54,575 nt of DNA, from positions 1-54,575 of the forward strand of contig CAJXZZ010000008.1 in the NCBI GenBank assembly GCA_913065105.1, given 5' to 3'. The translations under genes were made by a program, and so were the position numbers. The stretch comes from an uncultured Gammaproteobacteria bacterium (GTDB lineage Bacteria; Pseudomonadota; Gammaproteobacteria; SZUA-229). A model generated the notes under the pieces. The model had not been told where the DNA came from and made no database searches. It worked only from the letters and a program-made list of their open reading frames with translations. This document shows, one piece after another, positions 1 through 54,575 of the stretch; positions within the stretch are counted from its first letter, which is position 1; each line of letters starts with the position of its first letter.

Positions 1-1184
1 TCATGTTTGTTGGTCTGCCAGATATGTTTGACCGATACAAAATTAATTAAACCAAACACTGCCATGATGACAACCGCAGCAAGTGTGGCTTTGGGCAAGT
101 GATAAAGTAATGGGGTAAGAAATAACAGAGTGAGCACGACAATAATTGCCGTGACAACTGAGGAGAACCCTGTTCTGGCACCGGCATTTAAATTAACCGC
201 AGAGCGTGAAAACGAACCTGAAGACGGATAAGACTGAAAGAAACTACCGACAATATTCCCCAATCCCTGCCCCATAAGTTCCTGATTAGGATCAATACGA
301 TCTTTTGTTTTTGCGGCCATGGCCTTAGCAATCGATATTGCTTCCATAAACCCAACCATGGCAATAATGATGGCACCCAAAAACAGTTCAACAAACGCTT
401 CAACACTTATAGCCGGCATGGCAAAACCAGGCAGGCCTTCAGGAATTATGCCAACCACTTTACCGCCCATCTCTTCAAAACCAAGTTGGTAACTCGCTAC
501 GGTCGTTACTACAACAGCTGCCAATACAGCCGGAAATTTTGGAGAAAAACGTTTCAGACCAATCATGATAACAAAGGCTGAAACACCCATATATAATGTT
601 GGCAAGTGAGTATCGCCCAGGTTCTGCATAACTCCCCATATTCTGACCGTAAGGAAGTGGTGACCTGCATCACCGGGCATCTCGACACCGAATATTTTAG
701 AAACTTGTGTTAAACCAATAAACAGCGCCGCGGCATTAGTAAAGCCGACGATGACCGGATGAGATAAAAAGTTGACGATAGCGCCGAGGCGGAACAGACC
801 CAGTGAGAACTGGAACAAACCCACGAGCAACGTTAGAAACATAGCGAGTGGAATATAAAGCGCCATATATTGATCTTGCGAATACCCCGGTTCAAGCATA
901 AATGCAACGATAGGCGCTAGTGTAGTTGCCGTCATGGTTGACACCACCGCAACAGGGCCGGTGCCCAGTTGCCGGGATGATCCCCAAAGCGCCGCTACAA
1001 ATACCGGTACAAATGCAATATACAAACCATAAACTTCAGGTAAGCCAGCAAGGGTGGCATACGCCATTGACTGTGGAATCAGAACCAACGCAACTGTCAG
1101 ACCGGCAATCATATCTGCACGCAGTATCTGCGGATCCTTTAATTCATGAATCCAGTTCAAAAATGGGAAAAACTTATTCAGCAT
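1..1184 (-). CDS. SulP/SLC26-family anion permease, C-terminus cut by window edge
   Basis: The reverse strand is open from an ATG at 1184 to the window edge, giving 394 codons. The protein starts MLNKFFPFLNWIHELKDP and soon has the SulP hallmark ADMIAGLTVALVLIPQSMAYA (first 20 residues of interest begin near residue 24), followed by about ten hydrophobic segments, GTGPVAVVSTMTATTLAP and SYPSSGSFSRSAVN. These fit the Sulfate_transp domain of SulP carriers, which move sulfate, bicarbonate or other anions across the inner membrane. The C-terminal STAS domain expected in this family would lie outside the window. It is transcribed away from the SLC13-type carrier at 1667. In a sulfur oxidiser, sulfate export or bicarbonate uptake are both possible; the substrate cannot be read from sequence. 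Confidence 0.9.
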   Translation of the reverse strand, partial: MLNKFFPFLNWIHELKDPQILRADMIAGLTVALVLIPQSMAYATLAGLPEVYGLYIAFVPVFVAALWGSSRQLGTGPVAVVSTMTATTLAPIVAFMLEPGYSQDQYMALYIPLAMFLTLLVGLFQFSLGLFRLGAIVNFLSHPVIVGFTNAAALFIGLTQVSKIFGVEMPGDAGHHFLTVRIWGVMQNLGDTHLPTLYMGVSAFVIMIGLKRFSPKFPAVLAAVVVTTVASYQLGFEEMGGKVVGIIPEGLPGFAMPAISVEAFVELFLGAIIIAMVGFMEAISIAKAMAAKTKDRIDPNQELMGQGLGNIVGSFFQSYPSSGSFSRSAVNLNAGARTGFSSVVTAIIVVLTLLFLTPLLYHLPKATLAAVVIMAVFGLINFVSVKHIWQTNKH

Positions 1185-1666
1185 AACGCCCTCAAGCAAT
1201 TCAATTTATGAATGTTTTTTTAAATTACAGTACTGAGAATAAAAATGAAAGCCATCTTAGATTAGGTCAGAATAATATGCGAATATTTACAGTAAATTAA
1301 TCACTACTCTCTGACATACATAAAATTTTTTCCTCGCATCTATCCAGTTAGCTAATTAATCACGAAGCAAAACTGCTTGCCATAATAAAATCGAAATTGA
1401 CTTCCAAAAGCAGCTAAACACCGCATAAAATAAAAATCAGCGTTCACTATATCCACAAATAAATACCTTAAACATTAGCTATTTAGAATATATTTTCTCG
1501 ACAAAAACCCCTATATTAGTGTAGTATTCGCATCCTTGAATTCTCCGTAACTTTAGAAAATTACCAGCTAATGAATTTCTAATATTTTACGTCAGCATTG
1601 ACGCTAAAACCCGGCCGAATCGAATACACCGCATTTTATAACCACGACCATGCAAGGCTAATAGAT
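1185..1666. promoter_or_regulatory. Divergent intergenic region between two anion carriers
   Basis: This 482-bp AT-rich gap separates the starts of the SulP and SLC13-type genes, so it should hold both promoters. No open frame with coding character was seen. A short perfect dyad, CGTCA-GCAT-TGACG at 1590-1603, lies about 65 bp before the SLC13 start and could be an operator or a leader hairpin. No convincing paired -35/-10 was identified. Confidence 0.4.
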
Positions 1667-3625
1667 ATGACCGACGCTAAAAAATCACTTCCTGTAAAGA
1701 AAATCGTAGCAGGCGTTATTTTCACACTTATGGCTTTAGCATTGACAACCGTTACACCGTCAGTTCAGATTGCCTGGGTTACTGCATTTTTGGTTTTAAC
1801 CATTTACCTGTTCGCTTTCGAGATTGTTGATGTCGATGTCGCCGCTATCAGCATCATGGTTTTATTGGGACTGACTACCCTGCTGTTCCCTTATATGGGC
1901 CTGAACGAAGGACTGGTCGATTCTAAACATCTCTTTAACGGCTTTTCCAGTAATGCGGTTATGTCGATCATTGCAGTAATGGTCATCGGTGCCGGTCTGG
2001 ATAAAACCGGTCTGATGACTAAAGTTGCAGCCTTTATTTTACAGATTGGCGGTACTACAGAAACACGCATCATCCCGATCATCTCCGGTACCGTTGCTTT
2101 CATCTCATCTTTCATGCAAAACGTTGGTGCTACCGCCCTGTTCCTGCCTGTCGTTAGTCGTATTTCAGCACGTTCTGGCCTGCCTATGTCACGCCTGCTA
2201 ATGCCGATGGGTTTCTGTGCGATCCTGGGTGGTACGGTAACAATGGTTGGTTCATCACCACTCATCTTGCTTAATGATTTAATCATTACCTCGAACGTAA
2301 CACTGGCAGCTGATCTGCAGATGGCACAATGGTCACTATTCTCAGTAACACCTATCGGTGTTTCTCTGGTAATTACCGGTATTCTTTATTTTGTAATCAT
2401 GGGTAAGTATGTCTTACCTAAATCATCCGGTGAAGGTTCTTCGGCTGGTAACACCGTGGATTACTTTAAAGATATCTACGGTATAAATTACGAACTGTAT
2501 GAAGTCGTTGTACCTGCAGACAGCTCGCTGGTCGGAAAATCAATTGATACTATCGAACATACAGCACGAATCCGCGTCATTGCCGCTCACACTGACAGTG
2601 ATGCTACCCGCGTTGGTCCCGGTGGTCTGGACCGTGAATTAGGTATACGTGAAAACGCTGTTCTAGGCATACTCGCAGCACCAAAAAATTTACTCGCTTT
2701 TACTGAAAAATATGGCATCGAGCTTCGTAGTGAGCTGCAAACTTTTACCGAAACGTTGTCTAGCGCAAAATCCGGTATTGCTGATGTAGTAATTCCACCG
2801 AGTTCGTCATTGATTGGCAAATCTGCTCGTGACCTGTGGATGCGTAAAACCTACGGCATCGCTATGGTCGCCCTGCACCGTGACGGTGAAACACTGCGTG
2901 AAGGTGATGACATACGAAACCTGCCTTTGGAAGCTGGTGACACACTTGTGGTACATACCAGCTGGGATGCATTGGTAAGGTTACAGACAGACAAAAACTT
3001 TGTCGTTGTCACAACCGAATTCCCACATGAAGAAACACGCCCGCATAAAGTTGGCTGGGCAGGCTTGTTTTTTGCCATCGCATTATTCATGGTGCTGTTT
3101 ACCGACTTGCGCTTGTCTATCGCACTGCTTACCGGTGCTATCGGCATGGTATTGTCTGGCGTACTCAATATTGATGAAGCTTATGAAGCCGTCTCATGGA
3201 AGACCGTTTTCCTGTTAGCCAGTTTGATTCCTTTAGGTCTGGCCGTAGAAACCTCTGGTACGGCAGCCTGGATTGCTGATCAGACCTTACTGGTGGTCGG
3301 TAATATGCCGGTCTGGGTGATACAGCTTGCTGTAGCTGTACTGGCAACATTCTTTACCCTGGTAATGTCTAACGTCGGCGCAACCGTGCTACTGGTGCCA
3401 CTGGCGGTAAACATCGCTCTTGGCGTCGATGGTGCGGATCCTGCAATTTTTGCTCTGACAGTCGCTATCGCTACATCAAATTCATTTTTGATACCAACGC
3501 ATCAGGTCAATGCGTTGATCATGGGGCCAGGTGGTTATCGCGTACCTGATTTCATTAAAGCCGGCAGCATCATGACCATATTGTTCCTGATAGTTTCGAT
3601 GACGGTGATGAATTTAATATTTTAA
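1667..3625 (+). CDS. SLC13/DASS-family anion permease with two RCK_C domains
   Basis: Inner-membrane carrier of 652 residues. It has two hydrophobic halves carrying the repeated DASS signatures NVGATALFLPVV and SNVGATVLLVPLAV. Between them is a cytoplasmic insert with two TrkA-C (RCK_C) repeats, at about residues 277-350 (VVVPADSSLVGKSI) and 370-440 (VVIPPSSSLIGKSA). This architecture is typical of bacterial sulfate or other oxyanion permeases of the DASS group. The frame is open to a TTG at 1598, but the ATG at 1667 is preferred because an AAGG lies about nine bases before it. Given the dsr, apr and sat genes nearby, sulfate (efflux or uptake) is the likely substrate, but this is inference. 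Confidence 0.88.
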   Translation: MTDAKKSLPVKKIVAGVIFTLMALALTTVTPSVQIAWVTAFLVLTIYLFAFEIVDVDVAAISIMVLLGLTTLLFPYMGLNEGLVDSKHLFNGFSSNAVMSIIAVMVIGAGLDKTGLMTKVAAFILQIGGTTETRIIPIISGTVAFISSFMQNVGATALFLPVVSRISARSGLPMSRLLMPMGFCAILGGTVTMVGSSPLILLNDLIITSNVTLAADLQMAQWSLFSVTPIGVSLVITGILYFVIMGKYVLPKSSGEGSSAGNTVDYFKDIYGINYELYEVVVPADSSLVGKSIDTIEHTARIRVIAAHTDSDATRVGPGGLDRELGIRENAVLGILAAPKNLLAFTEKYGIELRSELQTFTETLSSAKSGIADVVIPPSSSLIGKSARDLWMRKTYGIAMVALHRDGETLREGDDIRNLPLEAGDTLVVHTSWDALVRLQTDKNFVVVTTEFPHEETRPHKVGWAGLFFAIALFMVLFTDLRLSIALLTGAIGMVLSGVLNIDEAYEAVSWKTVFLLASLIPLGLAVETSGTAAWIADQTLLVVGNMPVWVIQLAVAVLATFFTLVMSNVGATVLLVPLAVNIALGVDGADPAIFALTVAIATSNSFLIPTHQVNALIMGPGGYRVPDFIKAGSIMTILFLIVSMTVMNLIF

Positions 3626-3647
3626 AAGCTAATAATTTGCACTCAAT

Positions 3648-3682
3648 AAAAAAACCACCGGCTCAACACCGGTGGTTTTTTT
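3648..3682. terminator. Bidirectional rho-independent terminator
   Basis: Stem AACCACCGG/CCGGTGGTT with a 7-nt loop, an A-run on the left and a T-run on the right. It lies between the convergent ends of the SLC13-type gene and the hypothetical gene at 3748, so it can serve both. Confidence 0.9.
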
Positions 3683-3747
3683 ATAACTAATAAACTTTCT
3701 ATAAACGCAGAAGTAATAACGGGAGATCAGCTGCTTAGTATTCCAAT

Positions 3748-4107
3748 CTAATTAAATATCGGCCCCAGCGGTCTTACCGACTCATGCTCCATGATGATGT
3801 CTGTTTCATTCATGTCACCGGTTATATCAATATTGATCGATTTAACACCGGGTAGCGTACGTAAAATGTAGGCTGACATCAACATCAGCATTTTTTCATT
3901 ATCGGTTTCTATGGCCGTTAATATTTTATCAGCCGCAATCTGACAACGTTGCTCTGCATCCGGGCTCTCAACCCAGTCACGACTCATCTGCCAGCCTTTG
4001 TCCATGTCTTTATTCAACTTATCGAAAAAATCTTTCGCTTCAATAAGCAGACTGTCAGGCACTTCAAATGCATTTGCACGTCCATCAACGATGATATTCA
4101 GTTTCAT
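3748..4107 (-). CDS. Conserved-looking hypothetical protein, 119 aa
   Basis: Not recognised. The protein begins MKLNIIVDGRANAFEVPD, is acidic and soluble, has no signal peptide or membrane segment, and ends in a beta-rich stretch KSINIDITGDMNETDII. One Cys (QRCQIAADKI) is present. The frame continues 12 codons upstream to 4143, but that longer start falls inside the terminal repeat of the element at 4138-4401, so the ATG at 4107 is chosen. It is convergent with the SLC13-type gene. Its place beside Dsr-linked genes suggests a sulfur-related role only by neighbourhood. Confidence 0.6.
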   Translation of the reverse strand: MKLNIIVDGRANAFEVPDSLLIEAKDFFDKLNKDMDKGWQMSRDWVESPDAEQRCQIAADKILTAIETDNEKMLMLMSAYILRTLPGVKSINIDITGDMNETDIIMEHESVRPLGPIFN

Positions 4108-4137
4108 AACATTAAACTCTGTTAAAATTTGCCTTAA

Positions 4138-4401
4138 GGGCACCTCTATTAATTGCTTATGTCCTCTGCGTGACCTGAAGCGTGTAGCTGCAAGGCGTGA
4201 GCCGCAGCAGAATGGTTATTCCATTCTCAAGACTCACAACACAGCAGATGCACGCTTCAGGCCGCGCCCTACGGGGCTTTACGACCAGCCCAGACTCTGC
4301 GTTGCACTTTTTTGACAGGCAATAAGCATGACTTCAAAAACACGCCTTGATCCTGAACTGGTCGTAAAGCCAGAGGGCACAAGCAATTAATAGAGGTGCC
4401 C
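4138..4401. mobile_element. MITE-like element with 21-bp perfect terminal inverted repeats
   Basis: The 264-bp segment is bounded by GGGCACCTCTATTAATTGCT at the left (plus one further matched base) and its exact complement at the right (4381-4401). Inside are more inverted pairs: CCTGAAGCGTG near 4174 against CACGCTTCAGG near 4251, and CTTTACGACCAG near 4278 against CTGGTCGTAAAG near 4358. No transposase frame fits inside. GGGCACCTC/GAGGTGCCC ends resemble those of some IS5-group elements, but that assignment is a guess. No clear target-site duplication is seen (left flank CTTAA, right flank TGAAA). Confidence 0.7.
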
Positions 4402-4434
4402 TGAAATTATACTTGAACTTAGAGCTCATTAGAT

Positions 4435-5109
4435 ATGCTTGTTACTATCCCAGAAGTGTTAAACGACGAAGACATCAGTGTTATACAGGACTTAATGTCC
4501 ACTGCAAATTTCCATGAGGGCTCAGATTCTGCTGGTAGTGAAGCTAAACGCGTGAAAAATAATCACGAAATGTTTATCTCTGAAGTTGAAACACAACGCC
4601 TGAACAATCTTGTCATGGGCAAACTGGTACAAAACCCCACCTATATTGCTACTGCTTTCGCCGCAAAAATTGCCGCGCCTTACTACGCAAAATACGGTGT
4701 CGGCATGAGCTACGGCAATCACGTCGATGATCCGGTAATGGGCCCGGCAAACCAGCGATACCGCTCAGACATATCGATAACCATTTTTCTCAACGAACCG
4801 GATGCTTATGATGGTGGAGAACTGGTGATATCAACTGCGTTTGGTGAGCAGAAGGTCAAACTGAAAGCTGGCGACGCGGTACTCTACCCGTCTTCCAGCA
4901 CGCACCGTGTAGCAGAAGTGACACGCGGCGAACGCCTGGTTGCCGTCACCTGGCTACAGAGTACTGTGCGCGATCCTGCTAAGCGAGAAATACTTTATAA
5001 CCTGAGTCAGGCGAGAGAAACCCTGATAAAAACTTCAGCGGGCTCACAGGAGCTTGAGCAGCTAAGTAATGGTTACGTTAACTTGTTGCGGATGTGGTCT
5101 GATATATAG
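4435..5109 (+). CDS. PKHD-type Fe(II)/2-oxoglutarate hydroxylase (PiuC/YbiX family)
   Basis: Soluble 224-residue protein. It has the double-stranded beta-helix iron site of prolyl-4-hydroxylase-like dioxygenases: His96-x-Asp98 in YGNHVDDP, distal His157 in STHRVAEV and a 2-oxoglutarate-binding Arg at about 167 in TRGERLVAVTW. The segments RSDISITIFLN and YDGGELVI are characteristic of the PiuC/YbiX family, whose members are often iron-regulated; their substrates are generally unknown. Length matches the family. It follows the MITE-like element and is closed by a strong terminator, so it is probably monocistronic. Confidence 0.9.
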   Translation: MLVTIPEVLNDEDISVIQDLMSTANFHEGSDSAGSEAKRVKNNHEMFISEVETQRLNNLVMGKLVQNPTYIATAFAAKIAAPYYAKYGVGMSYGNHVDDPVMGPANQRYRSDISITIFLNEPDAYDGGELVISTAFGEQKVKLKAGDAVLYPSSSTHRVAEVTRGERLVAVTWLQSTVRDPAKREILYNLSQARETLIKTSAGSQELEQLSNGYVNLLRMWSDI

Positions 5110-5132
5110 CTGTCAAAACTTTTAACTGGAAA

Positions 5133-5167
5133 CAAAAAAAGCCGCGACAATGTCGCGGCTTTTTTAT
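5133..5167. terminator. Bidirectional rho-independent terminator
   Basis: Stem AGCCGCGAC/GTCGCGGCT (5140-5148 and 5152-5160) with a 3-nt loop, A-run before and T-run after. It separates the convergent PKHD hydroxylase and the small gene at 5188. Confidence 0.92.
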
Positions 5168-5187
5168 AAAAGACTTGGTACTTAAGC

Positions 5188-5391
5188 CTAACGCTCAGAA
5201 CCAGCTTCTTCGTGAGCCATATCAACAACTTTATTGGCTAGCTCCTGATATTTAGCACGGTATCCGTCAAACTCAGAACCAGCTTCTGGTGTGAAATACT
5301 CTTGTGGATCAACGCCGTTTGCTTGTTCATATGCCGAAAATTTCTTTTGCATTTCCAACATCTCTTTAATCATTTCTTGCTTGCTAGCCAT
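5188..5391 (-). CDS. Small hypothetical protein, 67 aa
   Basis: Begins MASKQEMIKEMLEMQKKF, with a helical, coiled-coil-like N-terminus, a PQEYFTPEAGSEFDGYR middle and an acidic tail. The ATG at 5391 is chosen because AGGTGAG stands a few bases before it. No cysteine, signal peptide or membrane segment. It is the last of a run of minus-strand genes that includes the DsrC paralogue and the Cmx6-like gene, and it is separated from the DsrC paralogue by a palindromic repeat. Family not recognised. Confidence 0.72.
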   Translation of the reverse strand: MASKQEMIKEMLEMQKKFSAYEQANGVDPQEYFTPEAGSEFDGYRAKYQELANKVVDMAHEEAGSER

Positions 5392-5540
5392 GTTTCTCAC
5401 CTTTCATGTGTGAATAGGGTATTAAACCCCGTAAATTCTTCAACGTATTACTACGTTACGCTATAACCGAAATTTTAGCCTGTGCACTATCTTACCCATA
5501 TATCTACAAAGGGGAAGAACAATGTAAATAATCGCCTGGC

Positions 5541-5678
5541 AGTACATTTCACGATGTAGATTTTTTGTTAGTGCAAGGCGAAAATAATTTTAAAAACGGA
5601 GCTTACACGCAGTAAGTGAGTATTTTAAAATTATTTTTAACGCTGCAGTAACTAAAAAGATGCGTCGTGTAATGTGCT
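5541..5678. repeat. Large imperfect palindrome between small gene and dsrC-like gene
   Basis: The left arm (from AGTACATTTCACGATGTAGA) pairs over about 55 nt, with mismatches, to the right arm ending GCGTCGTGTAATGTGCT. The inner arms AATAATTTTAAAA and TTTTAAAATTATT pair exactly. Transcribed, it would form a long hairpin after the dsrC-like gene. It has the look of a dispersed palindromic repeat; no second copy was found in the window. Confidence 0.65.
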
Positions 5679-5682
5679 CGAA

Positions 5683-6003
5683 CTAGTAACCGCCTTTACG
5701 TGTGCTTTGTGGACAACCACCGATCTTCAAACCTTGTTTTGATGGCATACCAGGAAACATTTCATACATTTCCTTGGAAGATACTTTACGCCCCCAAATT
5801 TTACCCATGGCTTTCATAATGCTACGTTCATTAGGCTCGTTACCATCCAGAATTTCCTGACGAACATACCTGACTGTATCCCAGTGTTCCTCGGTAGGAT
5901 CGATGCCTTCTTCGACAAAAATCGCTGCCGCTATTTCTTCGTTCCAATCATTTATGTTTTCAAGATAACCGTTTGCTGTTCTATCAACTGAGTCAAGTGA
6001 CAT
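5683..6003 (-). CDS. DsrC/TusE-family paralogue lacking both canonical cysteines
   Basis: A 106-residue protein clearly of the DsrC/TusE fold: DWNEEIAAAIFVEEGI, TEEHWDTVRYVRQ and SSKEMYEMFPGMPSKQ align with the true DsrC encoded at 12210. The C-terminal arm differs: DsrC has KQACKYAGLPKPTGCV, this protein has KQGLKIGGCPQSTRKGGY. Both redox cysteines are absent (Cys to Leu at the upstream position, no penultimate Cys) and a single new Cys97 sits in between. It therefore cannot make the DsrC intramolecular trisulfide. The start at 6003 follows AGGCGGG. A regulatory or RNA-linked role, as suggested for cysteine-variant DsrC-like proteins, is possible. Confidence 0.9.
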   Translation of the reverse strand: MSLDSVDRTANGYLENINDWNEEIAAAIFVEEGIDPTEEHWDTVRYVRQEILDGNEPNERSIMKAMGKIWGRKVSSKEMYEMFPGMPSKQGLKIGGCPQSTRKGGY

Positions 6004-6169
6004 AATTTACCCGCCTTTTTAAAATGGTAATTGTAAAAACTGGCGCGAATGTTAGCCGAATATTCAACGCTTTTCTAGTATTTCAAAAGAGGTAGTTAGT
6101 TACTACATAGTAAATAGATAATGAATCAGAACTAACACAAGCAACAATCCTTTACATTAAAAGCAATAC

Positions 6170-6871
6170 CTAACTACCTGAAAAATGGGATTTATCTTCA
6201 GTCTCACCAACGGCTTTTATACCTTTATGAGGGTTAAAAATACCACAGCCAAGATGCCGATGTGGCCCAATACCCATTTCTTGTAAAACCACAGAAGTTG
6301 ACTTATCAAGGTCCGCAATCATCAGACTTCTAGTCTCAATTTTTTCACCATTGGCTTCAAGTTCATGGCCTATTCCACACAGTAACTTACGCGCCTTAAT
6401 ATCTCGTGCGGCTAGCTCATCAACGACCCATCGCAGAAAATCATCTTCACCCATACCCGCTGTGACCGCAATATAGCGAGCAAACAGAGTAGAGAACGGA
6501 TCAATAGGTTTACTTGCCATCTCACCTACAGCAACTGCATGACCAGCAACATCTAATGTTTTTCCAACCAGCTCATTTGCTTCAGTAAACCGTGACGTTG
6601 GTATACGTAAAAACATACGTGTGCGTTTAGACAAATGAATCAACTCACCGTCAGCTGGGCGCTCCCAACCATTACCTGATGCAGCGCCATGTATCTGATG
6701 AACACCCAGCTCCGGCTCATCTTTTATCCAGGGCAAGGCTTGATACAAAGCTTCTGACAGTTCCCAGGCATGACATGTCGGAATTTGTTTACACGCGATT
6801 TTGTAACTTACATCGACCACCTTGCCTGAGGTGCTTATGTCATTTTTTTTATCGTCTTCTTGCCAGTACAT
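6170..6871 (-). CDS. Cas6/Cmx6-like protein outside any CRISPR locus
   Basis: 233 residues from an ATG at 6871; the open frame runs further up to 6964 but overlaps the preceding gene, so the inner start, with AAGG about 11 bases before it, is preferred. The stretches LPWIKDEPELGVHQIHGA, ELIHLSKRTRMFLRIP, GKTLDVAGHAVAVG and the glycine-rich C-terminal GIGPHRHLGCGIFNPHKGI (residues 200-218) match what I know of the Myxan-type Cas6/Cmx6 family, ferredoxin-like RNA-binding proteins. No other cas gene or repeat-spacer array is in the window. It sits between a small gene and the dsrC-like gene on the same strand, so a non-CRISPR RNA or sulfur-linked job is inferred. Confidence 0.78.
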   Translation of the reverse strand: MYWQEDDKKNDISTSGKVVDVSYKIACKQIPTCHAWELSEALYQALPWIKDEPELGVHQIHGAASGNGWERPADGELIHLSKRTRMFLRIPTSRFTEANELVGKTLDVAGHAVAVGEMASKPIDPFSTLFARYIAVTAGMGEDDFLRWVVDELAARDIKARKLLCGIGHELEANGEKIETRSLMIADLDKSTSVVLQEMGIGPHRHLGCGIFNPHKGIKAVGETEDKSHFSGS

Positions 6872-6902
6872 CGAAGTATTTACCTTTTTATTAAATAGTT
6901 CA

Positions 6903-7091
6903 CTACTGTCTCGACGTAAACGCCGCTTCCAGTTTGTCTTCCCAATCAGCAGGGGTGTCTCCAAACTGTGGTTTCACATCCATACGAAAAAATAACTCGC
7001 CCGCTGCTGCGCGTTTTTTAAGCTCATCTTTAAGCTGCTCAAAATTTTCCATCTCAGGATTCTGAATCATCACTTCACTTAACCACAACAT
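6903..7091 (-). CDS. Small hypothetical protein, 62 aa
   Basis: Begins MLWLSEVMIQNPEMENFEQL, then a charged helix KDELKKRAAAGELFFRMDV and PQFGDTPADWEDKLEAAF. The ATG at 7091 is preferred over a GTG one codon earlier; AGAGG lies about nine bases upstream. It ends 31 bases before the Cmx6-like start and is likely co-transcribed with it. Family not recognised; no cysteines or membrane segments. Confidence 0.65.
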   Translation of the reverse strand: MLWLSEVMIQNPEMENFEQLKDELKKRAAAGELFFRMDVKPQFGDTPADWEDKLEAAFTSRQ

Positions 7092-7123
7092 CACTAAAAA
7101 CCTCTAAAAGATTAAAATATTTA

Positions 7124-7218
7124 TCTCCATGGATGGAGCGGTAGAAAATTGCTCCTGCATTTTCGACACTTCCTACATCCATGTAGGTCGTATGCTGAAA
7201 ATCGTCAGGAACGATTTC
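7124..7218. repeat. Dispersed intergenic repeat of the 'ccatggatgg' type, copy 1
   Basis: The gap between the TauD-like gene and the 62-aa gene holds CTCCATGGATGGAG (near-palindromic), then CTACATCCATGTAGG, a second dyad. Related words (CTACATGGATGGACGG, GCCATGGATGGCAAGGAGCG) recur near 24700-24845 and 46505-46600, indicating a dispersed family with a modular structure. Confidence 0.5.
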
Positions 7219-7231
7219 AGTGCACTATTAT

Positions 7232-8140
7232 TTATGCAACCGCATCATAATATCTCGCACGATACATCAGGCGTTTTTGATTCTCACTGTCTGTAAAACC
7301 ACTGCGATTGTGCAATACGTTATTACAGACTATGCCCTGTCCTGCTCTGAGCCCAATTTTGAGCACATTGTTTTCATCTGCCATCAGCTCATTAAGCATT
7401 TCAACTGCCGCCCGTGTATCTTCCGTATCTCGCCAGATAATATTGCGTTTTCGTGCTGAAAAACGCATATGCAAACGGCCCGCTTCTTCGCCAACAGGGG
7501 CTTTAATCATAAAAACTGGCCCCGTCTGTGCTTCACGAATCACTTTGCCTGCCTCGATATTATCCGGAATGGTCATAACTTCGGGGTGCATCAATGCTTC
7601 AATATAGGCAGGATTCTCATCTCTTAACGTCATGTAAACATTTTCCGGATTAAGTAATGAATTCACACCACCTTCAGCGGCCGGCCTCACACAATGCATA
7701 ATGATGCCGAAAATCTGTTTATCAAGAGCATTATAATAACCGTCTGTATGCCAGCTTAATGCTTTATTTGTGTAGGGAATATATTTGTTGCCGGCTTGTT
7801 CACGCACTTCCAGACTGCTCACGCTATCTTCGTCAGAGCGTATATTTGCATCAAGCGCTTCCATCGCCAGCTGTTTACCAAGGGCATGCACCAGTGATTT
7901 ATCCTGAATAGCAGAATTTCTCAGCTGATATATAGCCATATTAAAATTTTCACAGTGGCTGATAATTGCCACCTTTTCTTCATCAGATAACTGGTATGGA
8001 TCGTGTATCTGTACCAGCACATCACTTACTGCAGGTTTTTTATAGCGTAATTTATCTTCGCGCCACTGTGAATAGGCTGCGTCACTAGTTAAGCTAAAGG
8101 GCGAATCTGCTAAAATGGACTGATTCGTTCGTGGTTGCAT
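7232..8140 (-). CDS. TauD/TfdA-family Fe(II)/2-oxoglutarate dioxygenase
   Basis: 302 residues with the TauD-type iron site: His131-x-Asp133 in ALSWHTDGYYN and distal His277 in NNVLHNRSGF, plus an Arg near 290 (RLMYRARYYD) for 2-oxoglutarate. The conserved AGQGIVCNN precedes the distal His. TauD itself releases sulfite from taurine, but the family acts on many small molecules and the substrate here is unknown. It heads the minus-strand run TauD-like, 62-aa, Cmx6-like, DsrC-like, 67-aa. The gap to the 62-aa gene (140 bp, with a repeat) leaves co-transcription uncertain. Confidence 0.88.
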   Translation of the reverse strand: MQPRTNQSILADSPFSLTSDAAYSQWREDKLRYKKPAVSDVLVQIHDPYQLSDEEKVAIISHCENFNMAIYQLRNSAIQDKSLVHALGKQLAMEALDANIRSDEDSVSSLEVREQAGNKYIPYTNKALSWHTDGYYNALDKQIFGIIMHCVRPAAEGGVNSLLNPENVYMTLRDENPAYIEALMHPEVMTIPDNIEAGKVIREAQTGPVFMIKAPVGEEAGRLHMRFSARKRNIIWRDTEDTRAAVEMLNELMADENNVLKIGLRAGQGIVCNNVLHNRSGFTDSENQKRLMYRARYYDAVA

Positions 8141-8487
8141 ACGTGATTATCTCAAAATAATGCTGATCTATGATGCGTGAAAGCTTGCCCAATAATGGCA
8201 AATTTCACAATACCACTATTGGCTGGCGGTATTTATCGTTTTATACATTATATATAGGTCTGAATTAGCCGGTCATATTAGCAACCTCTAAATCATCGGT
8301 AAGCATATGAATTAACTATCAATATAATCATATTGTTAAATTAGAAATAAAACCTGCTATCCCATAGGGGATAAAGCATATTTTGCCAACCCTCCCATGC
8401 GTAGGATTCTACAAAGCAGTTACGACACCTAAACTTCGCTCCACAAATAGAAAGAGCCCAAAGAAGTAAAGTTACAACTCTGGGATA

Positions 8488-8516
8488 TTGTTAAAAAAAT
8501 AGATTGGTACTAGAAT
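8488..8516 (+). promoter_or_regulatory. dsrA: Candidate sigma-70 promoter of the dsr operon
   Basis: TTGTTA at 8488-8493 and TAGAAT at 8511-8516 with a 17-bp spacer. Transcription would begin near 8523, leaving a leader of about 64 nt before the dsrA ATG. Prediction by eye only. Confidence 0.5.
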
Positions 8517-8537
8517 CCCCACCCCTAAGTACCAAAT
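8502..8537. promoter_or_regulatory. Dyad overlapping the dsrA -10 region
   Basis: TTGGTACT (8504-8511) and AGTACCAA (8528-8535) form a perfect 8-bp inverted repeat separated by 16 bp, nearly extendable to GATTGGTACT/AGTACCAAATC. It overlaps the candidate -10 and start site, as expected of an operator or a leader hairpin. AGTACCAAATACTGGTACC at 51604-51622, before the YkgJ-like gene, reuses the same half-sites. Confidence 0.45.
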
Positions 8538-8586
8538 CAAACAGTATATTACTGACATAACCATAGCGGCAGACAGGAGAGATTCC

Positions 8587-9852
8587 ATGGCCAAGAAGAT
8601 TTATGAAACACCCATGCTCGACGAGCTTGAAAACGGCCCATGGCCGAGTTTTATTTCAGGCATCAAGAAATTACGTGATGATCATCCTGATGAACGTATC
8701 CAGGCAGTAACAAGTAGCTTACTTGGCCAGCTGGAGCATTCTTACGAAACGCGTAAAGGTTACTGGAAAGGCGGTACTGTATCTGTATTTGGTTACGGCG
8801 GCGGCATCATTCCACGTTTCTCTGAAGTTGGTGCAGCTTTCCCTGAATCAAAAGAATTCCACACTATCCGCGTTCAACCACCTGCGGGTAACCACTACAC
8901 TACTGACATGCTTCGTCAGCTGGGTGATAGCTGGGAGAAATACGGTTCTGGTCTGCAAACATTCCACGGCCAGACTGGTAACATCATGTTCATCGGTACA
9001 ACCACTGAAAACACGCAACATTTCTTCGATGAAATCAATGGTTACGGTTGGGACTTAGGTGGTGCGGGCCCATGTGTACGTACTGCTATGTCATGTGTAG
9101 GCGCTTCACGTTGTGAGATGTCCTGTGCAAACGAGCACGGTATTCACCGTCACCTGGTAAATAACTTTACTGATGACGTTCACCGTCCTGCCCTGCCATA
9201 CAAATTCAAATTCAAAGTGTCTGGTTGTCCTAACGACTGTCAAAATGCTATCGAACGTGCTGATATGGCCATTATCGGTACATGGCGTGATGATATGAAA
9301 GTTGACCAGGTAGAATTTAAAAACTACCTCGACGCTAAAGGTGAAAACGGTCGTCAATACTATATCGATAACATGACTTCTCGTTGCCCAACCAATGCAC
9401 TGACTATCAATGATGATGACACATTAACCGTTGATAACCGCAACTGTGTACGTTGCATGCATTGCTTAAACGTTATGCCTAAAGCACTTCACCCAGGCGA
9501 TGACCACGGCGTTACTGTATTAGTTGGCGGTAAACGCACACTGAAAATTGGTGACCTGATGGGTACGGTTGTTATCCCATTCAAGAGAATGGAAACTGAA
9601 GAAGATTACGAAAGCCTGGTTGAACTGGCTGAAGAAATGATCGATTTCTGGGCTGAAAATGGTCTAGAGCACGAGCGTACTGGTGAGATGATCGAGCGTA
9701 TCGGTCTGGTTAACTACCTGGAAGGTATCGGTCTTGAAGTAGATCCAAACATGGTCAGCAGTCCTCGTCAAAGTTCTTATATCCGTATGGATGGCTGGGA
9801 CGAAGAAGCTGAGAAATGGTTCGATCGTAAAGCAGAAGCTGCTAACGCATAA
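8587..9852 (+). CDS. dsrA: Reverse dissimilatory sulfite reductase, alpha subunit
   Basis: 421 residues; first gene of the operon, with AGGAGA before the ATG. In sulfur oxidisers the cytoplasmic DsrAB complex oxidises sulfane sulfur bound to DsrC to sulfite. The siroheme-[4Fe-4S] cysteines are visible as Cys170-x5-Cys176 (MSCVGASRCEMSC) and Cys214-x3-Cys218 (GCPNDC). A ferredoxin domain is inserted with Cys267, Cys287, Cys290 and Cys293 (NCVRCMHC). Full length for the family. The oxidative direction is inferred from the accompanying dsrEFH and dsrL, not from DsrA alone. Confidence 0.98.
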   Translation: MAKKIYETPMLDELENGPWPSFISGIKKLRDDHPDERIQAVTSSLLGQLEHSYETRKGYWKGGTVSVFGYGGGIIPRFSEVGAAFPESKEFHTIRVQPPAGNHYTTDMLRQLGDSWEKYGSGLQTFHGQTGNIMFIGTTTENTQHFFDEINGYGWDLGGAGPCVRTAMSCVGASRCEMSCANEHGIHRHLVNNFTDDVHRPALPYKFKFKVSGCPNDCQNAIERADMAIIGTWRDDMKVDQVEFKNYLDAKGENGRQYYIDNMTSRCPTNALTINDDDTLTVDNRNCVRCMHCLNVMPKALHPGDDHGVTVLVGGKRTLKIGDLMGTVVIPFKRMETEEDYESLVELAEEMIDFWAENGLEHERTGEMIERIGLVNYLEGIGLEVDPNMVSSPRQSSYIRMDGWDEEAEKWFDRKAEAANA

Positions 9853-9871
9853 TCAACCCGTAATCTAATTT

Positions 9872-9912
9872 TAGGCGGGGCTGTGCTGTAAGTAATAAAG
9901 CGGCCCCGTCTA
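9872..9912 (+). other. Intergenic hairpin between dsrA and dsrB
   Basis: TAGGCGGGGCTG (9872-9883) can pair with CGGCCCCGTCTA (9901-9912), ten of twelve positions Watson-Crick plus possible G-U. There is no T-run after it, so it is more likely an mRNA-stability or processing element than a terminator; dsrB must be transcribed with dsrA. Confidence 0.5.
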
Positions 9913-9941
9913 ACAAATATTGAATTTTTGAGGAATAAATA

Positions 9942-11018
9942 ATGAGTGCTGATAAACCTCGTTCTCCAATTGAATCTGGCTGCCCTGATGGCTTCCAGTA
10001 TATGCATCCAGTCATGCGTAAAAATTATGGCGCATGGAAATTCCATGAGCATCCAAAACCAGGCGTGCTTCGTCACGTAGGTTTTAGCGGCGACGAAATC
10101 TGGACCGTACGTGTTGGTACACAACGTATTCTTGATATCTTCTCACTACGTGAACTATGTGATATTGGCGATGAGTTCGCTGATGGCTTCATACACTTCA
10201 CCATTCGTAGTAACGTTGAATACATGGTCGCTGACCCAGCGAAAGTTGAGCCATTGATCAAAGCGATTACCGACAAAGGTTACATCGTTGGTGGTACTAA
10301 GAACTCTGTAACCATGCTTTCACACACACAGGGCTGGTTGCACTGTGATATTCCTGGTACTGATGCATCAGGTGTTGTGAAATCTATGATGGACGAGTTG
10401 ATCGACGAATTCCGTGAATGTAACATGCCTAACCGCGTACATATCACGACTTCTTGTTGTCAGATTAACTGTGGTGGCCAGGGCGACATCGCTATAAACG
10501 TTCAGCACACTAAACCACCTAAGATCAATCACGACTTAGTATCTAACGTCTGTGAGCGTCCATCGGTTGTTGCTCGTTGTCCTGTTGCTGCGATTCGTCC
10601 TGCAATGGTTAACGGTAAACCTTCTTTAGAAGTTGACGAGAAAAAATGTATCTGTTGTGGTGCATGTTTCCCTCCTTGCCCTCCAATGCAGATCAACGAT
10701 GCTGAGCATTCTAAATTAGCAGTATGGGTTGGTGGTAATCACTCAAATGCACGTAGCAAACCTACTTTCCAGAAACTGGTTGCTGCTGGTATCCCTAACA
10801 ATCCACCACGCTGGCCTGAAGCAACAGCTATCGTGAAAAACATTCTGCAAGCATATAAAAACGATGCTAAAGATTGGGAACGTATTAATGACTGGATTGA
10901 GCGTATCGGCTGGCCTCGTTTCTTCGAAGTGACTAACCTGCCTTTCACCAAGTATCACATCGATAACTGGCGCGGTGCTCGTAACAGCCTGAATGCTTCT
11001 ACTCACATCCGTTTCTAA
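9942..11018 (+). CDS. dsrB: Reverse dissimilatory sulfite reductase, beta subunit
   Basis: 358 residues, partner of DsrA in the alpha2-beta2 enzyme. Typical features: an early CPDGFQYMHPVMRKNYGAW, HITTSCCQINCGG (cluster-binding cysteines near 172-177), a conserved ARCPVAAIRP, and a ferredoxin motif Cys236-x2-Cys239-x2-Cys242-x3-Cys246 (CICCGACFPPCP). GAGGAATAA precedes the ATG. Lies 89 bp after dsrA, with a hairpin in the gap, and 12 bp before dsrE. Full length, no disruption seen. Confidence 0.98.
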   Translation: MSADKPRSPIESGCPDGFQYMHPVMRKNYGAWKFHEHPKPGVLRHVGFSGDEIWTVRVGTQRILDIFSLRELCDIGDEFADGFIHFTIRSNVEYMVADPAKVEPLIKAITDKGYIVGGTKNSVTMLSHTQGWLHCDIPGTDASGVVKSMMDELIDEFRECNMPNRVHITTSCCQINCGGQGDIAINVQHTKPPKINHDLVSNVCERPSVVARCPVAAIRPAMVNGKPSLEVDEKKCICCGACFPPCPPMQINDAEHSKLAVWVGGNHSNARSKPTFQKLVAAGIPNNPPRWPEATAIVKNILQAYKNDAKDWERINDWIERIGWPRFFEVTNLPFTKYHIDNWRGARNSLNASTHIRF

Positions 11019-11030
11019 GAAGGTATTATT

Positions 11031-11423
11031 GTGAAATTTAGTATTCAAGTTAATGAAGGGCCATACCAGAAACAGGCATCTGATACTGCGTATCAGTTTG
11101 CCAAAGCTGCTATCGCTGCCGGACATGAAATTTTTCGTATTTTCTTCTATCACGACGGTGTGAATAATGCGACGAAACTTGCGGTTCCACCACAAGATGA
11201 TCGTCATATTCCCAAGCTGTGGTCGGAACTATCAAAAGAACACAACCTGGATTTGGTTGTTTGTATTGCCGCAGCACAACGCCGTGGCATGATGGATGCC
11301 GATGAAGCAAAACGTCAAGGTTTTGAAGATAATAACCTGATTGAAGGTTTCCGCATCTCTGGTCTTGGCCAGTTGATCGAAGCCGGCATCGAATCAGACC
11401 GTCTGGTCGTCTTTGGGGCTTAA
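11031..11423 (+). CDS. dsrE: Sulfur transferase subunit DsrE
   Basis: 130 residues starting at a GTG (GTGAAATTTAGTATT), supported by AAGGT upstream and the close spacing to dsrB. DsrE forms the cytoplasmic DsrE2F2H2 complex that receives sulfane sulfur and passes it to DsrC. Its active cysteine is at residue 78 (LVVCIAAAQRRG), the position known for Allochromatium DsrE. The YHDGVNNA and GLGQLIEAG motifs are typical. The presence of dsrEFH is a marker of the oxidative Dsr pathway. Confidence 0.96.
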   Translation: MKFSIQVNEGPYQKQASDTAYQFAKAAIAAGHEIFRIFFYHDGVNNATKLAVPPQDDRHIPKLWSELSKEHNLDLVVCIAAAQRRGMMDADEAKRQGFEDNNLIEGFRISGLGQLIEAGIESDRLVVFGA

Positions 11424-11452
11424 AGCAGGGCGCATAGCTCGAGGAAATAGAT

Positions 11453-11857
11453 ATGGCAGTTAAAAAATTCATGTACGTCAACCGCAAAGCTCCTTATGGC
11501 ACAGTCTATGCTCTGGAATCTTTAGAGGTTGTATTAATCGGTGCAGCATTTGATCAGGACGTTAGTCTTGCATTCATCGGAGACGGTGTTTACGAACTAA
11601 CTAAAGGTCAAGACACTAAAGCGATTGGTCAGAAAAATTTCTCACCCGTCTACTCTGCTTTAGGTGATTACGACGTAAACAAAATTTACGTTGAAAAAGA
11701 GTCACTGGAAGAACGTGGTTTAACATTAGATGATCTTCAACACCTGGTCTGGGAAGATGAAGATGAAGACTATGCTGAAAAAGACTCTATCCGTCTGGTA
11801 AGTCGTGCAGAGTTAGCTGATGTTATGTCTGAACAAGAAATAATACTAAGTTTCTAG
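11453..11857 (+). CDS. dsrF: Sulfur transferase subunit DsrF
   Basis: 134 residues, DsrE/TusC-like fold: KKFMYVNRKAPYGTVYALE, then VSLAFIGDGVYELTKGQ. No cysteine is present, as expected for DsrF, which is structural in the DsrEFH hexamer. GAGGAAATAG precedes the ATG at 11453; 29 bp separate it from dsrE and 10 bp from dsrH. The acidic LVWEDEDEDYAEKD stretch is a surface feature of no known role. Confidence 0.95.
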   Translation: MAVKKFMYVNRKAPYGTVYALESLEVVLIGAAFDQDVSLAFIGDGVYELTKGQDTKAIGQKNFSPVYSALGDYDVNKIYVEKESLEERGLTLDDLQHLVWEDEDEDYAEKDSIRLVSRAELADVMSEQEIILSF

Positions 11858-11867
11858 GAGATTAATC

Positions 11868-12170
11868 ATGGGACTATTACACACAGTAAACAAATCTCCA
11901 TTCGAGTCTAATACATTCGACGCCTGCCTTGGTTATGCATTAGACGGTTCTACCGTTCTGCTGATCGAAGACGGTGTATATGCTGCAACCACTGGAACCA
12001 GTGCTGCAGAAAAAATCAAAAATGCCAGTGGTGTTACATTTGCCGTACTCGGACCTGATCTTCAGGCTCGCGGTTTGGAAAGTAAACTGGCAGATGGTAT
12101 CAAAGTCGTCGATTATGAAGGCTTTGTAAATTTAGTAGCTGAGCACGACTCTGTTCAATCTTGGCTTTAA
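11868..12170 (+). CDS. dsrH: Sulfur transferase subunit DsrH
   Basis: 100 residues, TusB/DsrH family: MGLLHTVNKSPFESNTFDAC with the conserved Cys20, then TVLLIEDGVYAA. It is the third subunit of DsrEFH; Cys20 is the conserved cysteine of DsrH, but DsrE Cys78 is considered the essential one. TAGGAGATTAATC gives a good ribosome site. Ten bases after dsrF, 39 before dsrC. Confidence 0.95.
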   Translation: MGLLHTVNKSPFESNTFDACLGYALDGSTVLLIEDGVYAATTGTSAAEKIKNASGVTFAVLGPDLQARGLESKLADGIKVVDYEGFVNLVAEHDSVQSWL

Positions 12171-12209
12171 ACACATTTTTAATATTACGCTCTCTACGAG
12201 GAAATCAAC

Positions 12210-12545
12210 ATGTCATCAATCGAAGTAAACGGCAAATCATTTGAAGTCGATGAAGAAGGTTACTTAGCTAATTTGAACGAATGGGAACCAGCAATAGGTG
12301 CAGCTATGGCTGCCGCTGAAGATCAACCTTTATCTGATGAGCACTGGGATATCATCAACTTCCTACGTGAATACTACGAAGAATACCAAATTGCTCCAGC
12401 AGTACGTGTACTGACTAAAGCTGTTGGTAAACGTCTGGGTAAAGATAAAGGTAACAGCAAATATCTTTATGAGTTATTCCCATACGGTCCTGGTAAACAA
12501 GCATGTAAATATGCTGGTCTGCCAAAACCAACTGGTTGCGTATAG
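12210..12545 (+). CDS. dsrC: Sulfur carrier protein DsrC
   Basis: 111 residues with the flexible C-terminal arm ACKYAGLPKPTGCV carrying both redox cysteines, Cys99 and the penultimate Cys110, eleven apart. DsrC carries persulfide or trisulfide sulfur from DsrEFH to DsrAB and is re-oxidised at the DsrMKJOP membrane complex. ACGAGGAAATC precedes the ATG. It is followed by 168 bp with three hairpins before dsrM, which would fit separate processing of an abundant dsrC transcript. A cysteine-variant paralogue lies at 5683. Confidence 0.97.
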   Translation: MSSIEVNGKSFEVDEEGYLANLNEWEPAIGAAMAAAEDQPLSDEHWDIINFLREYYEEYQIAPAVRVLTKAVGKRLGKDKGNSKYLYELFPYGPGKQACKYAGLPKPTGCV

Positions 12546-12713
12546 TCTCTAATTTTTTATAAAGCAATCGCTTTATAAAACCAGAGATTATTAAGTTCGG
12601 GGACAGCTGCATCGTCCCCGCAACTTTAAATAAGACACAACCCGATTGCTTTAATGTAATTTGGGATGTGTCTTATTTAAAGTTTATTAAACATTACGAT
12701 TAGAGAGCTTTCA
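12546..12713 (+). other. Three stacked hairpins in the dsrC-dsrM gap
   Basis: First, TTTTATAAAGC/GCTTTATAAAA (12555-12565, 12570-12580) inside an outer TCTCT/AGAGA. Second, GGGGAC/GTCCCC around 12600-12620. Third, a 22-bp stem, AACTTTAAATAAGACACA... (12622-12643) against its complement at 12663-12684 with one mismatch. None is followed by a clean T-run. They could cap the dsrC mRNA, attenuate read-through or mark processing sites. Confidence 0.6.
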
Positions 12714-13475
12714 ATGAGCGCACTTAGTATTTTGTACGTCATACTTTTCTATGTGGCAATGATCACATTAGTGGCTGGCATCACCAACAAGATGCTGCAA
12801 TACAAACGTGTCCCTGCGCCGTTGAAAATCGCCGTTACTCCTGCACCTTTAACTAGAAAGGGTGTTGCCTACCGATTTTTTACCGAGGTTGTTCTATTTA
12901 ACAGCCTTTTCCGTGCAACAAAATGGACCTGGATTTTCGGCTTCATGTTCCATGCATCTTTGTTGCTCGCATTTTTCCGTCATCTGCGTTACGTGATTTC
13001 ACCTGACTCTTTTATCTGGCCACTGGTGAACAACATGGTCGTGCAAAGCTTTGGTCACTATGCCGGTTTTGCCATGGTGATTGGTCTACTTGGTTTATTA
13101 ACACGCCGTATTTTTGTCGATCGTGTACGTTACATATCATCACCGTCTGATTACTTGATGTTGCTTTTAATTATCGGCATTGCCACTACCGGTCTGATGA
13201 TGTCTTATGTCGCCCATACTGACATCGTTCAACTTAAAGCATTTGTAATGGGCCTGTTCCTGTTTGACTGGCAGAATTTACCGAGCGACTTCGTTTTGTT
13301 AGCACACCTGACCATGGTGCTGTTTTTAGCAATGATTTTCCCCGTTAGTAAATTGTTGCACGCACCTGGTCTGTTTATGGCACCGACTCGCTATCAAGTT
13401 GATAACCCACGAGAAAAACGCCACCTGTCTCCATGGGGCGCTGAAATTGAAGCCAAAGATGGCCGTAACGCTTAA
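12714..13475 (+). CDS. dsrM: DsrM, membrane cytochrome b subunit of DsrMKJOP
   Basis: 253 residues with five to six hydrophobic segments; similar to the NarI type of cytochrome b. Candidate heme b ligands are histidines in FMFHASLLLAFFRHLRY, SFGHYAGF and LLAHLTM. It accepts or delivers electrons at the quinone pool within the DsrMKJOP complex. Starts after AGAGAGCTTTCA; 20 bp before dsrK. The length matches the short DsrM of sulfur oxidisers. Confidence 0.94.
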   Translation: MSALSILYVILFYVAMITLVAGITNKMLQYKRVPAPLKIAVTPAPLTRKGVAYRFFTEVVLFNSLFRATKWTWIFGFMFHASLLLAFFRHLRYVISPDSFIWPLVNNMVVQSFGHYAGFAMVIGLLGLLTRRIFVDRVRYISSPSDYLMLLLIIGIATTGLMMSYVAHTDIVQLKAFVMGLFLFDWQNLPSDFVLLAHLTMVLFLAMIFPVSKLLHAPGLFMAPTRYQVDNPREKRHLSPWGAEIEAKDGRNA

Positions 13476-13495
13476 ATAAGACTGGAAATATAATA

Positions 13496-15043
13496 ATGGC
13501 TAAGGTTGATTACGTAATACCAGAAACGCACGAATTCCCCATCATTCCATCTGTCATGGAAGGTGCGATGGCGCACAGTTCTCCGTTTATTGCCGGTGAA
13601 GAATTCCAGACTGACATGGGTTTCCCTTCTGGAGAAGATAAAGGTCTGGTTGATGACTGGAAAAATATTTTTCTTGCACAGTTAAAAGAAAAACTCAGTA
13701 AATACCGCTCTTTACTGGTATTTATGGACACCTGCGTCAAATGTGGTGCCTGCACAGATAAATGTCATTACTTTATTGGTACCGCTGACCCTAAAAACAT
13801 GCCTGTCGCACGTCAAGATTTACTGCGCAAAGTTTACCGTCGTTATTTTACCTTTGCCGGTAAATGGTTCCCAAAATTAGTTGGTGCTATTGATCTAACC
13901 GAAGAAGCAATCAAAGATATGTACGACTACTATCACCAGTGTTCTGAGTGTCGTCGCTGTGCCGTTTTCTGCCCCTTCGGCATCGATACCGCTGAAGTCA
14001 CCATGGCCGCTCGTGACATGCTAGCGCACATCGGCATGGGACAAAAATACTCGAACCAGATTATTCCTAAGGTACATAAGATCGGTAACAACCTGGGTCT
14101 ACCTGAGCCGGCTCTGATCGATACATTGGAAGGTCTGGAAGAAGAAGTTGAAGAAGACATCAATGTAAAAGTTCGCTTCCCTCTTGATGAAAAAGGTGCG
14201 GAAATATTACTGGTAACACCCTCAGCTGACTTTTTTGCTGAACCGCACATCGATGGCCTTATCGGTTACGCAAAAGTATTCCACGCTGCCGGAGTTACCT
14301 GGACGATGAGTTCGAAGGCATCAGAAGCAGCTAACTTTGGTTTGTTCATCGGTAACTATGAGCACATGCGTGAGATTTCACTGCGTATTCGTGACGCGGC
14401 AAAAGATCTTGGCGTCAAACGTATTATTTTTGGTGAGTGTGGGCACGCCTGGCGCGTTGCCTATAACCATTTAAATACACTGGCTGGACCATGGGATTTC
14501 CTCGATCAGAATTACCCTATTCCGCAGCATATCCTTGAATTTACCAAAGATTGCCTGGATCGCAACATATTAAATATCGATAAGACTGAAAACGATCACA
14601 TGACGTTGACGTTCCATGACTCCTGTAACATCGCGCGTGCATCACGCATCGGTGACACACCGGGAAGCCAGTTCACTACCCCGCGTCAAGTCATCAAGGC
14701 AGTATGTAATAACTTCCACGATATGTCTGCTGACACTATTAACGACCAGACATTCTGTTGTGGCGGCGGTGGCGGTCTATTAACAGACGACCTGATGGAA
14801 TTACGTATCAAAGGTGCACTGCCCCGTATGGAAGCGCTTAAAAACGTCAGTAAAGATTACGGCGTCACACATATGGCCGCTATTTGTGCCATCTGTAAAT
14901 CACAGTTTACAAAAGTTCTGCCTTATTACGGCATGACCATGGATCAGATAGTGAGTGTTCATCAACTAGTGAGCAACGCGATCATCCTTGACGGACAAGG
15001 TGAAGAAGCGGACGACAGCGACGACGCTGAAGCAGCCGCTTAA
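13496..15043 (+). CDS. dsrK: DsrK, HdrD-like catalytic iron-sulfur subunit
   Basis: 515 residues, cytoplasmic, no membrane segment. Two [4Fe-4S] motifs: Cys80-x2-Cys83-x2-Cys86-x3-Cys90 (CVKCGACTDKC) and Cys149-x2-Cys152-x2-Cys155-x3-Cys159 (CSECRRCAVFC). The C-terminal half has heterodisulfide-reductase-like CCG motifs (FHDSCNIARA, FCCGGGGGLL, ICAICKSQF) for a catalytic cluster thought to act on the DsrC disulfide/trisulfide. Directly follows dsrM. The tail EEADDSDDAEAAA is acidic and low-complexity. Confidence 0.96.
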   Translation: MAKVDYVIPETHEFPIIPSVMEGAMAHSSPFIAGEEFQTDMGFPSGEDKGLVDDWKNIFLAQLKEKLSKYRSLLVFMDTCVKCGACTDKCHYFIGTADPKNMPVARQDLLRKVYRRYFTFAGKWFPKLVGAIDLTEEAIKDMYDYYHQCSECRRCAVFCPFGIDTAEVTMAARDMLAHIGMGQKYSNQIIPKVHKIGNNLGLPEPALIDTLEGLEEEVEEDINVKVRFPLDEKGAEILLVTPSADFFAEPHIDGLIGYAKVFHAAGVTWTMSSKASEAANFGLFIGNYEHMREISLRIRDAAKDLGVKRIIFGECGHAWRVAYNHLNTLAGPWDFLDQNYPIPQHILEFTKDCLDRNILNIDKTENDHMTLTFHDSCNIARASRIGDTPGSQFTTPRQVIKAVCNNFHDMSADTINDQTFCCGGGGGLLTDDLMELRIKGALPRMEALKNVSKDYGVTHMAAICAICKSQFTKVLPYYGMTMDQIVSVHQLVSNAIILDGQGEEADDSDDAEAAA

Positions 15044-15140
15044 TAAACAAACAGGTTCAGTAAAAAAATTAGTACACAGAATATTTGTAATAAAGAATTA
15101 GTAACAAAATTTAATAACTCATAATTATTGACATATACCC

Positions 15141-15153
15141 GGGACAATGTCCC
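15141..15153. other. Short dyad in dsrK-dsrL gap
   Basis: GGGAC-AAT-GTCCC lies 25 bp before the dsrL start in a 135-bp AT-rich gap. It may be a leader hairpin. A TTGACA at 15128 has no matching -10 at usual spacing, so an internal promoter is not claimed. Confidence 0.35.
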
Positions 15154-15178
15154 TTGGTAAAGCAACAGGAGAGCTGGC

Positions 15179-17152
15179 ATGGCCACTTCGAAACAAGATA
15201 TGCAAGACAATAAGTTAACCTTCAGAAAATATGAAGATGGCGATTTCGTTAATAATGATTTCGGCAAACAGATTTTTAATGAAGACACGACATACAAGTG
15301 CCCTACTTATGTACATCGTACTCCGCCTTGTCAGGGCAGTTGCCCATCGGGTGAAGATATTCGTGGCTGGTTAGACATCGTTCGTGGTATCGAATTACCT
15401 CCTGAAGGTGTTTCTATGCAGGAATATGCTTTCCGCCGCTCTACTGATGCTAACCCTTTCCCTTCTATGATGGGTCGTGTGTGTCCTGCACCTTGTGAGA
15501 CTGGCTGTAACCGTAACAACATTGAAGACTTCGTTGGTATTAACTCTGTTGAGCAATACATCGGTGACACAGCGTTTAAAGAAGGTTTCAAATTTGATAA
15601 CAGCGCTGCGATGACTGGCAAAAAAGTCGCCATCATCGGTGGTGGCCCTGCAGGTATGGCTGCGGCCTACCAATTACGTCGTAAAGGTATCGCTTCAACA
15701 ATCTTTGATGATCATTCAGAGCTTGGCGGCATGATGCGTTACGGTATCCCTGGCTACCGTACTCCTCGCGATTTTCTGGACAACGAATGTAACCGTATTG
15801 TAGAAATGGGTAACATCGAGACACGCATGAACACTCGCGTGGGTCGTGACGTTGCACTTGCAGACGTAGAAAAAGAACATGATGCTGTTTTATGGGCATT
15901 AGGCTGCTGGACTGGCCGCGGCGTTCCAGTTGAAGGCTGGGATGAGACACCTAACTGCGTATCTGCGGTTAAATTCCTTGAGCAGTTCAACAAGGGCGAA
16001 ATGAAATACACCGGTAAGAAAGTACTGTGTATCGGTGGTGGTGATACCTCTATCGACGTAGTCTCTGTTTCTCGCCGTATCGGCACATTGACTGACTACA
16101 ACGAAATGCCTGAAACAGTCGTTAATGGTGAATCTTCACACGCTGATCATGATTCATCTAAGAACGTGCCTTGTGAACTGGTAACACTGACAGCACTGTT
16201 CAAGAAAGAAGAGATGACAGCCGCACAGCATGAAGTTGAAGACGCTACTATCGAAGGCGTTAACATCATGAACGAAGTTATGCCTGTTGCACTCATTCGT
16301 GATGCCAACGGTCGTGCGACTGGTATGAAGTTTGTTGACTCTAAATGGGAAAACAATGCACCTGTTGCTGTCGAAGGCGGTAAAGAATACATCGTTGAAG
16401 CTGACATCATCGTTGCAGCGATTGGTCAGGGCGGTAACCTTGACGGTGTTGAAGATTTTAATAATGGCCGTAACCTGGTTGATGCAGACAACCTGTATCG
16501 CGTACCAGGTAAAGAAAATCACTATGTATGTGGTGACATCGTTCGCCCTCACCTGTTAACCACAGCAATCGGTCAGGCTTACATCGTTTCTGACACTATC
16601 GAAAACGATTTCAACAACATTGAATTGAAAAAACGTCCTAAAGTTGACGTTCACCACTTCGACCTTACTGATAAATTAGTTGAAGCAGGTCTGAATGTTG
16701 ATGCTTATGATGTAAACGAACACAAAGATGACGGTCAGCGTGGTACGGATAGTGACAACTATGCGATCCATAACTACGAAGACCGTAGCTCTCAGGAAAT
16801 TATCTCAGCTGATGAACTCTTCCTTGGACACTTCGCCTATGAAGAACGTAATCTGCGCGATACAGACGTTCCTTCTTCTGACGAAGTATTAGGTCACATG
16901 GCAGAACGTCAGATCAGTCTTGAAGAAGAGAAAGCGGTTGCAGAAGCTGGCCGTTGTATGAGCTGTGGTATGTGTTTCGAGTGTGATAACTGCGTTATCT
17001 ACTGTCCACAAGATGCGGTTTTCCGTGTTAAGAAAGACAGCAAAACATTAGGTCGTTATGTTGATACTGATTACACTAAATGTATCGGTTGTCACATCTG
17101 TTCTGATGTTTGCCCTACCGGCTACATTGATATGGCACTAGGTGTCGCTTAA
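15179..17152 (+). CDS. dsrL: DsrL, iron-sulfur flavoprotein NAD(P)H oxidoreductase
   Basis: 657 residues related to the small subunit of glutamate synthase (GltD). N-terminal cluster cysteines (CQGSCPSGEDIRGW, CPAPCETGCNRN), an FAD site VAIIGGGPAGMAAAY near residue 150, an NAD(P)H site LCIGGGDTSID near 281, and a C-terminal ferredoxin domain with CMSCGMCFECDNCVIYCP and CIGCHICSDVCP. DsrL is the physiological electron partner of DsrAB in sulfur oxidisers, passing electrons to NAD(P)+. CAGGAGAGC precedes the ATG. Its presence supports the oxidative direction. Confidence 0.97.
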   Translation: MATSKQDMQDNKLTFRKYEDGDFVNNDFGKQIFNEDTTYKCPTYVHRTPPCQGSCPSGEDIRGWLDIVRGIELPPEGVSMQEYAFRRSTDANPFPSMMGRVCPAPCETGCNRNNIEDFVGINSVEQYIGDTAFKEGFKFDNSAAMTGKKVAIIGGGPAGMAAAYQLRRKGIASTIFDDHSELGGMMRYGIPGYRTPRDFLDNECNRIVEMGNIETRMNTRVGRDVALADVEKEHDAVLWALGCWTGRGVPVEGWDETPNCVSAVKFLEQFNKGEMKYTGKKVLCIGGGDTSIDVVSVSRRIGTLTDYNEMPETVVNGESSHADHDSSKNVPCELVTLTALFKKEEMTAAQHEVEDATIEGVNIMNEVMPVALIRDANGRATGMKFVDSKWENNAPVAVEGGKEYIVEADIIVAAIGQGGNLDGVEDFNNGRNLVDADNLYRVPGKENHYVCGDIVRPHLLTTAIGQAYIVSDTIENDFNNIELKKRPKVDVHHFDLTDKLVEAGLNVDAYDVNEHKDDGQRGTDSDNYAIHNYEDRSSQEIISADELFLGHFAYEERNLRDTDVPSSDEVLGHMAERQISLEEEKAVAEAGRCMSCGMCFECDNCVIYCPQDAVFRVKKDSKTLGRYVDTDYTKCIGCHICSDVCPTGYIDMALGVA

Positions 17153-17170
17153 AGAACGGTTAATTAATGC

Positions 17171-17252
17171 CGTCATTGCGCGCGGCAGCGCGGCTGTCTT
17201 ATTCTAGTGACAACAGGTACTGGATAAGATTGCTCCGTACCTCGCAATGACG
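17171..17252. repeat. Palindromic repeat with CGTCATTGCG ends between dsrL and dsrJ
   Basis: CGTCATTGCG at 17171-17180 and CGCAATGACG at 17243-17252 are exact inverted copies bounding an 82-bp element with GCGCGGCAGCGCGG inside. This word pair is common in dispersed repeats of several proteobacteria. Its right end overlaps an ATG at 17247 in the dsrJ frame. Confidence 0.65.
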
Positions 17253-17279
17253 AATAGAATGACTAAAACAGGTAATCTG

Positions 17280-17741
17280 ATGACAAGATTTTTACGTTTA
17301 ATTTATGTATTGATAGGCTTAACGCTGCTGTCGACGTCGGCAATTGCAGAGACGCCCTTCCCTACGATTCATGAACCATCAGATGAAAGCAAAAAGTGTA
17401 TTCATCCGGAAGATGAAATGCGTAGAAATCACATGAACTATATTTTGCACGAACGCGACGAAACCATGCGTGAAGGTATTCGTAACGAGCCTGCCAGTCT
17501 GGCTAACTGCATAAACTGTCATGTTGAACCAAATGCACAAGGTGAAATTGCTGGCATTGACAGTGATGAGCACTTCTGCAACGCGTGTCATCAATATGCC
17601 TCAGTACAGATTGACTGTTTCCAATGTCATGCTGACCGTCCGCAGAAATACATTAATCGCAGCAAACATTCGTCGTCAATTCAGCAGCAACTGCAACAAA
17701 CGCTTGCTGCTGACACATCAAATAAAGGAGTTAATCAGTAA
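17280..17741 (+). CDS. dsrJ: DsrJ, periplasmic triheme cytochrome c
   Basis: 153 residues from the ATG at 17280; the frame runs up to 17247, but that ATG lies within a palindromic repeat, while AGGTAAT stands just before 17280 and yields a clean signal sequence (MTRFLRLIYVLIGLTLLSTS). Three heme motifs are present: CINCH, CNACH and CFQCH. Cys40 in SKKCIHPEDEMRRNHM matches the conserved cysteine proposed as an unusual axial heme ligand in DsrJ. The stop overlaps the dsrO start (TAATG). Confidence 0.93.
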   Translation: MTRFLRLIYVLIGLTLLSTSAIAETPFPTIHEPSDESKKCIHPEDEMRRNHMNYILHERDETMREGIRNEPASLANCINCHVEPNAQGEIAGIDSDEHFCNACHQYASVQIDCFQCHADRPQKYINRSKHSSSIQQQLQQTLAADTSNKGVNQ

Positions 17742-18511
17742 TGGCTAATTCTCATGACACATCTACGAATACTTCAAGACGTGACTTTTTATCAAAAGCG
17801 GTGGTTGCCGGTACGATAACCATTGCACCGGGCGTACTGTTACATACGACTGCTCAGGCAGCGACCGGCGACGTTTCTACAAAAGCAGGTGATGAATCTG
17901 TTAGTAGTAAAAACCGTTGGGGCATGTTGATCGATACTGCAAAATGCGCCACTGGCTGCACCGACTGTGTCGATGCCTGTAATAAAGAAAACGGTCTGGT
18001 CAGTCACGGGCGACCTAAGTCAGACACTCAGTACATACGTAAAGTAACATTAAAAGACAAATCAACCGGTCATGAGTCATCTCTGCCTCTGATGTGTCAG
18101 CACTGTGAAACAGCACCCTGCGTAGACGTATGTCCAACAGGCGCCTCTTTTGTACGTGAAGATGGTATTGCACTGGTCGACAAACACATCTGTATCGGCT
18201 GCCGCTACTGCATGATGGCATGCCCGTATAAAGCACGCTCTTTTGTGCATGAAGAGGTAGAAAACCAGACATTAACTGCGCCACGCGGCAAGGGCACTGT
18301 TGAATCTTGCACCATGTGTGTTACCCGTGTAGACAATGGTGGTATTCCCGCCTGCGTTGAAGCATGTACGGCTGAAAACCATAACGCTATGATCTTTGGT
18401 GATCTTAATAATCCTAACAGCACCATTTCTGTCGCGCTGAAAGAACAAGGCGGCAAGCAGCTTCGTCCTGACCTGAAGCTTAACACTGGCGTTCGTTACC
18501 AGGGCTTATAA
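17741..18511 (+). CDS. dsrO: DsrO, periplasmic ferredoxin-like subunit
   Basis: 256 residues with a Tat signal (TSRRDFLSKAVVAG, then a hydrophobic stretch ending AQAA). Four cysteine groups of the HybA/NrfC type: CATGCTDCVDAC, CQHCETAPCVDVCP, CIGCRYCMMACPY and CTMCV...CVEAC, for up to four [4Fe-4S] clusters. It links DsrJ electronically with the membrane subunit DsrP. It overlaps dsrJ by one base and is followed after 22 bp by dsrP. Full length. Confidence 0.95.
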   Translation: MANSHDTSTNTSRRDFLSKAVVAGTITIAPGVLLHTTAQAATGDVSTKAGDESVSSKNRWGMLIDTAKCATGCTDCVDACNKENGLVSHGRPKSDTQYIRKVTLKDKSTGHESSLPLMCQHCETAPCVDVCPTGASFVREDGIALVDKHICIGCRYCMMACPYKARSFVHEEVENQTLTAPRGKGTVESCTMCVTRVDNGGIPACVEACTAENHNAMIFGDLNNPNSTISVALKEQGGKQLRPDLKLNTGVRYQGL

Positions 18512-18533
18512 GCCAGAATTATAAGAGATAATA

Positions 18534-19739
18534 ATGAGTAAAATAGAATACACCGCAGTACAAGGTAAAAGTCTGGCTTATTTCGCTCTACTCGGCGGTT
18601 TAGCTTTTGTGATGTTATTGGCCCTGTTGTCAGTTTGGCACATGGAGCACAATGGCCACTATGTAACCGGCATGAATAACCAGATTGTCTGGGGCATGCC
18701 ACATGTATTTGCTATTTTTCTTATCGTAGCCGCATCTGGCGCACTAAACGTTGCATCCATCGCTTCTGTGTTCAGAAAAAAAATATACGAACCTATGGCA
18801 CGTTTATCCGCCCTGTTAGCACTCGCCCTTTTGACTGGCGGTCTGGTTGTATTATTACTTGACCTGGGTCGCCCTGATCGTTTGATAGTGGCTATGACCT
18901 ATTACAACTTCAAATCGATTTTTGCCTGGAACATTATTTTATATACCGGTTTCTTTGGTTTTGTCGGTGCTTATCTGTGGACCATGATGGATCACAATGT
19001 ATATAAATTTAAACCTTATGCTGGCTTCTCTGCGTTTGTATGGCGCTTAACTCTTACCACTGGTACCGGTTCTATCTTTGGTTTCCTGGTTGCACGTTCT
19101 GCTTATGACGCTGCGCTGATGGCCCCTATGTTCATCATCATGTCATTTTCTTTTGGCCTGGCTATCTTTATCCTGGTATTGATGGCCTCTTACAAATGGA
19201 CAGGCATGGAACTAGGTGACGTCGTTGTCAATCGCTTAAGAAACCTGCTGGGCATCTTCGTTGCTTCTGTTCTGTATTTCACTGCGGTTTATCATGTGAC
19301 TAACCTGTATGCGACACAACACCACGACGTAGAAAGATTCCTGTTACTGGACGGTGGCATATTCACCACCGTTTTCTGGATTGGTGAAATTCTGATTGGC
19401 GGCTTAATTCCCCTTGCCTTGATCTATGCGCCTGGTGTCAAAAATTGCCGGACCACTTTGGGCCTTATCTGCACGATGATTATCATCGGTGGTTTTTCCA
19501 AGGTTTACACCATCTTAATTGCTGGTCAGGCTTTCCCACTGGAAATTTTCCCTGGCTACGAAGTCAGTAGTTCTTTCTACGACGGTGCGATCAACAGCTA
19601 CACTCCTAGCCTGCCTGAAATACTACTAGGTCTGGGCGGTATCGCAATGTCTTTATTCATCGTTGTATTTGCACTTAAAGTTTTACGCTTCCTGCCTGTT
19701 TCACTGGCAGACTCAGTAGCTGATCCACACGCTAAATAA
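18534..19739 (+). CDS. dsrP: DsrP, NrfD-family quinone-interacting membrane subunit
   Basis: 401 residues, about ten transmembrane helices, NrfD/PsrC type (LDLGRPDRLIVAMTYYNFKS, RSAYDAALMAPMFIIMSF). It exchanges electrons between the iron-sulfur protein DsrO and membrane quinone. AGAGATAATA precedes the ATG. The downstream 148-bp gap to dsrN is filled by a long palindromic repeat. Confidence 0.95.
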   Translation: MSKIEYTAVQGKSLAYFALLGGLAFVMLLALLSVWHMEHNGHYVTGMNNQIVWGMPHVFAIFLIVAASGALNVASIASVFRKKIYEPMARLSALLALALLTGGLVVLLLDLGRPDRLIVAMTYYNFKSIFAWNIILYTGFFGFVGAYLWTMMDHNVYKFKPYAGFSAFVWRLTLTTGTGSIFGFLVARSAYDAALMAPMFIIMSFSFGLAIFILVLMASYKWTGMELGDVVVNRLRNLLGIFVASVLYFTAVYHVTNLYATQHHDVERFLLLDGGIFTTVFWIGEILIGGLIPLALIYAPGVKNCRTTLGLICTMIIIGGFSKVYTILIAGQAFPLEIFPGYEVSSSFYDGAINSYTPSLPEILLGLGGIAMSLFIVVFALKVLRFLPVSLADSVADPHAK

Positions 19740-19768
19740 AAGCAAACAGCACTAAAAACAAAAATCCT

Positions 19769-19850
19769 TTTGCCGCGAACAACGCAAAGGACGCGAAAAA
19801 CAGCTTTTTTAGCTTTTAATATTTGCGTCTTTTGCGTTGTTCGCGGCAAA
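19769..19850. repeat. Palindromic dispersed repeat, copy 1 (dsrP-dsrN gap)
   Basis: TTTGCCGCGAACAACGCAAA... (26 nt from 19769) is the inverted copy, with one mismatch, of 19825-19850. The loop is AT-rich. Related sequences, with GCCGCGAA, CGCAAAGG and GACGC words, recur at 46618-46713 and 47637-47713. A transcript would fold into a strong hairpin that may set the dsrP 3' end. Confidence 0.75.
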
Positions 19851-19887
19851 GTTTTTATTCTACTTGTTTCTACTGTAACCTGTAGCC

Positions 19888-21279
19888 ATGTCACGAATCT
19901 TCATATCCGCCGCGCACAAATCCTCTGGCAAAACCACTGTCAGTATCGGACTGTGTGCCGCTCTAAAACAACGTGACCTTATCGTGCAAAGTTTTAAAAA
20001 AGGCCCTGATTACATTGACCCCTACTGGCTTGCCCAGGCAACCCGCCGAGATTGTTACAACCTGGATTTCTACACCATGGAACGCGATGAAATACTGTCG
20101 CTGATGAAAGACAAATCACAGGGCGCAGATATCACGCTGATCGAAGGCAATAAAGGTCTATACGACGGACTGGATCTCGATGGTAGTAATAGTAATGCTG
20201 CATTGGCCACACTGACACAGACACCCGTGGTACTGGTATTAAATGCCAGGGGCATGACTCGCGGTATCGCACCATTGATATTAGGTTATCAGGCATTTGA
20301 TAAAAATGTCTCCATCAAGGGTGTCATTCTCAATCGACTTGGCGGCTCACGTCATGAGAGTAAATTACGTAATGTGATCGAACATTACACGGATGTTGAA
20401 GTTGTTGGCGCAATACATAATGACCAGCGATTTAATATCGATGAACGTCATCTAGGACTGGTACCAGGCCATGAAGATCCTTTTTGTGAGCAGAAAATCG
20501 ATTTGCTGGCAGAAGCAGTTAATGATCAGGTTAATCTCGACGCTATACTACGTATAGCCAATCAGGCAAAAAATCTAAGCACCGATAACGCTACGATTGA
20601 AATCCGATCTAAAAACCACACAAAAGACATAAAACTGGGACTGATCCGTTGCTCCGCCTTCGGTTTCTACTACCCTGATGATCTACAGGCCTTAGAACAT
20701 GCAGGCGCTGAGTTAATCGAAATCGATCCATGCCATGACGCGGTACTTCCCGATGTAGATGCTCTTTTTATCGGTGGCGGTTTCCCTGAAACCCACATGC
20801 ACGAACTCGAAGCCAATAAAGACTTACGAATAGCCATAAAATCTGCCATCGACAATGGCCTACCCACCTATGCAGAATGTGGTGGGTTAATGTATCTGGC
20901 GAGATCCATAGAGTGGAATGAAAATAAATGCACCATGGTGGGATGTGTCGATGCAGATATAATCATGGAAAAAACCCCACAGGGCCGTGGTTACGTACAA
21001 TTACAGGAAACCGAAAACAGCCTGTGGCCAAATTCTTCAGATAAAATCATCAATGCCCACGAATTTCATTATTCACGTTTTAAAATGGTTGATAAAAATG
21101 TACAATTTGCCTTCCATGTAAAACGTGGAACTGGAATCAATGGTATATCTGATGGATATATTTACAAAAATATGATGGCTAACTATAGCCATCAACGCAA
21201 TACCAGAAATAACCCATGGACGGAGAGATTTATCAGTTTTGCCAGAGACTGCAAAAACAGGAAAATAAAAGCAACATAA
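19888..21279 (+). CDS. dsrN: DsrN, siroheme amidase (CbiA/CobB-like)
   Basis: 463 residues homologous to cobyrinate a,c-diamide synthase: P-loop SAAHKSSGKTTVSIG at the N-terminus, KGPDYIDPYW, and a C-terminal glutamine amidotransferase-like domain with FIGGGFPETHMHEL, nucleophile Cys in YAECGGLMYLA and His in MMANYSHQ. DsrN amidates siroheme to the sirohydrochlorin-amide form used in DsrAB. Fourteen codons before its ATG the palindromic repeat ends, so the gene may be weakly coupled to dsrP. 21 bp precede dsrR. Confidence 0.93.
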   Translation: MSRIFISAAHKSSGKTTVSIGLCAALKQRDLIVQSFKKGPDYIDPYWLAQATRRDCYNLDFYTMERDEILSLMKDKSQGADITLIEGNKGLYDGLDLDGSNSNAALATLTQTPVVLVLNARGMTRGIAPLILGYQAFDKNVSIKGVILNRLGGSRHESKLRNVIEHYTDVEVVGAIHNDQRFNIDERHLGLVPGHEDPFCEQKIDLLAEAVNDQVNLDAILRIANQAKNLSTDNATIEIRSKNHTKDIKLGLIRCSAFGFYYPDDLQALEHAGAELIEIDPCHDAVLPDVDALFIGGGFPETHMHELEANKDLRIAIKSAIDNGLPTYAECGGLMYLARSIEWNENKCTMVGCVDADIIMEKTPQGRGYVQLQETENSLWPNSSDKIINAHEFHYSRFKMVDKNVQFAFHVKRGTGINGISDGYIYKNMMANYSHQRNTRNNPWTERFISFARDCKNRKIKAT

Positions 21280-21300
21280 ACGAGCTAATAGCCAACTACT

Positions 21301-21612
21301 ATGATTACAATCACACCAGCTGCGGCTGCACAGATCAAACTTTCTGCAGAACAGGGTAAAACCGAAGGTATGTCGTTGCGCATAGCTGCATCACTCGACG
21401 ATGATAAAAGTATTCACTACGGTATGGGGTTTGACGATAACAAAGAAGATGATGTGACTGTTCCTGCAGATGATATTGAGATCATAGTATCCGTCACCAG
21501 TGCCGAATTGTTAAAAAACACGACCATTGATTTTGTTGAGCTTGAACCGGGTAAATTTCAGTTCATCTTTCTAAATCCTAACGATCCAAATTACAAAGCC
21601 CCGTCAGAATAA
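21301..21612 (+). CDS. dsrR: DsrR, cysteine-less IscA-like protein
   Basis: 103 residues of the A-type scaffold fold (MITITPAAAAQIKLSAEQ, GMSLRIAASL, VELEPGKFQFIFLNPND). None of the three cysteines of IscA is present; the protein has no cysteine at all, exactly the trait of DsrR, which is reported to affect dsr expression post-transcriptionally in Allochromatium. Last recognisable dsr gene here; the usual dsrS is not next to it. 28 bp separate it from the kinase. Confidence 0.92.
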   Translation: MITITPAAAAQIKLSAEQGKTEGMSLRIAASLDDDKSIHYGMGFDDNKEDDVTVPADDIEIIVSVTSAELLKNTTIDFVELEPGKFQFIFLNPNDPNYKAPSE

Positions 21613-21639
21613 CTGAAGCCAGAAAAAATAAAATAGACC

Positions 21640-22785
21640 ATGGCTGAAGTATCATCGTTCGAATGGAGCCCACCATCGCTGGCTCTGCTTTATAGAATAA
21701 CCAGTTCTTTAAGTTCTGCAAATGAAGAAAAAGATATTCTCCATGATTTTTTAATCTTATTAAAACAGCATTTCAATGCAAAAGCCGGCTCTATTCAATT
21801 AATTAATGATGACGGCCTGATGGATCTGATCAGCTATTTTGGCATAACTGAGGAACAGGCAAGCAGCATTCAACACGCCCCCATCGACGGGCACCTGTTT
21901 AGTTTTGAAACCGATGTGATCGATGAGATCCAAATACGCAAGAGCGAACTGGCTATTGATACACTGCCCCCCAAACAGTTATGCATCCCGGTAAGATTCA
22001 AAATTCGAACATTAGGTGTCATCAATCTATTCGTTGAAAATGAAATAGAGATCACCGAAGAACTTGCATATCTGTTGCTTTCTCTAGGCGCACATCTAGG
22101 TGAGTTTTTTGAACGCACGTTGATCGAACAAAAAAATCGCCGTCAACTTATTAAAGATGAGCGCAATATAATCGCTAATGAATTACATGATTCACTGGCA
22201 CAAACTTTAGCTTCACTGCGTTTCCAGGTACGTATTCTCGATCAGAGCCTACAACCAGTCAGTAATTTTATGGCATTCAAAACCATCGAATCAGTGGAAC
22301 ATGGCCTTGACGAAGCGACTACTGATCTACGCGAGCTGATCGCACATTGCCGCGTGCCGATCGAAGAACAGGGATTAATTCCGGCAGTAAAACGTGCCGT
22401 CGAAAAATTCCGCGTAGATACCGGGATACACATCCTGTTACAGAGCAATCAAGAAGTACTACCGTTACCCTCGAATATGGAGTTAAATGCATATCGCATC
22501 GTACAGGAAGCACTCACCAATATAAAAAAACATGCCAATGCCTATATCGTCCGTGTGTTAGTAAACTGTGATGATGAAGGCAATATTCATATACTGATAG
22601 AAAACGATGGCAAAGGTTTTGATCAGTGCAAGATAAAAAGCTCTGAAGGTGAACACCTCGGATTAACCATCATGAAGGAAAGAGCCAAACACCTGGGTGG
22701 AAAACTTAAAATCGAAAGTGAGATCGATGAAGGCACCCGTGTTGAGCTTAATTTTCAATATAAGGAAGATAATACAAAAACGTGA
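21640..22785 (+). CDS. Cytoplasmic GAF-domain histidine kinase (NarX/HisKA_3 type)
   Basis: 381 residues with no membrane segment. GAF-like sensor region about residues 25-160, then a HisKA_3 domain with the phospho-acceptor His183 in RNIIANELHDSLAQTLASLR, and an HATPase domain (AYRIVQEALTNIKKHANA, ENDGKGFD, EHLGLTIMKERA). The sequence resembles the C-terminal half of NarX. It sits 28 bp after dsrR and 43 bp before the regulator at 22828, so it is probably part of the dsr transcript. A cytoplasmic signal, such as a sulfur or redox state, is inferred. Cys115 lies in the GAF region (KQLCIPVRF). Confidence 0.9.
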   Translation: MAEVSSFEWSPPSLALLYRITSSLSSANEEKDILHDFLILLKQHFNAKAGSIQLINDDGLMDLISYFGITEEQASSIQHAPIDGHLFSFETDVIDEIQIRKSELAIDTLPPKQLCIPVRFKIRTLGVINLFVENEIEITEELAYLLLSLGAHLGEFFERTLIEQKNRRQLIKDERNIIANELHDSLAQTLASLRFQVRILDQSLQPVSNFMAFKTIESVEHGLDEATTDLRELIAHCRVPIEEQGLIPAVKRAVEKFRVDTGIHILLQSNQEVLPLPSNMELNAYRIVQEALTNIKKHANAYIVRVLVNCDDEGNIHILIENDGKGFDQCKIKSSEGEHLGLTIMKERAKHLGGKLKIESEIDEGTRVELNFQYKEDNTKT

Positions 22786-22827
22786 TAAATTCAGTACCTG
22801 GCAACCTACTTCCCCACAGATAAAACT

Positions 22828-23484
22828 ATGCGCGTAATAATCATTGATGACCATGCACTATTTAGAGACGGCCTGAAAGGCCTGCTCGAACAACGTAATA
22901 TTGATGTTGCCGGTGTCGCAGCAGATGGCAACGAAGGCATTGAGCTAGCAAAAAAAATACAACCCGACATTATCCTGCTGGACTTACGCATGCCGAACAT
23001 GGGGGGATTAGATACACTTCCTATATTACGCAAAGAACTACCGACGACCCCGGTAGTGATGTTAACCACAAGCAATGATGAAAGTGACTTAATCAAAGCA
23101 CTGCGTACTGGCGCTCAAGGTTACCTGCTTAAGGACATGGAACCAGAAGAACTGGTCGGTGCCTTGCGTGACATCGAAAATGGTAAAAACGTAGTGGCCG
23201 CCGATTTAACCGATGCATTAGCCAGGATGGTGCAAGGTGAAACAACTTTAGGTGACGACGAGGGACCATTCTCTGAACTCACACCACGTGAAACTGAAAT
23301 TCTTTGCCTGCTCGCCGAGGGCCAAAGTAACAAACTCATCGCCAGAAACTTAGGTATTTCTGATGGCACGGTGAAGTTACATGTTAAGGCCATCCTTAGA
23401 AAACTGAGTATACATTCGCGCGTTGAAGCGGCTGTAATGGCCGTTGAGCACGGCTTGCGCCATAAGCAAAAAGACAAAACCTGA
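22828..23484 (+). CDS. NarL/LuxR-type response regulator
   Basis: 218 residues. Receiver domain with Asp7-Asp8, phospho-acceptor Asp52 (LLDLRMPNMGG), Thr near 81 and Lys102 (YLLKDMEPEE); C-terminal LuxR helix-turn-helix (LTPRETEILCLLAEGQSNK...SDGTVKLHVKAILRKL). Cognate of the kinase at 21640 by adjacency. Target promoters are unknown; dsrA, aprB or sgp are reasonable candidates. The gene ends 25 bp before the rhodanese start. Confidence 0.93.
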   Translation: MRVIIIDDHALFRDGLKGLLEQRNIDVAGVAADGNEGIELAKKIQPDIILLDLRMPNMGGLDTLPILRKELPTTPVVMLTTSNDESDLIKALRTGAQGYLLKDMEPEELVGALRDIENGKNVVAADLTDALARMVQGETTLGDDEGPFSELTPRETEILCLLAEGQSNKLIARNLGISDGTVKLHVKAILRKLSIHSRVEAAVMAVEHGLRHKQKDKT

Positions 23485-23509
23485 TCTAAATCTACAAAAC
23501 TGTTTAACC

Positions 23510-23983
23510 ATGAAGACATTTGCACAAATTGCTGCTGAAATCGCCCCGCAAATTACTGAAATGATGCCCTGGGATGCAGAAGAGCTTCTCGAATCGAAAC
23601 CAGAGACACTGATCATTGATATCAGGGAAACGCATGAATATGACACCATGCACATTCCTGATTCGATAAATGTACCCCGGGGTATTCTGGAAAATGCCTG
23701 TGAATGGGACTTCGAGGAAACAGAACCGGATCTGGTAACAGCCAGGGAAAAACCAGTTCTGCTGGTCTGCCGGTCGGGGAATCGTACAACACTGGCAGCC
23801 TATACATTACAACAGATGGGCTATGAAAATGTCATCTCGCTAAAGACGGGTTTGCGTGGCTGGAGTGACTATGAGCTGCCGATGGTGGATATCGAAGAAA
23901 AACCGGTTGATTTAACAGACGCAGATCATTATTTCGCAAATAAGATTCTGCAGGAACAACGTAACCCCGACAGCAAAGATTAG
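23510..23983 (+). CDS. Single-domain rhodanese (sulfurtransferase)
   Basis: 157 residues from ATG 23510; the frame is open back to a TTG inside the preceding gene, which is rejected. Rhodanese features: LIIDIRETHEYDTMHIPDS, active-site loop Cys87-Arg-Ser-Gly-Asn-Arg (LLVCRSGNRTT) and GLRGWSDYELPM. No signal peptide, so cytoplasmic. It may move sulfane sulfur toward TusA or DsrEFH; this is inference from its position at the end of the dsr locus. Confidence 0.9.
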   Translation: MKTFAQIAAEIAPQITEMMPWDAEELLESKPETLIIDIRETHEYDTMHIPDSINVPRGILENACEWDFEETEPDLVTAREKPVLLVCRSGNRTTLAAYTLQQMGYENVISLKTGLRGWSDYELPMVDIEEKPVDLTDADHYFANKILQEQRNPDSKD

Positions 23984-24278
23984 CTTATAACCTGGTAACC
24001 GAGGCAGGATTTTGTTCTGTGTTTATATATTCTTAATACCGGTCTATCCTTGCTTAACTTTTCATTCTCTTAATAATCTTTACCTTGTGCTTTTTATTAG
24101 GTATTGCAATTTTCGCACCGCAATGCCTGACTAAATAAAAGTAGAAATATTGTTCAACCCAGGCTCAGCTCAAGCTACTTCAATCAAACCTAAATCGCGG
24201 AATGAAATCCGCTCCTACAAAAAACTATCGTAAATGCCAATAAAAGAAAGAGAATAAAACTAAAGGGAAAACCGAAAA

Positions 24279-24602
24279 TCAATCTTTCCCGTAGTGTTTG
24301 TGCTCCTTACGACGCCTGCCTGCCTTCTGCGTAACCACTCCCTGAATCACATCTTGGCCACTGATTTCAACCGTGTCATATAAATCATTCAGTGGCTGTA
24401 GATAATATTTATCATCAACAATACGTAACTGACGAAAAATGTACTCATTTTTAACTTCAGCCATGACATAACAACCATCACGAATGGTACCGGCAGGGTC
24501 AATGATAATAACAGCGCCTTCGGCAAATTCGGGCAACATACTGTCACCTAACACACGTAATGCAAACGGCTCACTCGCCGCGCAACCACCACTAGATTCC
24601 AT
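24279..24602 (-). CDS. S24/LexA-like C-terminal domain protein without DNA-binding domain
   Basis: 107 residues from ATG 24602, chosen because AGGTGG lies six bases ahead. FALRVLGDSMLPEFAEGAV matches the S24 peptidase Ser motif (Ser21). The position of the catalytic lysine of LexA (EVTVKRL) is occupied by Arg57 (EYIFRQL), so classical Ser-Lys self-cleavage may be lost. There is no helix-turn-helix. The C-terminal tail is basic and His/Lys-rich (AGRRRKEHKHYGKD). Role unknown; it could bind a partner or be a repressor-like fragment. Confidence 0.75.
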   Translation of the reverse strand: MESSGGCAASEPFALRVLGDSMLPEFAEGAVIIIDPAGTIRDGCYVMAEVKNEYIFRQLRIVDDKYYLQPLNDLYDTVEISGQDVIQGVVTQKAGRRRKEHKHYGKD

Positions 24603-25017
24603 AAAAGCCACCTGTTAAAAATATCCGCCTATTATACCTGCCCACCATAGGCTGGACACGTTTTTAGGTATTATGAGAAGCAATAAAAGACCTCATTTTA
24701 GCGCAGACGCCTACATGGCAAGGATTGTTCCTACAATCCTATTGCATTTCCTCCATCCCTGGAGGTCAGATGTAGGTGGTAGGGCATCGCAGGACGCTAC
24801 ATGGATGGACGGTATTAGGGTAACGCAGGAGCAGTTGCCGCGGCGCTGAGAAAACTATAGTTTATTAGTTACACCACTAGTGTGTAACAGGATAACACTG
24901 CATCACTGTGCTAAATCAGTCTTTATTATCCACCCACTTTAGCTACCTGCAAACTGCCACGGAAGCGTGTAAAATGCGCGCTTCGATAAAAAACCTATAG
25001 ATCCGTATCAAAGAATC
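24603..25017. repeat. Intergenic region with modular repeat, copy 2 of 'catggatgg' family
   Basis: The gap upstream of the S24-like and SlyD-like genes holds, at about 24700-24845, GCCTACATGGCAAGGATTGT, CCTCCATCCCTGGAGG (a dyad), GCTACATGGATGGACGG and CGCAGGAGCAGTTGCCGCGG. These words are shared with the repeats at 7124 and 46505. Promoters for the flanking divergent genes must also lie here; none is clear. Confidence 0.5.
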
Positions 25018-25497
25018 ATGTCCAATAAAATCAGCAAAAACAAGTTCGTTTCACTCGTCTACACCATTACCGATGAGAACGACAATCTCCTGGAACGCAT
25101 CGATATGCCTATCCAGTACATACAGGGTGTAAAAAGCCAGGTTATCGAAAACATTGAAAAAGCACTAGACGGCCATAAAGAAGGTGATCTGGTTCATGTC
25201 AACATAAGCCCAGAGGAAGGTTTTGGCCCGCATCAGCCGGAGCTTACCTTTTCTGATGACATTAACAATGTGCCACAGCAATTTCATTCGATCGGTGCTG
25301 AAGTCGAATTCCAGAATGCTCAGGGTGAAAGCAAAATTTTTCGTGTGACAGATATGGCCGATGGCAAGTTAACTGTTGACGGCAATCATCCATTTGCAGG
25401 CAAAACTATCACCTACAACATTACTGTAAAAGAAGTCCGTGATGCCACCGCTGATGAGATTAAAAATGGCGTCGAAAATATGAATGCATTGCATTAA
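25018..25497 (+). CDS. SlyD-like FKBP-type peptidyl-prolyl isomerase
   Basis: 159 residues with the SlyD layout: FKBP half (VSLVYTITDENDNLLE, GVKSQVIENIEKALDGHKEGD), an inserted IF chaperone domain (about 75-125, EEGFGPHQPELTF), then DGNHPFAGKTITYNITVKEVRDAT. The His/Cys-rich nickel-binding tail of E. coli SlyD is missing. Cytoplasmic folding helper. The ATG has only a weak ribosome site (AAAGAATC). Confidence 0.88.
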   Translation: MSNKISKNKFVSLVYTITDENDNLLERIDMPIQYIQGVKSQVIENIEKALDGHKEGDLVHVNISPEEGFGPHQPELTFSDDINNVPQQFHSIGAEVEFQNAQGESKIFRVTDMADGKLTVDGNHPFAGKTITYNITVKEVRDATADEIKNGVENMNALH

Positions 25498-25608
25498 AAC
25501 GGATCATTTAGGCCACTATTTCGAGATACTATGCCATTTTAGGGGCTGAAATTTAGAGCGATTTAAGGTATTCTCGCCTACCAAGAAAATAACTGTACGT
25601 CAGCCTAA

Positions 25609-25965
25609 ATGACAACAATAAAAGATTTTTCAGATGCTGAACAGTGGGCCATTAACACAACTTTAAAAGAGCGCTGGCCAAATCAGGATTTAGACATACA
25701 ACTCGCTGATGTTGAAATTAAAATGTTTCCACATGATCGCGAGTTAACCGTCTGCCCGGCATTATTCTGGCAAGTTGGAGAAACCAGTTTCATCATAATT
25801 AAAGCTGGCGATCGAACTTATCGCAGCCAATTTTATTACAGGGGTTATCAACAATACGGCACCGGCAAATCAGAGTTTGATGACATTGCGGATTGCATCA
25901 CAACCCTGCTGCAGGTTCATGCTGATAAAGAAAAAGATCTAAGCCAGGAAAAAGAACAAAAATAA
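25609..25965 (+). CDS. Hypothetical protein, 118 aa
   Basis: Not recognised. Soluble, MTTIKDFSDAEQWAINTTLKERW, with EIKMFPHDRELTVCPALFWQ and YRSQFYYRGYQQYGTGKSEFDDI; the end is a charged helix rich in Lys/Glu/Gln. No ribosome site stands out. It lies 111 bp after the SlyD-like gene and 61 bp before pfp, so it may be co-transcribed with the latter. Confidence 0.6.
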   Translation: MTTIKDFSDAEQWAINTTLKERWPNQDLDIQLADVEIKMFPHDRELTVCPALFWQVGETSFIIIKAGDRTYRSQFYYRGYQQYGTGKSEFDDIADCITTLLQVHADKEKDLSQEKEQK

Positions 25966-26026
25966 GAAAAAACACTTTCACTAATTCTAATATAAATAAC
26001 TTTACAAATATAAGCCGAGGAACATT

Positions 26027-27292
26027 ATGAGCAAAATGAACGCATTTTATGCGCAATCTGGTGGTGTAACTGCAGTAATCAATGCATCTGCATGTGGTGT
26101 AATTGAAACTGCACGTAAACATAAAGATAAAATCGGAAAAGTCTATGCTGGCAGCAGCGGCATCATCGGCGCTTTAACCGAAGAACTAATCGATACCAGC
26201 AAAGAAACTAAATCAACTATTGCTGGTTTACGCAGTACCCCATCGGGTGCTTTTGGTTCATGTCGTTTCAAACTAAAAAGTCTTGAAGATAACAAAGCAG
26301 AATACGAACGTTTGATCGAAGTTTTCAAAGCACACAACATCGGTTATTTCTTCTATAACGGTGGTGGTGACTCTGCAGATACCTGTTTGAAAATCTCTCA
26401 GATCGGTAAAAAGATGGGTTACCCTATCACTGCGGTTCATGTGCCAAAAACGGTTGATAACGACCTACCGATTACTGATAACTGCCCGGGCTTTGGTTCA
26501 GTTGCCAAATACATCGCTATATCAACCATGGAAGCAAGTTATGATGTAGCCTCTATGTGCAAAACATCAACAAAAGTATTCGTACTTGAAGTCATGGGTC
26601 GTCACGCTGGCTGGATCGCTGCTGCTGGTGCAATGGCATCTACAGCTGAACATGAAATCCCAATCGTTGTACTGTTCCCTGAAGTGAAATTCGATCAGAA
26701 AAAATTCCTCAAGAACGTAGACGAAAAAGTTAAAAAATTCGGTTACTGTTCTGTTGTTGTTTCCGAAGGTGTTGCATGGCCAGATGGCAAGTTCCTTGCT
26801 GAAACTGGTTTAAAAGATGCTTTTGGTCACAGTCAATTAGGTGGTGCTGCGCCTGTTGTTGCAGAGATGATTCAAAAAAACCTTGGTCATAAATATCACT
26901 GGGCAGTTGCTGATTACCTACAACGTGCTGCACGTCACATCGCATCTAAATCAGATGTAGAACAGGCCTATGCTACCGGTAAAGCTGCTGTTGAATACGC
27001 GATACAGGGCCACAACTCTGTTATGCCAGCAATCAAACGCATCAGCAACAGTCCATACAAATGGAAGATCGAGATGGCACCACTGAAAAAAGTAGCCAAT
27101 GTTGAGAAGATGATGCCTAAGAGCTTTATCTCGAAAGACGGTTTTGGTATTACCAAAAAATGTCGTGAATATTTAGAGCCTTTGATCCGAGGCGAAGACT
27201 ATCCCGCATACAATAAAAATGGTATGCCAAAATATGTTCAGCTGAAAAAAGTAATGGTCGCTAAAAAGTGCCCTGACTTCGATCTAAAATAA
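26027..27292 (+). CDS. pfp: Pyrophosphate-dependent 6-phosphofructokinase
   Basis: 421 residues. GGGDS at 112-116 and PKTVDNDLP at 140-148; the Lys and the altered glycine-loop residues are those of PPi-dependent enzymes, whereas ATP-PFKs have GGDGS and PGTIDND. MGRHAGWIA follows. In autotrophs this reversible enzyme can serve glycolysis, gluconeogenesis and, by reports on chemosynthetic symbionts and methanotrophs, the sedoheptulose step of the Calvin cycle while producing PPi. Ribosome site GAGGAACATT. Together with adk and hppA it makes a pyrophosphate block. Confidence 0.93.
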   Translation: MSKMNAFYAQSGGVTAVINASACGVIETARKHKDKIGKVYAGSSGIIGALTEELIDTSKETKSTIAGLRSTPSGAFGSCRFKLKSLEDNKAEYERLIEVFKAHNIGYFFYNGGGDSADTCLKISQIGKKMGYPITAVHVPKTVDNDLPITDNCPGFGSVAKYIAISTMEASYDVASMCKTSTKVFVLEVMGRHAGWIAAAGAMASTAEHEIPIVVLFPEVKFDQKKFLKNVDEKVKKFGYCSVVVSEGVAWPDGKFLAETGLKDAFGHSQLGGAAPVVAEMIQKNLGHKYHWAVADYLQRAARHIASKSDVEQAYATGKAAVEYAIQGHNSVMPAIKRISNSPYKWKIEMAPLKKVANVEKMMPKSFISKDGFGITKKCREYLEPLIRGEDYPAYNKNGMPKYVQLKKVMVAKKCPDFDLK

Positions 27293-27313
27293 AACCCGGA
27301 AAGAAGATAGATC

Positions 27314-27520
27314 ATGACACTCGAAAAAGCACATGAACTGATTGCCATGCACTCCAGTCTTGGTAGTGGCTACAACCGCAATGCCGCCAGAATGGTATTA
27401 GGCGAGGTCATGCGAGACTTCGGACAGGAAACAGTTGATGCGCTGATTCGAGAGTACGATCTTGAACAACAATGGGAAATAAAACCCGGCACTAAGTTTG
27501 AGAGTGCTTTTAAAAGTTAA
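27314..27520 (+). CDS. Small hypothetical protein, 68 aa
   Basis: Begins MTLEKAHELIAMHSSLGSGY; helical, with RNAARMVLGEVMRDFGQETVDALIREYDLEQQWEIKPGTKF. No cysteine or membrane segment. Lies 21 bp after pfp with GAAAGAAGATAG as ribosome site and is closed by a terminator, so pfp and this gene form a unit. Family not recognised. Confidence 0.72.
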   Translation: MTLEKAHELIAMHSSLGSGYNRNAARMVLGEVMRDFGQETVDALIREYDLEQQWEIKPGTKFESAFKS

Positions 27521-27526
27521 CACAAT

Positions 27527-27558
27527 AAAAAACACTGACTTGTTCAGTGTTTTTTTTA
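27527..27558 (+). terminator. Rho-independent terminator after the pfp unit
   Basis: Stem AACACTGA/TCAGTGTT (27531-27538, 27544-27551) followed by a T-run, 16 bp before the adk start. Confidence 0.85.
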
Positions 27559-27574
27559 TTCAGGAGATAATTAA

Positions 27575-28231
<657 letters not shown>

Positions 28232-28244
28232 TTATTTAATTTTG

Positions 28245-28272
28245 AGAAAGCCCTTATGATTAGGGCTTTTTG
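28245..28272 (+). terminator. Rho-independent terminator after adk
   Basis: Stem AAAGCCCT/AGGGCTTT (28247-28254, 28262-28269) with TTTT at its 3' side. Confidence 0.8.
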
Positions 28273-28332
28273 ATAATAGAGCTTAAAACTTTCAACATAA
28301 TACTTCTAACTATTGATAAGGGGACTTAATAA

Positions 28333-30351
28333 ATGTCTACTGAACTTCTAATTGCCCTCGCCTGCTCCCTACTCGGAATCGGCTACGGCATTTTCACTAT
28401 CTTCCACGTACTTTCAAAACCCATGGGTAATGAAGAAATGGTACGCATCCAGGGTGCTATTCAGGAAGGCGCTCAGGCCTATCTGAAACGCCAGTACACG
28501 GCTATCGGCATGGTCGGTATTGCTGTCTTTATCGTCATCATGTTTGCACTGAATGCAACCACTGCCATAGGTTTTGCTATTGGTGCAATATTCTCTGGCC
28601 TGGCTGGATTTATCGGCATGAACGTTTCCGTACGCTCAAACTCCCGTACTGCTGAAGCTGCACGTGAAGGTATCGCACCGGCACTGGATATCGCCTTTAA
28701 AGGCGGCGCTATTACCGGTATGCTGGTTGTAGGTCTTGCCCTGTTAGGTGTTGCTGGCTACTACGGTATCCTAGTAGCAATGGGTTTTGAAATGGAAGCA
28801 GCCCTACATTCTATGGTTGGCCTGGCGTTCGGTGGTTCACTAATTTCTATCTTTGCTCGTTTAGGTGGTGGTATTTTCACTAAAGGTGCTGATGTTGGTG
28901 CAGACATCGTAGGTAAAGTCGAAGCCGGTATTCCAGAAGATGACATACGTAACCCTGCGGTAATTGCTGATAACGTTGGCGACAATGTAGGTGACTGTGC
29001 GGGCATGGCAGCTGACCTTTTTGAAACCTATGCGGTAACACTGGTTGCTACTATGTTATTGGGCGGCCTTTTATTAAAAGATGCTGGCGAACTAGCCGTT
29101 ACTTACCCATTAATGCTGGGTGGTATCTCGATCATCACTTCGATTATCGGTACATTCTTTGTAAAAACAACGGATGGCGGAAAAATCATGAATGCGCTTT
29201 ATAAAGGCACGTTCATTTCAGCGATTCTTTCAGCGATTGCGTTCTATTTTGTCACCACTGAAATGATGTCAGACCTGGCCGGTTATGATGCAATGAACTT
29301 GTTTTATTCTGCACTTATTGGTCTTGCTTTAACCATGGCAATGATCGTTATTACTGAATATTACACAGCAACTGAATACGGCCCGGTTAAACGCATCGCC
29401 GCCGCATCATTAACCGGTGACGGTACTAACGTAATCGCCGGTCTTGGCATTTCGATGAAATCAACGGCTGCACCTGTACTGGTTATCTGCGCATCTATCT
29501 GGGGAGCTTACGAACTTGCTGGTTTATATGGTATCGCCATTGCTGCAACCTCCATGTTATCTATGACAGGTATTATTGTTGCACTAGATGCTTATGGTCC
29601 AATTACCGATAACGCGGGTGGTATCGCTGAAATGGCTGAACTACCTGAAGACGTTCGCGTTACAACGGATGCACTTGATGCTGTAGGTAATACGACAAAA
29701 GCGGTAACTAAAGGTTATGCGATTGGTTCTGCCGGTTTAGCAACCTTGGTATTGTTTGCTGATTACACCAATACACTCGAAGCCGCTGGTAAAGTCGCAA
29801 GCTTTGATCTATCAAACCATATGGTCATCATCGGCCTGTTTATTGGTGGTTTGATTCCTTACCTGTTTGGCGCAATGGCGATGGAAGCCGTAGGTCGTGC
29901 TGCTGGTGGTATCGTGAATGAAGTACGTCGCCAGTTTAAAGAGATGCCAGGCATTATGGATAAAACCCAAAAACCTGATTACTCCAAAGCAGTAGACATG
30001 CTAACCAAAGCGGCAATCAAAGAAATGATGATCCCTTCATTATTACCCATTGCTGCACCGATTATTGTCGGTCTTACACTCGGCGCTGAAGCATTAGGCG
30101 GTATGTTAATCGGTGCCATCGTTACAGGTATATTTGTTGCTATCTCAATGACTACCGGTGGCGGTGCATGGGATAACGCGAAGAAATACATCGAAGATGG
30201 TAATCACGGTGGTAAAGGTTCTGATGCACACAAAGCCGCTATTACTGGTGACACTGTAGGCGACCCGTACAAAGATACTGCAGGCCCTGCGATTAACCCG
30301 CTGATTAAAATTATCAACATCGTTGCATTGATGATGGTGCCTTTATTGTAA
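28333..30351 (+). CDS. hppA: Membrane-bound proton-pumping pyrophosphatase, K+-independent type
   Basis: 672 residues, about 16 membrane helices. PPi-site motifs [15 protein letters not shown] and [18 protein letters not shown], second DxxxDN-type region [16 protein letters not shown], and the C-terminal [17 protein letters not shown]. Lys456 and Thr459 in [19 protein letters not shown] are the residues that mark K+-independent H+-PPases (Ala in K+-dependent ones). The enzyme couples PPi hydrolysis, or PPi synthesis, to proton movement. It shares its pool with PPi-PFK upstream and with Sat. Confidence 0.96.
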
Positions 30352-30375
30352 GAAATAGAAGCACTACTGAAGCAA

Positions 30376-30408
30376 TAAAAAAGGCAACTTATTGTTGCCT
30401 TTTTTATT
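30376..30408 (+). terminator. Rho-independent terminator after hppA
   Basis: Stem AAAAGGCAAC/GTTGCCTTTT (30379-30388, 30394-30403) with a T-run. Overlaps by two bases the FNR-type box that follows. Confidence 0.9.
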
Positions 30409-30420
30409 GATGTAAATCAA
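30407..30420. promoter_or_regulatory. FNR/ANR-type box, perfect consensus
   Basis: TTGATGTAAATCAA matches TTGAT-N4-ATCAA exactly. Centre is about 78 bp before the start of the APC-like gene at 30492, a usual place for activation by an oxygen-responsive CRP/FNR-family regulator. Confidence 0.65.
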
Positions 30421-30491
30421 TTACCGCCAAGTTGTTTTGCTGCATTCTGGTAGGTTATGTTTTGTTAATTTAATCACAGGTAACTCGATTT

Positions 30492-31712
30492 ATGCTAAAT
30501 ATTGCCCTTCTTATTATTGCTGCAGTTACCCTGATAGTAATGTTTCATCCACGATTGACTAAAAGTGAATCCTGGCAAGCGACACTCACCCCCTTGTCAT
30601 CCATCATCGGTAGCGGTTTTCTGGTGATCGCACCATTACTGGCAAGTGTTGTTGGTGATAGCTCACCCCTTGCAGTAGCGGGCATCGTTATACTGGCCTA
30701 CGCCATCGGCTCTGTCATACGTTTCAACATACTGCATGCTGAGCCCTATCTGCATGACAAAAAGGGACATCCTGCAATTTACGAAGTCGAACTGTTTGCC
30801 AACATCACCCTTTCGTTAGCTTATGTAACAGCCGTCGCTTTTTACCTGTCTTTACTATCGACATTTTTACTACATTACGCTGGTTATGGTGATCAGCCTA
30901 TAGTAGAAAAAAGCATTACCACCATAATCATTGTATTCATTGCCGTTACTGGTTATCGCAAAGGTCTTGGCGGGCTTGAAAAACTTGAGGCCTATTCCAT
31001 GTCGCTGCAACTATCAATTGTAGTCGCCTTACTAGTCGGCCTGTCAGTTTACAATTTCGACTTTGTTCAATCAGAGCAATCATTAAATTTTGATTATCAG
31101 GACAGAGACTGGTTTACACAGGCCTGTATATTAGGAGGAATTTTACTTGTAGTGCAGGGTTTCGAAACATCAAGATTTCTGGGCTCAAGATATTCAGCAG
31201 AAATGCGTGTTAAAACCATGAAACGCGCACAGTTAATCTCAGGCGCACTTTATGTGATAGCCGTTATCGCATTACTGCCCATTGTCCAGCATATCAATCT
31301 ACAGCATATACAGGTAGCAGAAATCGTCGAAGCTACAGGCCTTGCCGCAACCGCCCTGCCACTAATGCTGATTGTTGCAGCGATAATGAGCCAATTCAGT
31401 GCAGCTGTAGCAGATACTGTTGGTGCAGGTTGTCTGGTTACTGAAAACAGCGCGGGCAAACTAACAAATAACAGCTGTTACTTTGCGGTATCCCTGTGTG
31501 CCATTTTACTGGTGTGGACCGCAAACCTGCTAGAGATCATCTCCTTCGCTTCACGTGCTTTTGCACTGTATTATTTTTTGCAATGTGTCGTAGCGCTAGT
31601 CGTTAGTTATCACCATCATGATCATAAGTGGCGTCACCTGCATCGCGCGTACTTTTCATTCATTGGTACCATTCTTGCGCTAATTGTTATGTTCGCAGTA
31701 CCCGCAGAATAG
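30492..31712 (+). CDS. APC-superfamily-like multi-pass membrane protein
   Basis: 406 residues, about eleven hydrophobic segments. Early LTPLSSIIGSGFLVIAPLLA resembles the first helix of APC-fold carriers, and ILLVVQGFETSRFLGSRYS that of their sixth region. Substrate unknown. A His-rich loop HHHDHKWRHLH lies near the C-terminus. AGGTAACTCGATTT is before the ATG. An FNR-type box precedes the gene, so control by oxygen is plausible. Confidence 0.7.
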   Translation: MLNIALLIIAAVTLIVMFHPRLTKSESWQATLTPLSSIIGSGFLVIAPLLASVVGDSSPLAVAGIVILAYAIGSVIRFNILHAEPYLHDKKGHPAIYEVELFANITLSLAYVTAVAFYLSLLSTFLLHYAGYGDQPIVEKSITTIIIVFIAVTGYRKGLGGLEKLEAYSMSLQLSIVVALLVGLSVYNFDFVQSEQSLNFDYQDRDWFTQACILGGILLVVQGFETSRFLGSRYSAEMRVKTMKRAQLISGALYVIAVIALLPIVQHINLQHIQVAEIVEATGLAATALPLMLIVAAIMSQFSAAVADTVGAGCLVTENSAGKLTNNSCYFAVSLCAILLVWTANLLEIISFASRAFALYYFLQCVVALVVSYHHHDHKWRHLHRAYFSFIGTILALIVMFAVPAE

Positions 31713-31741
31713 AAAAACCCTGCTAACAATAAAAGAATAAA

Positions 31742-31755
31742 TTGACATTAATCAA
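31742..31755. promoter_or_regulatory. FNR-type box, near-consensus
   Basis: TTGACATTAATCAA fits TTGAY-N4-RTCAA. A TATAAC at 31771-31776 could be a -10. Lies 58 bp before the YdcH-like gene. Confidence 0.5.
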
Positions 31756-31812
31756 GGCAATTAATGCCGGTATAACGTCAAATACTCATACAACATAAAG
31801 AGAGAGCTTCAA

Positions 31813-32049
31813 ATGCCAATAACACACCACCCACTAATAGATGAGTTTCCTGAGTACAAAGATGCCATTCATAACCTTAAGATGAAAAATGCACATTTTT
31901 CCCGGCTGGCACATGAATACGAAGGGATTGACAAGTCTATCTTTCGTGCCGAACAGGGCATCGAAATTGTAAATGACGAATACCTGGAGAATATAAAAAA
32001 AGAGCGCTTGCATCTTAAGGATCTTATATACAGCATGTTACGAACATAA
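31813..32049 (+). CDS. YdcH-family (DUF465) protein
   Basis: 78 residues: HPLIDEFPEYKDAIHNLKMKNAHFSRLAHEYEGIDKSIFRAE, then LKKERLHLKD-like coiled helices (ENIKKERLHLKDLIYSML). This is the DUF465/YdcH pattern, small helical-hairpin proteins of unknown role. AGAGAGCTTCAA precedes the ATG. A DksA-like gene follows 37 bp later. Confidence 0.88.
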   Translation: MPITHHPLIDEFPEYKDAIHNLKMKNAHFSRLAHEYEGIDKSIFRAEQGIEIVNDEYLENIKKERLHLKDLIYSMLRT

Positions 32050-32086
32050 ACTTTTACATTTATATCTATTGTTACAAGGAACAAAT

Positions 32087-32413
32087 ATGCCTCCATATCA
32101 AGTAAATGTTGATCAACTTAGATCACTTCGAGACGAGTTAACACACAGGATCGAAGCCATTGAATCTGATGTTCAACACAAAAAAGAGCCCGTAGAAAAA
32201 GACTTTGCTGAACAGGTTACGCAACGCGAAAACGATGAGGTATTACACGCCATTGATAGCGAAGCGCACCAGACCGTCATGTTAATTGACGCAGCACTTG
32301 CCCGTATCGAAGAAGGCAACTATGGAGTATGCACTGCATGTGGAATAGAAATACCTGAAAAAAGACTTTCAGCAGTGCCGTATGCTACTACCTGTGTAAA
32401 CTGTGCCGAATAG
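32087..32413 (+). CDS. DksA/TraR-family zinc-finger protein
   Basis: 108 residues from ATG 32087, six bases after AAGGAACAAAT; an upstream TTG start is rejected. Coiled-coil N-terminus followed by a C4 finger CTACGIEIPEKRLSAVPYATTCVNC (CxxC...CxxC). Smaller than DksA (about 150), similar to short TraR/YbiI-like members that bind the RNA-polymerase secondary channel. The acidic DxxDxA-type tip of DksA is not clear, so regulatory power is uncertain. Confidence 0.85.
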   Translation: MPPYQVNVDQLRSLRDELTHRIEAIESDVQHKKEPVEKDFAEQVTQRENDEVLHAIDSEAHQTVMLIDAALARIEEGNYGVCTACGIEIPEKRLSAVPYATTCVNCAE

Positions 32414-32436
32414 AAAATATTCTTGTCAAGCAACAA

Positions 32437-32471
32437 CAATAAAAAAGCCGTTATTTTACGGCTTTTTTTTA
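32437..32471 (+). terminator. Rho-independent terminator after dksA-like gene
   Basis: Stem AAAAAAGCCGT/ACGGCTTTTTT (32441-32451, 32458-32468) with loop TATTTT. Confidence 0.9.
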
Positions 32472-32567
32472 TGCCTATTAACACCGCTTCATGGTTTTCT
32501 CGTTTGCTGATACAATCAACGGCAATCTAACTGTACCTGCACACACGAAAACAAACTATATAAAATC

Positions 32568-33257
32568 ATGCATAACAAAGTGAACTCCAAACTTATCAAA
32601 TTATTCCTTATCTTGTTGCTAGTGGTCAGCTCGAGCGCCCAGGCAGGATCCTATGACTCCCGTTTTAAAAAATGGGAGTTTTATCTGGCACCGCAGATAA
32701 CAAACGCTAAAGATTTACAATTTGAAAATGGCGCTGAAGTTAATATAGAGAAAGATTCAAGTGTGGGATTTGGTATCGGCTACAACCTGAACTCACATAT
32801 CGAACTTGCCTTAGAGTTTGTCTCAAACAATTCAAATTACACTAGTACGGTAGCTCCTGGTGAAGATCCCCCCGATCCAGCCCAGTTACCCGTCATCAGT
32901 ACGGGTTCTCTATACACCAGTACGATTAATTTCGGCTTTACCTTTAACTTCCTGACCACACCGTTTACCCCCTATGTGACCGCTAATGCAGGTTCGACTT
33001 ATATCGACTCGGGGGTTTATACCGGAAATGTAGGTTCGGGTTGCTGGTGGTACCCTTATTGGGGATACGTTTGTGGTCCGGTGGCACAGACCTACACCGC
33101 AACAGAATTTTCTTACGGGGCCGCTCTGGGGCTGCGTTACGATTTTAACCGCAAGTTATACATGAAAGGTGAGGCCCGAAAAAGTTACGTTGATATCGGA
33201 AATAGCAACACCCCGGATTTCGATACTTTTCGTTTTATCCTCGGTTTCATGTTCTAA
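32568..33257 (+). CDS. Outer-membrane beta-barrel protein
   Basis: 229 residues with a signal peptide (LIKLFLILLLVVSSSAQA) and alternating beta-strands: SVGFGIGYNLNSHIELALEF, TINFGFTFNFLTTPFTPYVTANAG, ALGLRYDFNRKLYMKGEAR, and a final DTFRFILGFMF with C-terminal aromatic residue typical of barrels. Resembles the OmpW/OmpA-like small barrel group. Two cysteines near 161-169 (SGCWWYPYWGYVCG) may form a disulfide loop. Function unknown. Confidence 0.8.
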   Translation: MHNKVNSKLIKLFLILLLVVSSSAQAGSYDSRFKKWEFYLAPQITNAKDLQFENGAEVNIEKDSSVGFGIGYNLNSHIELALEFVSNNSNYTSTVAPGEDPPDPAQLPVISTGSLYTSTINFGFTFNFLTTPFTPYVTANAGSTYIDSGVYTGNVGSGCWWYPYWGYVCGPVAQTYTATEFSYGAALGLRYDFNRKLYMKGEARKSYVDIGNSNTPDFDTFRFILGFMF

Positions 33258-33341
33258 AGACCCTACGAACCTTACCACTAATACTTGACTAATTTAGTAG
33301 GTTACTTATGATTGATAGTGGACTCAACAGGAGGACACATC

Positions 33342-33551
33342 ATGCATATACGTACAACGCTCGACCCTATCTCGTTACACGATGTCCCAGACCCGGAAAA
33401 CCACCCCTGCCTGTATGAAGGTGATGGCGACAATGGCCTGGAAATCTATTTCGAGAATGAAGAAAACAAAAAAATCTATATGGAAATGGAACTGGAGGAT
33501 AAAAAAGTCCTTATCGGCAATGATACTGATGATTATATAGCCGAAGGCTGA
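33342..33551 (+). CDS. Small acidic hypothetical protein, 69 aa
   Basis: The ATG at 33342 is preceded by a strong AGGAGG; an upstream TTG at 33312 is rejected. MHIRTTLDPISLHDVPDPEN, then EIYFENEENKKIYMEMELEDKK; strongly acidic, one Cys (HPCLYEG). Closed by a terminator. Family not recognised. Confidence 0.7.
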   Translation: MHIRTTLDPISLHDVPDPENHPCLYEGDGDNGLEIYFENEENKKIYMEMELEDKKVLIGNDTDDYIAEG

Positions 33552-33576
33552 TCCTGAATAACCCTTAGAACTTTTA

Positions 33577-33616
33577 GATAGAGCCCTGCCACACAAAAAA
33601 CGGGGCTCTATTTTTT
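33577..33616 (+). terminator. Rho-independent terminator
   Basis: Stem TAGAGCCC/GGGCTCTA (33579-33586, 33603-33610) followed by TTTTTT. Confidence 0.85.
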
Positions 33617-33695
33617 ATCTGCCCTTATTTTAATCCAGTAGAAACTAAAACAATTTTTATCAGTCCTATTTTCACTTGATGCCAATGGACAAACG

Positions 33696-34280
33696 ATGAA
33701 ATTACCACTGATACTGATACTAAGCCTGTTTACCACCCCACTCTATGCCGAAAAACAACAAGAAATAGCCCTATTCGCCGGTGGCTGTTTCTGGTGCATG
33801 GAACCTCCTTTCGATAAACTTGATGGTGTTATCTCAACCACATCCGGTTACACCTCAGGTCATAAAAATAATCCAACATACAGAGAAGTTTCCGCTGGTC
33901 ATACAGGCCATACTGAAGCGATACAGATTGTTTTTGATCCAGAAATAATTTCTTATACTAAATTGCTGGATGTATTCTGGAAGAATATCGACCCGGTGGC
34001 CGTCGACAGGCAGTTTTGTGATGCTGGAACGCAATACCGCTCAGGAATCTATTATCGTGATACGACACAGGAGATAGCGGCTAAACATTCATTAGAGCAG
34101 CTAGAAAAAACCAAACCATTTGAAGAAGATATTGCCACTGAAATTATCGCAGCCAGTACATTCTATCCTGCTGAAGAATATCATCAGGACTACTACATAA
34201 AAAATCCGTTACGTTATAAATATTATCGCTACAGCTGTGGGCGGGATCAACGACTGTCAGAGCTGTGGGGTGTGAAGTAA
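33696..34280 (+). CDS. msrA: Peptide methionine-S-sulfoxide reductase, exported form
   Basis: 194 residues. GGCFWCMEPPFD holds the catalytic Cys31 and Cys34 of the MsrA family. A signal peptide MKLPLILILSLFTTPLYAE indicates periplasmic location. Further family motifs: TTSGYTSGHKNNPTYREVSAGHTGHTEA and DPVAVDRQFCDAGTQYRSGIY. It repairs oxidised methionine in envelope proteins. Monocistronic by spacing. Confidence 0.95.
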   Translation: MKLPLILILSLFTTPLYAEKQQEIALFAGGCFWCMEPPFDKLDGVISTTSGYTSGHKNNPTYREVSAGHTGHTEAIQIVFDPEIISYTKLLDVFWKNIDPVAVDRQFCDAGTQYRSGIYYRDTTQEIAAKHSLEQLEKTKPFEEDIATEIIAASTFYPAEEYHQDYYIKNPLRYKYYRYSCGRDQRLSELWGVK

Positions 34281-34332
34281 ATAAAAACCATCCATGGCAA
34301 ACAGGAGTCCATTCAGTCAGCTATGACGCGGT

Positions 34333-35493
34333 TTAGAAAACAAACTGTGTTTGCAGGAACACTTCGTCTTCATCATTATTTTCGACACCGTTTAGACTCT
34401 CGCCTTTTCTGTAGGTAAGCTGAACTTTTGTGTCATGTTTATTGATAAACCAGTTTGCACCGACAGATGTACGGTTCCATGCTGTGGCATAACCATCAGC
34501 ATCCTGCGTCTGATAAGCGGCAACGATTTCGATGGTGTTGTTAATCATGTAACCACCTTCGATAGCGGCATTGGTTAATGTTGTTGTGCCATTTTTATAG
34601 AGACCACCATTAAATCCTGTTTCAACCGTGTCAGCATCAAACGAGTTGTACTGTGCGTCAACAGAAAAACCTGCTGCACGAAAAGCACCACTGATCTCAA
34701 GACCGGTTACCGCATCGACATCTGCTTTGCTGGTAGCACCTGGAGTATGCGTATTATTATCGCCATCATTACTCCAGTTATAGGCAGCTACACCGATAGT
34801 CGCTTTCGTTTTGCCAGAGAAATCACCCTGCGAAAATTTTAATTTTCCGAACGGATGAAAATCGACGCGACCACCGACCATGAAACCTTCATTGAAATCA
34901 TCATTTGCATTTATCGGCGTATCAAAATCCAGTTTTTTTGCATCGGGATCTATCGCAGCAATAGTACCTGAAGCACCCCAGGTAATTTTTTTACTTTCGC
35001 TATTGCCGGTAAAGTGAATACCTACATTACGGTCCGGCGTACCATAGTTATGATCACCGACGAATGTACGTTCGACTAATTGCTGATATTTAGAGGAGGT
35101 AAGAAACTCACGTGAAAATGGAAAGTTGGCATTACCAATCGTCAGTTTTGTATTCTCCATGCCTTTGTATTGAAAGTAGGCATCTTTAACGGCTATTTCG
35201 TTCTCATTTTCAGCCTTACCCATATCCCACTGGATCTTTGCTTTCCAGTCTTTGTGGGTACTGCCTTCGATAAAAGGTCTCAATCGTCTGAAGAAAATCT
35301 CATCTGTCGTGTCACCACCATCGGGTTGAACCTGGTGGTACTGAAGCTGGAGACGACCACCAACTTTTAAGTATTTATCGCCATCTTTATAAGTGATGCC
35401 ACCTGCGTTAACAGATAAAGGTGTAACCAATGCTGATAAGACAGCAAGTTTAATGATTTTGTGTTTGACAGTATTGTCTGTAGTTAATTGCAT
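34333..35493 (-). CDS. Phosphate-regulated porin of the Porin_O_P family
   Basis: 386 residues with signal sequence (IIKLAVLSALVTPLSVNAGG) and beta-barrel pattern: LKVGGRLQLQYHQVQPDG, EIFFRRLRPFIEGSTHKDWKAKIQWDMGK, ending EVFLQTQFVF. This matches the OprP/OprO family of phosphate/pyrophosphate-selective porins. Four tandem PhoB-box-like repeats lie 47 bp upstream, and the pst operon is divergent, so a phosphate-starvation role is well supported; the specific anion (phosphate or polyphosphate) is not. Confidence 0.9.
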   Translation of the reverse strand: MQLTTDNTVKHKIIKLAVLSALVTPLSVNAGGITYKDGDKYLKVGGRLQLQYHQVQPDGGDTTDEIFFRRLRPFIEGSTHKDWKAKIQWDMGKAENENEIAVKDAYFQYKGMENTKLTIGNANFPFSREFLTSSKYQQLVERTFVGDHNYGTPDRNVGIHFTGNSESKKITWGASGTIAAIDPDAKKLDFDTPINANDDFNEGFMVGGRVDFHPFGKLKFSQGDFSGKTKATIGVAAYNWSNDGDNNTHTPGATSKADVDAVTGLEISGAFRAAGFSVDAQYNSFDADTVETGFNGGLYKNGTTTLTNAAIEGGYMINNTIEIVAAYQTQDADGYATAWNRTSVGANWFINKHDTKVQLTYRKGESLNGVENNDEDEVFLQTQFVF

Positions 35494-35539
35494 TTATAAA
35501 CTCCCGTTTGAAAAATTAACGAGCGGAAGCTTAGGTTTG

Positions 35540-35583
35540 ATTTATGAACAGCTTGCTACAGCATTACGACAATATTGTTACAC
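35540..35583 (-). promoter_or_regulatory. Four tandem PhoB half-sites upstream of the porin
   Basis: Read on the minus strand, four successive 11-bp units: GTGTAACAATA, TTGTCGTAATG, CTGTAGCAAGC, TGTTCATAAAT. The 11-bp periodicity and CTGTMA-like starts are those of Pho boxes. Confidence 0.75.
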
Positions 35584-35671
35584 TCCACTAAAAAACATCA
35601 TTACTTTAATTTATTGTGAAAATATTGGATCTGCCTCATTAAATGACGCCTCAGCTGAAATTTACATTCAT

Positions 35672-35715
35672 GTCTTCATAAAATTGTCACATTCTGTAAT
35701 AACTTTGTAACATTA
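35672..35715 (+). promoter_or_regulatory. Tandem PhoB half-sites upstream of pstC
   Basis: CTTCATAAAATTGTCAC followed by CTGTAATAACT and TTGTAACATTA, close to the Pho-box pattern CTGTCATAAAACTGTCAY. It ends 12 bp before the pstC ATG, so the promoter must overlap it or the start codon may be slightly later. Confidence 0.75.
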
Positions 35716-35727
35716 CAGCGATAAACT

Positions 35728-37932
35728 ATGCACATGAAAAATCAGTCATTACAAATGCGATATAACCAACGCGCACTAAAAGACCGCCTTGCACGGTATT
35801 TTGTGGCTTCAGGCGGCATCAGCGTTATCGTTGCTATCTTATTGATTTTCTTTTATTTACTTTATGTTGTCATACCGATGTTTGGTTCGGCAGAAATAAA
35901 GGAAAGCGTCACGTATACTGCCCCCGGTGAAGGCAAAACCTTGCATCTTGGCTTAGAAGAACAAGGTACGATTGCGGTCAGGTTTACAGAGAACGGTCAC
36001 GTTATCTTCTTTAATACAGATTCAGGCAATATTGTCCATGATGAAAATCTGAATCTTCCTGCCAGCATAAGCAGCGTGGCATCAAATCTCGACCTTGTTG
36101 TATTAGGTCTTGATAATGGCACAGCCCTGGCAGTTCGTTACAAATTTGATCTGAGTTATCCTGACGATATCCGCACACTTACTCCCAGACTCGAATACCC
36201 ATTAGGTGAAGAGCTCTTATTACTTGATGAATCAGGTAAGGCTCTAACTCATATCGTTATCCAGCTCAGTGCAGATATTGCCGGCATGGCCGCCAGCACA
36301 AACGATAATCGTCTAGTATTTGCCCGTTATGTGCGAGAAGAATCATTCATCAGTGGCGACATTAATACTGAACTCGAATCAAGATCCGAACGGCCCTTTG
36401 ATGGTGAAATTTATTCACTTTCACTGACACCAGAACTGGATCATCTATACGCCGCTGATGACAACAGCACACTGGCCGATTATTCACTGGATGAAGAGGG
36501 ATTTGATGGCAACAAAACAGAGTACCGATTTGAACACGCAATCACCTATCTGAAACTTCTGCTTGGCGGCTCTTCTCTGATGGTCGGACTGGATAATGGT
36601 GAAGTGCAGCAATGGATGTCCGTACGAAAAGAAGGCGGTCGAGAACTGGTCTTCATCCGTAATTTCCATGCGAACCAACAGGCAGTAACCAGCATCGCAA
36701 CCGAACAACAGCGAAAAGGTTTTGCGGTTGCCGATAGGCAGGGTGACATAACACTTTACTATTCGACATCACAAAGAACGCTGGCGAAAATCAATACCGC
36801 AGATACCGCCATCGAAAAAATGGCGTGGTCTGCCCGTGCGCAACATCTGTTAGTCTCTGACGATAAAAATCAGATACACATATACAAAGTACATAATGAA
36901 TATCCGGAAGTTTCCTGGGACGTGCTGTGGGGGAAAATCTGGTACGAAGGTTATGACGAAGCCGATTACATCTGGCAGTCATCTGCATCAACCAATGATT
37001 TTGAGCCAAAGTTTAGTTTGATGCCTTTATCTTTTGGCACCATAAAGGCAGCTTTTTATGCGATGATTTTCGCCGTACCCATCGCGATTTTTGGCGCCAT
37101 ATTTACCGCCCAGTTTATGGCGCCACGCATGCGTCAGACGGTAAAACCAGCGATTGAAATAATGGAAGCGTTACCTACCGTAATCCTCGGTTTTCTTGCC
37201 GGTCTGTGGCTGGCACCCTATGTTGAAACACATCTGGCAGGTATCTTTACCCTGCTGATAATCTTACCTGTGGGTTTCATCTTCTGTGCATGGCTCTGGC
37301 GTTTCGTACCCAACAAGTCTGCACTCGAAGGCTGGGAAGCGATGATATTGATTCCCGTCGTGCTGTTTTTGATCTGGGTATCGATGAGCTTAAGTTCACC
37401 GATTGAGACTGTCTTTTTTGATGGTGACCTACGCAACCACCTGAGCAACGAATGGGGTTTGAACTATGATCAGCGCAACGCGCTGGTCGTCGGCTTGATC
37501 ATGGGCTTTGCCGTTATCCCTACCATATTCTCGATAGCAGAAGACGCCCTGTTCAGTGTGCCGCAACATCTGGTGCGAGGTTCTTTAGCACTGGGAGCAA
37601 CACGTTGGCAGACGATGTCCAATGTCGTGTTACCCGCTGCTAGTCCTGGTATATTTTCTGCAGTGATGATGGGCTTTGGTCGCGCCGTCGGTGAAACTAT
37701 GATCGTATTAATGGCAACAGGCAATACACCATTAATGGACATGAGTATCTTCCAGGGCATGCGAACGCTGGCAGCAAACCTTGCTGTAGAAGTTCCTGAA
37801 GCAGAAGTCTTTAGTACTCATTACCGTGTTCTGTTCCTGGCGGCATTAATCCTGTTCCTGTTCACCTTTGTATTTAATACACTAGCAGAAATAATCCGTC
37901 ATCGCTTACGACAAAGGTATAGTGGCTTATGA
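35728..37932 (+). CDS. pstC: Phosphate ABC transporter permease PstC, long form
   Basis: 734 residues. One N-terminal membrane helix (VIVAILLIFFYLLYVVIPMF), a large periplasmic segment about 55-430 with WD/beta-propeller-like repeats (VVLGLDNGTALAV, LMVGLDNGEVQQW, LLVSDDKNQIHIY), then the permease domain with EAA loop (RGSLALGATRWQTMSNVVLPAASPG). Long PstC proteins of this sort occur in other gammaproteobacteria. With PstA it makes the membrane channel for phosphate. Two ATG codons (35728, 35734) are possible. Overlaps pstA by four bases. Confidence 0.93.
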   Translation: MHMKNQSLQMRYNQRALKDRLARYFVASGGISVIVAILLIFFYLLYVVIPMFGSAEIKESVTYTAPGEGKTLHLGLEEQGTIAVRFTENGHVIFFNTDSGNIVHDENLNLPASISSVASNLDLVVLGLDNGTALAVRYKFDLSYPDDIRTLTPRLEYPLGEELLLLDESGKALTHIVIQLSADIAGMAASTNDNRLVFARYVREESFISGDINTELESRSERPFDGEIYSLSLTPELDHLYAADDNSTLADYSLDEEGFDGNKTEYRFEHAITYLKLLLGGSSLMVGLDNGEVQQWMSVRKEGGRELVFIRNFHANQQAVTSIATEQQRKGFAVADRQGDITLYYSTSQRTLAKINTADTAIEKMAWSARAQHLLVSDDKNQIHIYKVHNEYPEVSWDVLWGKIWYEGYDEADYIWQSSASTNDFEPKFSLMPLSFGTIKAAFYAMIFAVPIAIFGAIFTAQFMAPRMRQTVKPAIEIMEALPTVILGFLAGLWLAPYVETHLAGIFTLLIILPVGFIFCAWLWRFVPNKSALEGWEAMILIPVVLFLIWVSMSLSSPIETVFFDGDLRNHLSNEWGLNYDQRNALVVGLIMGFAVIPTIFSIAEDALFSVPQHLVRGSLALGATRWQTMSNVVLPAASPGIFSAVMMGFGRAVGETMIVLMATGNTPLMDMSIFQGMRTLAANLAVEVPEAEVFSTHYRVLFLAALILFLFTFVFNTLAEIIRHRLRQRYSGL

Positions 37933-39608
37933 TTCGTCAATGGTTTAAAAGTGGTACACCGTGGATCTGGATGAATGCCGGTGCAGTTTCTATCGCATTG
38001 GTCGCCGTCATCGGATTATTACTGTTGATATTATTTCGCGGCATGAGCCACTTCTGGCCTGCGCATGTAGAAACTTTTCATTATCAGAATAATGAAAATG
38101 CCATCACTATCATAGCCGAAATTATCGAGTCAGAATCCGTACCGGTCGAATCGCTACACAACATTGAAAACGCACAAAGCGGTGACGTTGGCGATGAACA
38201 TGGCAATGTAACACGTTACCTGGTTAAGACCGGCAACCGGGATATCTTAGGCAGTGATTTTAGATGGTTATACGATATTGACCTGGTGAAAAAAGATCAG
38301 CCGGAAAACCTGATGGCACTCGAACGGATCGAATGGGGAAATTTTTACGGTTACCTGAATGCCGTTTATGAGAAAGACAAGGATGGAAATGACCAGTTAG
38401 TTGCCAATAAAGAAAATGCATGGCCAGAATTCATTAAACGCTTACATAGGACCATCGATATACGCGAACAGATATTGCACCTGGAGCAAAGCGATATCGG
38501 TGCAATTAATTATAAACTGGAACGCATACGCTTAAAAGAAAGGCGCCTGCAACTTGATGACGAGTTAACAGAATCTGAAATTTCAAACATAGAGACCCAA
38601 CGTGTTAAATTAAAACAGGAATATGATGTCCTGTTAAATGAAACACAGAAACTCTATCAAAAGATTAATCGTGACTCGATTCGGGCAACAGTAATGGATG
38701 GCAGTGAAGTCACCGTGCCATTAGAAAAGATCGTTAAAGCCTGGCAGCCAAACAAAATGACTGTGTTTAACAAGATCGGTTTTTATATGCATGCACTGTG
38801 GTCTTTCATTACCGATGATCCACGTGAAGCCAATACCGAGGGTGGTATTTTTCCTGCTATTTTCGGCACCGTCATGATGGTAATGTTAATGGCAGTACTG
38901 GTCACCCCCTTCGGTGTCATTGCCGCTGTGTATTTACGTGAATACGCTAGACAGGGCGTATTAATCCGCATTATCCGCATCGCTGTTAACAATCTCGCTG
39001 GTGTGCCATCCATTGTCTACGGCGTTTTCGGGTTAGGATTTTTTGTTTATTTCCTCGGTGGCAATATTGATGCATTATTTTTCCCCGAAGCACTGCCCTC
39101 TCCTACGTTTGGCACACCGGGATTAATGTGGTCATCGCTTACGCTGGCCTTACTGACGTTACCCGTAGTCATCGTCGCCACTGAAGAGGGTTTATCACGC
39201 ATACCTAAAAATCTGCGAGAAGGCAGTCTTGGACTTGGTGCGACCAAGGCTGAAACACTATGGCGCGTAGTACTACCGATGGCGAGTCCAGCGATCATGA
39301 CTGGATTAATTTTAGCCGTAGCCAGAGCTGCCGGTGAAGTTGCACCGTTAATGCTGGTCGGCGTAGTAAAACTTGCTCCCAGCTTGCCACTGGACGGTAA
39401 CTTCCCATTCTTGCATCTTGATCGAAAATTCATGCACCTTGGTTTTCATATTTATGATGTCGGTTTCCAAAGCCCGAATGTTGAAGCAGCCAGGCCGCTT
39501 GTTTATGCGACTTCATTTCTACTTGTTGTGGTCATCGTATCGCTCAACTTAACCGCAATTAATTTAAGAAACAGGCTGCGTGAAAAATATCGCGCGCTTG
39601 ATGGCTAA
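37929..39608 (+). CDS. pstA: Phosphate ABC transporter permease PstA, long form
   Basis: 559 residues, ATGA overlap with pstC. N-terminal helix ([20 protein letters not shown]), a periplasmic segment of about 250 residues with a coiled coil near 175-245 ([20 protein letters not shown]), then the permease domain with EAA motif ([25 protein letters not shown]). The long insert matches long gammaproteobacterial PstA. Followed by pstB after 26 bp. Confidence 0.93.
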
Positions 39609-39634
39609 TATCGCCAAATATCCTGGACATTATT

Positions 39635-40456
39635 ATGACTGAATCTGTAGCGACAAAAATCGATCCATCATTATTCGCTCCATCATCTAACTCAGATGAT
39701 ACCGAGCCCTGCATGGATGTAAAAAATCTTAATTTATTTTATGGTGAAGCTCAGGCGCTAACTGACATCAGTTTTCAGATGAAAAAAAATCGTGTGACTG
39801 CGTTTATCGGACCTAGTGGCTGCGGAAAATCCACTTTACTTCGCTGTTTTAATCGTATGAACGACCTGGTTGACAGTGTGCGCGTCGAAGGTGAGATAAT
39901 CCTTGATGGTAAAAATATCTACGCACCTGATGTGGATGTGACCTCACTGCGACAACGTGTTGGCATGGTATTTCAAAAGCCGAATCCTTTTCCCATGAGC
40001 ATTTTTGAAAATGTTGCTTACGGTTTGCGCTTACAGGGAATGAAAAAACGCAGACTACTCGAAGAAAAAGTTGAATGGGCACTTAAGGGCGCAGCATTAT
40101 GGGATGAAGTTAAAGACCGCCTCAATGAAAGCGCATTGGGCCTGTCTGGTGGTCAACAGCAACGTCTGGTTATCGCGCGTGCGACTGCCATTGAACCTGA
40201 GATCTTACTGCTGGATGAACCTGCTTCTGCACTTGACCCAATATCGACATTAAAAATTGAAGAACTAATATACGAATTGAAATCGCAGTACACTATTCTT
40301 ATCGTTACTCACAACATGCAGCAGGCCGCACGCGTTTCTGACGAAACAGCCTTTATGTATATGGGCGAAATGATAGAGTTTGGTGAAACTAATAAAATAT
40401 TTACCAACCCTGCGAAAAAACAAACAGAAGATTATATTACTGGCCGTTACGGCTAA
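39635..40456 (+). CDS. pstB: Phosphate ABC transporter ATPase PstB
   Basis: 273 residues. Walker [15 protein letters not shown]-loop [16 protein letters not shown], signature [13 protein letters not shown], Walker [14 protein letters not shown]-loop VTHNMQQA. Typical PstB family, energising PstCA in the inner membrane. Between pstA and phoU in the expected operon order. Confidence 0.98.
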
Positions 40457-40487
40457 GAATATCTGAATAAAGCAACGAGGTTTAATT

Positions 40488-41204
40488 ATGGACTCAAACA
40501 ATACAAGCCAACACATATCTCAAAAATTTGATGAAGAAATGGAAAATCTTCGTAATCAGGTTTTAAAAATGGGCGGTTTGGTAGAACAGCAAATTAGCGG
40601 TGCTATCCAAGCATTACTAGAAACAAATGCACCAAATGCTGAAAAGATTATTCTTAATGACCACAAAGTCAACTCACTTGAAGTCGCCATCGACGAAGCA
40701 TGCGCTCAGATACTGGCAAGACGACAACCCGCTGCATCTGATTTAAGAATGGTGGTTGCAGTGATTAAAACCATAACTGATCTGGAACGTATAGGCGATG
40801 AAGCAGAAAAAATTGCCAAGATGGCATTAAATCTTGCAGAGGATGATGCTGGTTTCAATAGCCGTTATGCAGGTATCCGGCATCTTGGTGATCAGGTAAA
40901 ACGCATGGTCCATGATGTACTGGATGCCTATGCGCGACTAGATGTTGACGCCGCACTCAAAGTAGTGCGTGATGATGATGAAACAGATAAGGAATATCAA
41001 AGTCTGATACGCTTGTTGATCACTTACATGATGGAAGACCCAAGAAGAATTTCTGAAGTACTTGATGTCATCTGGGCTGCACGCGCGTTAGAACGCATCG
41101 GCGACCACGCAAAAAATATTGGTGAGTATGTGATCTACCTGGTCAAAGGTAAAGATATTCGCCATCTCGATATTGATAAAGTTGAAAAAGATATACTGTC
41201 GTGA
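40488..41204 (+). CDS. phoU: Phosphate signalling protein PhoU
   Basis: 238 residues in two three-helix-bundle repeats. The metal-binding ELERIGDEAEKIAK-type sequence occurs as DLERIGDEAEKIAK and, in the second half, ALERIGDHAKNIGEYV. PhoU links the Pst transporter with PhoR to shut off the Pho response when phosphate is plentiful. CAACGAGGTTTAATT precedes the ATG; 12 bp before phoB. Confidence 0.97.
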   Translation: MDSNNTSQHISQKFDEEMENLRNQVLKMGGLVEQQISGAIQALLETNAPNAEKIILNDHKVNSLEVAIDEACAQILARRQPAASDLRMVVAVIKTITDLERIGDEAEKIAKMALNLAEDDAGFNSRYAGIRHLGDQVKRMVHDVLDAYARLDVDAALKVVRDDDETDKEYQSLIRLLITYMMEDPRRISEVLDVIWAARALERIGDHAKNIGEYVIYLVKGKDIRHLDIDKVEKDILS

Positions 41205-41216
41205 TGGGTATCTATT

Positions 41217-41897
41217 ATGAAGCAGGCTAACATTCTAGTTGTTGAAGATGATCCTGGTATTCAGGACATGCTTAAATATTCTTTATCTGCGGAAGGGTAT
41301 ACTTTGCACCAGGCATTTTCAGTTAAAGAAGGCTGGGAAGTAATTGAAAACAAAGCGATAGATCTGGTGTTACTGGACTGGATGTTACCTGATAACAGCG
41401 GTATCGATCTATTACATCGTATACGTAAATATCATTCTGCATTACCCGTCATTATGGTAACAGCCAAGTCTGAAGAAGATGATCGAATATTAGGACTAGA
41501 TGTCGGTGCGGATGACTATGTAACAAAACCATTTTCAGTTCGCGAGTTAAGCGCAAGGATACAAGCTATCCTGCGACGCTCGATGCCTGATGAACAACCT
41601 CTACAAATCGGTGACCTCTATCTGGACCCGGTCAGCCATCGCGTAAAAGTTAATGAAGCGGCTTTAGAGCTATCACCCACTGAGTTTCGCTTACTGCATT
41701 ATTTTATGTCTCATACTGACAGAGTCTTTACACGTACTCAACTGTTGGATCAGGTATGGGGTTCTCAAGTTTATGTAGAGGAACGGACCGTCGATGTCCA
41801 TATACGCCGGCTAAGAAAACAACTGGTACCCTATGGGCTAGATTCACTATTACAAACTGTGCACGGTAGTGGCTACCGGTTTTCCAGGCTGGCATGA
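41217..41897 (+). CDS. phoB: Phosphate response regulator PhoB
   Basis: 226 residues, OmpR/PhoB type: receiver with phospho-acceptor Asp54 (LLDWMLPDNSG), Lys in DDYVTKPFSV, and a winged-helix DNA-binding domain (ALELSPTEFRLLHYF, RTVDVHIRRLRKQL, TVHGSGYRFS). Expected to bind the PhoB boxes before the porin, pstC and pstS. Overlaps phoR by four bases. Being downstream of phoU, in the same operon, it autoregulates. Confidence 0.96.
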   Translation: MKQANILVVEDDPGIQDMLKYSLSAEGYTLHQAFSVKEGWEVIENKAIDLVLLDWMLPDNSGIDLLHRIRKYHSALPVIMVTAKSEEDDRILGLDVGADDYVTKPFSVRELSARIQAILRRSMPDEQPLQIGDLYLDPVSHRVKVNEAALELSPTEFRLLHYFMSHTDRVFTRTQLLDQVWGSQVYVEERTVDVHIRRLRKQLVPYGLDSLLQTVHGSGYRFSRLA

Positions 41898-43180
41898 CAC
41901 CCCAACTACAACGCGAACTTGCAGTGTTAACAGCATGGATGTTTTTCATGTTGATGTTAGGATCAATGTTCGGTTCCATCGCAGGGTTTCTTTTTACTGG
42001 CCTGCTCGTCTATGTCATATGGAACCTGTACAACCTTAACAAATTGAGCAAGTGGTTAGCCAAACCGTCAAAACAATCACCTGAAGCGATCGGTGTATGG
42101 GATGACGTATACTATCAGTTATATAATCTATATAAACGCCAACGAAAATCTCGACGCAAATTAGCATCGATACTCGGCCGATTTCAAAAATCCACACAGG
42201 CATTACCCTATGCCACCATTATTTTAAATGATCTAAATGAAATCGAGTGGTTTAATCCTGCCGCTAGCCAGATGTTTAGCTTACATACAAACATTGATAT
42301 TGGTCAGCGTATTGACAACTTGATCCGCCAACCAAAGTTTGTAAACTATCTGCTTAAAAATAATTTCTCAGAGCCTCTACAACTTCTGCTCAATCAGAAA
42401 AAAATAATATTAAGCATTACACCCTATGGTAGCGGCCAATATTTAATAAGTGCGCGTGACATAACATCACGGAGCCAACTAGATGATATGCGGCGTGACT
42501 TTATTTCTAACGCATCTCACGAACTACGGACCCCACTTACCGTTATGTCCGGTTATATAGAGTTTCTACAGCACCGATGTGACGAAATAACAAAAGTACC
42601 TCTAGATAAAGTTCAACAACAGATCGAACGCATGAACAATATCATTGCAGAATTGATCGAGCTGGCAAAGTTGGAATCCGCTACTGCAGTAGATTATTCG
42701 GTTGAAGTAAATACCAGGGTCTTATTAAATGAAGTTTATAATGAAGCGCTCTCACTTGATAAAAACCAGCACAGTATTGAATTAGTTATTGAAGAAGCCC
42801 CGGATACCAATCCTGCTTTTAATTTACATGGTAGCTATGAAGAACTAAGAATAGCCTTTTCAAACCTGCTTACAAATGCAATACGTTATACACCTGAGGG
42901 TGGTGATATAAAATTATTTTCCAATGTGTCAGACCATGGCATTTCTATTGGCGTACAGGACAGTGGCATAGGCATTAACTACGAACATATCCCAAGATTA
43001 ACAGAACGTTTTTATCGTGTTGATGAGGGACGCTCTAGAGAACAAGGCGGCACAGGACTAGGGCTGGCCATTGTTAAACATGTACTGGATCGCCACAACG
43101 CCAACTTACACATACAGAGTTCTGCGGGTAAAGGCAGTACTTTCCGTTGTGATTTTCCTCTTTCATACTTAGAACATTAA
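41894..43180 (+). CDS. phoR: Phosphate sensor histidine kinase PhoR
   Basis: 428 residues. Two N-terminal membrane helices (about 10-45), a basic linker, PAS-like domain (ALPYATIILNDLNEIEWFNPAA), HisKA with His209 (DFISNASHELRTPLTVMSGY), HATPase (NLLTNAIRYTPEGGD, GIGINYEHIPRLTERFYRVD, GGTGLGLAIVKHVL). Standard PhoR layout, without a large periplasmic sensor; signal comes through Pst/PhoU. Confidence 0.96.
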   Translation: MTPQLQRELAVLTAWMFFMLMLGSMFGSIAGFLFTGLLVYVIWNLYNLNKLSKWLAKPSKQSPEAIGVWDDVYYQLYNLYKRQRKSRRKLASILGRFQKSTQALPYATIILNDLNEIEWFNPAASQMFSLHTNIDIGQRIDNLIRQPKFVNYLLKNNFSEPLQLLLNQKKIILSITPYGSGQYLISARDITSRSQLDDMRRDFISNASHELRTPLTVMSGYIEFLQHRCDEITKVPLDKVQQQIERMNNIIAELIELAKLESATAVDYSVEVNTRVLLNEVYNEALSLDKNQHSIELVIEEAPDTNPAFNLHGSYEELRIAFSNLLTNAIRYTPEGGDIKLFSNVSDHGISIGVQDSGIGINYEHIPRLTERFYRVDEGRSREQGGTGLGLAIVKHVLDRHNANLHIQSSAGKGSTFRCDFPLSYLEH

Positions 43181-43224
43181 GTAACTTATATCCATACGCG
43201 GCAATATATTTTAATTACTGCCAC

Positions 43225-43268
43225 CTGTAACAATATTGTAATAACTCTGTCATTTTACTTTCACAATT
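43225..43268 (+). promoter_or_regulatory. Four tandem PhoB half-sites upstream of pstS
   Basis: Four uninterrupted 11-bp units: CTGTAACAATA, TTGTAATAACT, CTGTCATTTTA, CTTTCACAATT. CATAAT at 43275-43280 lies just after and could be the -10. This allows pstS to be transcribed apart from pstC-phoR. Confidence 0.85.
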
Positions 43269-43313
43269 TACACACATAATGTTCATACTTAATTAACCTG
43301 GAGTTTAAAAGCA

Positions 43314-44303
43314 ATGAAACTTAACCCAATCACCTCCGTTGTAAAAACAACATTAACCGGTACCATCCTCAGCATTGGCTTACTAGCAGCGACGAGTGTT
43401 TCGGCAGTATCCGTTGACAAAGGTATTCCTGAATATAAATCCGTTAGCGGTATTTCTGGCAATCTATCTAGTGTCGGCTCAGACACACTGGCTAACTTGA
43501 TGACATTATGGGCAGAAACTTTTAAACGCTCTTACCCTAATGTAAATATTCAAATCCAGGCAGCAGGTTCATCAACAGCCCCACCTGCATTAACTGAAGC
43601 AACATCAAACTTTGGCCCAATGAGCCGCAAGATGAAATCAAAAGAAATTGCTGCTTTTGAAGATCGCTACGGTTATAAACCAACGGCTATCCCTGTCGCA
43701 ATCGATGCGCTGGCAGTTTATGTCAATAAAGATAATCCGATAAAAGGCATGGCAATTCCTGATGTTGACGCTGTATTTTCATCAACCAGAAAATGTGGTG
43801 CGAACAATGATATCTCTAAATGGGGTGATTTAGGCTTGAGTGGCAACTGGAAGAACCGTGACATCCAGATCTATGGCCGTAACTCCGTATCAGGTACTTA
43901 TGGTTACTTTAAAAAGAAAGCACTGTGTAAAGGTGACTATAAAAACAATGTAAATGAACAACCTGGTTCAGCTTCAGTTGTGCAATCAGTTTCAAGTTCG
44001 GTTAATGGTATCGGTTATTCTGGCATCGGTTATAAAACATCGGGCGTACGTGCTGTACCATTAACTAAAAAAGTAGGTGGTGATTATATCGAAGCTACTC
44101 CAGATAATGCAGTATCAGGAAAGTACCCGCTCTCTCGCTTTCTTTATGTCTATGTAAACAAACATCCTAATAAAGAACTGGCGCCATTAGATAAAGAATT
44201 CATCAAACTGATTCTTTCTCAACAAGGCCAGGAAGTTGTTATCAAAGATGGTTACATTCCTCTGCCAGAAAATGTAGTTGAAAAGTATCTAAATCAACTT
44301 TAA
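43314..44303 (+). CDS. pstS: Periplasmic phosphate-binding protein PstS
   Basis: 329 residues with signal peptide ([20 protein letters not shown]). Phosphate-binding signature [20 protein letters not shown] and [25 protein letters not shown], plus [22 protein letters not shown]. Belongs to the PstS group. Distant from pstC by the phoBR genes and having its own Pho box, it is likely produced in large amounts in phosphate starvation. CTGGAGTTTAAAAGC precedes the ATG. Confidence 0.95.
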
Positions 44304-44315
44304 CTTAACTACACA

Positions 44316-44355
44316 TGCAATAAAAAAGCCGGGTTAACCCGGCTTTTTTATTGCA
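44316..44355. terminator. 40-bp perfect palindrome, bidirectional terminator
   Basis: TGCAATAAAAAAGCCGGGTT is followed directly by its exact complement, so all 40 positions match. The GC core with flanking A- and T-runs terminates both pstS and the convergent sulfur globule gene. Confidence 0.93.
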
Positions 44356-44399
44356 CTGTATAACTATTAATCGTTCTTAATCAATAGCCTATAGACACT

Positions 44400-44858
44400 T
44401 TATTGCGCTGGTGCAGCAGGAGCTGGTGCAGCTGGGGCAGGACCAGGACCATAACCTGGGCCAGGGCCGTATCCAGGACCAGGGCCATAACCATAACCTG
44501 GGCCAGGTCCATAATTTGGACGATTATAATAACCATTGTTATTACTCCAGCCATTGTTATTATTCCAGTTATTATTATTATCCCAGTTGTTATTACCATT
44601 GTATGAGTTATAACCATTACCGCGTGCATTACCGCGGCCTTTTCCACTCATACCAAAGTTCATGCTACCATCGAAATCACCAGAACCATCACCAGAACCA
44701 TCACCATAGCCTGAACCATCATTTCGCCAGTTATTGCTATTATTGTTGTTCCAGTTACTGTTGTTGTTATCATTCCACCAGGCATTAGCAGAGGTTGATA
44801 CAACTAAAATTGCTGCAGCAGCAGCTGAAAGTAAAACTTTCTTATGTAAAATTTTCAT
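44400..44858 (-). CDS. Sulfur globule envelope protein (Sgp-like)
   Basis: 152 residues with a Sec signal peptide (VLLSAAAAAILVVSTSANA, cleavage about 26). The mature part is low-complexity: Asn/Trp-rich (WWNDNNNSNWNNNN), Gly/Asp/Ser-rich in the middle, Asn/Tyr/Gly repeats, then tandem YGPGPGYG units and a Pro/Ala tail. This composition is that of the sulfur globule proteins of Allochromatium, which coat periplasmic sulfur globules. GGAGGATAGCGT precedes the ATG. No cysteine is present. An FNR-type box lies 126 bp upstream. Confidence 0.82.
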   Translation of the reverse strand: MKILHKKVLLSAAAAAILVVSTSANAWWNDNNNSNWNNNNSNNWRNDGSGYGDGSGDGSGDFDGSMNFGMSGKGRGNARGNGYNSYNGNNNWDNNNNWNNNNGWSNNNGYYNRPNYGPGPGYGYGPGPGYGPGPGYGPGPAPAAPAPAAPAQ

Positions 44859-45246
44859 ACGCTATCCTCCATAGGATTTTTGGGAACATTTCACGCAGGC
44901 ACCACACCTAATCGATGACTGCACTAAATATATAAAAAATTTAATTCTCAGGCGAAATGTTACGATTATCTGAAAATAACATGTTGATATAAATCAATAA
45001 ATCCATACCAACCCTCCAAATATAATCCATAAGTATGACCTTAATCAAGTTATTCTCACTACCCATTCTAGCTAACTACGAAAACGGCCCAGTTTGAGGT
45101 AGAATACGCGCGCATTTTAAGTGCTTGATGATTCTTACCAATAAAAATCACGAATCTATACACCACTTAAAAATATCGAATTTTTTAAATATTGAGCTGG
45201 CCCACCAACGTGGCAAACCAGCATGATAATCACTTGGAGAAAATAC
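44859..45246. promoter_or_regulatory. Divergent control region between sulfur globule gene and sat
   Basis: 388 bp without genes. Holds a perfect FNR-type box at 44984-44997 and a weaker one (ATGAC-CTTA-ATCAA) at 45035-45048. A TAACAT on the minus strand at 44962-44957 is spaced from the first box as a class II -10 would be for the globule gene. No clear sat promoter seen. Confidence 0.55.
44984..44997. promoter_or_regulatory. FNR/ANR-type box, perfect consensus
   Basis: TTGATATAAATCAA equals TTGAT-N4-ATCAA. Centre about 132 bp from the globule ATG and 256 bp from sat, so the globule gene is the likelier target. Confidence 0.65.
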
Positions 45247-46443
45247 ATGATTAAACCTCATGGTTCAGACGAACTAAATCCATTGTTCGTATACGATTCT
45301 GCTAAAAACGATGCATTACAAAAGGAAGCTGAAACACTGCCTTCTATCGTTGTTAGTTCAGCCACAGCTGCTAATGCAGTAATGATGGGCGCAGGCTACT
45401 TCAACCCATTAACAGGTTACATGACTAAAGCTGACGCTTTATCTGTTGCCACAGACATGAAAACCACATCTGGTTTGTTCTGGCCAACACCTGTATTAAA
45501 CTTGGTTGAAGACGCTGGCAACATTAAAGCAGGCGATCGCATTGCGCTTAAAGATCCTAACGTTGAAGGCAACCCTGTCGTTGCGATAATGGATGTTGAA
45601 GCTGTCGAAGAATTCTCTGATGCTGACATGGCATTAATAACTGAAAAAGTTTACGCACCTGCTGCTGGTGAAGACCACCCGGGTGTTGACGCGTTTAACT
45701 CACAAGGTAAAGTTTGTCTTTCAGGTCCTATCCAGGTATTAAACTTTTCTTACTTCTTAACTGAATTCCCTGACACTTTCCGTACTGCTATTGAGATTCG
45801 TAACGAGATCGCTGAACGTGGCTGGAAAAAGATTGTTGCTTTCCAAACGCGTAACCCAATGCATTTAGCACACGAAGAATTGTGTCACATGGCAATGGAT
45901 CGTTTAGGTTGTGATGGCCTGGTTATTCACATGTTGTTAGGTAAATTAAAACCGGGCGATATCCCTGCACCCGTTCGTGATGCTGCTATTCGTAAAATGG
46001 TTGAGCTGTACTTTCCAGAAAACAGTGCAATGGTTACTGGTTACGGTTTCGACATGCTTTATGCAGGGCCTCGTGAAGCTGTACTTCATGCTTTGTTCCG
46101 TCAAAACATGGGCGCAACACATTTCATCATTGGTCGTGACCATGCGGGTGTTGGTGATCACTACGGCGCTTTCGATGCACAAACAATCTTTAAAGACCAG
46201 GTTCCAGCTGGCTCTTTAGACATCGAAATATTTGAAGCTGACCACACTGCTTACTCTAAGAAATTAGATAAAGTGGTAATGATGTGTGAAGCACCTGATC
46301 ATGAAAAAGACGACTTCGTTCTTTTATCGGGCACTAAAGTTCGTGAGATGTTAGGTCAAGGCATGGCGCCACCTAAAGAGTTCTCACGTCCTGAAGTAGC
46401 TAAGATTCTGATTGAGTATTATCAGGCATTAGACGCTAAATAA
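45247..46443 (+). CDS. sat: ATP sulfurylase (sulfate adenylyltransferase)
   Basis: 398 residues from ATG 45247, preceded by TTGGAGAAAATAC; an ATG 24 bases earlier lacks a ribosome site. Sat-type homo-oligomeric enzyme: PUA-like N-terminus, FQTRNPMHLAHEEL (QxRN at 200-203, HxxH at 206-209), HMLLGKLKPGDIPAPVR, IIGRDHAGVGDHYG, LSGTKVREML. In sulfur oxidisers it forms ATP and sulfate from APS and pyrophosphate, finishing the pathway of DsrAB and AprBA. Confidence 0.97.
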   Translation: MIKPHGSDELNPLFVYDSAKNDALQKEAETLPSIVVSSATAANAVMMGAGYFNPLTGYMTKADALSVATDMKTTSGLFWPTPVLNLVEDAGNIKAGDRIALKDPNVEGNPVVAIMDVEAVEEFSDADMALITEKVYAPAAGEDHPGVDAFNSQGKVCLSGPIQVLNFSYFLTEFPDTFRTAIEIRNEIAERGWKKIVAFQTRNPMHLAHEELCHMAMDRLGCDGLVIHMLLGKLKPGDIPAPVRDAAIRKMVELYFPENSAMVTGYGFDMLYAGPREAVLHALFRQNMGATHFIIGRDHAGVGDHYGAFDAQTIFKDQVPAGSLDIEIFEADHTAYSKKLDKVVMMCEAPDHEKDDFVLLSGTKVREMLGQGMAPPKEFSRPEVAKILIEYYQALDAK

Positions 46444-46460
46444 TTTTATTTAGTTGTTCA

Positions 46461-46495
46461 TGAAAAAGGCGCTCTTTTAGGAGCGCCTTTTTTTA
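46461..46495 (+). terminator. Rho-independent terminator after sat
   Basis: Stem AAAAAGGCGCTC/GAGCGCCTTTTT (46463-46474, 46481-46492), loop TTTTAG, T-run after. Confidence 0.92.
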
Positions 46496-46504
46496 TGTAC
46501 AGGA

Positions 46505-46600
46505 TGTACGGTATGTCGCGGTGCCATGGATGGCAAGGAGCGACGTATGCCCAGGGACTGGACGGTATTTCGCAAAGTACCATGATGGCGGTGCGATTAT
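46505..46600. repeat. Dispersed repeat of the 'ccatggatgg' family, copy 3
   Basis: GGTGCCATGGATGGCAAGGA and GGGACTGGACGGTATTTCGC share words with the repeats at 7124 and 24700. It follows directly on the sat terminator. Confidence 0.5.
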
Positions 46601-46617
46601 TCCTTTAAAAACCTTTC

Positions 46618-46713
46618 ACCGCAGAGGCGCGGAGACGCAGAGTTTTTTAGTTTTTCGCTCCTGCGGCGCGACAAACATAGGATTTTTTCTCTGCGCCTCC
46701 GCGCCTCTGCGGT
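46618..46713. repeat. Palindromic dispersed repeat, copy 2
   Basis: ACCGCAGAGGCGCGGAGACG (25 nt in all) is the inverted copy, with one mismatch, of 46689-46713. It lies between sat and the convergent apbE and can form a hairpin for either transcript. Confidence 0.75.
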
Positions 46714-46732
46714 AAAATTTTTTTGTAGTTTT

Positions 46733-47614
46733 TCAATCAATCCAATAATCAACTTCCTGTAACTTCAAAAACTCTTCTGCCTTGCCACCCTGCAACATAG
46801 CAAGTGTCGACATCATGCCGGCTTCTATACAGGTGGGCGCAGCAACACTCACAGTATGCGGCGCATCGATGACAGACCATCCTGTTAACGGATTTAAGAT
46901 ATGACTATAACGAATACCGTCTTTTAATAGGTAACGATGCGCATCGCCGCTAGTAGCAATAGCGCCACGGTATAATTGAAACAAGCCATAGGCTTTGTCC
47001 GAACCAGTGATCAGACGTCCTACTGACCAGAACATTTTATTTTTTCGCGCTGTGGTAACCGCCAGGTCACCACCAAAATTTACCAGCACACTTTCTTTCG
47101 TTTTTTGTTTCGCGATCTGTACACAACGATCAACGGCATACTCTTTTCCTATGCCGCCTAGATCAATTTCCATGCCTTCGGGTAATGTAACACTGTCACC
47201 TTCTCTACTAACTTTTTGCCAGCCAACTTTCTTTACTATTTTTTTTACGTCTTTTTTATCTGGCAGGTTAGCACTGCCATCGAATGTCCATACCTGACGC
47301 AAAACACCTGAAGTAACATCAAACGAACCTTCACTTATTTCAAATAACTCATTGGCAAAATTCAGCAGACGTGTAACTTCCTCATCAATAACAACAGCCT
47401 CGCCACTGGAATTATTTATCTGAAAAATAATATTATTTTTTTTGTAACGACTAAATTTATCTTCGATACGCCAGGCTTCATCCGCCACTGCGGTAAGAAT
47501 ATTTTGTGCAAGTGATTTATCATCGACTTCCATAAGAACATCACAGGGACTGGCCATAGCCATGAAGGATCCTTTCCAAAAATCGTTTTCTTTTTTTAAC
47601 TCTACTACTCTCAT
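46733..47614 (-). CDS. apbE: ApbE-family FAD:protein FMN transferase, no signal peptide
   Basis: 293 residues. ApbE motifs: GSFMAMASPCDVLME, EISEGSFDVTSGVL, MEIDLGGIGKEYAVDRCV, NFGGDLAV, IATSGDAHRY and SHILNPLTGWSV. Family members attach FMN to Thr residues of Nqr/Rnf-type proteins and related flavoproteins, mostly in the periplasm. Here no signal or lipobox is seen, so a cytoplasmic location is suggested. It lies between sat and aprBA on the opposite strand; a redox partner in sulfur metabolism is possible but not shown. Confidence 0.88.
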   Translation of the reverse strand: MRVVELKKENDFWKGSFMAMASPCDVLMEVDDKSLAQNILTAVADEAWRIEDKFSRYKKNNIIFQINNSSGEAVVIDEEVTRLLNFANELFEISEGSFDVTSGVLRQVWTFDGSANLPDKKDVKKIVKKVGWQKVSREGDSVTLPEGMEIDLGGIGKEYAVDRCVQIAKQKTKESVLVNFGGDLAVTTARKNKMFWSVGRLITGSDKAYGLFQLYRGAIATSGDAHRYLLKDGIRYSHILNPLTGWSVIDAPHTVSVAAPTCIEAGMMSTLAMLQGGKAEEFLKLQEVDYWID

Positions 47615-47636
47615 AACAAAACCATAAAAGCATTAT

Positions 47637-47713
47637 GCCGCGAAAAACGCAAAGGGTGCGAAGATTTTTAAAATTTAACGCTTTTCTTTGCGCATTTCGC
47701 GTCCTTTGCGGCT
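47637..47713. repeat. Palindromic dispersed repeat, copy 3
   Basis: GCCGCGAAAAACGCAAAGG at the left and TTCGCGTCCTTTGCGGC at the right are imperfect inverted copies, of the same family as 19769-19850. It separates apbE from the DUF971-MoaD gene and would follow the latter in its transcript. Confidence 0.7.
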
Positions 47714-47722
47714 AAACGTTTT

Positions 47723-48358
47723 TTATTTTGACAGTGGAACAAACGCCACTTCGTCGCCATGCTCGATAAGTGTATACGGCTCTGAAAACTGTTTATTAAC
47801 GGTTACCTGTAAACGATTAGCTGCAAATGACTCTTTCCAACGTTCACCGCGTTTACGCATCCAGTTAAGTAAAGTTTCGACATTGGTCACAGATTCTGGG
47901 ATCACTACTTCTTCTTCATTCTTGCCTGAAATCTTTGCCAGCTCAATAAAATAAAGCAGCTTAATAGTAACCTTACCCGTTGCATCGGTAACGCGGGCAT
48001 CTCCCCGGCTTAGGCCATGCTGTTCAAGGCGGCTTAGATAACCCTGCCAGTTGCTTTCATAGTTTTTACCTAATTCATACAAGGTACCCCAGGAATAAAT
48101 ACCCGTATCATGGCCATCATCAAATGCAATCTTCAACGCATAGGTTCCCTGAGGATCCAGCATCGAAATATTCACCCTCTGTTTACCGTGCACGGGTTTC
48201 GTCATCACTTTAACTTCTGCTGCGGTAGAGAACACCCGTAGATACTCACAGGGATAGTTAAATCGAAAACCATCTGAGAAAGCGATTTCCAGCAGACGTG
48301 ACTTTTGATGAAGATTAATTTCAGTCGGGCTAATGTGGCTATTTTCTGTGTCTGACAT
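47723..48358 (-). CDS. DUF971-MoaD/ThiS-like fusion without C-terminal GG
   Basis: 211 residues. About 15-105 match DUF971, the small domain also found at the N-terminus of gamma-butyrobetaine hydroxylase (LEIAFSDGFRFNYPCEYLRV, IAFDDGHDTGIYSWGTLYEL). About 127-211 resemble a MoaD/ThiS ubiquitin-like fold (TIKLLYFIELAKISG, HGDEVAFVPLSK). MoaD ends in Gly-Gly for thiocarboxylate; here the end is PLSK with no glycine in any nearby frame, so sulfur carriage in the usual way is excluded. Transcribed toward apbE. A scaffold or regulatory role is inferred. Confidence 0.82.
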   Translation of the reverse strand: MSDTENSHISPTEINLHQKSRLLEIAFSDGFRFNYPCEYLRVFSTAAEVKVMTKPVHGKQRVNISMLDPQGTYALKIAFDDGHDTGIYSWGTLYELGKNYESNWQGYLSRLEQHGLSRGDARVTDATGKVTIKLLYFIELAKISGKNEEEVVIPESVTNVETLLNWMRKRGERWKESFAANRLQVTVNKQFSEPYTLIEHGDEVAFVPLSK

Positions 48359-48921
48359 ACTAAAAACTACTTGTACTCTATCTGAGTGACTATTTGAGGT
48401 AATAAAAACAGTGCATATTCTACCTTCATTTCGACTGTAACAAGGTTAATTCGCGTAAGGATAATGATTCTCAGTTAAAAAATTTATCTCTGACTCATAA
48501 GCCATTGATTCATAACCATATAAACAGGCACGACTAGCCATAAGTAAAACTTATCATAACCACAGTATTATTGTTTGGTGTTTCAACTCTTAAGGTCTAT
48601 CCTGCACTCCTGAGAAAGCGACTTGCTTAGTTGTTTTAATTGCTTTTATAGGTGTTTTTGGCATAAAATACGTGCCCCACTTTAGCGCCTTGGGCTCAAG
48701 ATTATGATATATCGAAATGGCTTATCAAAAATCTAGGGAGCTTACAAAGCTTTAGGACAGCGACTGTTAAATGTTGCTTGAAACAAATTTTGATTCTAAC
48801 AGGCTGTTATTAGCCAAAATGATGATGAAAGGTAGAAGTTGAGAGAGACAACACTGTCTTTATTAATAAACTATCGCAATTGCAATTGCATAAACTTTAA
48901 AAACTCTAGGAGTTAATAATA
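48359..48921. promoter_or_regulatory. aprBA control region with three dyads
   Basis: 563 bp without a gene. Dyads: TAACAG-G-CTGTTA at 48797-48809, AGACA-ACAC-TGTCT at 48846-48859, and the perfect palindrome GCAATTGCAATTGC at 48876-48889. A possible sigma-70 promoter is TTGAGA (48839-48844), 16 bp, TATTAA (48861-48866); the transcript would begin near 48873, beside the last palindrome. The 48421-48780 part shows no feature. Confidence 0.5.
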
Positions 48922-49395
48922 ATGCCTACTTTTGTACGTACTGAAAAGTGTGATGGATGTAAAGGTCAAGACCGTACAGCTTGCATGTACATCTGCCCAC
49001 ACGATTTAATGAAATTAGACAAAGACGGTTCTGAAACAGGACACGCCATGAAGTCTTATAACCAGGAGCCAGAGCAATGTTGGGAATGTTATTCCTGCGT
49101 TAAAATCTGTCCTCAAAATGCTATCGAATGTCGTCACTACGCTGACGTTGTACCTTTGGGCGGTTCTGTACAGCCTCTACGTGGTACTGATTCAATTATG
49201 TGGACTATCAAGTTCCGTAACGGCAACATGAAGCGTTTCAAATTCCCAATTCGTACCACTGCTGAAGGATCTATCGACCCTTACGCTGGTAAGCCTGAAG
49301 CTGATATGGCTAAAATTGAAGAAGTTGGTTTCTTCAACCATAACGAGCAAAACGGTTACCGTGCTGGCGATCCAAGCGAATTGATCTGTAAATAA
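48922..49395 (+). CDS. aprB: APS reductase, beta (iron-sulfur) subunit
   Basis: 157 residues with two [4Fe-4S] groups: CDGCKGQDRTACMYICPHD and CWECYSCVKICPQNAIEC. The C-terminal arm (VPLGGSVQPLRGTDSIMWTI, NHNEQNGYRAGDPSELI) wraps around AprA in known structures. AprBA is a cytoplasmic enzyme converting sulfite and AMP to APS in the oxidative pathway. CTAGGAGTTAATAATA precedes the ATG. Followed by aprA after 72 bp. Confidence 0.97.
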   Translation: MPTFVRTEKCDGCKGQDRTACMYICPHDLMKLDKDGSETGHAMKSYNQEPEQCWECYSCVKICPQNAIECRHYADVVPLGGSVQPLRGTDSIMWTIKFRNGNMKRFKFPIRTTAEGSIDPYAGKPEADMAKIEEVGFFNHNEQNGYRAGDPSELICK

Positions 49396-49467
49396 TAATT
49401 AAGCTTAATTTTAAAAGCATAATTTTTACAGTCAAATAAATAATTTTAGAATATAGAGGATATAAAG

Positions 49468-51453
49468 ATGGCCGAATTTGGTAATCCAGATGTTGTCGAA
49501 GAAGAAGTAGACATTCTTCTTATCGGTGGCGGTATGGCTTGTTGTGGTACAGCGTTCGAAATCCCACGTTGGATCGAAGCATCAGGCAAAGACATTTCTG
49601 TTACATTAGTTGATAAAGCTGCAATGGACCGTTCAGGTGCTGTTGCTCAGGGTTTGTCTGCTATTAACACTTACATTGGTCCTGAACAGGATCCAGCTGA
49701 CTACGCTCGTATGGTTTCTAATGACCTTATGGGTATTACTCGTGATGACCTTGCGTACGACTTAGGTCGCCACGTAGATGAGTCTGTTCACCTGTTTGAA
49801 GAATGGGGTCTACCTATTTGGAAAACTGACGAGAACGGCGAGCGTTTTGACGGTTCTAAAGGTATGACATCATTGAAAGATGGTGGCAAACCTGTACGTT
49901 CTGGTAAATGGCAGATCATGATCAATGGTGAGTCTTACAAATGGATTGTTGCTGAAGCTGCTAAGAAAGCTTTAGGTATCGACAATATCCAGGAACGTAT
50001 CTTCATCGTTAAACTGATTAACGACAAAAACGACCCTAGCAAAATTGCTGGTGCCGTTGGTTTCTCTACTCGTGACAACAAGATCGTCGTATACAAAGCT
50101 AAAGCAATACTTCTTGCTGCTGGTGGTTGTGTAAACATCTTCCGTCCACGTTCTGTTGGTGAAGGTACTGGTCGTGCATGGTACCCAGTGTGGAACGCAG
50201 GTTCTACATACTCAATGGCTGCTGAAGCAGGCGCTGAGTTAACATTGATGGAAAATCGTTTCGTACCGACTCGTTTCAAAGACGGTTACGGTCCTGTTGG
50301 CGCATGGTTCTTGTTGTTTAAAGCACAAGCAACTAACGCTTACGGCGAAGCTTACATGCAGAAAAACAAAGAAATGCTGGATGACTACCCTCCATATGGT
50401 CATGCTGCTGTTCCTGCTTCTTGTCTGCGTAACCACTTAATGCTTAAAGAGATGAAAGACGGTAACGGTCCTATCTGGATGGATACTGTAACTGCTCTTG
50501 GCAACCTACGTGAAACATTGTCTCCACGTGAAGTTAAGCATTTAGAAGCTGAAGCATGGGAAGATTTCCTTGACATGTGTGTTGGCCAATGTGGTATCTG
50601 GGTTGGTGAGAACATTGAGCCAGAGAAGAAAAACTCTGAGTTAATGCCTACCGAACCATACCTGTTAGGTTCTCACTCTGGTTGTTGTGGTATCTGGACT
50701 TCTGGTCCTGATGATGTAGGCGCACCGACTACTGAAACAGAGCCTGGCGTTCCTGAGCACCTACCTTCTGGTTGGAACTGGGGCTACCGCGGCATGACTA
50801 CTGTAAACGGTCTGTTTACAGCTGGTGATGGTGTTGGTGCTTCTGGCCACAAATTCTCTTCAGGCTCTCATGCTGAAGGTCGTATGTGTGCGAAGTCTAT
50901 GGTTAAGTACGTTTTAGACAATGCTGATTACAAACCAGAGCTAGATACTTCTGTAGAAGACCTGGTTGCTGAAATCTATCAGCCTGTTAGAACGTTCCTT
51001 GAGTTTAAAGACTACTCAACAGCTATCGACGTTAATCCTAACTACATCACTCCAAAAATGTTGCAGTTCCGTCTGCAAAAAATTATGGACGAGTATGTAG
51101 CTGGTGTTGCAACTTATTACAACACTAACGCCGAGATGATGAAAGTTGCTGGCGAAAAGATCGATTCGTTGAAAGAAGATGCTATGAAAATGCGTGCTAA
51201 AGACCTTCACGAATTACTTCGTGCTTGGGAAAACTATCACCGCATAATCACAGCTGAAGCTCATCTGAAACACATTGAGTTCCGTCAGGAATCACGTTAC
51301 CCAGGTTTCTACTATCGTACAGACAAGAACTTTGTCGACGAAGAAAACTGGCATGTTTTCGTGAATTCAATTTACGACAAGAAAACTCAAAAGTTCACTT
51401 GTTTCAGACGTGCACACGTTGATTTGGTAGACAAGTCTAAGCTATTCAAATAA
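49468..51453 (+). CDS. aprA: APS reductase, alpha (flavin) subunit
   Basis: 661 residues, FAD-binding fumarate reductase/succinate dehydrogenase-like: DILLIGGGMACCGTAFEIPR, DRSGAVAQGLSAINTYIG, ENRFVPTRFKDGYGPVGAW, GHKFSSGSHAEGRMCAKSM. AprA catalyses the AMP-dependent oxidation of sulfite; the APS then goes to Sat. AGAGGATATAAAG precedes the ATG. No aprM or qmo genes follow in the window, so the quinone partner of AprBA must be elsewhere. Confidence 0.98.
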   Translation: MAEFGNPDVVEEEVDILLIGGGMACCGTAFEIPRWIEASGKDISVTLVDKAAMDRSGAVAQGLSAINTYIGPEQDPADYARMVSNDLMGITRDDLAYDLGRHVDESVHLFEEWGLPIWKTDENGERFDGSKGMTSLKDGGKPVRSGKWQIMINGESYKWIVAEAAKKALGIDNIQERIFIVKLINDKNDPSKIAGAVGFSTRDNKIVVYKAKAILLAAGGCVNIFRPRSVGEGTGRAWYPVWNAGSTYSMAAEAGAELTLMENRFVPTRFKDGYGPVGAWFLLFKAQATNAYGEAYMQKNKEMLDDYPPYGHAAVPASCLRNHLMLKEMKDGNGPIWMDTVTALGNLRETLSPREVKHLEAEAWEDFLDMCVGQCGIWVGENIEPEKKNSELMPTEPYLLGSHSGCCGIWTSGPDDVGAPTTETEPGVPEHLPSGWNWGYRGMTTVNGLFTAGDGVGASGHKFSSGSHAEGRMCAKSMVKYVLDNADYKPELDTSVEDLVAEIYQPVRTFLEFKDYSTAIDVNPNYITPKMLQFRLQKIMDEYVAGVATYYNTNAEMMKVAGEKIDSLKEDAMKMRAKDLHELLRAWENYHRIITAEAHLKHIEFRQESRYPGFYYRTDKNFVDEENWHVFVNSIYDKKTQKFTCFRRAHVDLVDKSKLFK

Positions 51454-51483
51454 GTCCCGACTTATTAGATAGTTGAGTTACAG

Positions 51484-51518
51484 AAGTCCGGGCATCATCT
51501 GATGCCCGGATTTTTTAA
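51484..51518 (+). terminator. Rho-independent terminator after aprA
   Basis: Stem TCCGGGCATCA/TGATGCCCGGA (51487-51497, 51500-51510), 2-nt gap in the palindrome, T-run after. Confidence 0.93.
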
Positions 51519-51646
51519 TTTTAAAGGCTTTAAATTTTGAAGGCTTTAAATATAAGAGTCCTGCGTCAAACATTAAAACGTCTGATTTTTATATTTAATA
51601 CTTAGTACCAAATACTGGTACCACGCAACAACACACGAGTAACATT

Positions 51647-52582
51647 ATGAGCGATATCGACGATTTTGAAGATACTAGAGATTTTAGTTTTGAACTACCA
51701 CACTCAAGTCCAGTTTCACCTACCCGACTTGAACTGGATGACCAGTTAAAATTCCGTTGTCATCGTGGCGTCTCTTGCTGGAACCAGTGCTGCTCACGAG
51801 CGGATGTCACCCTCGCACCTTATGACATCATCCGTTTAAAAAATTCGACAGGCATGGACAGCACAGAGTTTCTTAAAGCCCATACCGTTCCATTCGAACT
51901 TGATATGCACGGCGTTCCTGGTCTTAAGCTGCGCACTGATGACAGTGGCGCATGTTTATTTATGAAAGAAGAAGGCTGCTCCGTTTATGCAGATCGTCCA
52001 ACAGCATGCCGCTATTACCCTTCTGGCCTGCTCTCAATGAAATCGATCAGCGAATCAACAGATGAGCGTCATTTCTTACTGATCAAAGAAGAGCACTGTA
52101 AGGGCCACGATGAAGACCAGCTGCAGACCATTGGCGAATACCGCAAAGCACAGGGCGTAGAAGAATATGACGACCTTAATCTTGAGTGGTATCAGATCAT
52201 CTTGAAGAAAAAGTCTACCGGGCCAAGCATCGGTAAACCTTCTGACATGAGCTTACAGATGTTCTTCATGGCAAGTTACGATATGGATCGTTTCCGTCGT
52301 TTTGTAATGAGCGATGCATTCATCAAGATGTATGACATAAATGACGATGAATACGCGGAATTTGAGACCGATGATATTGCATTAATGAAATTCGGTTTCA
52401 AATTAATGAAACAGGTATTCTTTGGTGAATTGACAGTTAAAGAACGTGAAGGTGCCTGGGAAGAACGCGTTAAAGAACGCAAAGAAATTCTTGAATTTCG
52501 CAAGCAGGCTGAAATTGCCGAGCACGACAGGAAGCAGGACGCCGCCCGAAAAGCATCATTAGATTCTGGCAAAGACGAATAA
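51647..52582 (+). CDS. YkgJ-type cysteine-cluster protein
   Basis: 311 residues. The YkgJ zinc/iron-cluster core is FRCHRGVSCWNQCCSRADVTL, ACLFMKEEGCSVYADRPTACRYYP and a further Cys in KEEHCKGHD. The C-terminal half is helical and charged with no known domain (ERKEILEFRKQAEIAEHDRK). Function of the family is unclear; some members bind Fe or Zn. The gene lies right after aprBA with its own leader, which repeats the AGTACCAA half-site found before dsrA. Confidence 0.85.
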   Translation: MSDIDDFEDTRDFSFELPHSSPVSPTRLELDDQLKFRCHRGVSCWNQCCSRADVTLAPYDIIRLKNSTGMDSTEFLKAHTVPFELDMHGVPGLKLRTDDSGACLFMKEEGCSVYADRPTACRYYPSGLLSMKSISESTDERHFLLIKEEHCKGHDEDQLQTIGEYRKAQGVEEYDDLNLEWYQIILKKKSTGPSIGKPSDMSLQMFFMASYDMDRFRRFVMSDAFIKMYDINDDEYAEFETDDIALMKFGFKLMKQVFFGELTVKEREGAWEERVKERKEILEFRKQAEIAEHDRKQDAARKASLDSGKDE

Positions 52583-52593
52583 AGAAAGTCGTC

Positions 52594-52659
52594 AGTTTGC
52601 AGTTGTCAGTAGGCAGTTAAAAGCTTTTTAACTTCAAGCCTGACTGACAACTGCCAACT
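52594..52659. repeat. Palindromic repeat, 'agttggcagttgtcagt' family, copy 1
   Basis: AGTTTGCAGTTGTCAGT at the left and ACTGACAACTGCCAACT at the right are inverted copies with two differences over 17 nt. A second copy is at 53201-53292. Fills the gap between the YkgJ-type and phosphoesterase genes. Confidence 0.7.
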
Positions 52660-52686
52660 TCTCCCTAATATAAATACCACATCTTA

Positions 52687-53202
52687 ATGAACAACCTCGT
52701 AACCGTAGGAATCCTCTCCGACTCGCATGGATTCTTAGATCCAAGGATAGCTGAAACGGTCAATCGGTGTGACTATATCGTGCATGCTGGCGACATCTTC
52801 AACGCACATGTATTAGAACAGCTGGAGCCAAAAATAGAACTGGTTGTAGTTGCTGGCAACAATGATTATCCTGGCTTCTGGAAAGAGGAAGAAACGGCTA
52901 TTGTTAAAGCCCTGCCGCAAAAAAATAAACTGGAATTACCCGGTGGAGCAATCTTTGTCGAACATGGCCACCGCCTGGGTAACCGTCCTGAACACGAGCA
53001 ACTTCGTAAGGATCACGCAGAAGCACGTTTAATCGTTTATGGCCACACCCATTATCGCAGCATAGATCAGAAAGCAGAACCCTGGGTGGTTAACCCTGGC
53101 GCTTCTGGAAAGGTTCGCACCCACGGGGGGCCTTCATGTTTAATCCTTCATGCCAGCGAGGATGAATGGACCATCGAGACGGTTTTGTTTGAAGACACAT
53201 AA
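52687..53202 (+). CDS. YfcE/MJ0936-family metallophosphoesterase
   Basis: 171 residues. Metal ligands: Asp12 and His14 (LSDSHGF), Asp37 (HAGDIF), Asn60 (GNNDY), VEHGH and YGHTHYR near the C-terminus. Small phosphodiesterase of the YfcE group; natural substrate unknown. Weak ribosome site. Closed by the palindromic repeat at 53201. Confidence 0.92.
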   Translation: MNNLVTVGILSDSHGFLDPRIAETVNRCDYIVHAGDIFNAHVLEQLEPKIELVVVAGNNDYPGFWKEEETAIVKALPQKNKLELPGGAIFVEHGHRLGNRPEHEQLRKDHAEARLIVYGHTHYRSIDQKAEPWVVNPGASGKVRTHGGPSCLILHASEDEWTIETVLFEDT

Positions 53203-53292
53203 AAAAGTTGGCAACCGACAGTTAGCAGTTAAAAGTTTTTAGTTTCCAGTTTTTAACTGCCTACTGCAAACTGATGACTGCCAACTTTTTTT
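53201..53292. repeat. Palindromic repeat, same family, copy 2, between convergent genes
   Basis: AAAAAAGTTGGCA and TGCCAACTTTTTTT at the two ends, with GCAGTTAAAAG/TTTTTAACTGC inside. Having an A-run before and a T-run after, it probably acts as bidirectional terminator for the phosphoesterase and the anti-sigma gene. Confidence 0.75.
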
Positions 53293-54025
53293 AAGCTTTG
53301 ATATAAACCCAGCCTTTCTTCAAACGATCCGGGATCAAATCTCTAGCAGCTTTATCACTTGACACACCCGGCATCAACACAATTTCGACGCCTTCTTTTT
53401 TGAGCGCTTTGGCAATTGAACGATCACAGGCATATATATCAACTTCATCGTTATCTAGCAGTTGCTGTATACGCGCAATGTAGGGTGACATACCCGGTCT
53501 TAAAATATCTATGCCCTTTTTATTAGTAACAATATTCAGTTCCATCGGTGTATTAGATTTACGGTAAGTCGCCAACAATTGATCTGCTTCATTTAATGCA
53601 GCGTTAACAACCTTCAGATCACTAGAGTCGATATGCAAGACGATCCTCCTTGTTCCATGCTCGACCTTCACATGATTAGCCACATACTGAAAAGTATTTT
53701 CTGCAGAGATCGCCTGTGTTGCATTGGGGCTGTATTCATAGGTAGACCAACCCAATAATACGCCCACAACCAGAGTCACTGATGCTGCAATGGCTTTAGC
53801 AAAAATCGAATTGATTTTTTGTTTCTCACGAGCCTCATAAGGAGAACCCGGTACTTCACTATAAGCATAACCAACCAACTCGCGTACGGCTTTTAACTGA
53901 CATACTCGCTCACGTAAATCTTTATCCTCAAGTAGAGCTTCATGTATCTCATTCATCTCATCGGAATCAAGCTGATTATCGATAAATAAATTTAATTTAT
54001 CTTCCGTAATATCATTTATATTCAT
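53291..54025 (-). CDS. Membrane anti-sigma factor fused to a DsrE-like domain
   Basis: 244 residues in three parts. 1-60: acidic anti-sigma-like N-terminus (INDITEDKLNLFIDNQLDSDEMNEIHEALLEDKDL), lacking the HxxxCxxC zinc motif; one Cys42. 75-95: a single membrane helix (AIAASVTLVVGVLLGWSTY). 126-244: DsrE/F-like domain (RIVLHIDSSDLKVVNAALNEAD, ELNIVTNKKGIDILR, DIYACDRSIAKALKKEGVEI, ending RLKKGWVYIKA) with Cys200 at a site where DsrE-like proteins carry a cysteine. Overlaps the sigma gene by one base (TAATG), with AGGAGG before its ATG, so they are translationally coupled. Orientation suggests a periplasmic DsrE-like sensor. Confidence 0.8.
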   Translation of the reverse strand: MNINDITEDKLNLFIDNQLDSDEMNEIHEALLEDKDLRERVCQLKAVRELVGYAYSEVPGSPYEAREKQKINSIFAKAIAASVTLVVGVLLGWSTYEYSPNATQAISAENTFQYVANHVKVEHGTRRIVLHIDSSDLKVVNAALNEADQLLATYRKSNTPMELNIVTNKKGIDILRPGMSPYIARIQQLLDNDEVDIYACDRSIAKALKKEGVEIVLMPGVSSDKAARDLIPDRLKKGWVYIKA

Positions 54026-54573
54026 TATTTGATCCTCCTTAGTTTAAATTCAGATAATTCATCCGAACCAAATTCAAGTAACTGTTGCTTTAAGTTTTTA
54101 CGTGCTCTAAACAGGCGACTCATCACCGTTCCGATTGGCACATCAGTAATTTCAGCGATCTGTGCATAACTAAAACCAGCAAAATCAGCCAGTGTTACCA
54201 CTTCACGCAATGGCAAGGGCAACTGCTCTACAGACGCACGAACCCGTTTAACTATCTGTGACTGCTGATAGTTATCAGTATGGCCGACCTGTTCTTCATC
54301 ATGCATCTCGACAAATTCAACATTACGGCCCTTAATGCGTAAGTAATCATGCCAGCAATTGAATAAAATTCGGTATAACCAACTATCCATCGTCTCCACA
54401 TCACGCAGCCTTGATGCATTTTTTATGGCCTTGTAAATGGTCTCCTGAACCAGATCGTCAGCTAACGCAGGATCATGACACCATGAATAGGCAATGCGAT
54501 AAAGTTTGTTACGTCGTGCAGCAAATTCAGATTTCAATGAAAAAGCAGCCACCAAATTTTTAACAACTTTCAT
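54025..54573 (-). CDS. ECF-type RNA polymerase sigma factor
   Basis: 182 residues. Region 2 (LYRIAYSWCHDPALADDLVQETIYKAIKNASRLRD, SWLYRILFNCWHDYLR) and region 4 (LPLPLREVVTLADFAGFSYAQIAEITDVPIGTVMSRLFRARKNL) of the sigma-70 ECF group. It is followed by the anti-sigma-DsrE fusion. Its ATG lies two bases from the window edge, so the true start may be further out and the promoter is not visible. Confidence 0.92.
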   Translation of the reverse strand: MKVVKNLVAAFSLKSEFAARRNKLYRIAYSWCHDPALADDLVQETIYKAIKNASRLRDVETMDSWLYRILFNCWHDYLRIKGRNVEFVEMHDEEQVGHTDNYQQSQIVKRVRASVEQLPLPLREVVTLADFAGFSYAQIAEITDVPIGTVMSRLFRARKNLKQQLLEFGSDELSEFKLRRIK

Positions 54574-54575
54574 AA

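Follow-up and report, generated by a model that had tools for sequence, protein, structure and literature searches.

According to the available portions of the cited articles, an ECF/anti-sigma pair of Arcobacter butzleri (ECF sigma-2) raises the expression of soxXYZAB and soxCD (PMC3445524), and RpoE1/RpoE4 of Sinorhizobium meliloti (ECF26) are active on thiosulfate or taurine and control sorT together with their own operons (PMC3511301). In Hyphomicrobium, sulfane-sulfur control is exerted by the repressors SoxR and sHdrR (PMC10451225, PMC12423496, PMC11582611), and in Acidithiobacillus caldus the sigma-54 two-component system TspS/TspR is tied to sox transcription (cited in PMC12194929). 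The available text of PMC11582611 describes the sensing of external sulfur by the regulators of sulfur oxidizers as poorly understood, and the sulfane-sulfur regulators named in it are DNA-binding repressors.

The locus described here lies at the right end of a window of 54,575 nucleotides (the whole stretch of DNA that was analysed) from an uncultured gammaproteobacterium. The window is an entire contig, C8 of the organism's own genome G000, and it ends 2 bases beyond the start codon of a sigma factor gene. An earlier note, made from the letters of this DNA, had proposed that this gene is coupled to an anti-sigma factor with a DsrE-like sensor domain. In our judgement the pair is probably a one-step periplasmic sulfane-sulfur switch that controls periplasmic sulfur oxidation.

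Architecture of the sigma/anti-sigma pair

The architecture of the pair, the fold of its sensor domain, the invariant lone cysteine, the charge bias around the membrane helix and the conservation of the gene pair were computed here. The features are as follows.

54025–54573, minus strand: ECF sigma factor gene, 182 aa, with 2 bases left past the start codon at the contig end
53291–54025, minus strand: gene of a membrane anti-sigma factor with a DsrE-like C-terminal domain, 244 aa
53858–54025, minus strand: helical zinc-less putative anti-sigma domain (MucA/RseA/RsiW-like), residues 1–56, from AlphaFold of residues 1–74
53735–53803, minus strand: single membrane helix, residues about 75–97, with conserved A80, A81, GxxxG (G88, G92) and W93
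53294–53653, minus strand: DsrE-like domain, residues 125–244, predicted periplasmic, from AlphaFold and fold comparison
53426–53428, minus strand: codon of Cys200, the sole Cys of the periplasmic part, from the anti-sigma alignment

The sigma ORF (54025–54573) and the anti-sigma ORF (53291–54025) have one base in common, position 54025, in agreement with the overlap given in the earlier note. By its regions 2 and 4 the 182-aa product is classified as an ECF (group IV) sigma factor: the Pfam matches to sigma70 regions 2 and 4 (PF04542, 49 bits; PF08281, 59.4 bits) are both over cut-off, and TIGR02937 (sigma70-ECF) scores 81.3 against a cut-off of 42.9 bits. A 182-aa sigma factor with its start at the same place is found in some relatives (L212, L216, L218 and L245), so that the gene at the contig end is probably complete. 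The sigma gene adjoins a co-directed anti-sigma gene in 39 of the 40 loci of relatives, and the remaining locus (L043) breaks off where its contig stops; G000 carries one anti-sigma of this kind.

The isolated N-terminal residues 1–74 are modelled by AlphaFold with a pLDDT of 83.4. Foldseek against the PDB gave 9 matches at E <= 10, each weak (E 0.6–9.8) and drawn from chains of five entries, and all 9 of them are anti-sigma domains (MucA, RsiW, RslA, ChrR); the VIA Z values of the fold comparison (4.4–6.9) are likewise individually weak. The N-terminus would hold this sigma factor. The zf-HC2 family is matched weakly in 16 of 62 anti-sigma members, and the HxxxCxxC motif of the zinc anti-sigma (ZAS) proteins, already reported as lacking, occurs in 0 of 105 aligned anti-sigma rows.

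In the AlphaFold model of the anti-sigma the helix spans residues 62–97. Its two glycines are conserved in 102/105 (G92) and 89/105 (G88) rows, and this GxxxG suggests that the oligomer state could be the output. The K/R charge of the window's anti-sigma is 3.1 ahead of the helix and 0.8 behind it, and positive charge is higher before the helix than after it in 91 of 100 rows. This bias fits the positive-inside rule and therefore points to an N-in topology with the DsrE-like domain in the periplasm, which backs the outer-side location proposed earlier; throughout, the words "secreted" and "periplasmic" are based on visual inspection of N-termini, on the charge bias and on what is known of the families. 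Residues 99–107, which link the helix to the C-terminal domain, are the only stretch with pLDDT under 50.

The Pfam DsrE match (PF02635) of the window's anti-sigma reaches 17.5 bits, under the 22.7 cut-off, and among 62 members a match at E <= 0.01 is obtained in 15. The assignment is insecure from the sequence alone because of this score, and it is settled by the fold. The AlphaFold model, built with 61 homologues, has a mean pLDDT of 86.3, with residues 121–244 at 88–97 by blocks of ten. When residues 125–244 were compared with the PDB, the ten best entries (1L1S, 2PD2, 8UJA, 1JX7, 2FB6, 2D1P, 2QS7, 2HY5, 3MC3 and 3PNX) gave Z values from 17.1 to 11.3 with an rmsd of 1.4–2.8 Å, and the next row fell to Z 6.2. 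These ten include DsrE, TusBCD and YchN, as well as three entries titled DsrE or DsrE/DsrF-like. The closest is MTH1491 (1L1S; Z 17.1, rmsd 1.5 Å over 110 residues), followed among the named proteins by ST0148 (2PD2, Z 16.2), YchN (1JX7, 13.5), TusBCD (2D1P_A, 12.0) and DsrE (2HY5_A, 11.7); a profile search of PDB sequences also leads from the anti-sigma domain to 1L1S (E 1.5e-19). As modelled, the C-terminal domain has a DsrE-like fold, as had been proposed, and a chance match or another fold is ruled out by Z values of 17.1–11.3 to DsrE-like entries. No sequence relationship to DsrE proper of DsrEFH, the sulfurtransferase of the rDsr pathway, was detected: the profile meets the window's own DsrE-like ORF (11031–11423) at E 0.2 with a probability of 0.3%.

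The anti-sigma alignment comprises 105 rows (83 distinct sequences), one of which, the truncated L172, does not cover Cys200; alignment A3 leaves out three truncated anti-sigmas (L108, L155 and L172). Position 200 is Cys in all 104 covering rows, so the single C-terminal cysteine singled out in the earlier note is conserved. Each of these 104 rows has exactly one Cys past residue 98, and L172 has none. In the AlphaFold model Cys200 is placed after strand 195–199 and before helix 201–211. It aligns with a Cys of both 1L1S and 2PD2, and the GW-Y C-terminal motif is also present in both. We take the position of Cys200 to be the place of Cys78 in DsrE, and Cys200 would carry sulfur. Cys78 of DsrE is named catalytic in the available text of PMC13047784.

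The divergent operon and its promoter

An anti-sigma was matched in 49 of 96 relatives, a few of the matches running across the DsrE part only. Opposite the sigma gene, most of the 40 loci encode DsrE1, a DsrE-like protein whose start resembles a signal peptide, and then a Porin_O_P-type porin; the porin cluster is found in 31/40 loci. Further members, present mainly in near relatives, are a TlpA-like thioredoxin (15/40), another DsrE-like protein (DsrE2) and a DUF302 protein (14/40). DsrE1, 'LQISDPNPFKQTLVLNVA' (L027:10353–10793; loci L107–L186), has the porin as its partner; the representative from L027 is without a Pfam or NCBIfam match, and the representative DsrE2 is without an NCBIfam match. 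On the other side of the pair, beyond the anti-sigma, the window carries three convergent genes (49468–53202), an aprA-like gene, one for a CxxCxxCC protein and one for a small metallophosphoesterase; the metallophosphoesterase is found in 21/40 and the CxxCxxCC protein in 13/40 relatives' loci.

Cys200 aligns with Cys102 of DsrE1, which is invariant in 8/8 DsrE1 rows (alignment E 6.3e-17). The DsrE-like part of the anti-sigma might be a docking or oligomerisation module that gauges the free periplasmic DsrE-like carriers in a feedback, Cys200 being structural or of use only in the complex. Such a role would suit the DsrE-like proteins with signal-peptide-like starts encoded divergently beside the pair, the homology of the anti-sigma domain to them (E 6.3e-17), the multimers known in the DsrE family by the titles of 2HY5 and 2D1P, and the GxxxG conserved in the membrane helix. 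However, a lone Cys invariant in 104/104 rows exceeds what docking needs, and we regard this alternative as unlikely. Under the preferred reading, the sulfur switch, the secreted-type DsrE proteins, which share the compartment of the sensor and the promoter of the pair, would be natural sulfur donors or competitors.

When named genomes were searched with the DsrE1 alignment, 150 relatives were obtained, of which the best 80 were taken; this set and the set of 40 loci overlap in organisms. Most records among the best 80 of 150 name only Gammaproteobacteria. The groups that are named include Thiolapillus, Thiohalobacter, Sedimenticola, Thiogranum and Ectothiorhodospiraceae, and further Halothiobacillus, Thiotrichales, Chromatiales and Lysobacterales; a single record carries the title Phycisphaerales. 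The named genera are presumably sulfur-oxidizing. Among these best 80 of 150, sigma and anti-sigma genes are divergent from DsrE1 in 53 of the 62 loci with at least 2.6 kb of flank, or in 54/62 when L186 is counted, where an over-long ORF masked the gene order. Searched more widely, 398 genomes of the phylum gave 20 matches at E 1e-20; 3 of them span both anti-sigma domains, all in the same class and one being the window's own, and the others cover mainly the DsrE part. In 369 genomes of the class, 101 matches were obtained at E 1e-8, stand-alone DsrE matches included, and by hand count both ends of the anti-sigma are covered in at least 66 of the 369. The fusion thus recurs in Gammaproteobacteria, divergent from DsrE1 and porin, where the earlier note had called for a search across genomes and a table of neighbours.

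In 74 of the 75 loci that could be tested among the best 80 of 150, the porin is a neighbour of DsrE1. This, together with the weakly MucA/RseA-like N-terminus, would also be expected of an RseA-like envelope-stress pair that responds to mis-assembled porin or redox stress and has recruited the DsrE domain for stability. That explanation appears very improbable to us, as it gives the invariant cysteine no role and as in the own genome the promoter motif described below also lies ahead of sox, yeeE and dsrE genes. A sulfur-sensing function remains the preferred reading.

ECF-type promoters have an AA-containing -35 element and a CGTC-type -10 element. Among the best 80 of 150 loci, 65 gave an intergenic region with the sigma gene and a divergent gene, and the shared motif GGAATAA-N13-NC(G/A)TCT is found oriented both ways in 65/65 of these regions, a count that is partly by construction because the matrix was seeded by hand from enriched word pairs and then refined on the same regions. 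In the word-pair count for the best 80 of 150, AATA-N16-CGTC occurs in 28 of 64 regions in the operon direction and its CATC-type relatives in 26 in the sigma direction, against 7 for the best shuffled pair. With the refined matrix the lowest site in these loci (best 80 of 150) scores 11.0, all sites thus being above 10, and shuffled regions, in which two-base blocks were permuted, exceed 10 in 12 of 390 cases. The sigma gene is hence preceded by an ECF-type promoter in 65/65 regions of relatives (best 80 of 150); the window's own promoter is beyond the contig end.

Outside the divergent regions, 13 sites of 18 or more were found in 772 kb of the best 80 of 150 loci. Nine of these sites precede DsrE1 or DsrE2, and a tenth (L146) belongs to DsrE1 by its distance; 2 are ahead of a gene next to the system whose product is periplasmic binding-protein-like, and 1 has no called ORF. 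DsrE1 genes without a sigma gene in the examined stretch have a site of 13 or more in 8/15 cases (best 80 of 150). The gene of the periplasmic binding-protein-like 'KDAGHGHDYRTFNVNG', near the pair in L122 and L123, is preceded by a site of 23.6 (3934 in both, minus strand), and in L119 a gene for a similar protein is directly upstream of DsrE1.

DsrE1 was not found in the own assembly, where two distant paralogues (29–31% identity) are present. The porin orthologue begins at base 1 of contig C15, and behind it come genes for DUF302, hydrolase and DUF3015-like proteins, in an order that recurs in part in relatives. Because the porin and the neighbour genes of relatives begin C15, the DsrE genes would sit in the gap between C8 and C15, and the own divergent operon probably falls in this assembly gap.

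Candidate targets of the sigma factor

Besides the divergent operon, the computation placed the ECF-type promoter, which is shared in both directions there, also before sox, yeeE and dsrE genes. In G000 the strict pattern has 5 matches and the reversed control 7, which rules out a genome-wide excess in this genome, so that the case for a regulon rests on the positions of the matches. Seven relatives have 10, 9, 10, 13, 12, 5 and 8 matches against controls of 4, 4, 6, 7, 8, 6 and 3. Many matches sit within genes or ahead of nothing recognisable, and only recurrent ones were taken further. Of the five in G000, one is inside an ORF, one is without an ORF, one precedes a secreted-hydrolase-like gene and two precede sulfur genes. 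The last two are on contig C70, one before dsrE3, a third DsrE-like gene, which is followed by a SoxH-like metallo-hydrolase gene, the other before the gene of a YeeE-family transporter. In at least one of the seven relatives the pattern is found before dsrE3, yeeE, soxX, soxB, DsrE1, DsrE2, TlpA and the sigma gene.

Regulon scoring used a matrix trained on the divergent regions only. In G000 it gives 14.8 before soxX (contig C7, followed by soxYZA), 16.2 before soxB (contig C1), 13.4 before yeeE and 18.3 before dsrE3. A score of 13 or more, a threshold chosen after the scores were seen, is reached in relatives by soxX in 9/30, soxB in 14/29, yeeE in 10/29 and dsrE3 in 11/13 cases, dsrE3 having been sought only in the stretches fetched for yeeE plus four others. 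Control genes reach it in 4/214 cases, and three of these (L052, L053 and L055) may be real targets beside the system. Four DsrE3 duplicates, one partial SoxB row and one partial YeeE row were dropped from these tables. As to the identity of the genes, SoxX, SoxY, SoxZ and SoxB of relatives (L208, L246) have NCBIfam equivalog matches above cut-off; soxX and soxB of G000 share 84% and 87% identity with the genes of those relatives. The own YeeE matches Pfam Sulf_transp and is TsuA-like below cut-off, and the own metallo-hydrolase meets SoxH-type models below cut-off.

Sites are commoner where the anti-sigma is present (31/69) than where none was found (2/19; one-sided Fisher 0.005), in a comparison that leaves out dsrE3, in which genomes without the anti-sigma are mostly, not all, less complete, and whose P values are only indicative because the genomes are related. 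One genome that is 82% complete (G005) has soxX and soxB sites and no detected anti-sigma. Rows under 65% identity reach 13 or more in 1/11 (soxX), 1/6 (soxB) and 0/11 (yeeE) cases, and relatives with the system and without sites include G012 (soxX, soxB) and G007 (soxX, yeeE). The sox link is therefore not universal.

A paralogous sigma/anti-sigma-DsrE pair, here called system B, is encoded at L065:5758–7095, at L067:3317–4630 and in L056. Its identity to the main pair is 23–24% in L065 and L067 and 30% in L056, and opposite it is encoded a protein of about 540–565 aa that looks secreted. In L055 (4864–6909) the place of the DsrE/porin operon opposite the sigma gene is taken by a gene of the 5'-nucleotidase family that is related to SoxB and has a strong site (21.6). 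The motif at soxX, soxB and yeeE might be read by another ECF sigma factor, for example that of system B, whose promoter in G012 is of the same type (L213; L065), with the present pair controlling only itself and the DsrE/porin operon. The soxB and yeeE sites of G017 and G002, which carry a merely distant anti-sigma, fit this possibility, as does the fact that sox and yeeE sites are mostly missing in more distant genera; yet the own genome has one such anti-sigma and all four sites. We give this division of labour a low probability and retain a single sigma factor for both groups of sites. The earlier note had looked for a promoter motif shared by the sigma gene and sulfur genes, and it is found before the sigma genes of relatives and before sox, yeeE and dsrE3; a link of the pair to sulfur genes is supported.

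The sulfur loci near the pair, which the note had named as possible targets, did not hold up. Over the whole window 8 sites scored above 9.5, compared with 5, 6 and 10 for three shuffles, and none of the 8 is upstream of the window's dsr, apr or sat genes; with no excess and no upstream site, these genes are rejected as targets. The best site (15.3 at 849, plus strand) lies within a minus-strand transporter gene. The likely targets are elsewhere, namely the divergent DsrE/porin operon and, on other contigs, the sox, yeeE and dsrE genes. Two repeats were also seen in the window. An intergenic repeat, AGTTGGCA...GTTAGCAGTT, has direct and inverted copies around the metallophosphoesterase gene (52587–52625 and 53201–53291), with 3 matches at <= 3 mismatches against 0.01 expected for a pattern drawn from these same copies. 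A 36-nt inverted repeat (46607–46724), 89% complementary with arms 46 nt apart, lies 3' of an ATP sulfurylase-like gene.

Proposed sulfur switch and known systems

In the proposed switch, the cytoplasmic anti-sigma helices would hold the ECF sigma factor, and the periplasmic DsrE-like domain would read on Cys200 the state of sulfane sulfur, in the form of a persulfide or of bound thiosulfate. Thiosulfate may serve as a ligand, since a DsrE homologue that handles it in Metallosphaera cuprina is mentioned in the available text of PMC13047784. Cys200 might be loaded directly, or it might receive sulfur from soluble DsrE-like proteins, apparently secreted, whose synthesis the system would itself induce. 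The loaded domain would signal via the membrane helix, and the sigma factor would be released by a conformational change or by regulated proteolysis. Once free, it would transcribe its own gene pair and the divergent operon with the DsrE-like protein(s) and the porin, in near relatives also the thioredoxin-like and DUF302 genes of this operon, and in the own genome and some close relatives soxXYZA, soxB, the YeeE-family transporter gene and the DsrE/metallo-hydrolase pair. We infer four of these elements, namely the binding of the sigma factor by the N-terminus, the sulfur on Cys200, which way the response goes and how the sigma factor is released; the sox/yeeE/dsrE regulon is proposed from footprinting, and it could not be traced in all relatives.

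It is possible, though we advance it only tentatively, that the pair stands for an undescribed and widespread class of anti-sigma factors in which a DsrE-like domain, loaded by self-induced carriers, directly senses extracytoplasmic sulfane sulfur for the control of sox genes. If this is true, periplasmic sulfur flux is gauged in many Gammaproteobacteria by the same chemistry that carries the sulfur. The pair is a candidate for the sensing of sulfur outside the cell in sulfur-oxidizing bacteria. With it come a sensor in the membrane, a single candidate residue, the sequence of a promoter and a set of listed target genes, all of which can be tested together. It also draws attention to the association of a DsrE-like protein, apparently secreted, with a porin, a pairing that is unstudied.

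In the open-access PMC literature no description of a DsrE-fused anti-sigma was found, and the papers there that hold both DsrE and anti-sigma use the words in unrelated contexts. RseA and MucA have one membrane helix, as the present anti-sigma does. Their anti-sigma domain (AlgU-MucA, 6IN7 and 8Z6G), zinc-less and helical, is weakly resembled by the N-terminus of the present protein, which differs by its C-terminal domain of DsrE fold. MTH1491 (1L1S), ST0148 (2PD2) and, more distantly, DsrE, TusBCD and YchN have the fold of residues 125–244 in common with it but are stand-alone soluble proteins, whereas the present anti-sigma is a membrane fusion.

Among the regulators, ECF sigma-2 of Arcobacter butzleri is alike in being an ECF/anti-sigma pair that controls sox genes; the available text describes no sensor domain, promoter motif or DsrE for it, and its regulon takes in nap and others, of which, according to the authors, several genes must be indirect targets (PMC3445524). 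RpoE1/RpoE4 resemble the present pair in the ECF control of a sulfur-oxidation gene and in autoregulation, but the signal proposed for them is sulfite, the targets are other ones, and no DsrE-fused anti-sigma is described in the available text (PMC3511301). The ArsR-type SoxR and sHdrR share the sulfane-sulfur control of sox genes; being DNA-binding repressors, they are cytoplasmic, whereas the candidate sensor of the present pair faces the periplasm (PMC10451225, PMC12423496 and PMC11582611, in their available portions). TspS/TspR is likewise a signalling system linked to sox transcription in a sulfur oxidizer, but it combines a two-component system with sigma-54, as far as it is cited in the available text of PMC12194929, and the present pair is of the ECF type. 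Elsewhere, ECF sigma factors are already known to control sox or sulfite genes, and it is the DsrE-type anti-sigma sensor and its regulon that look new.
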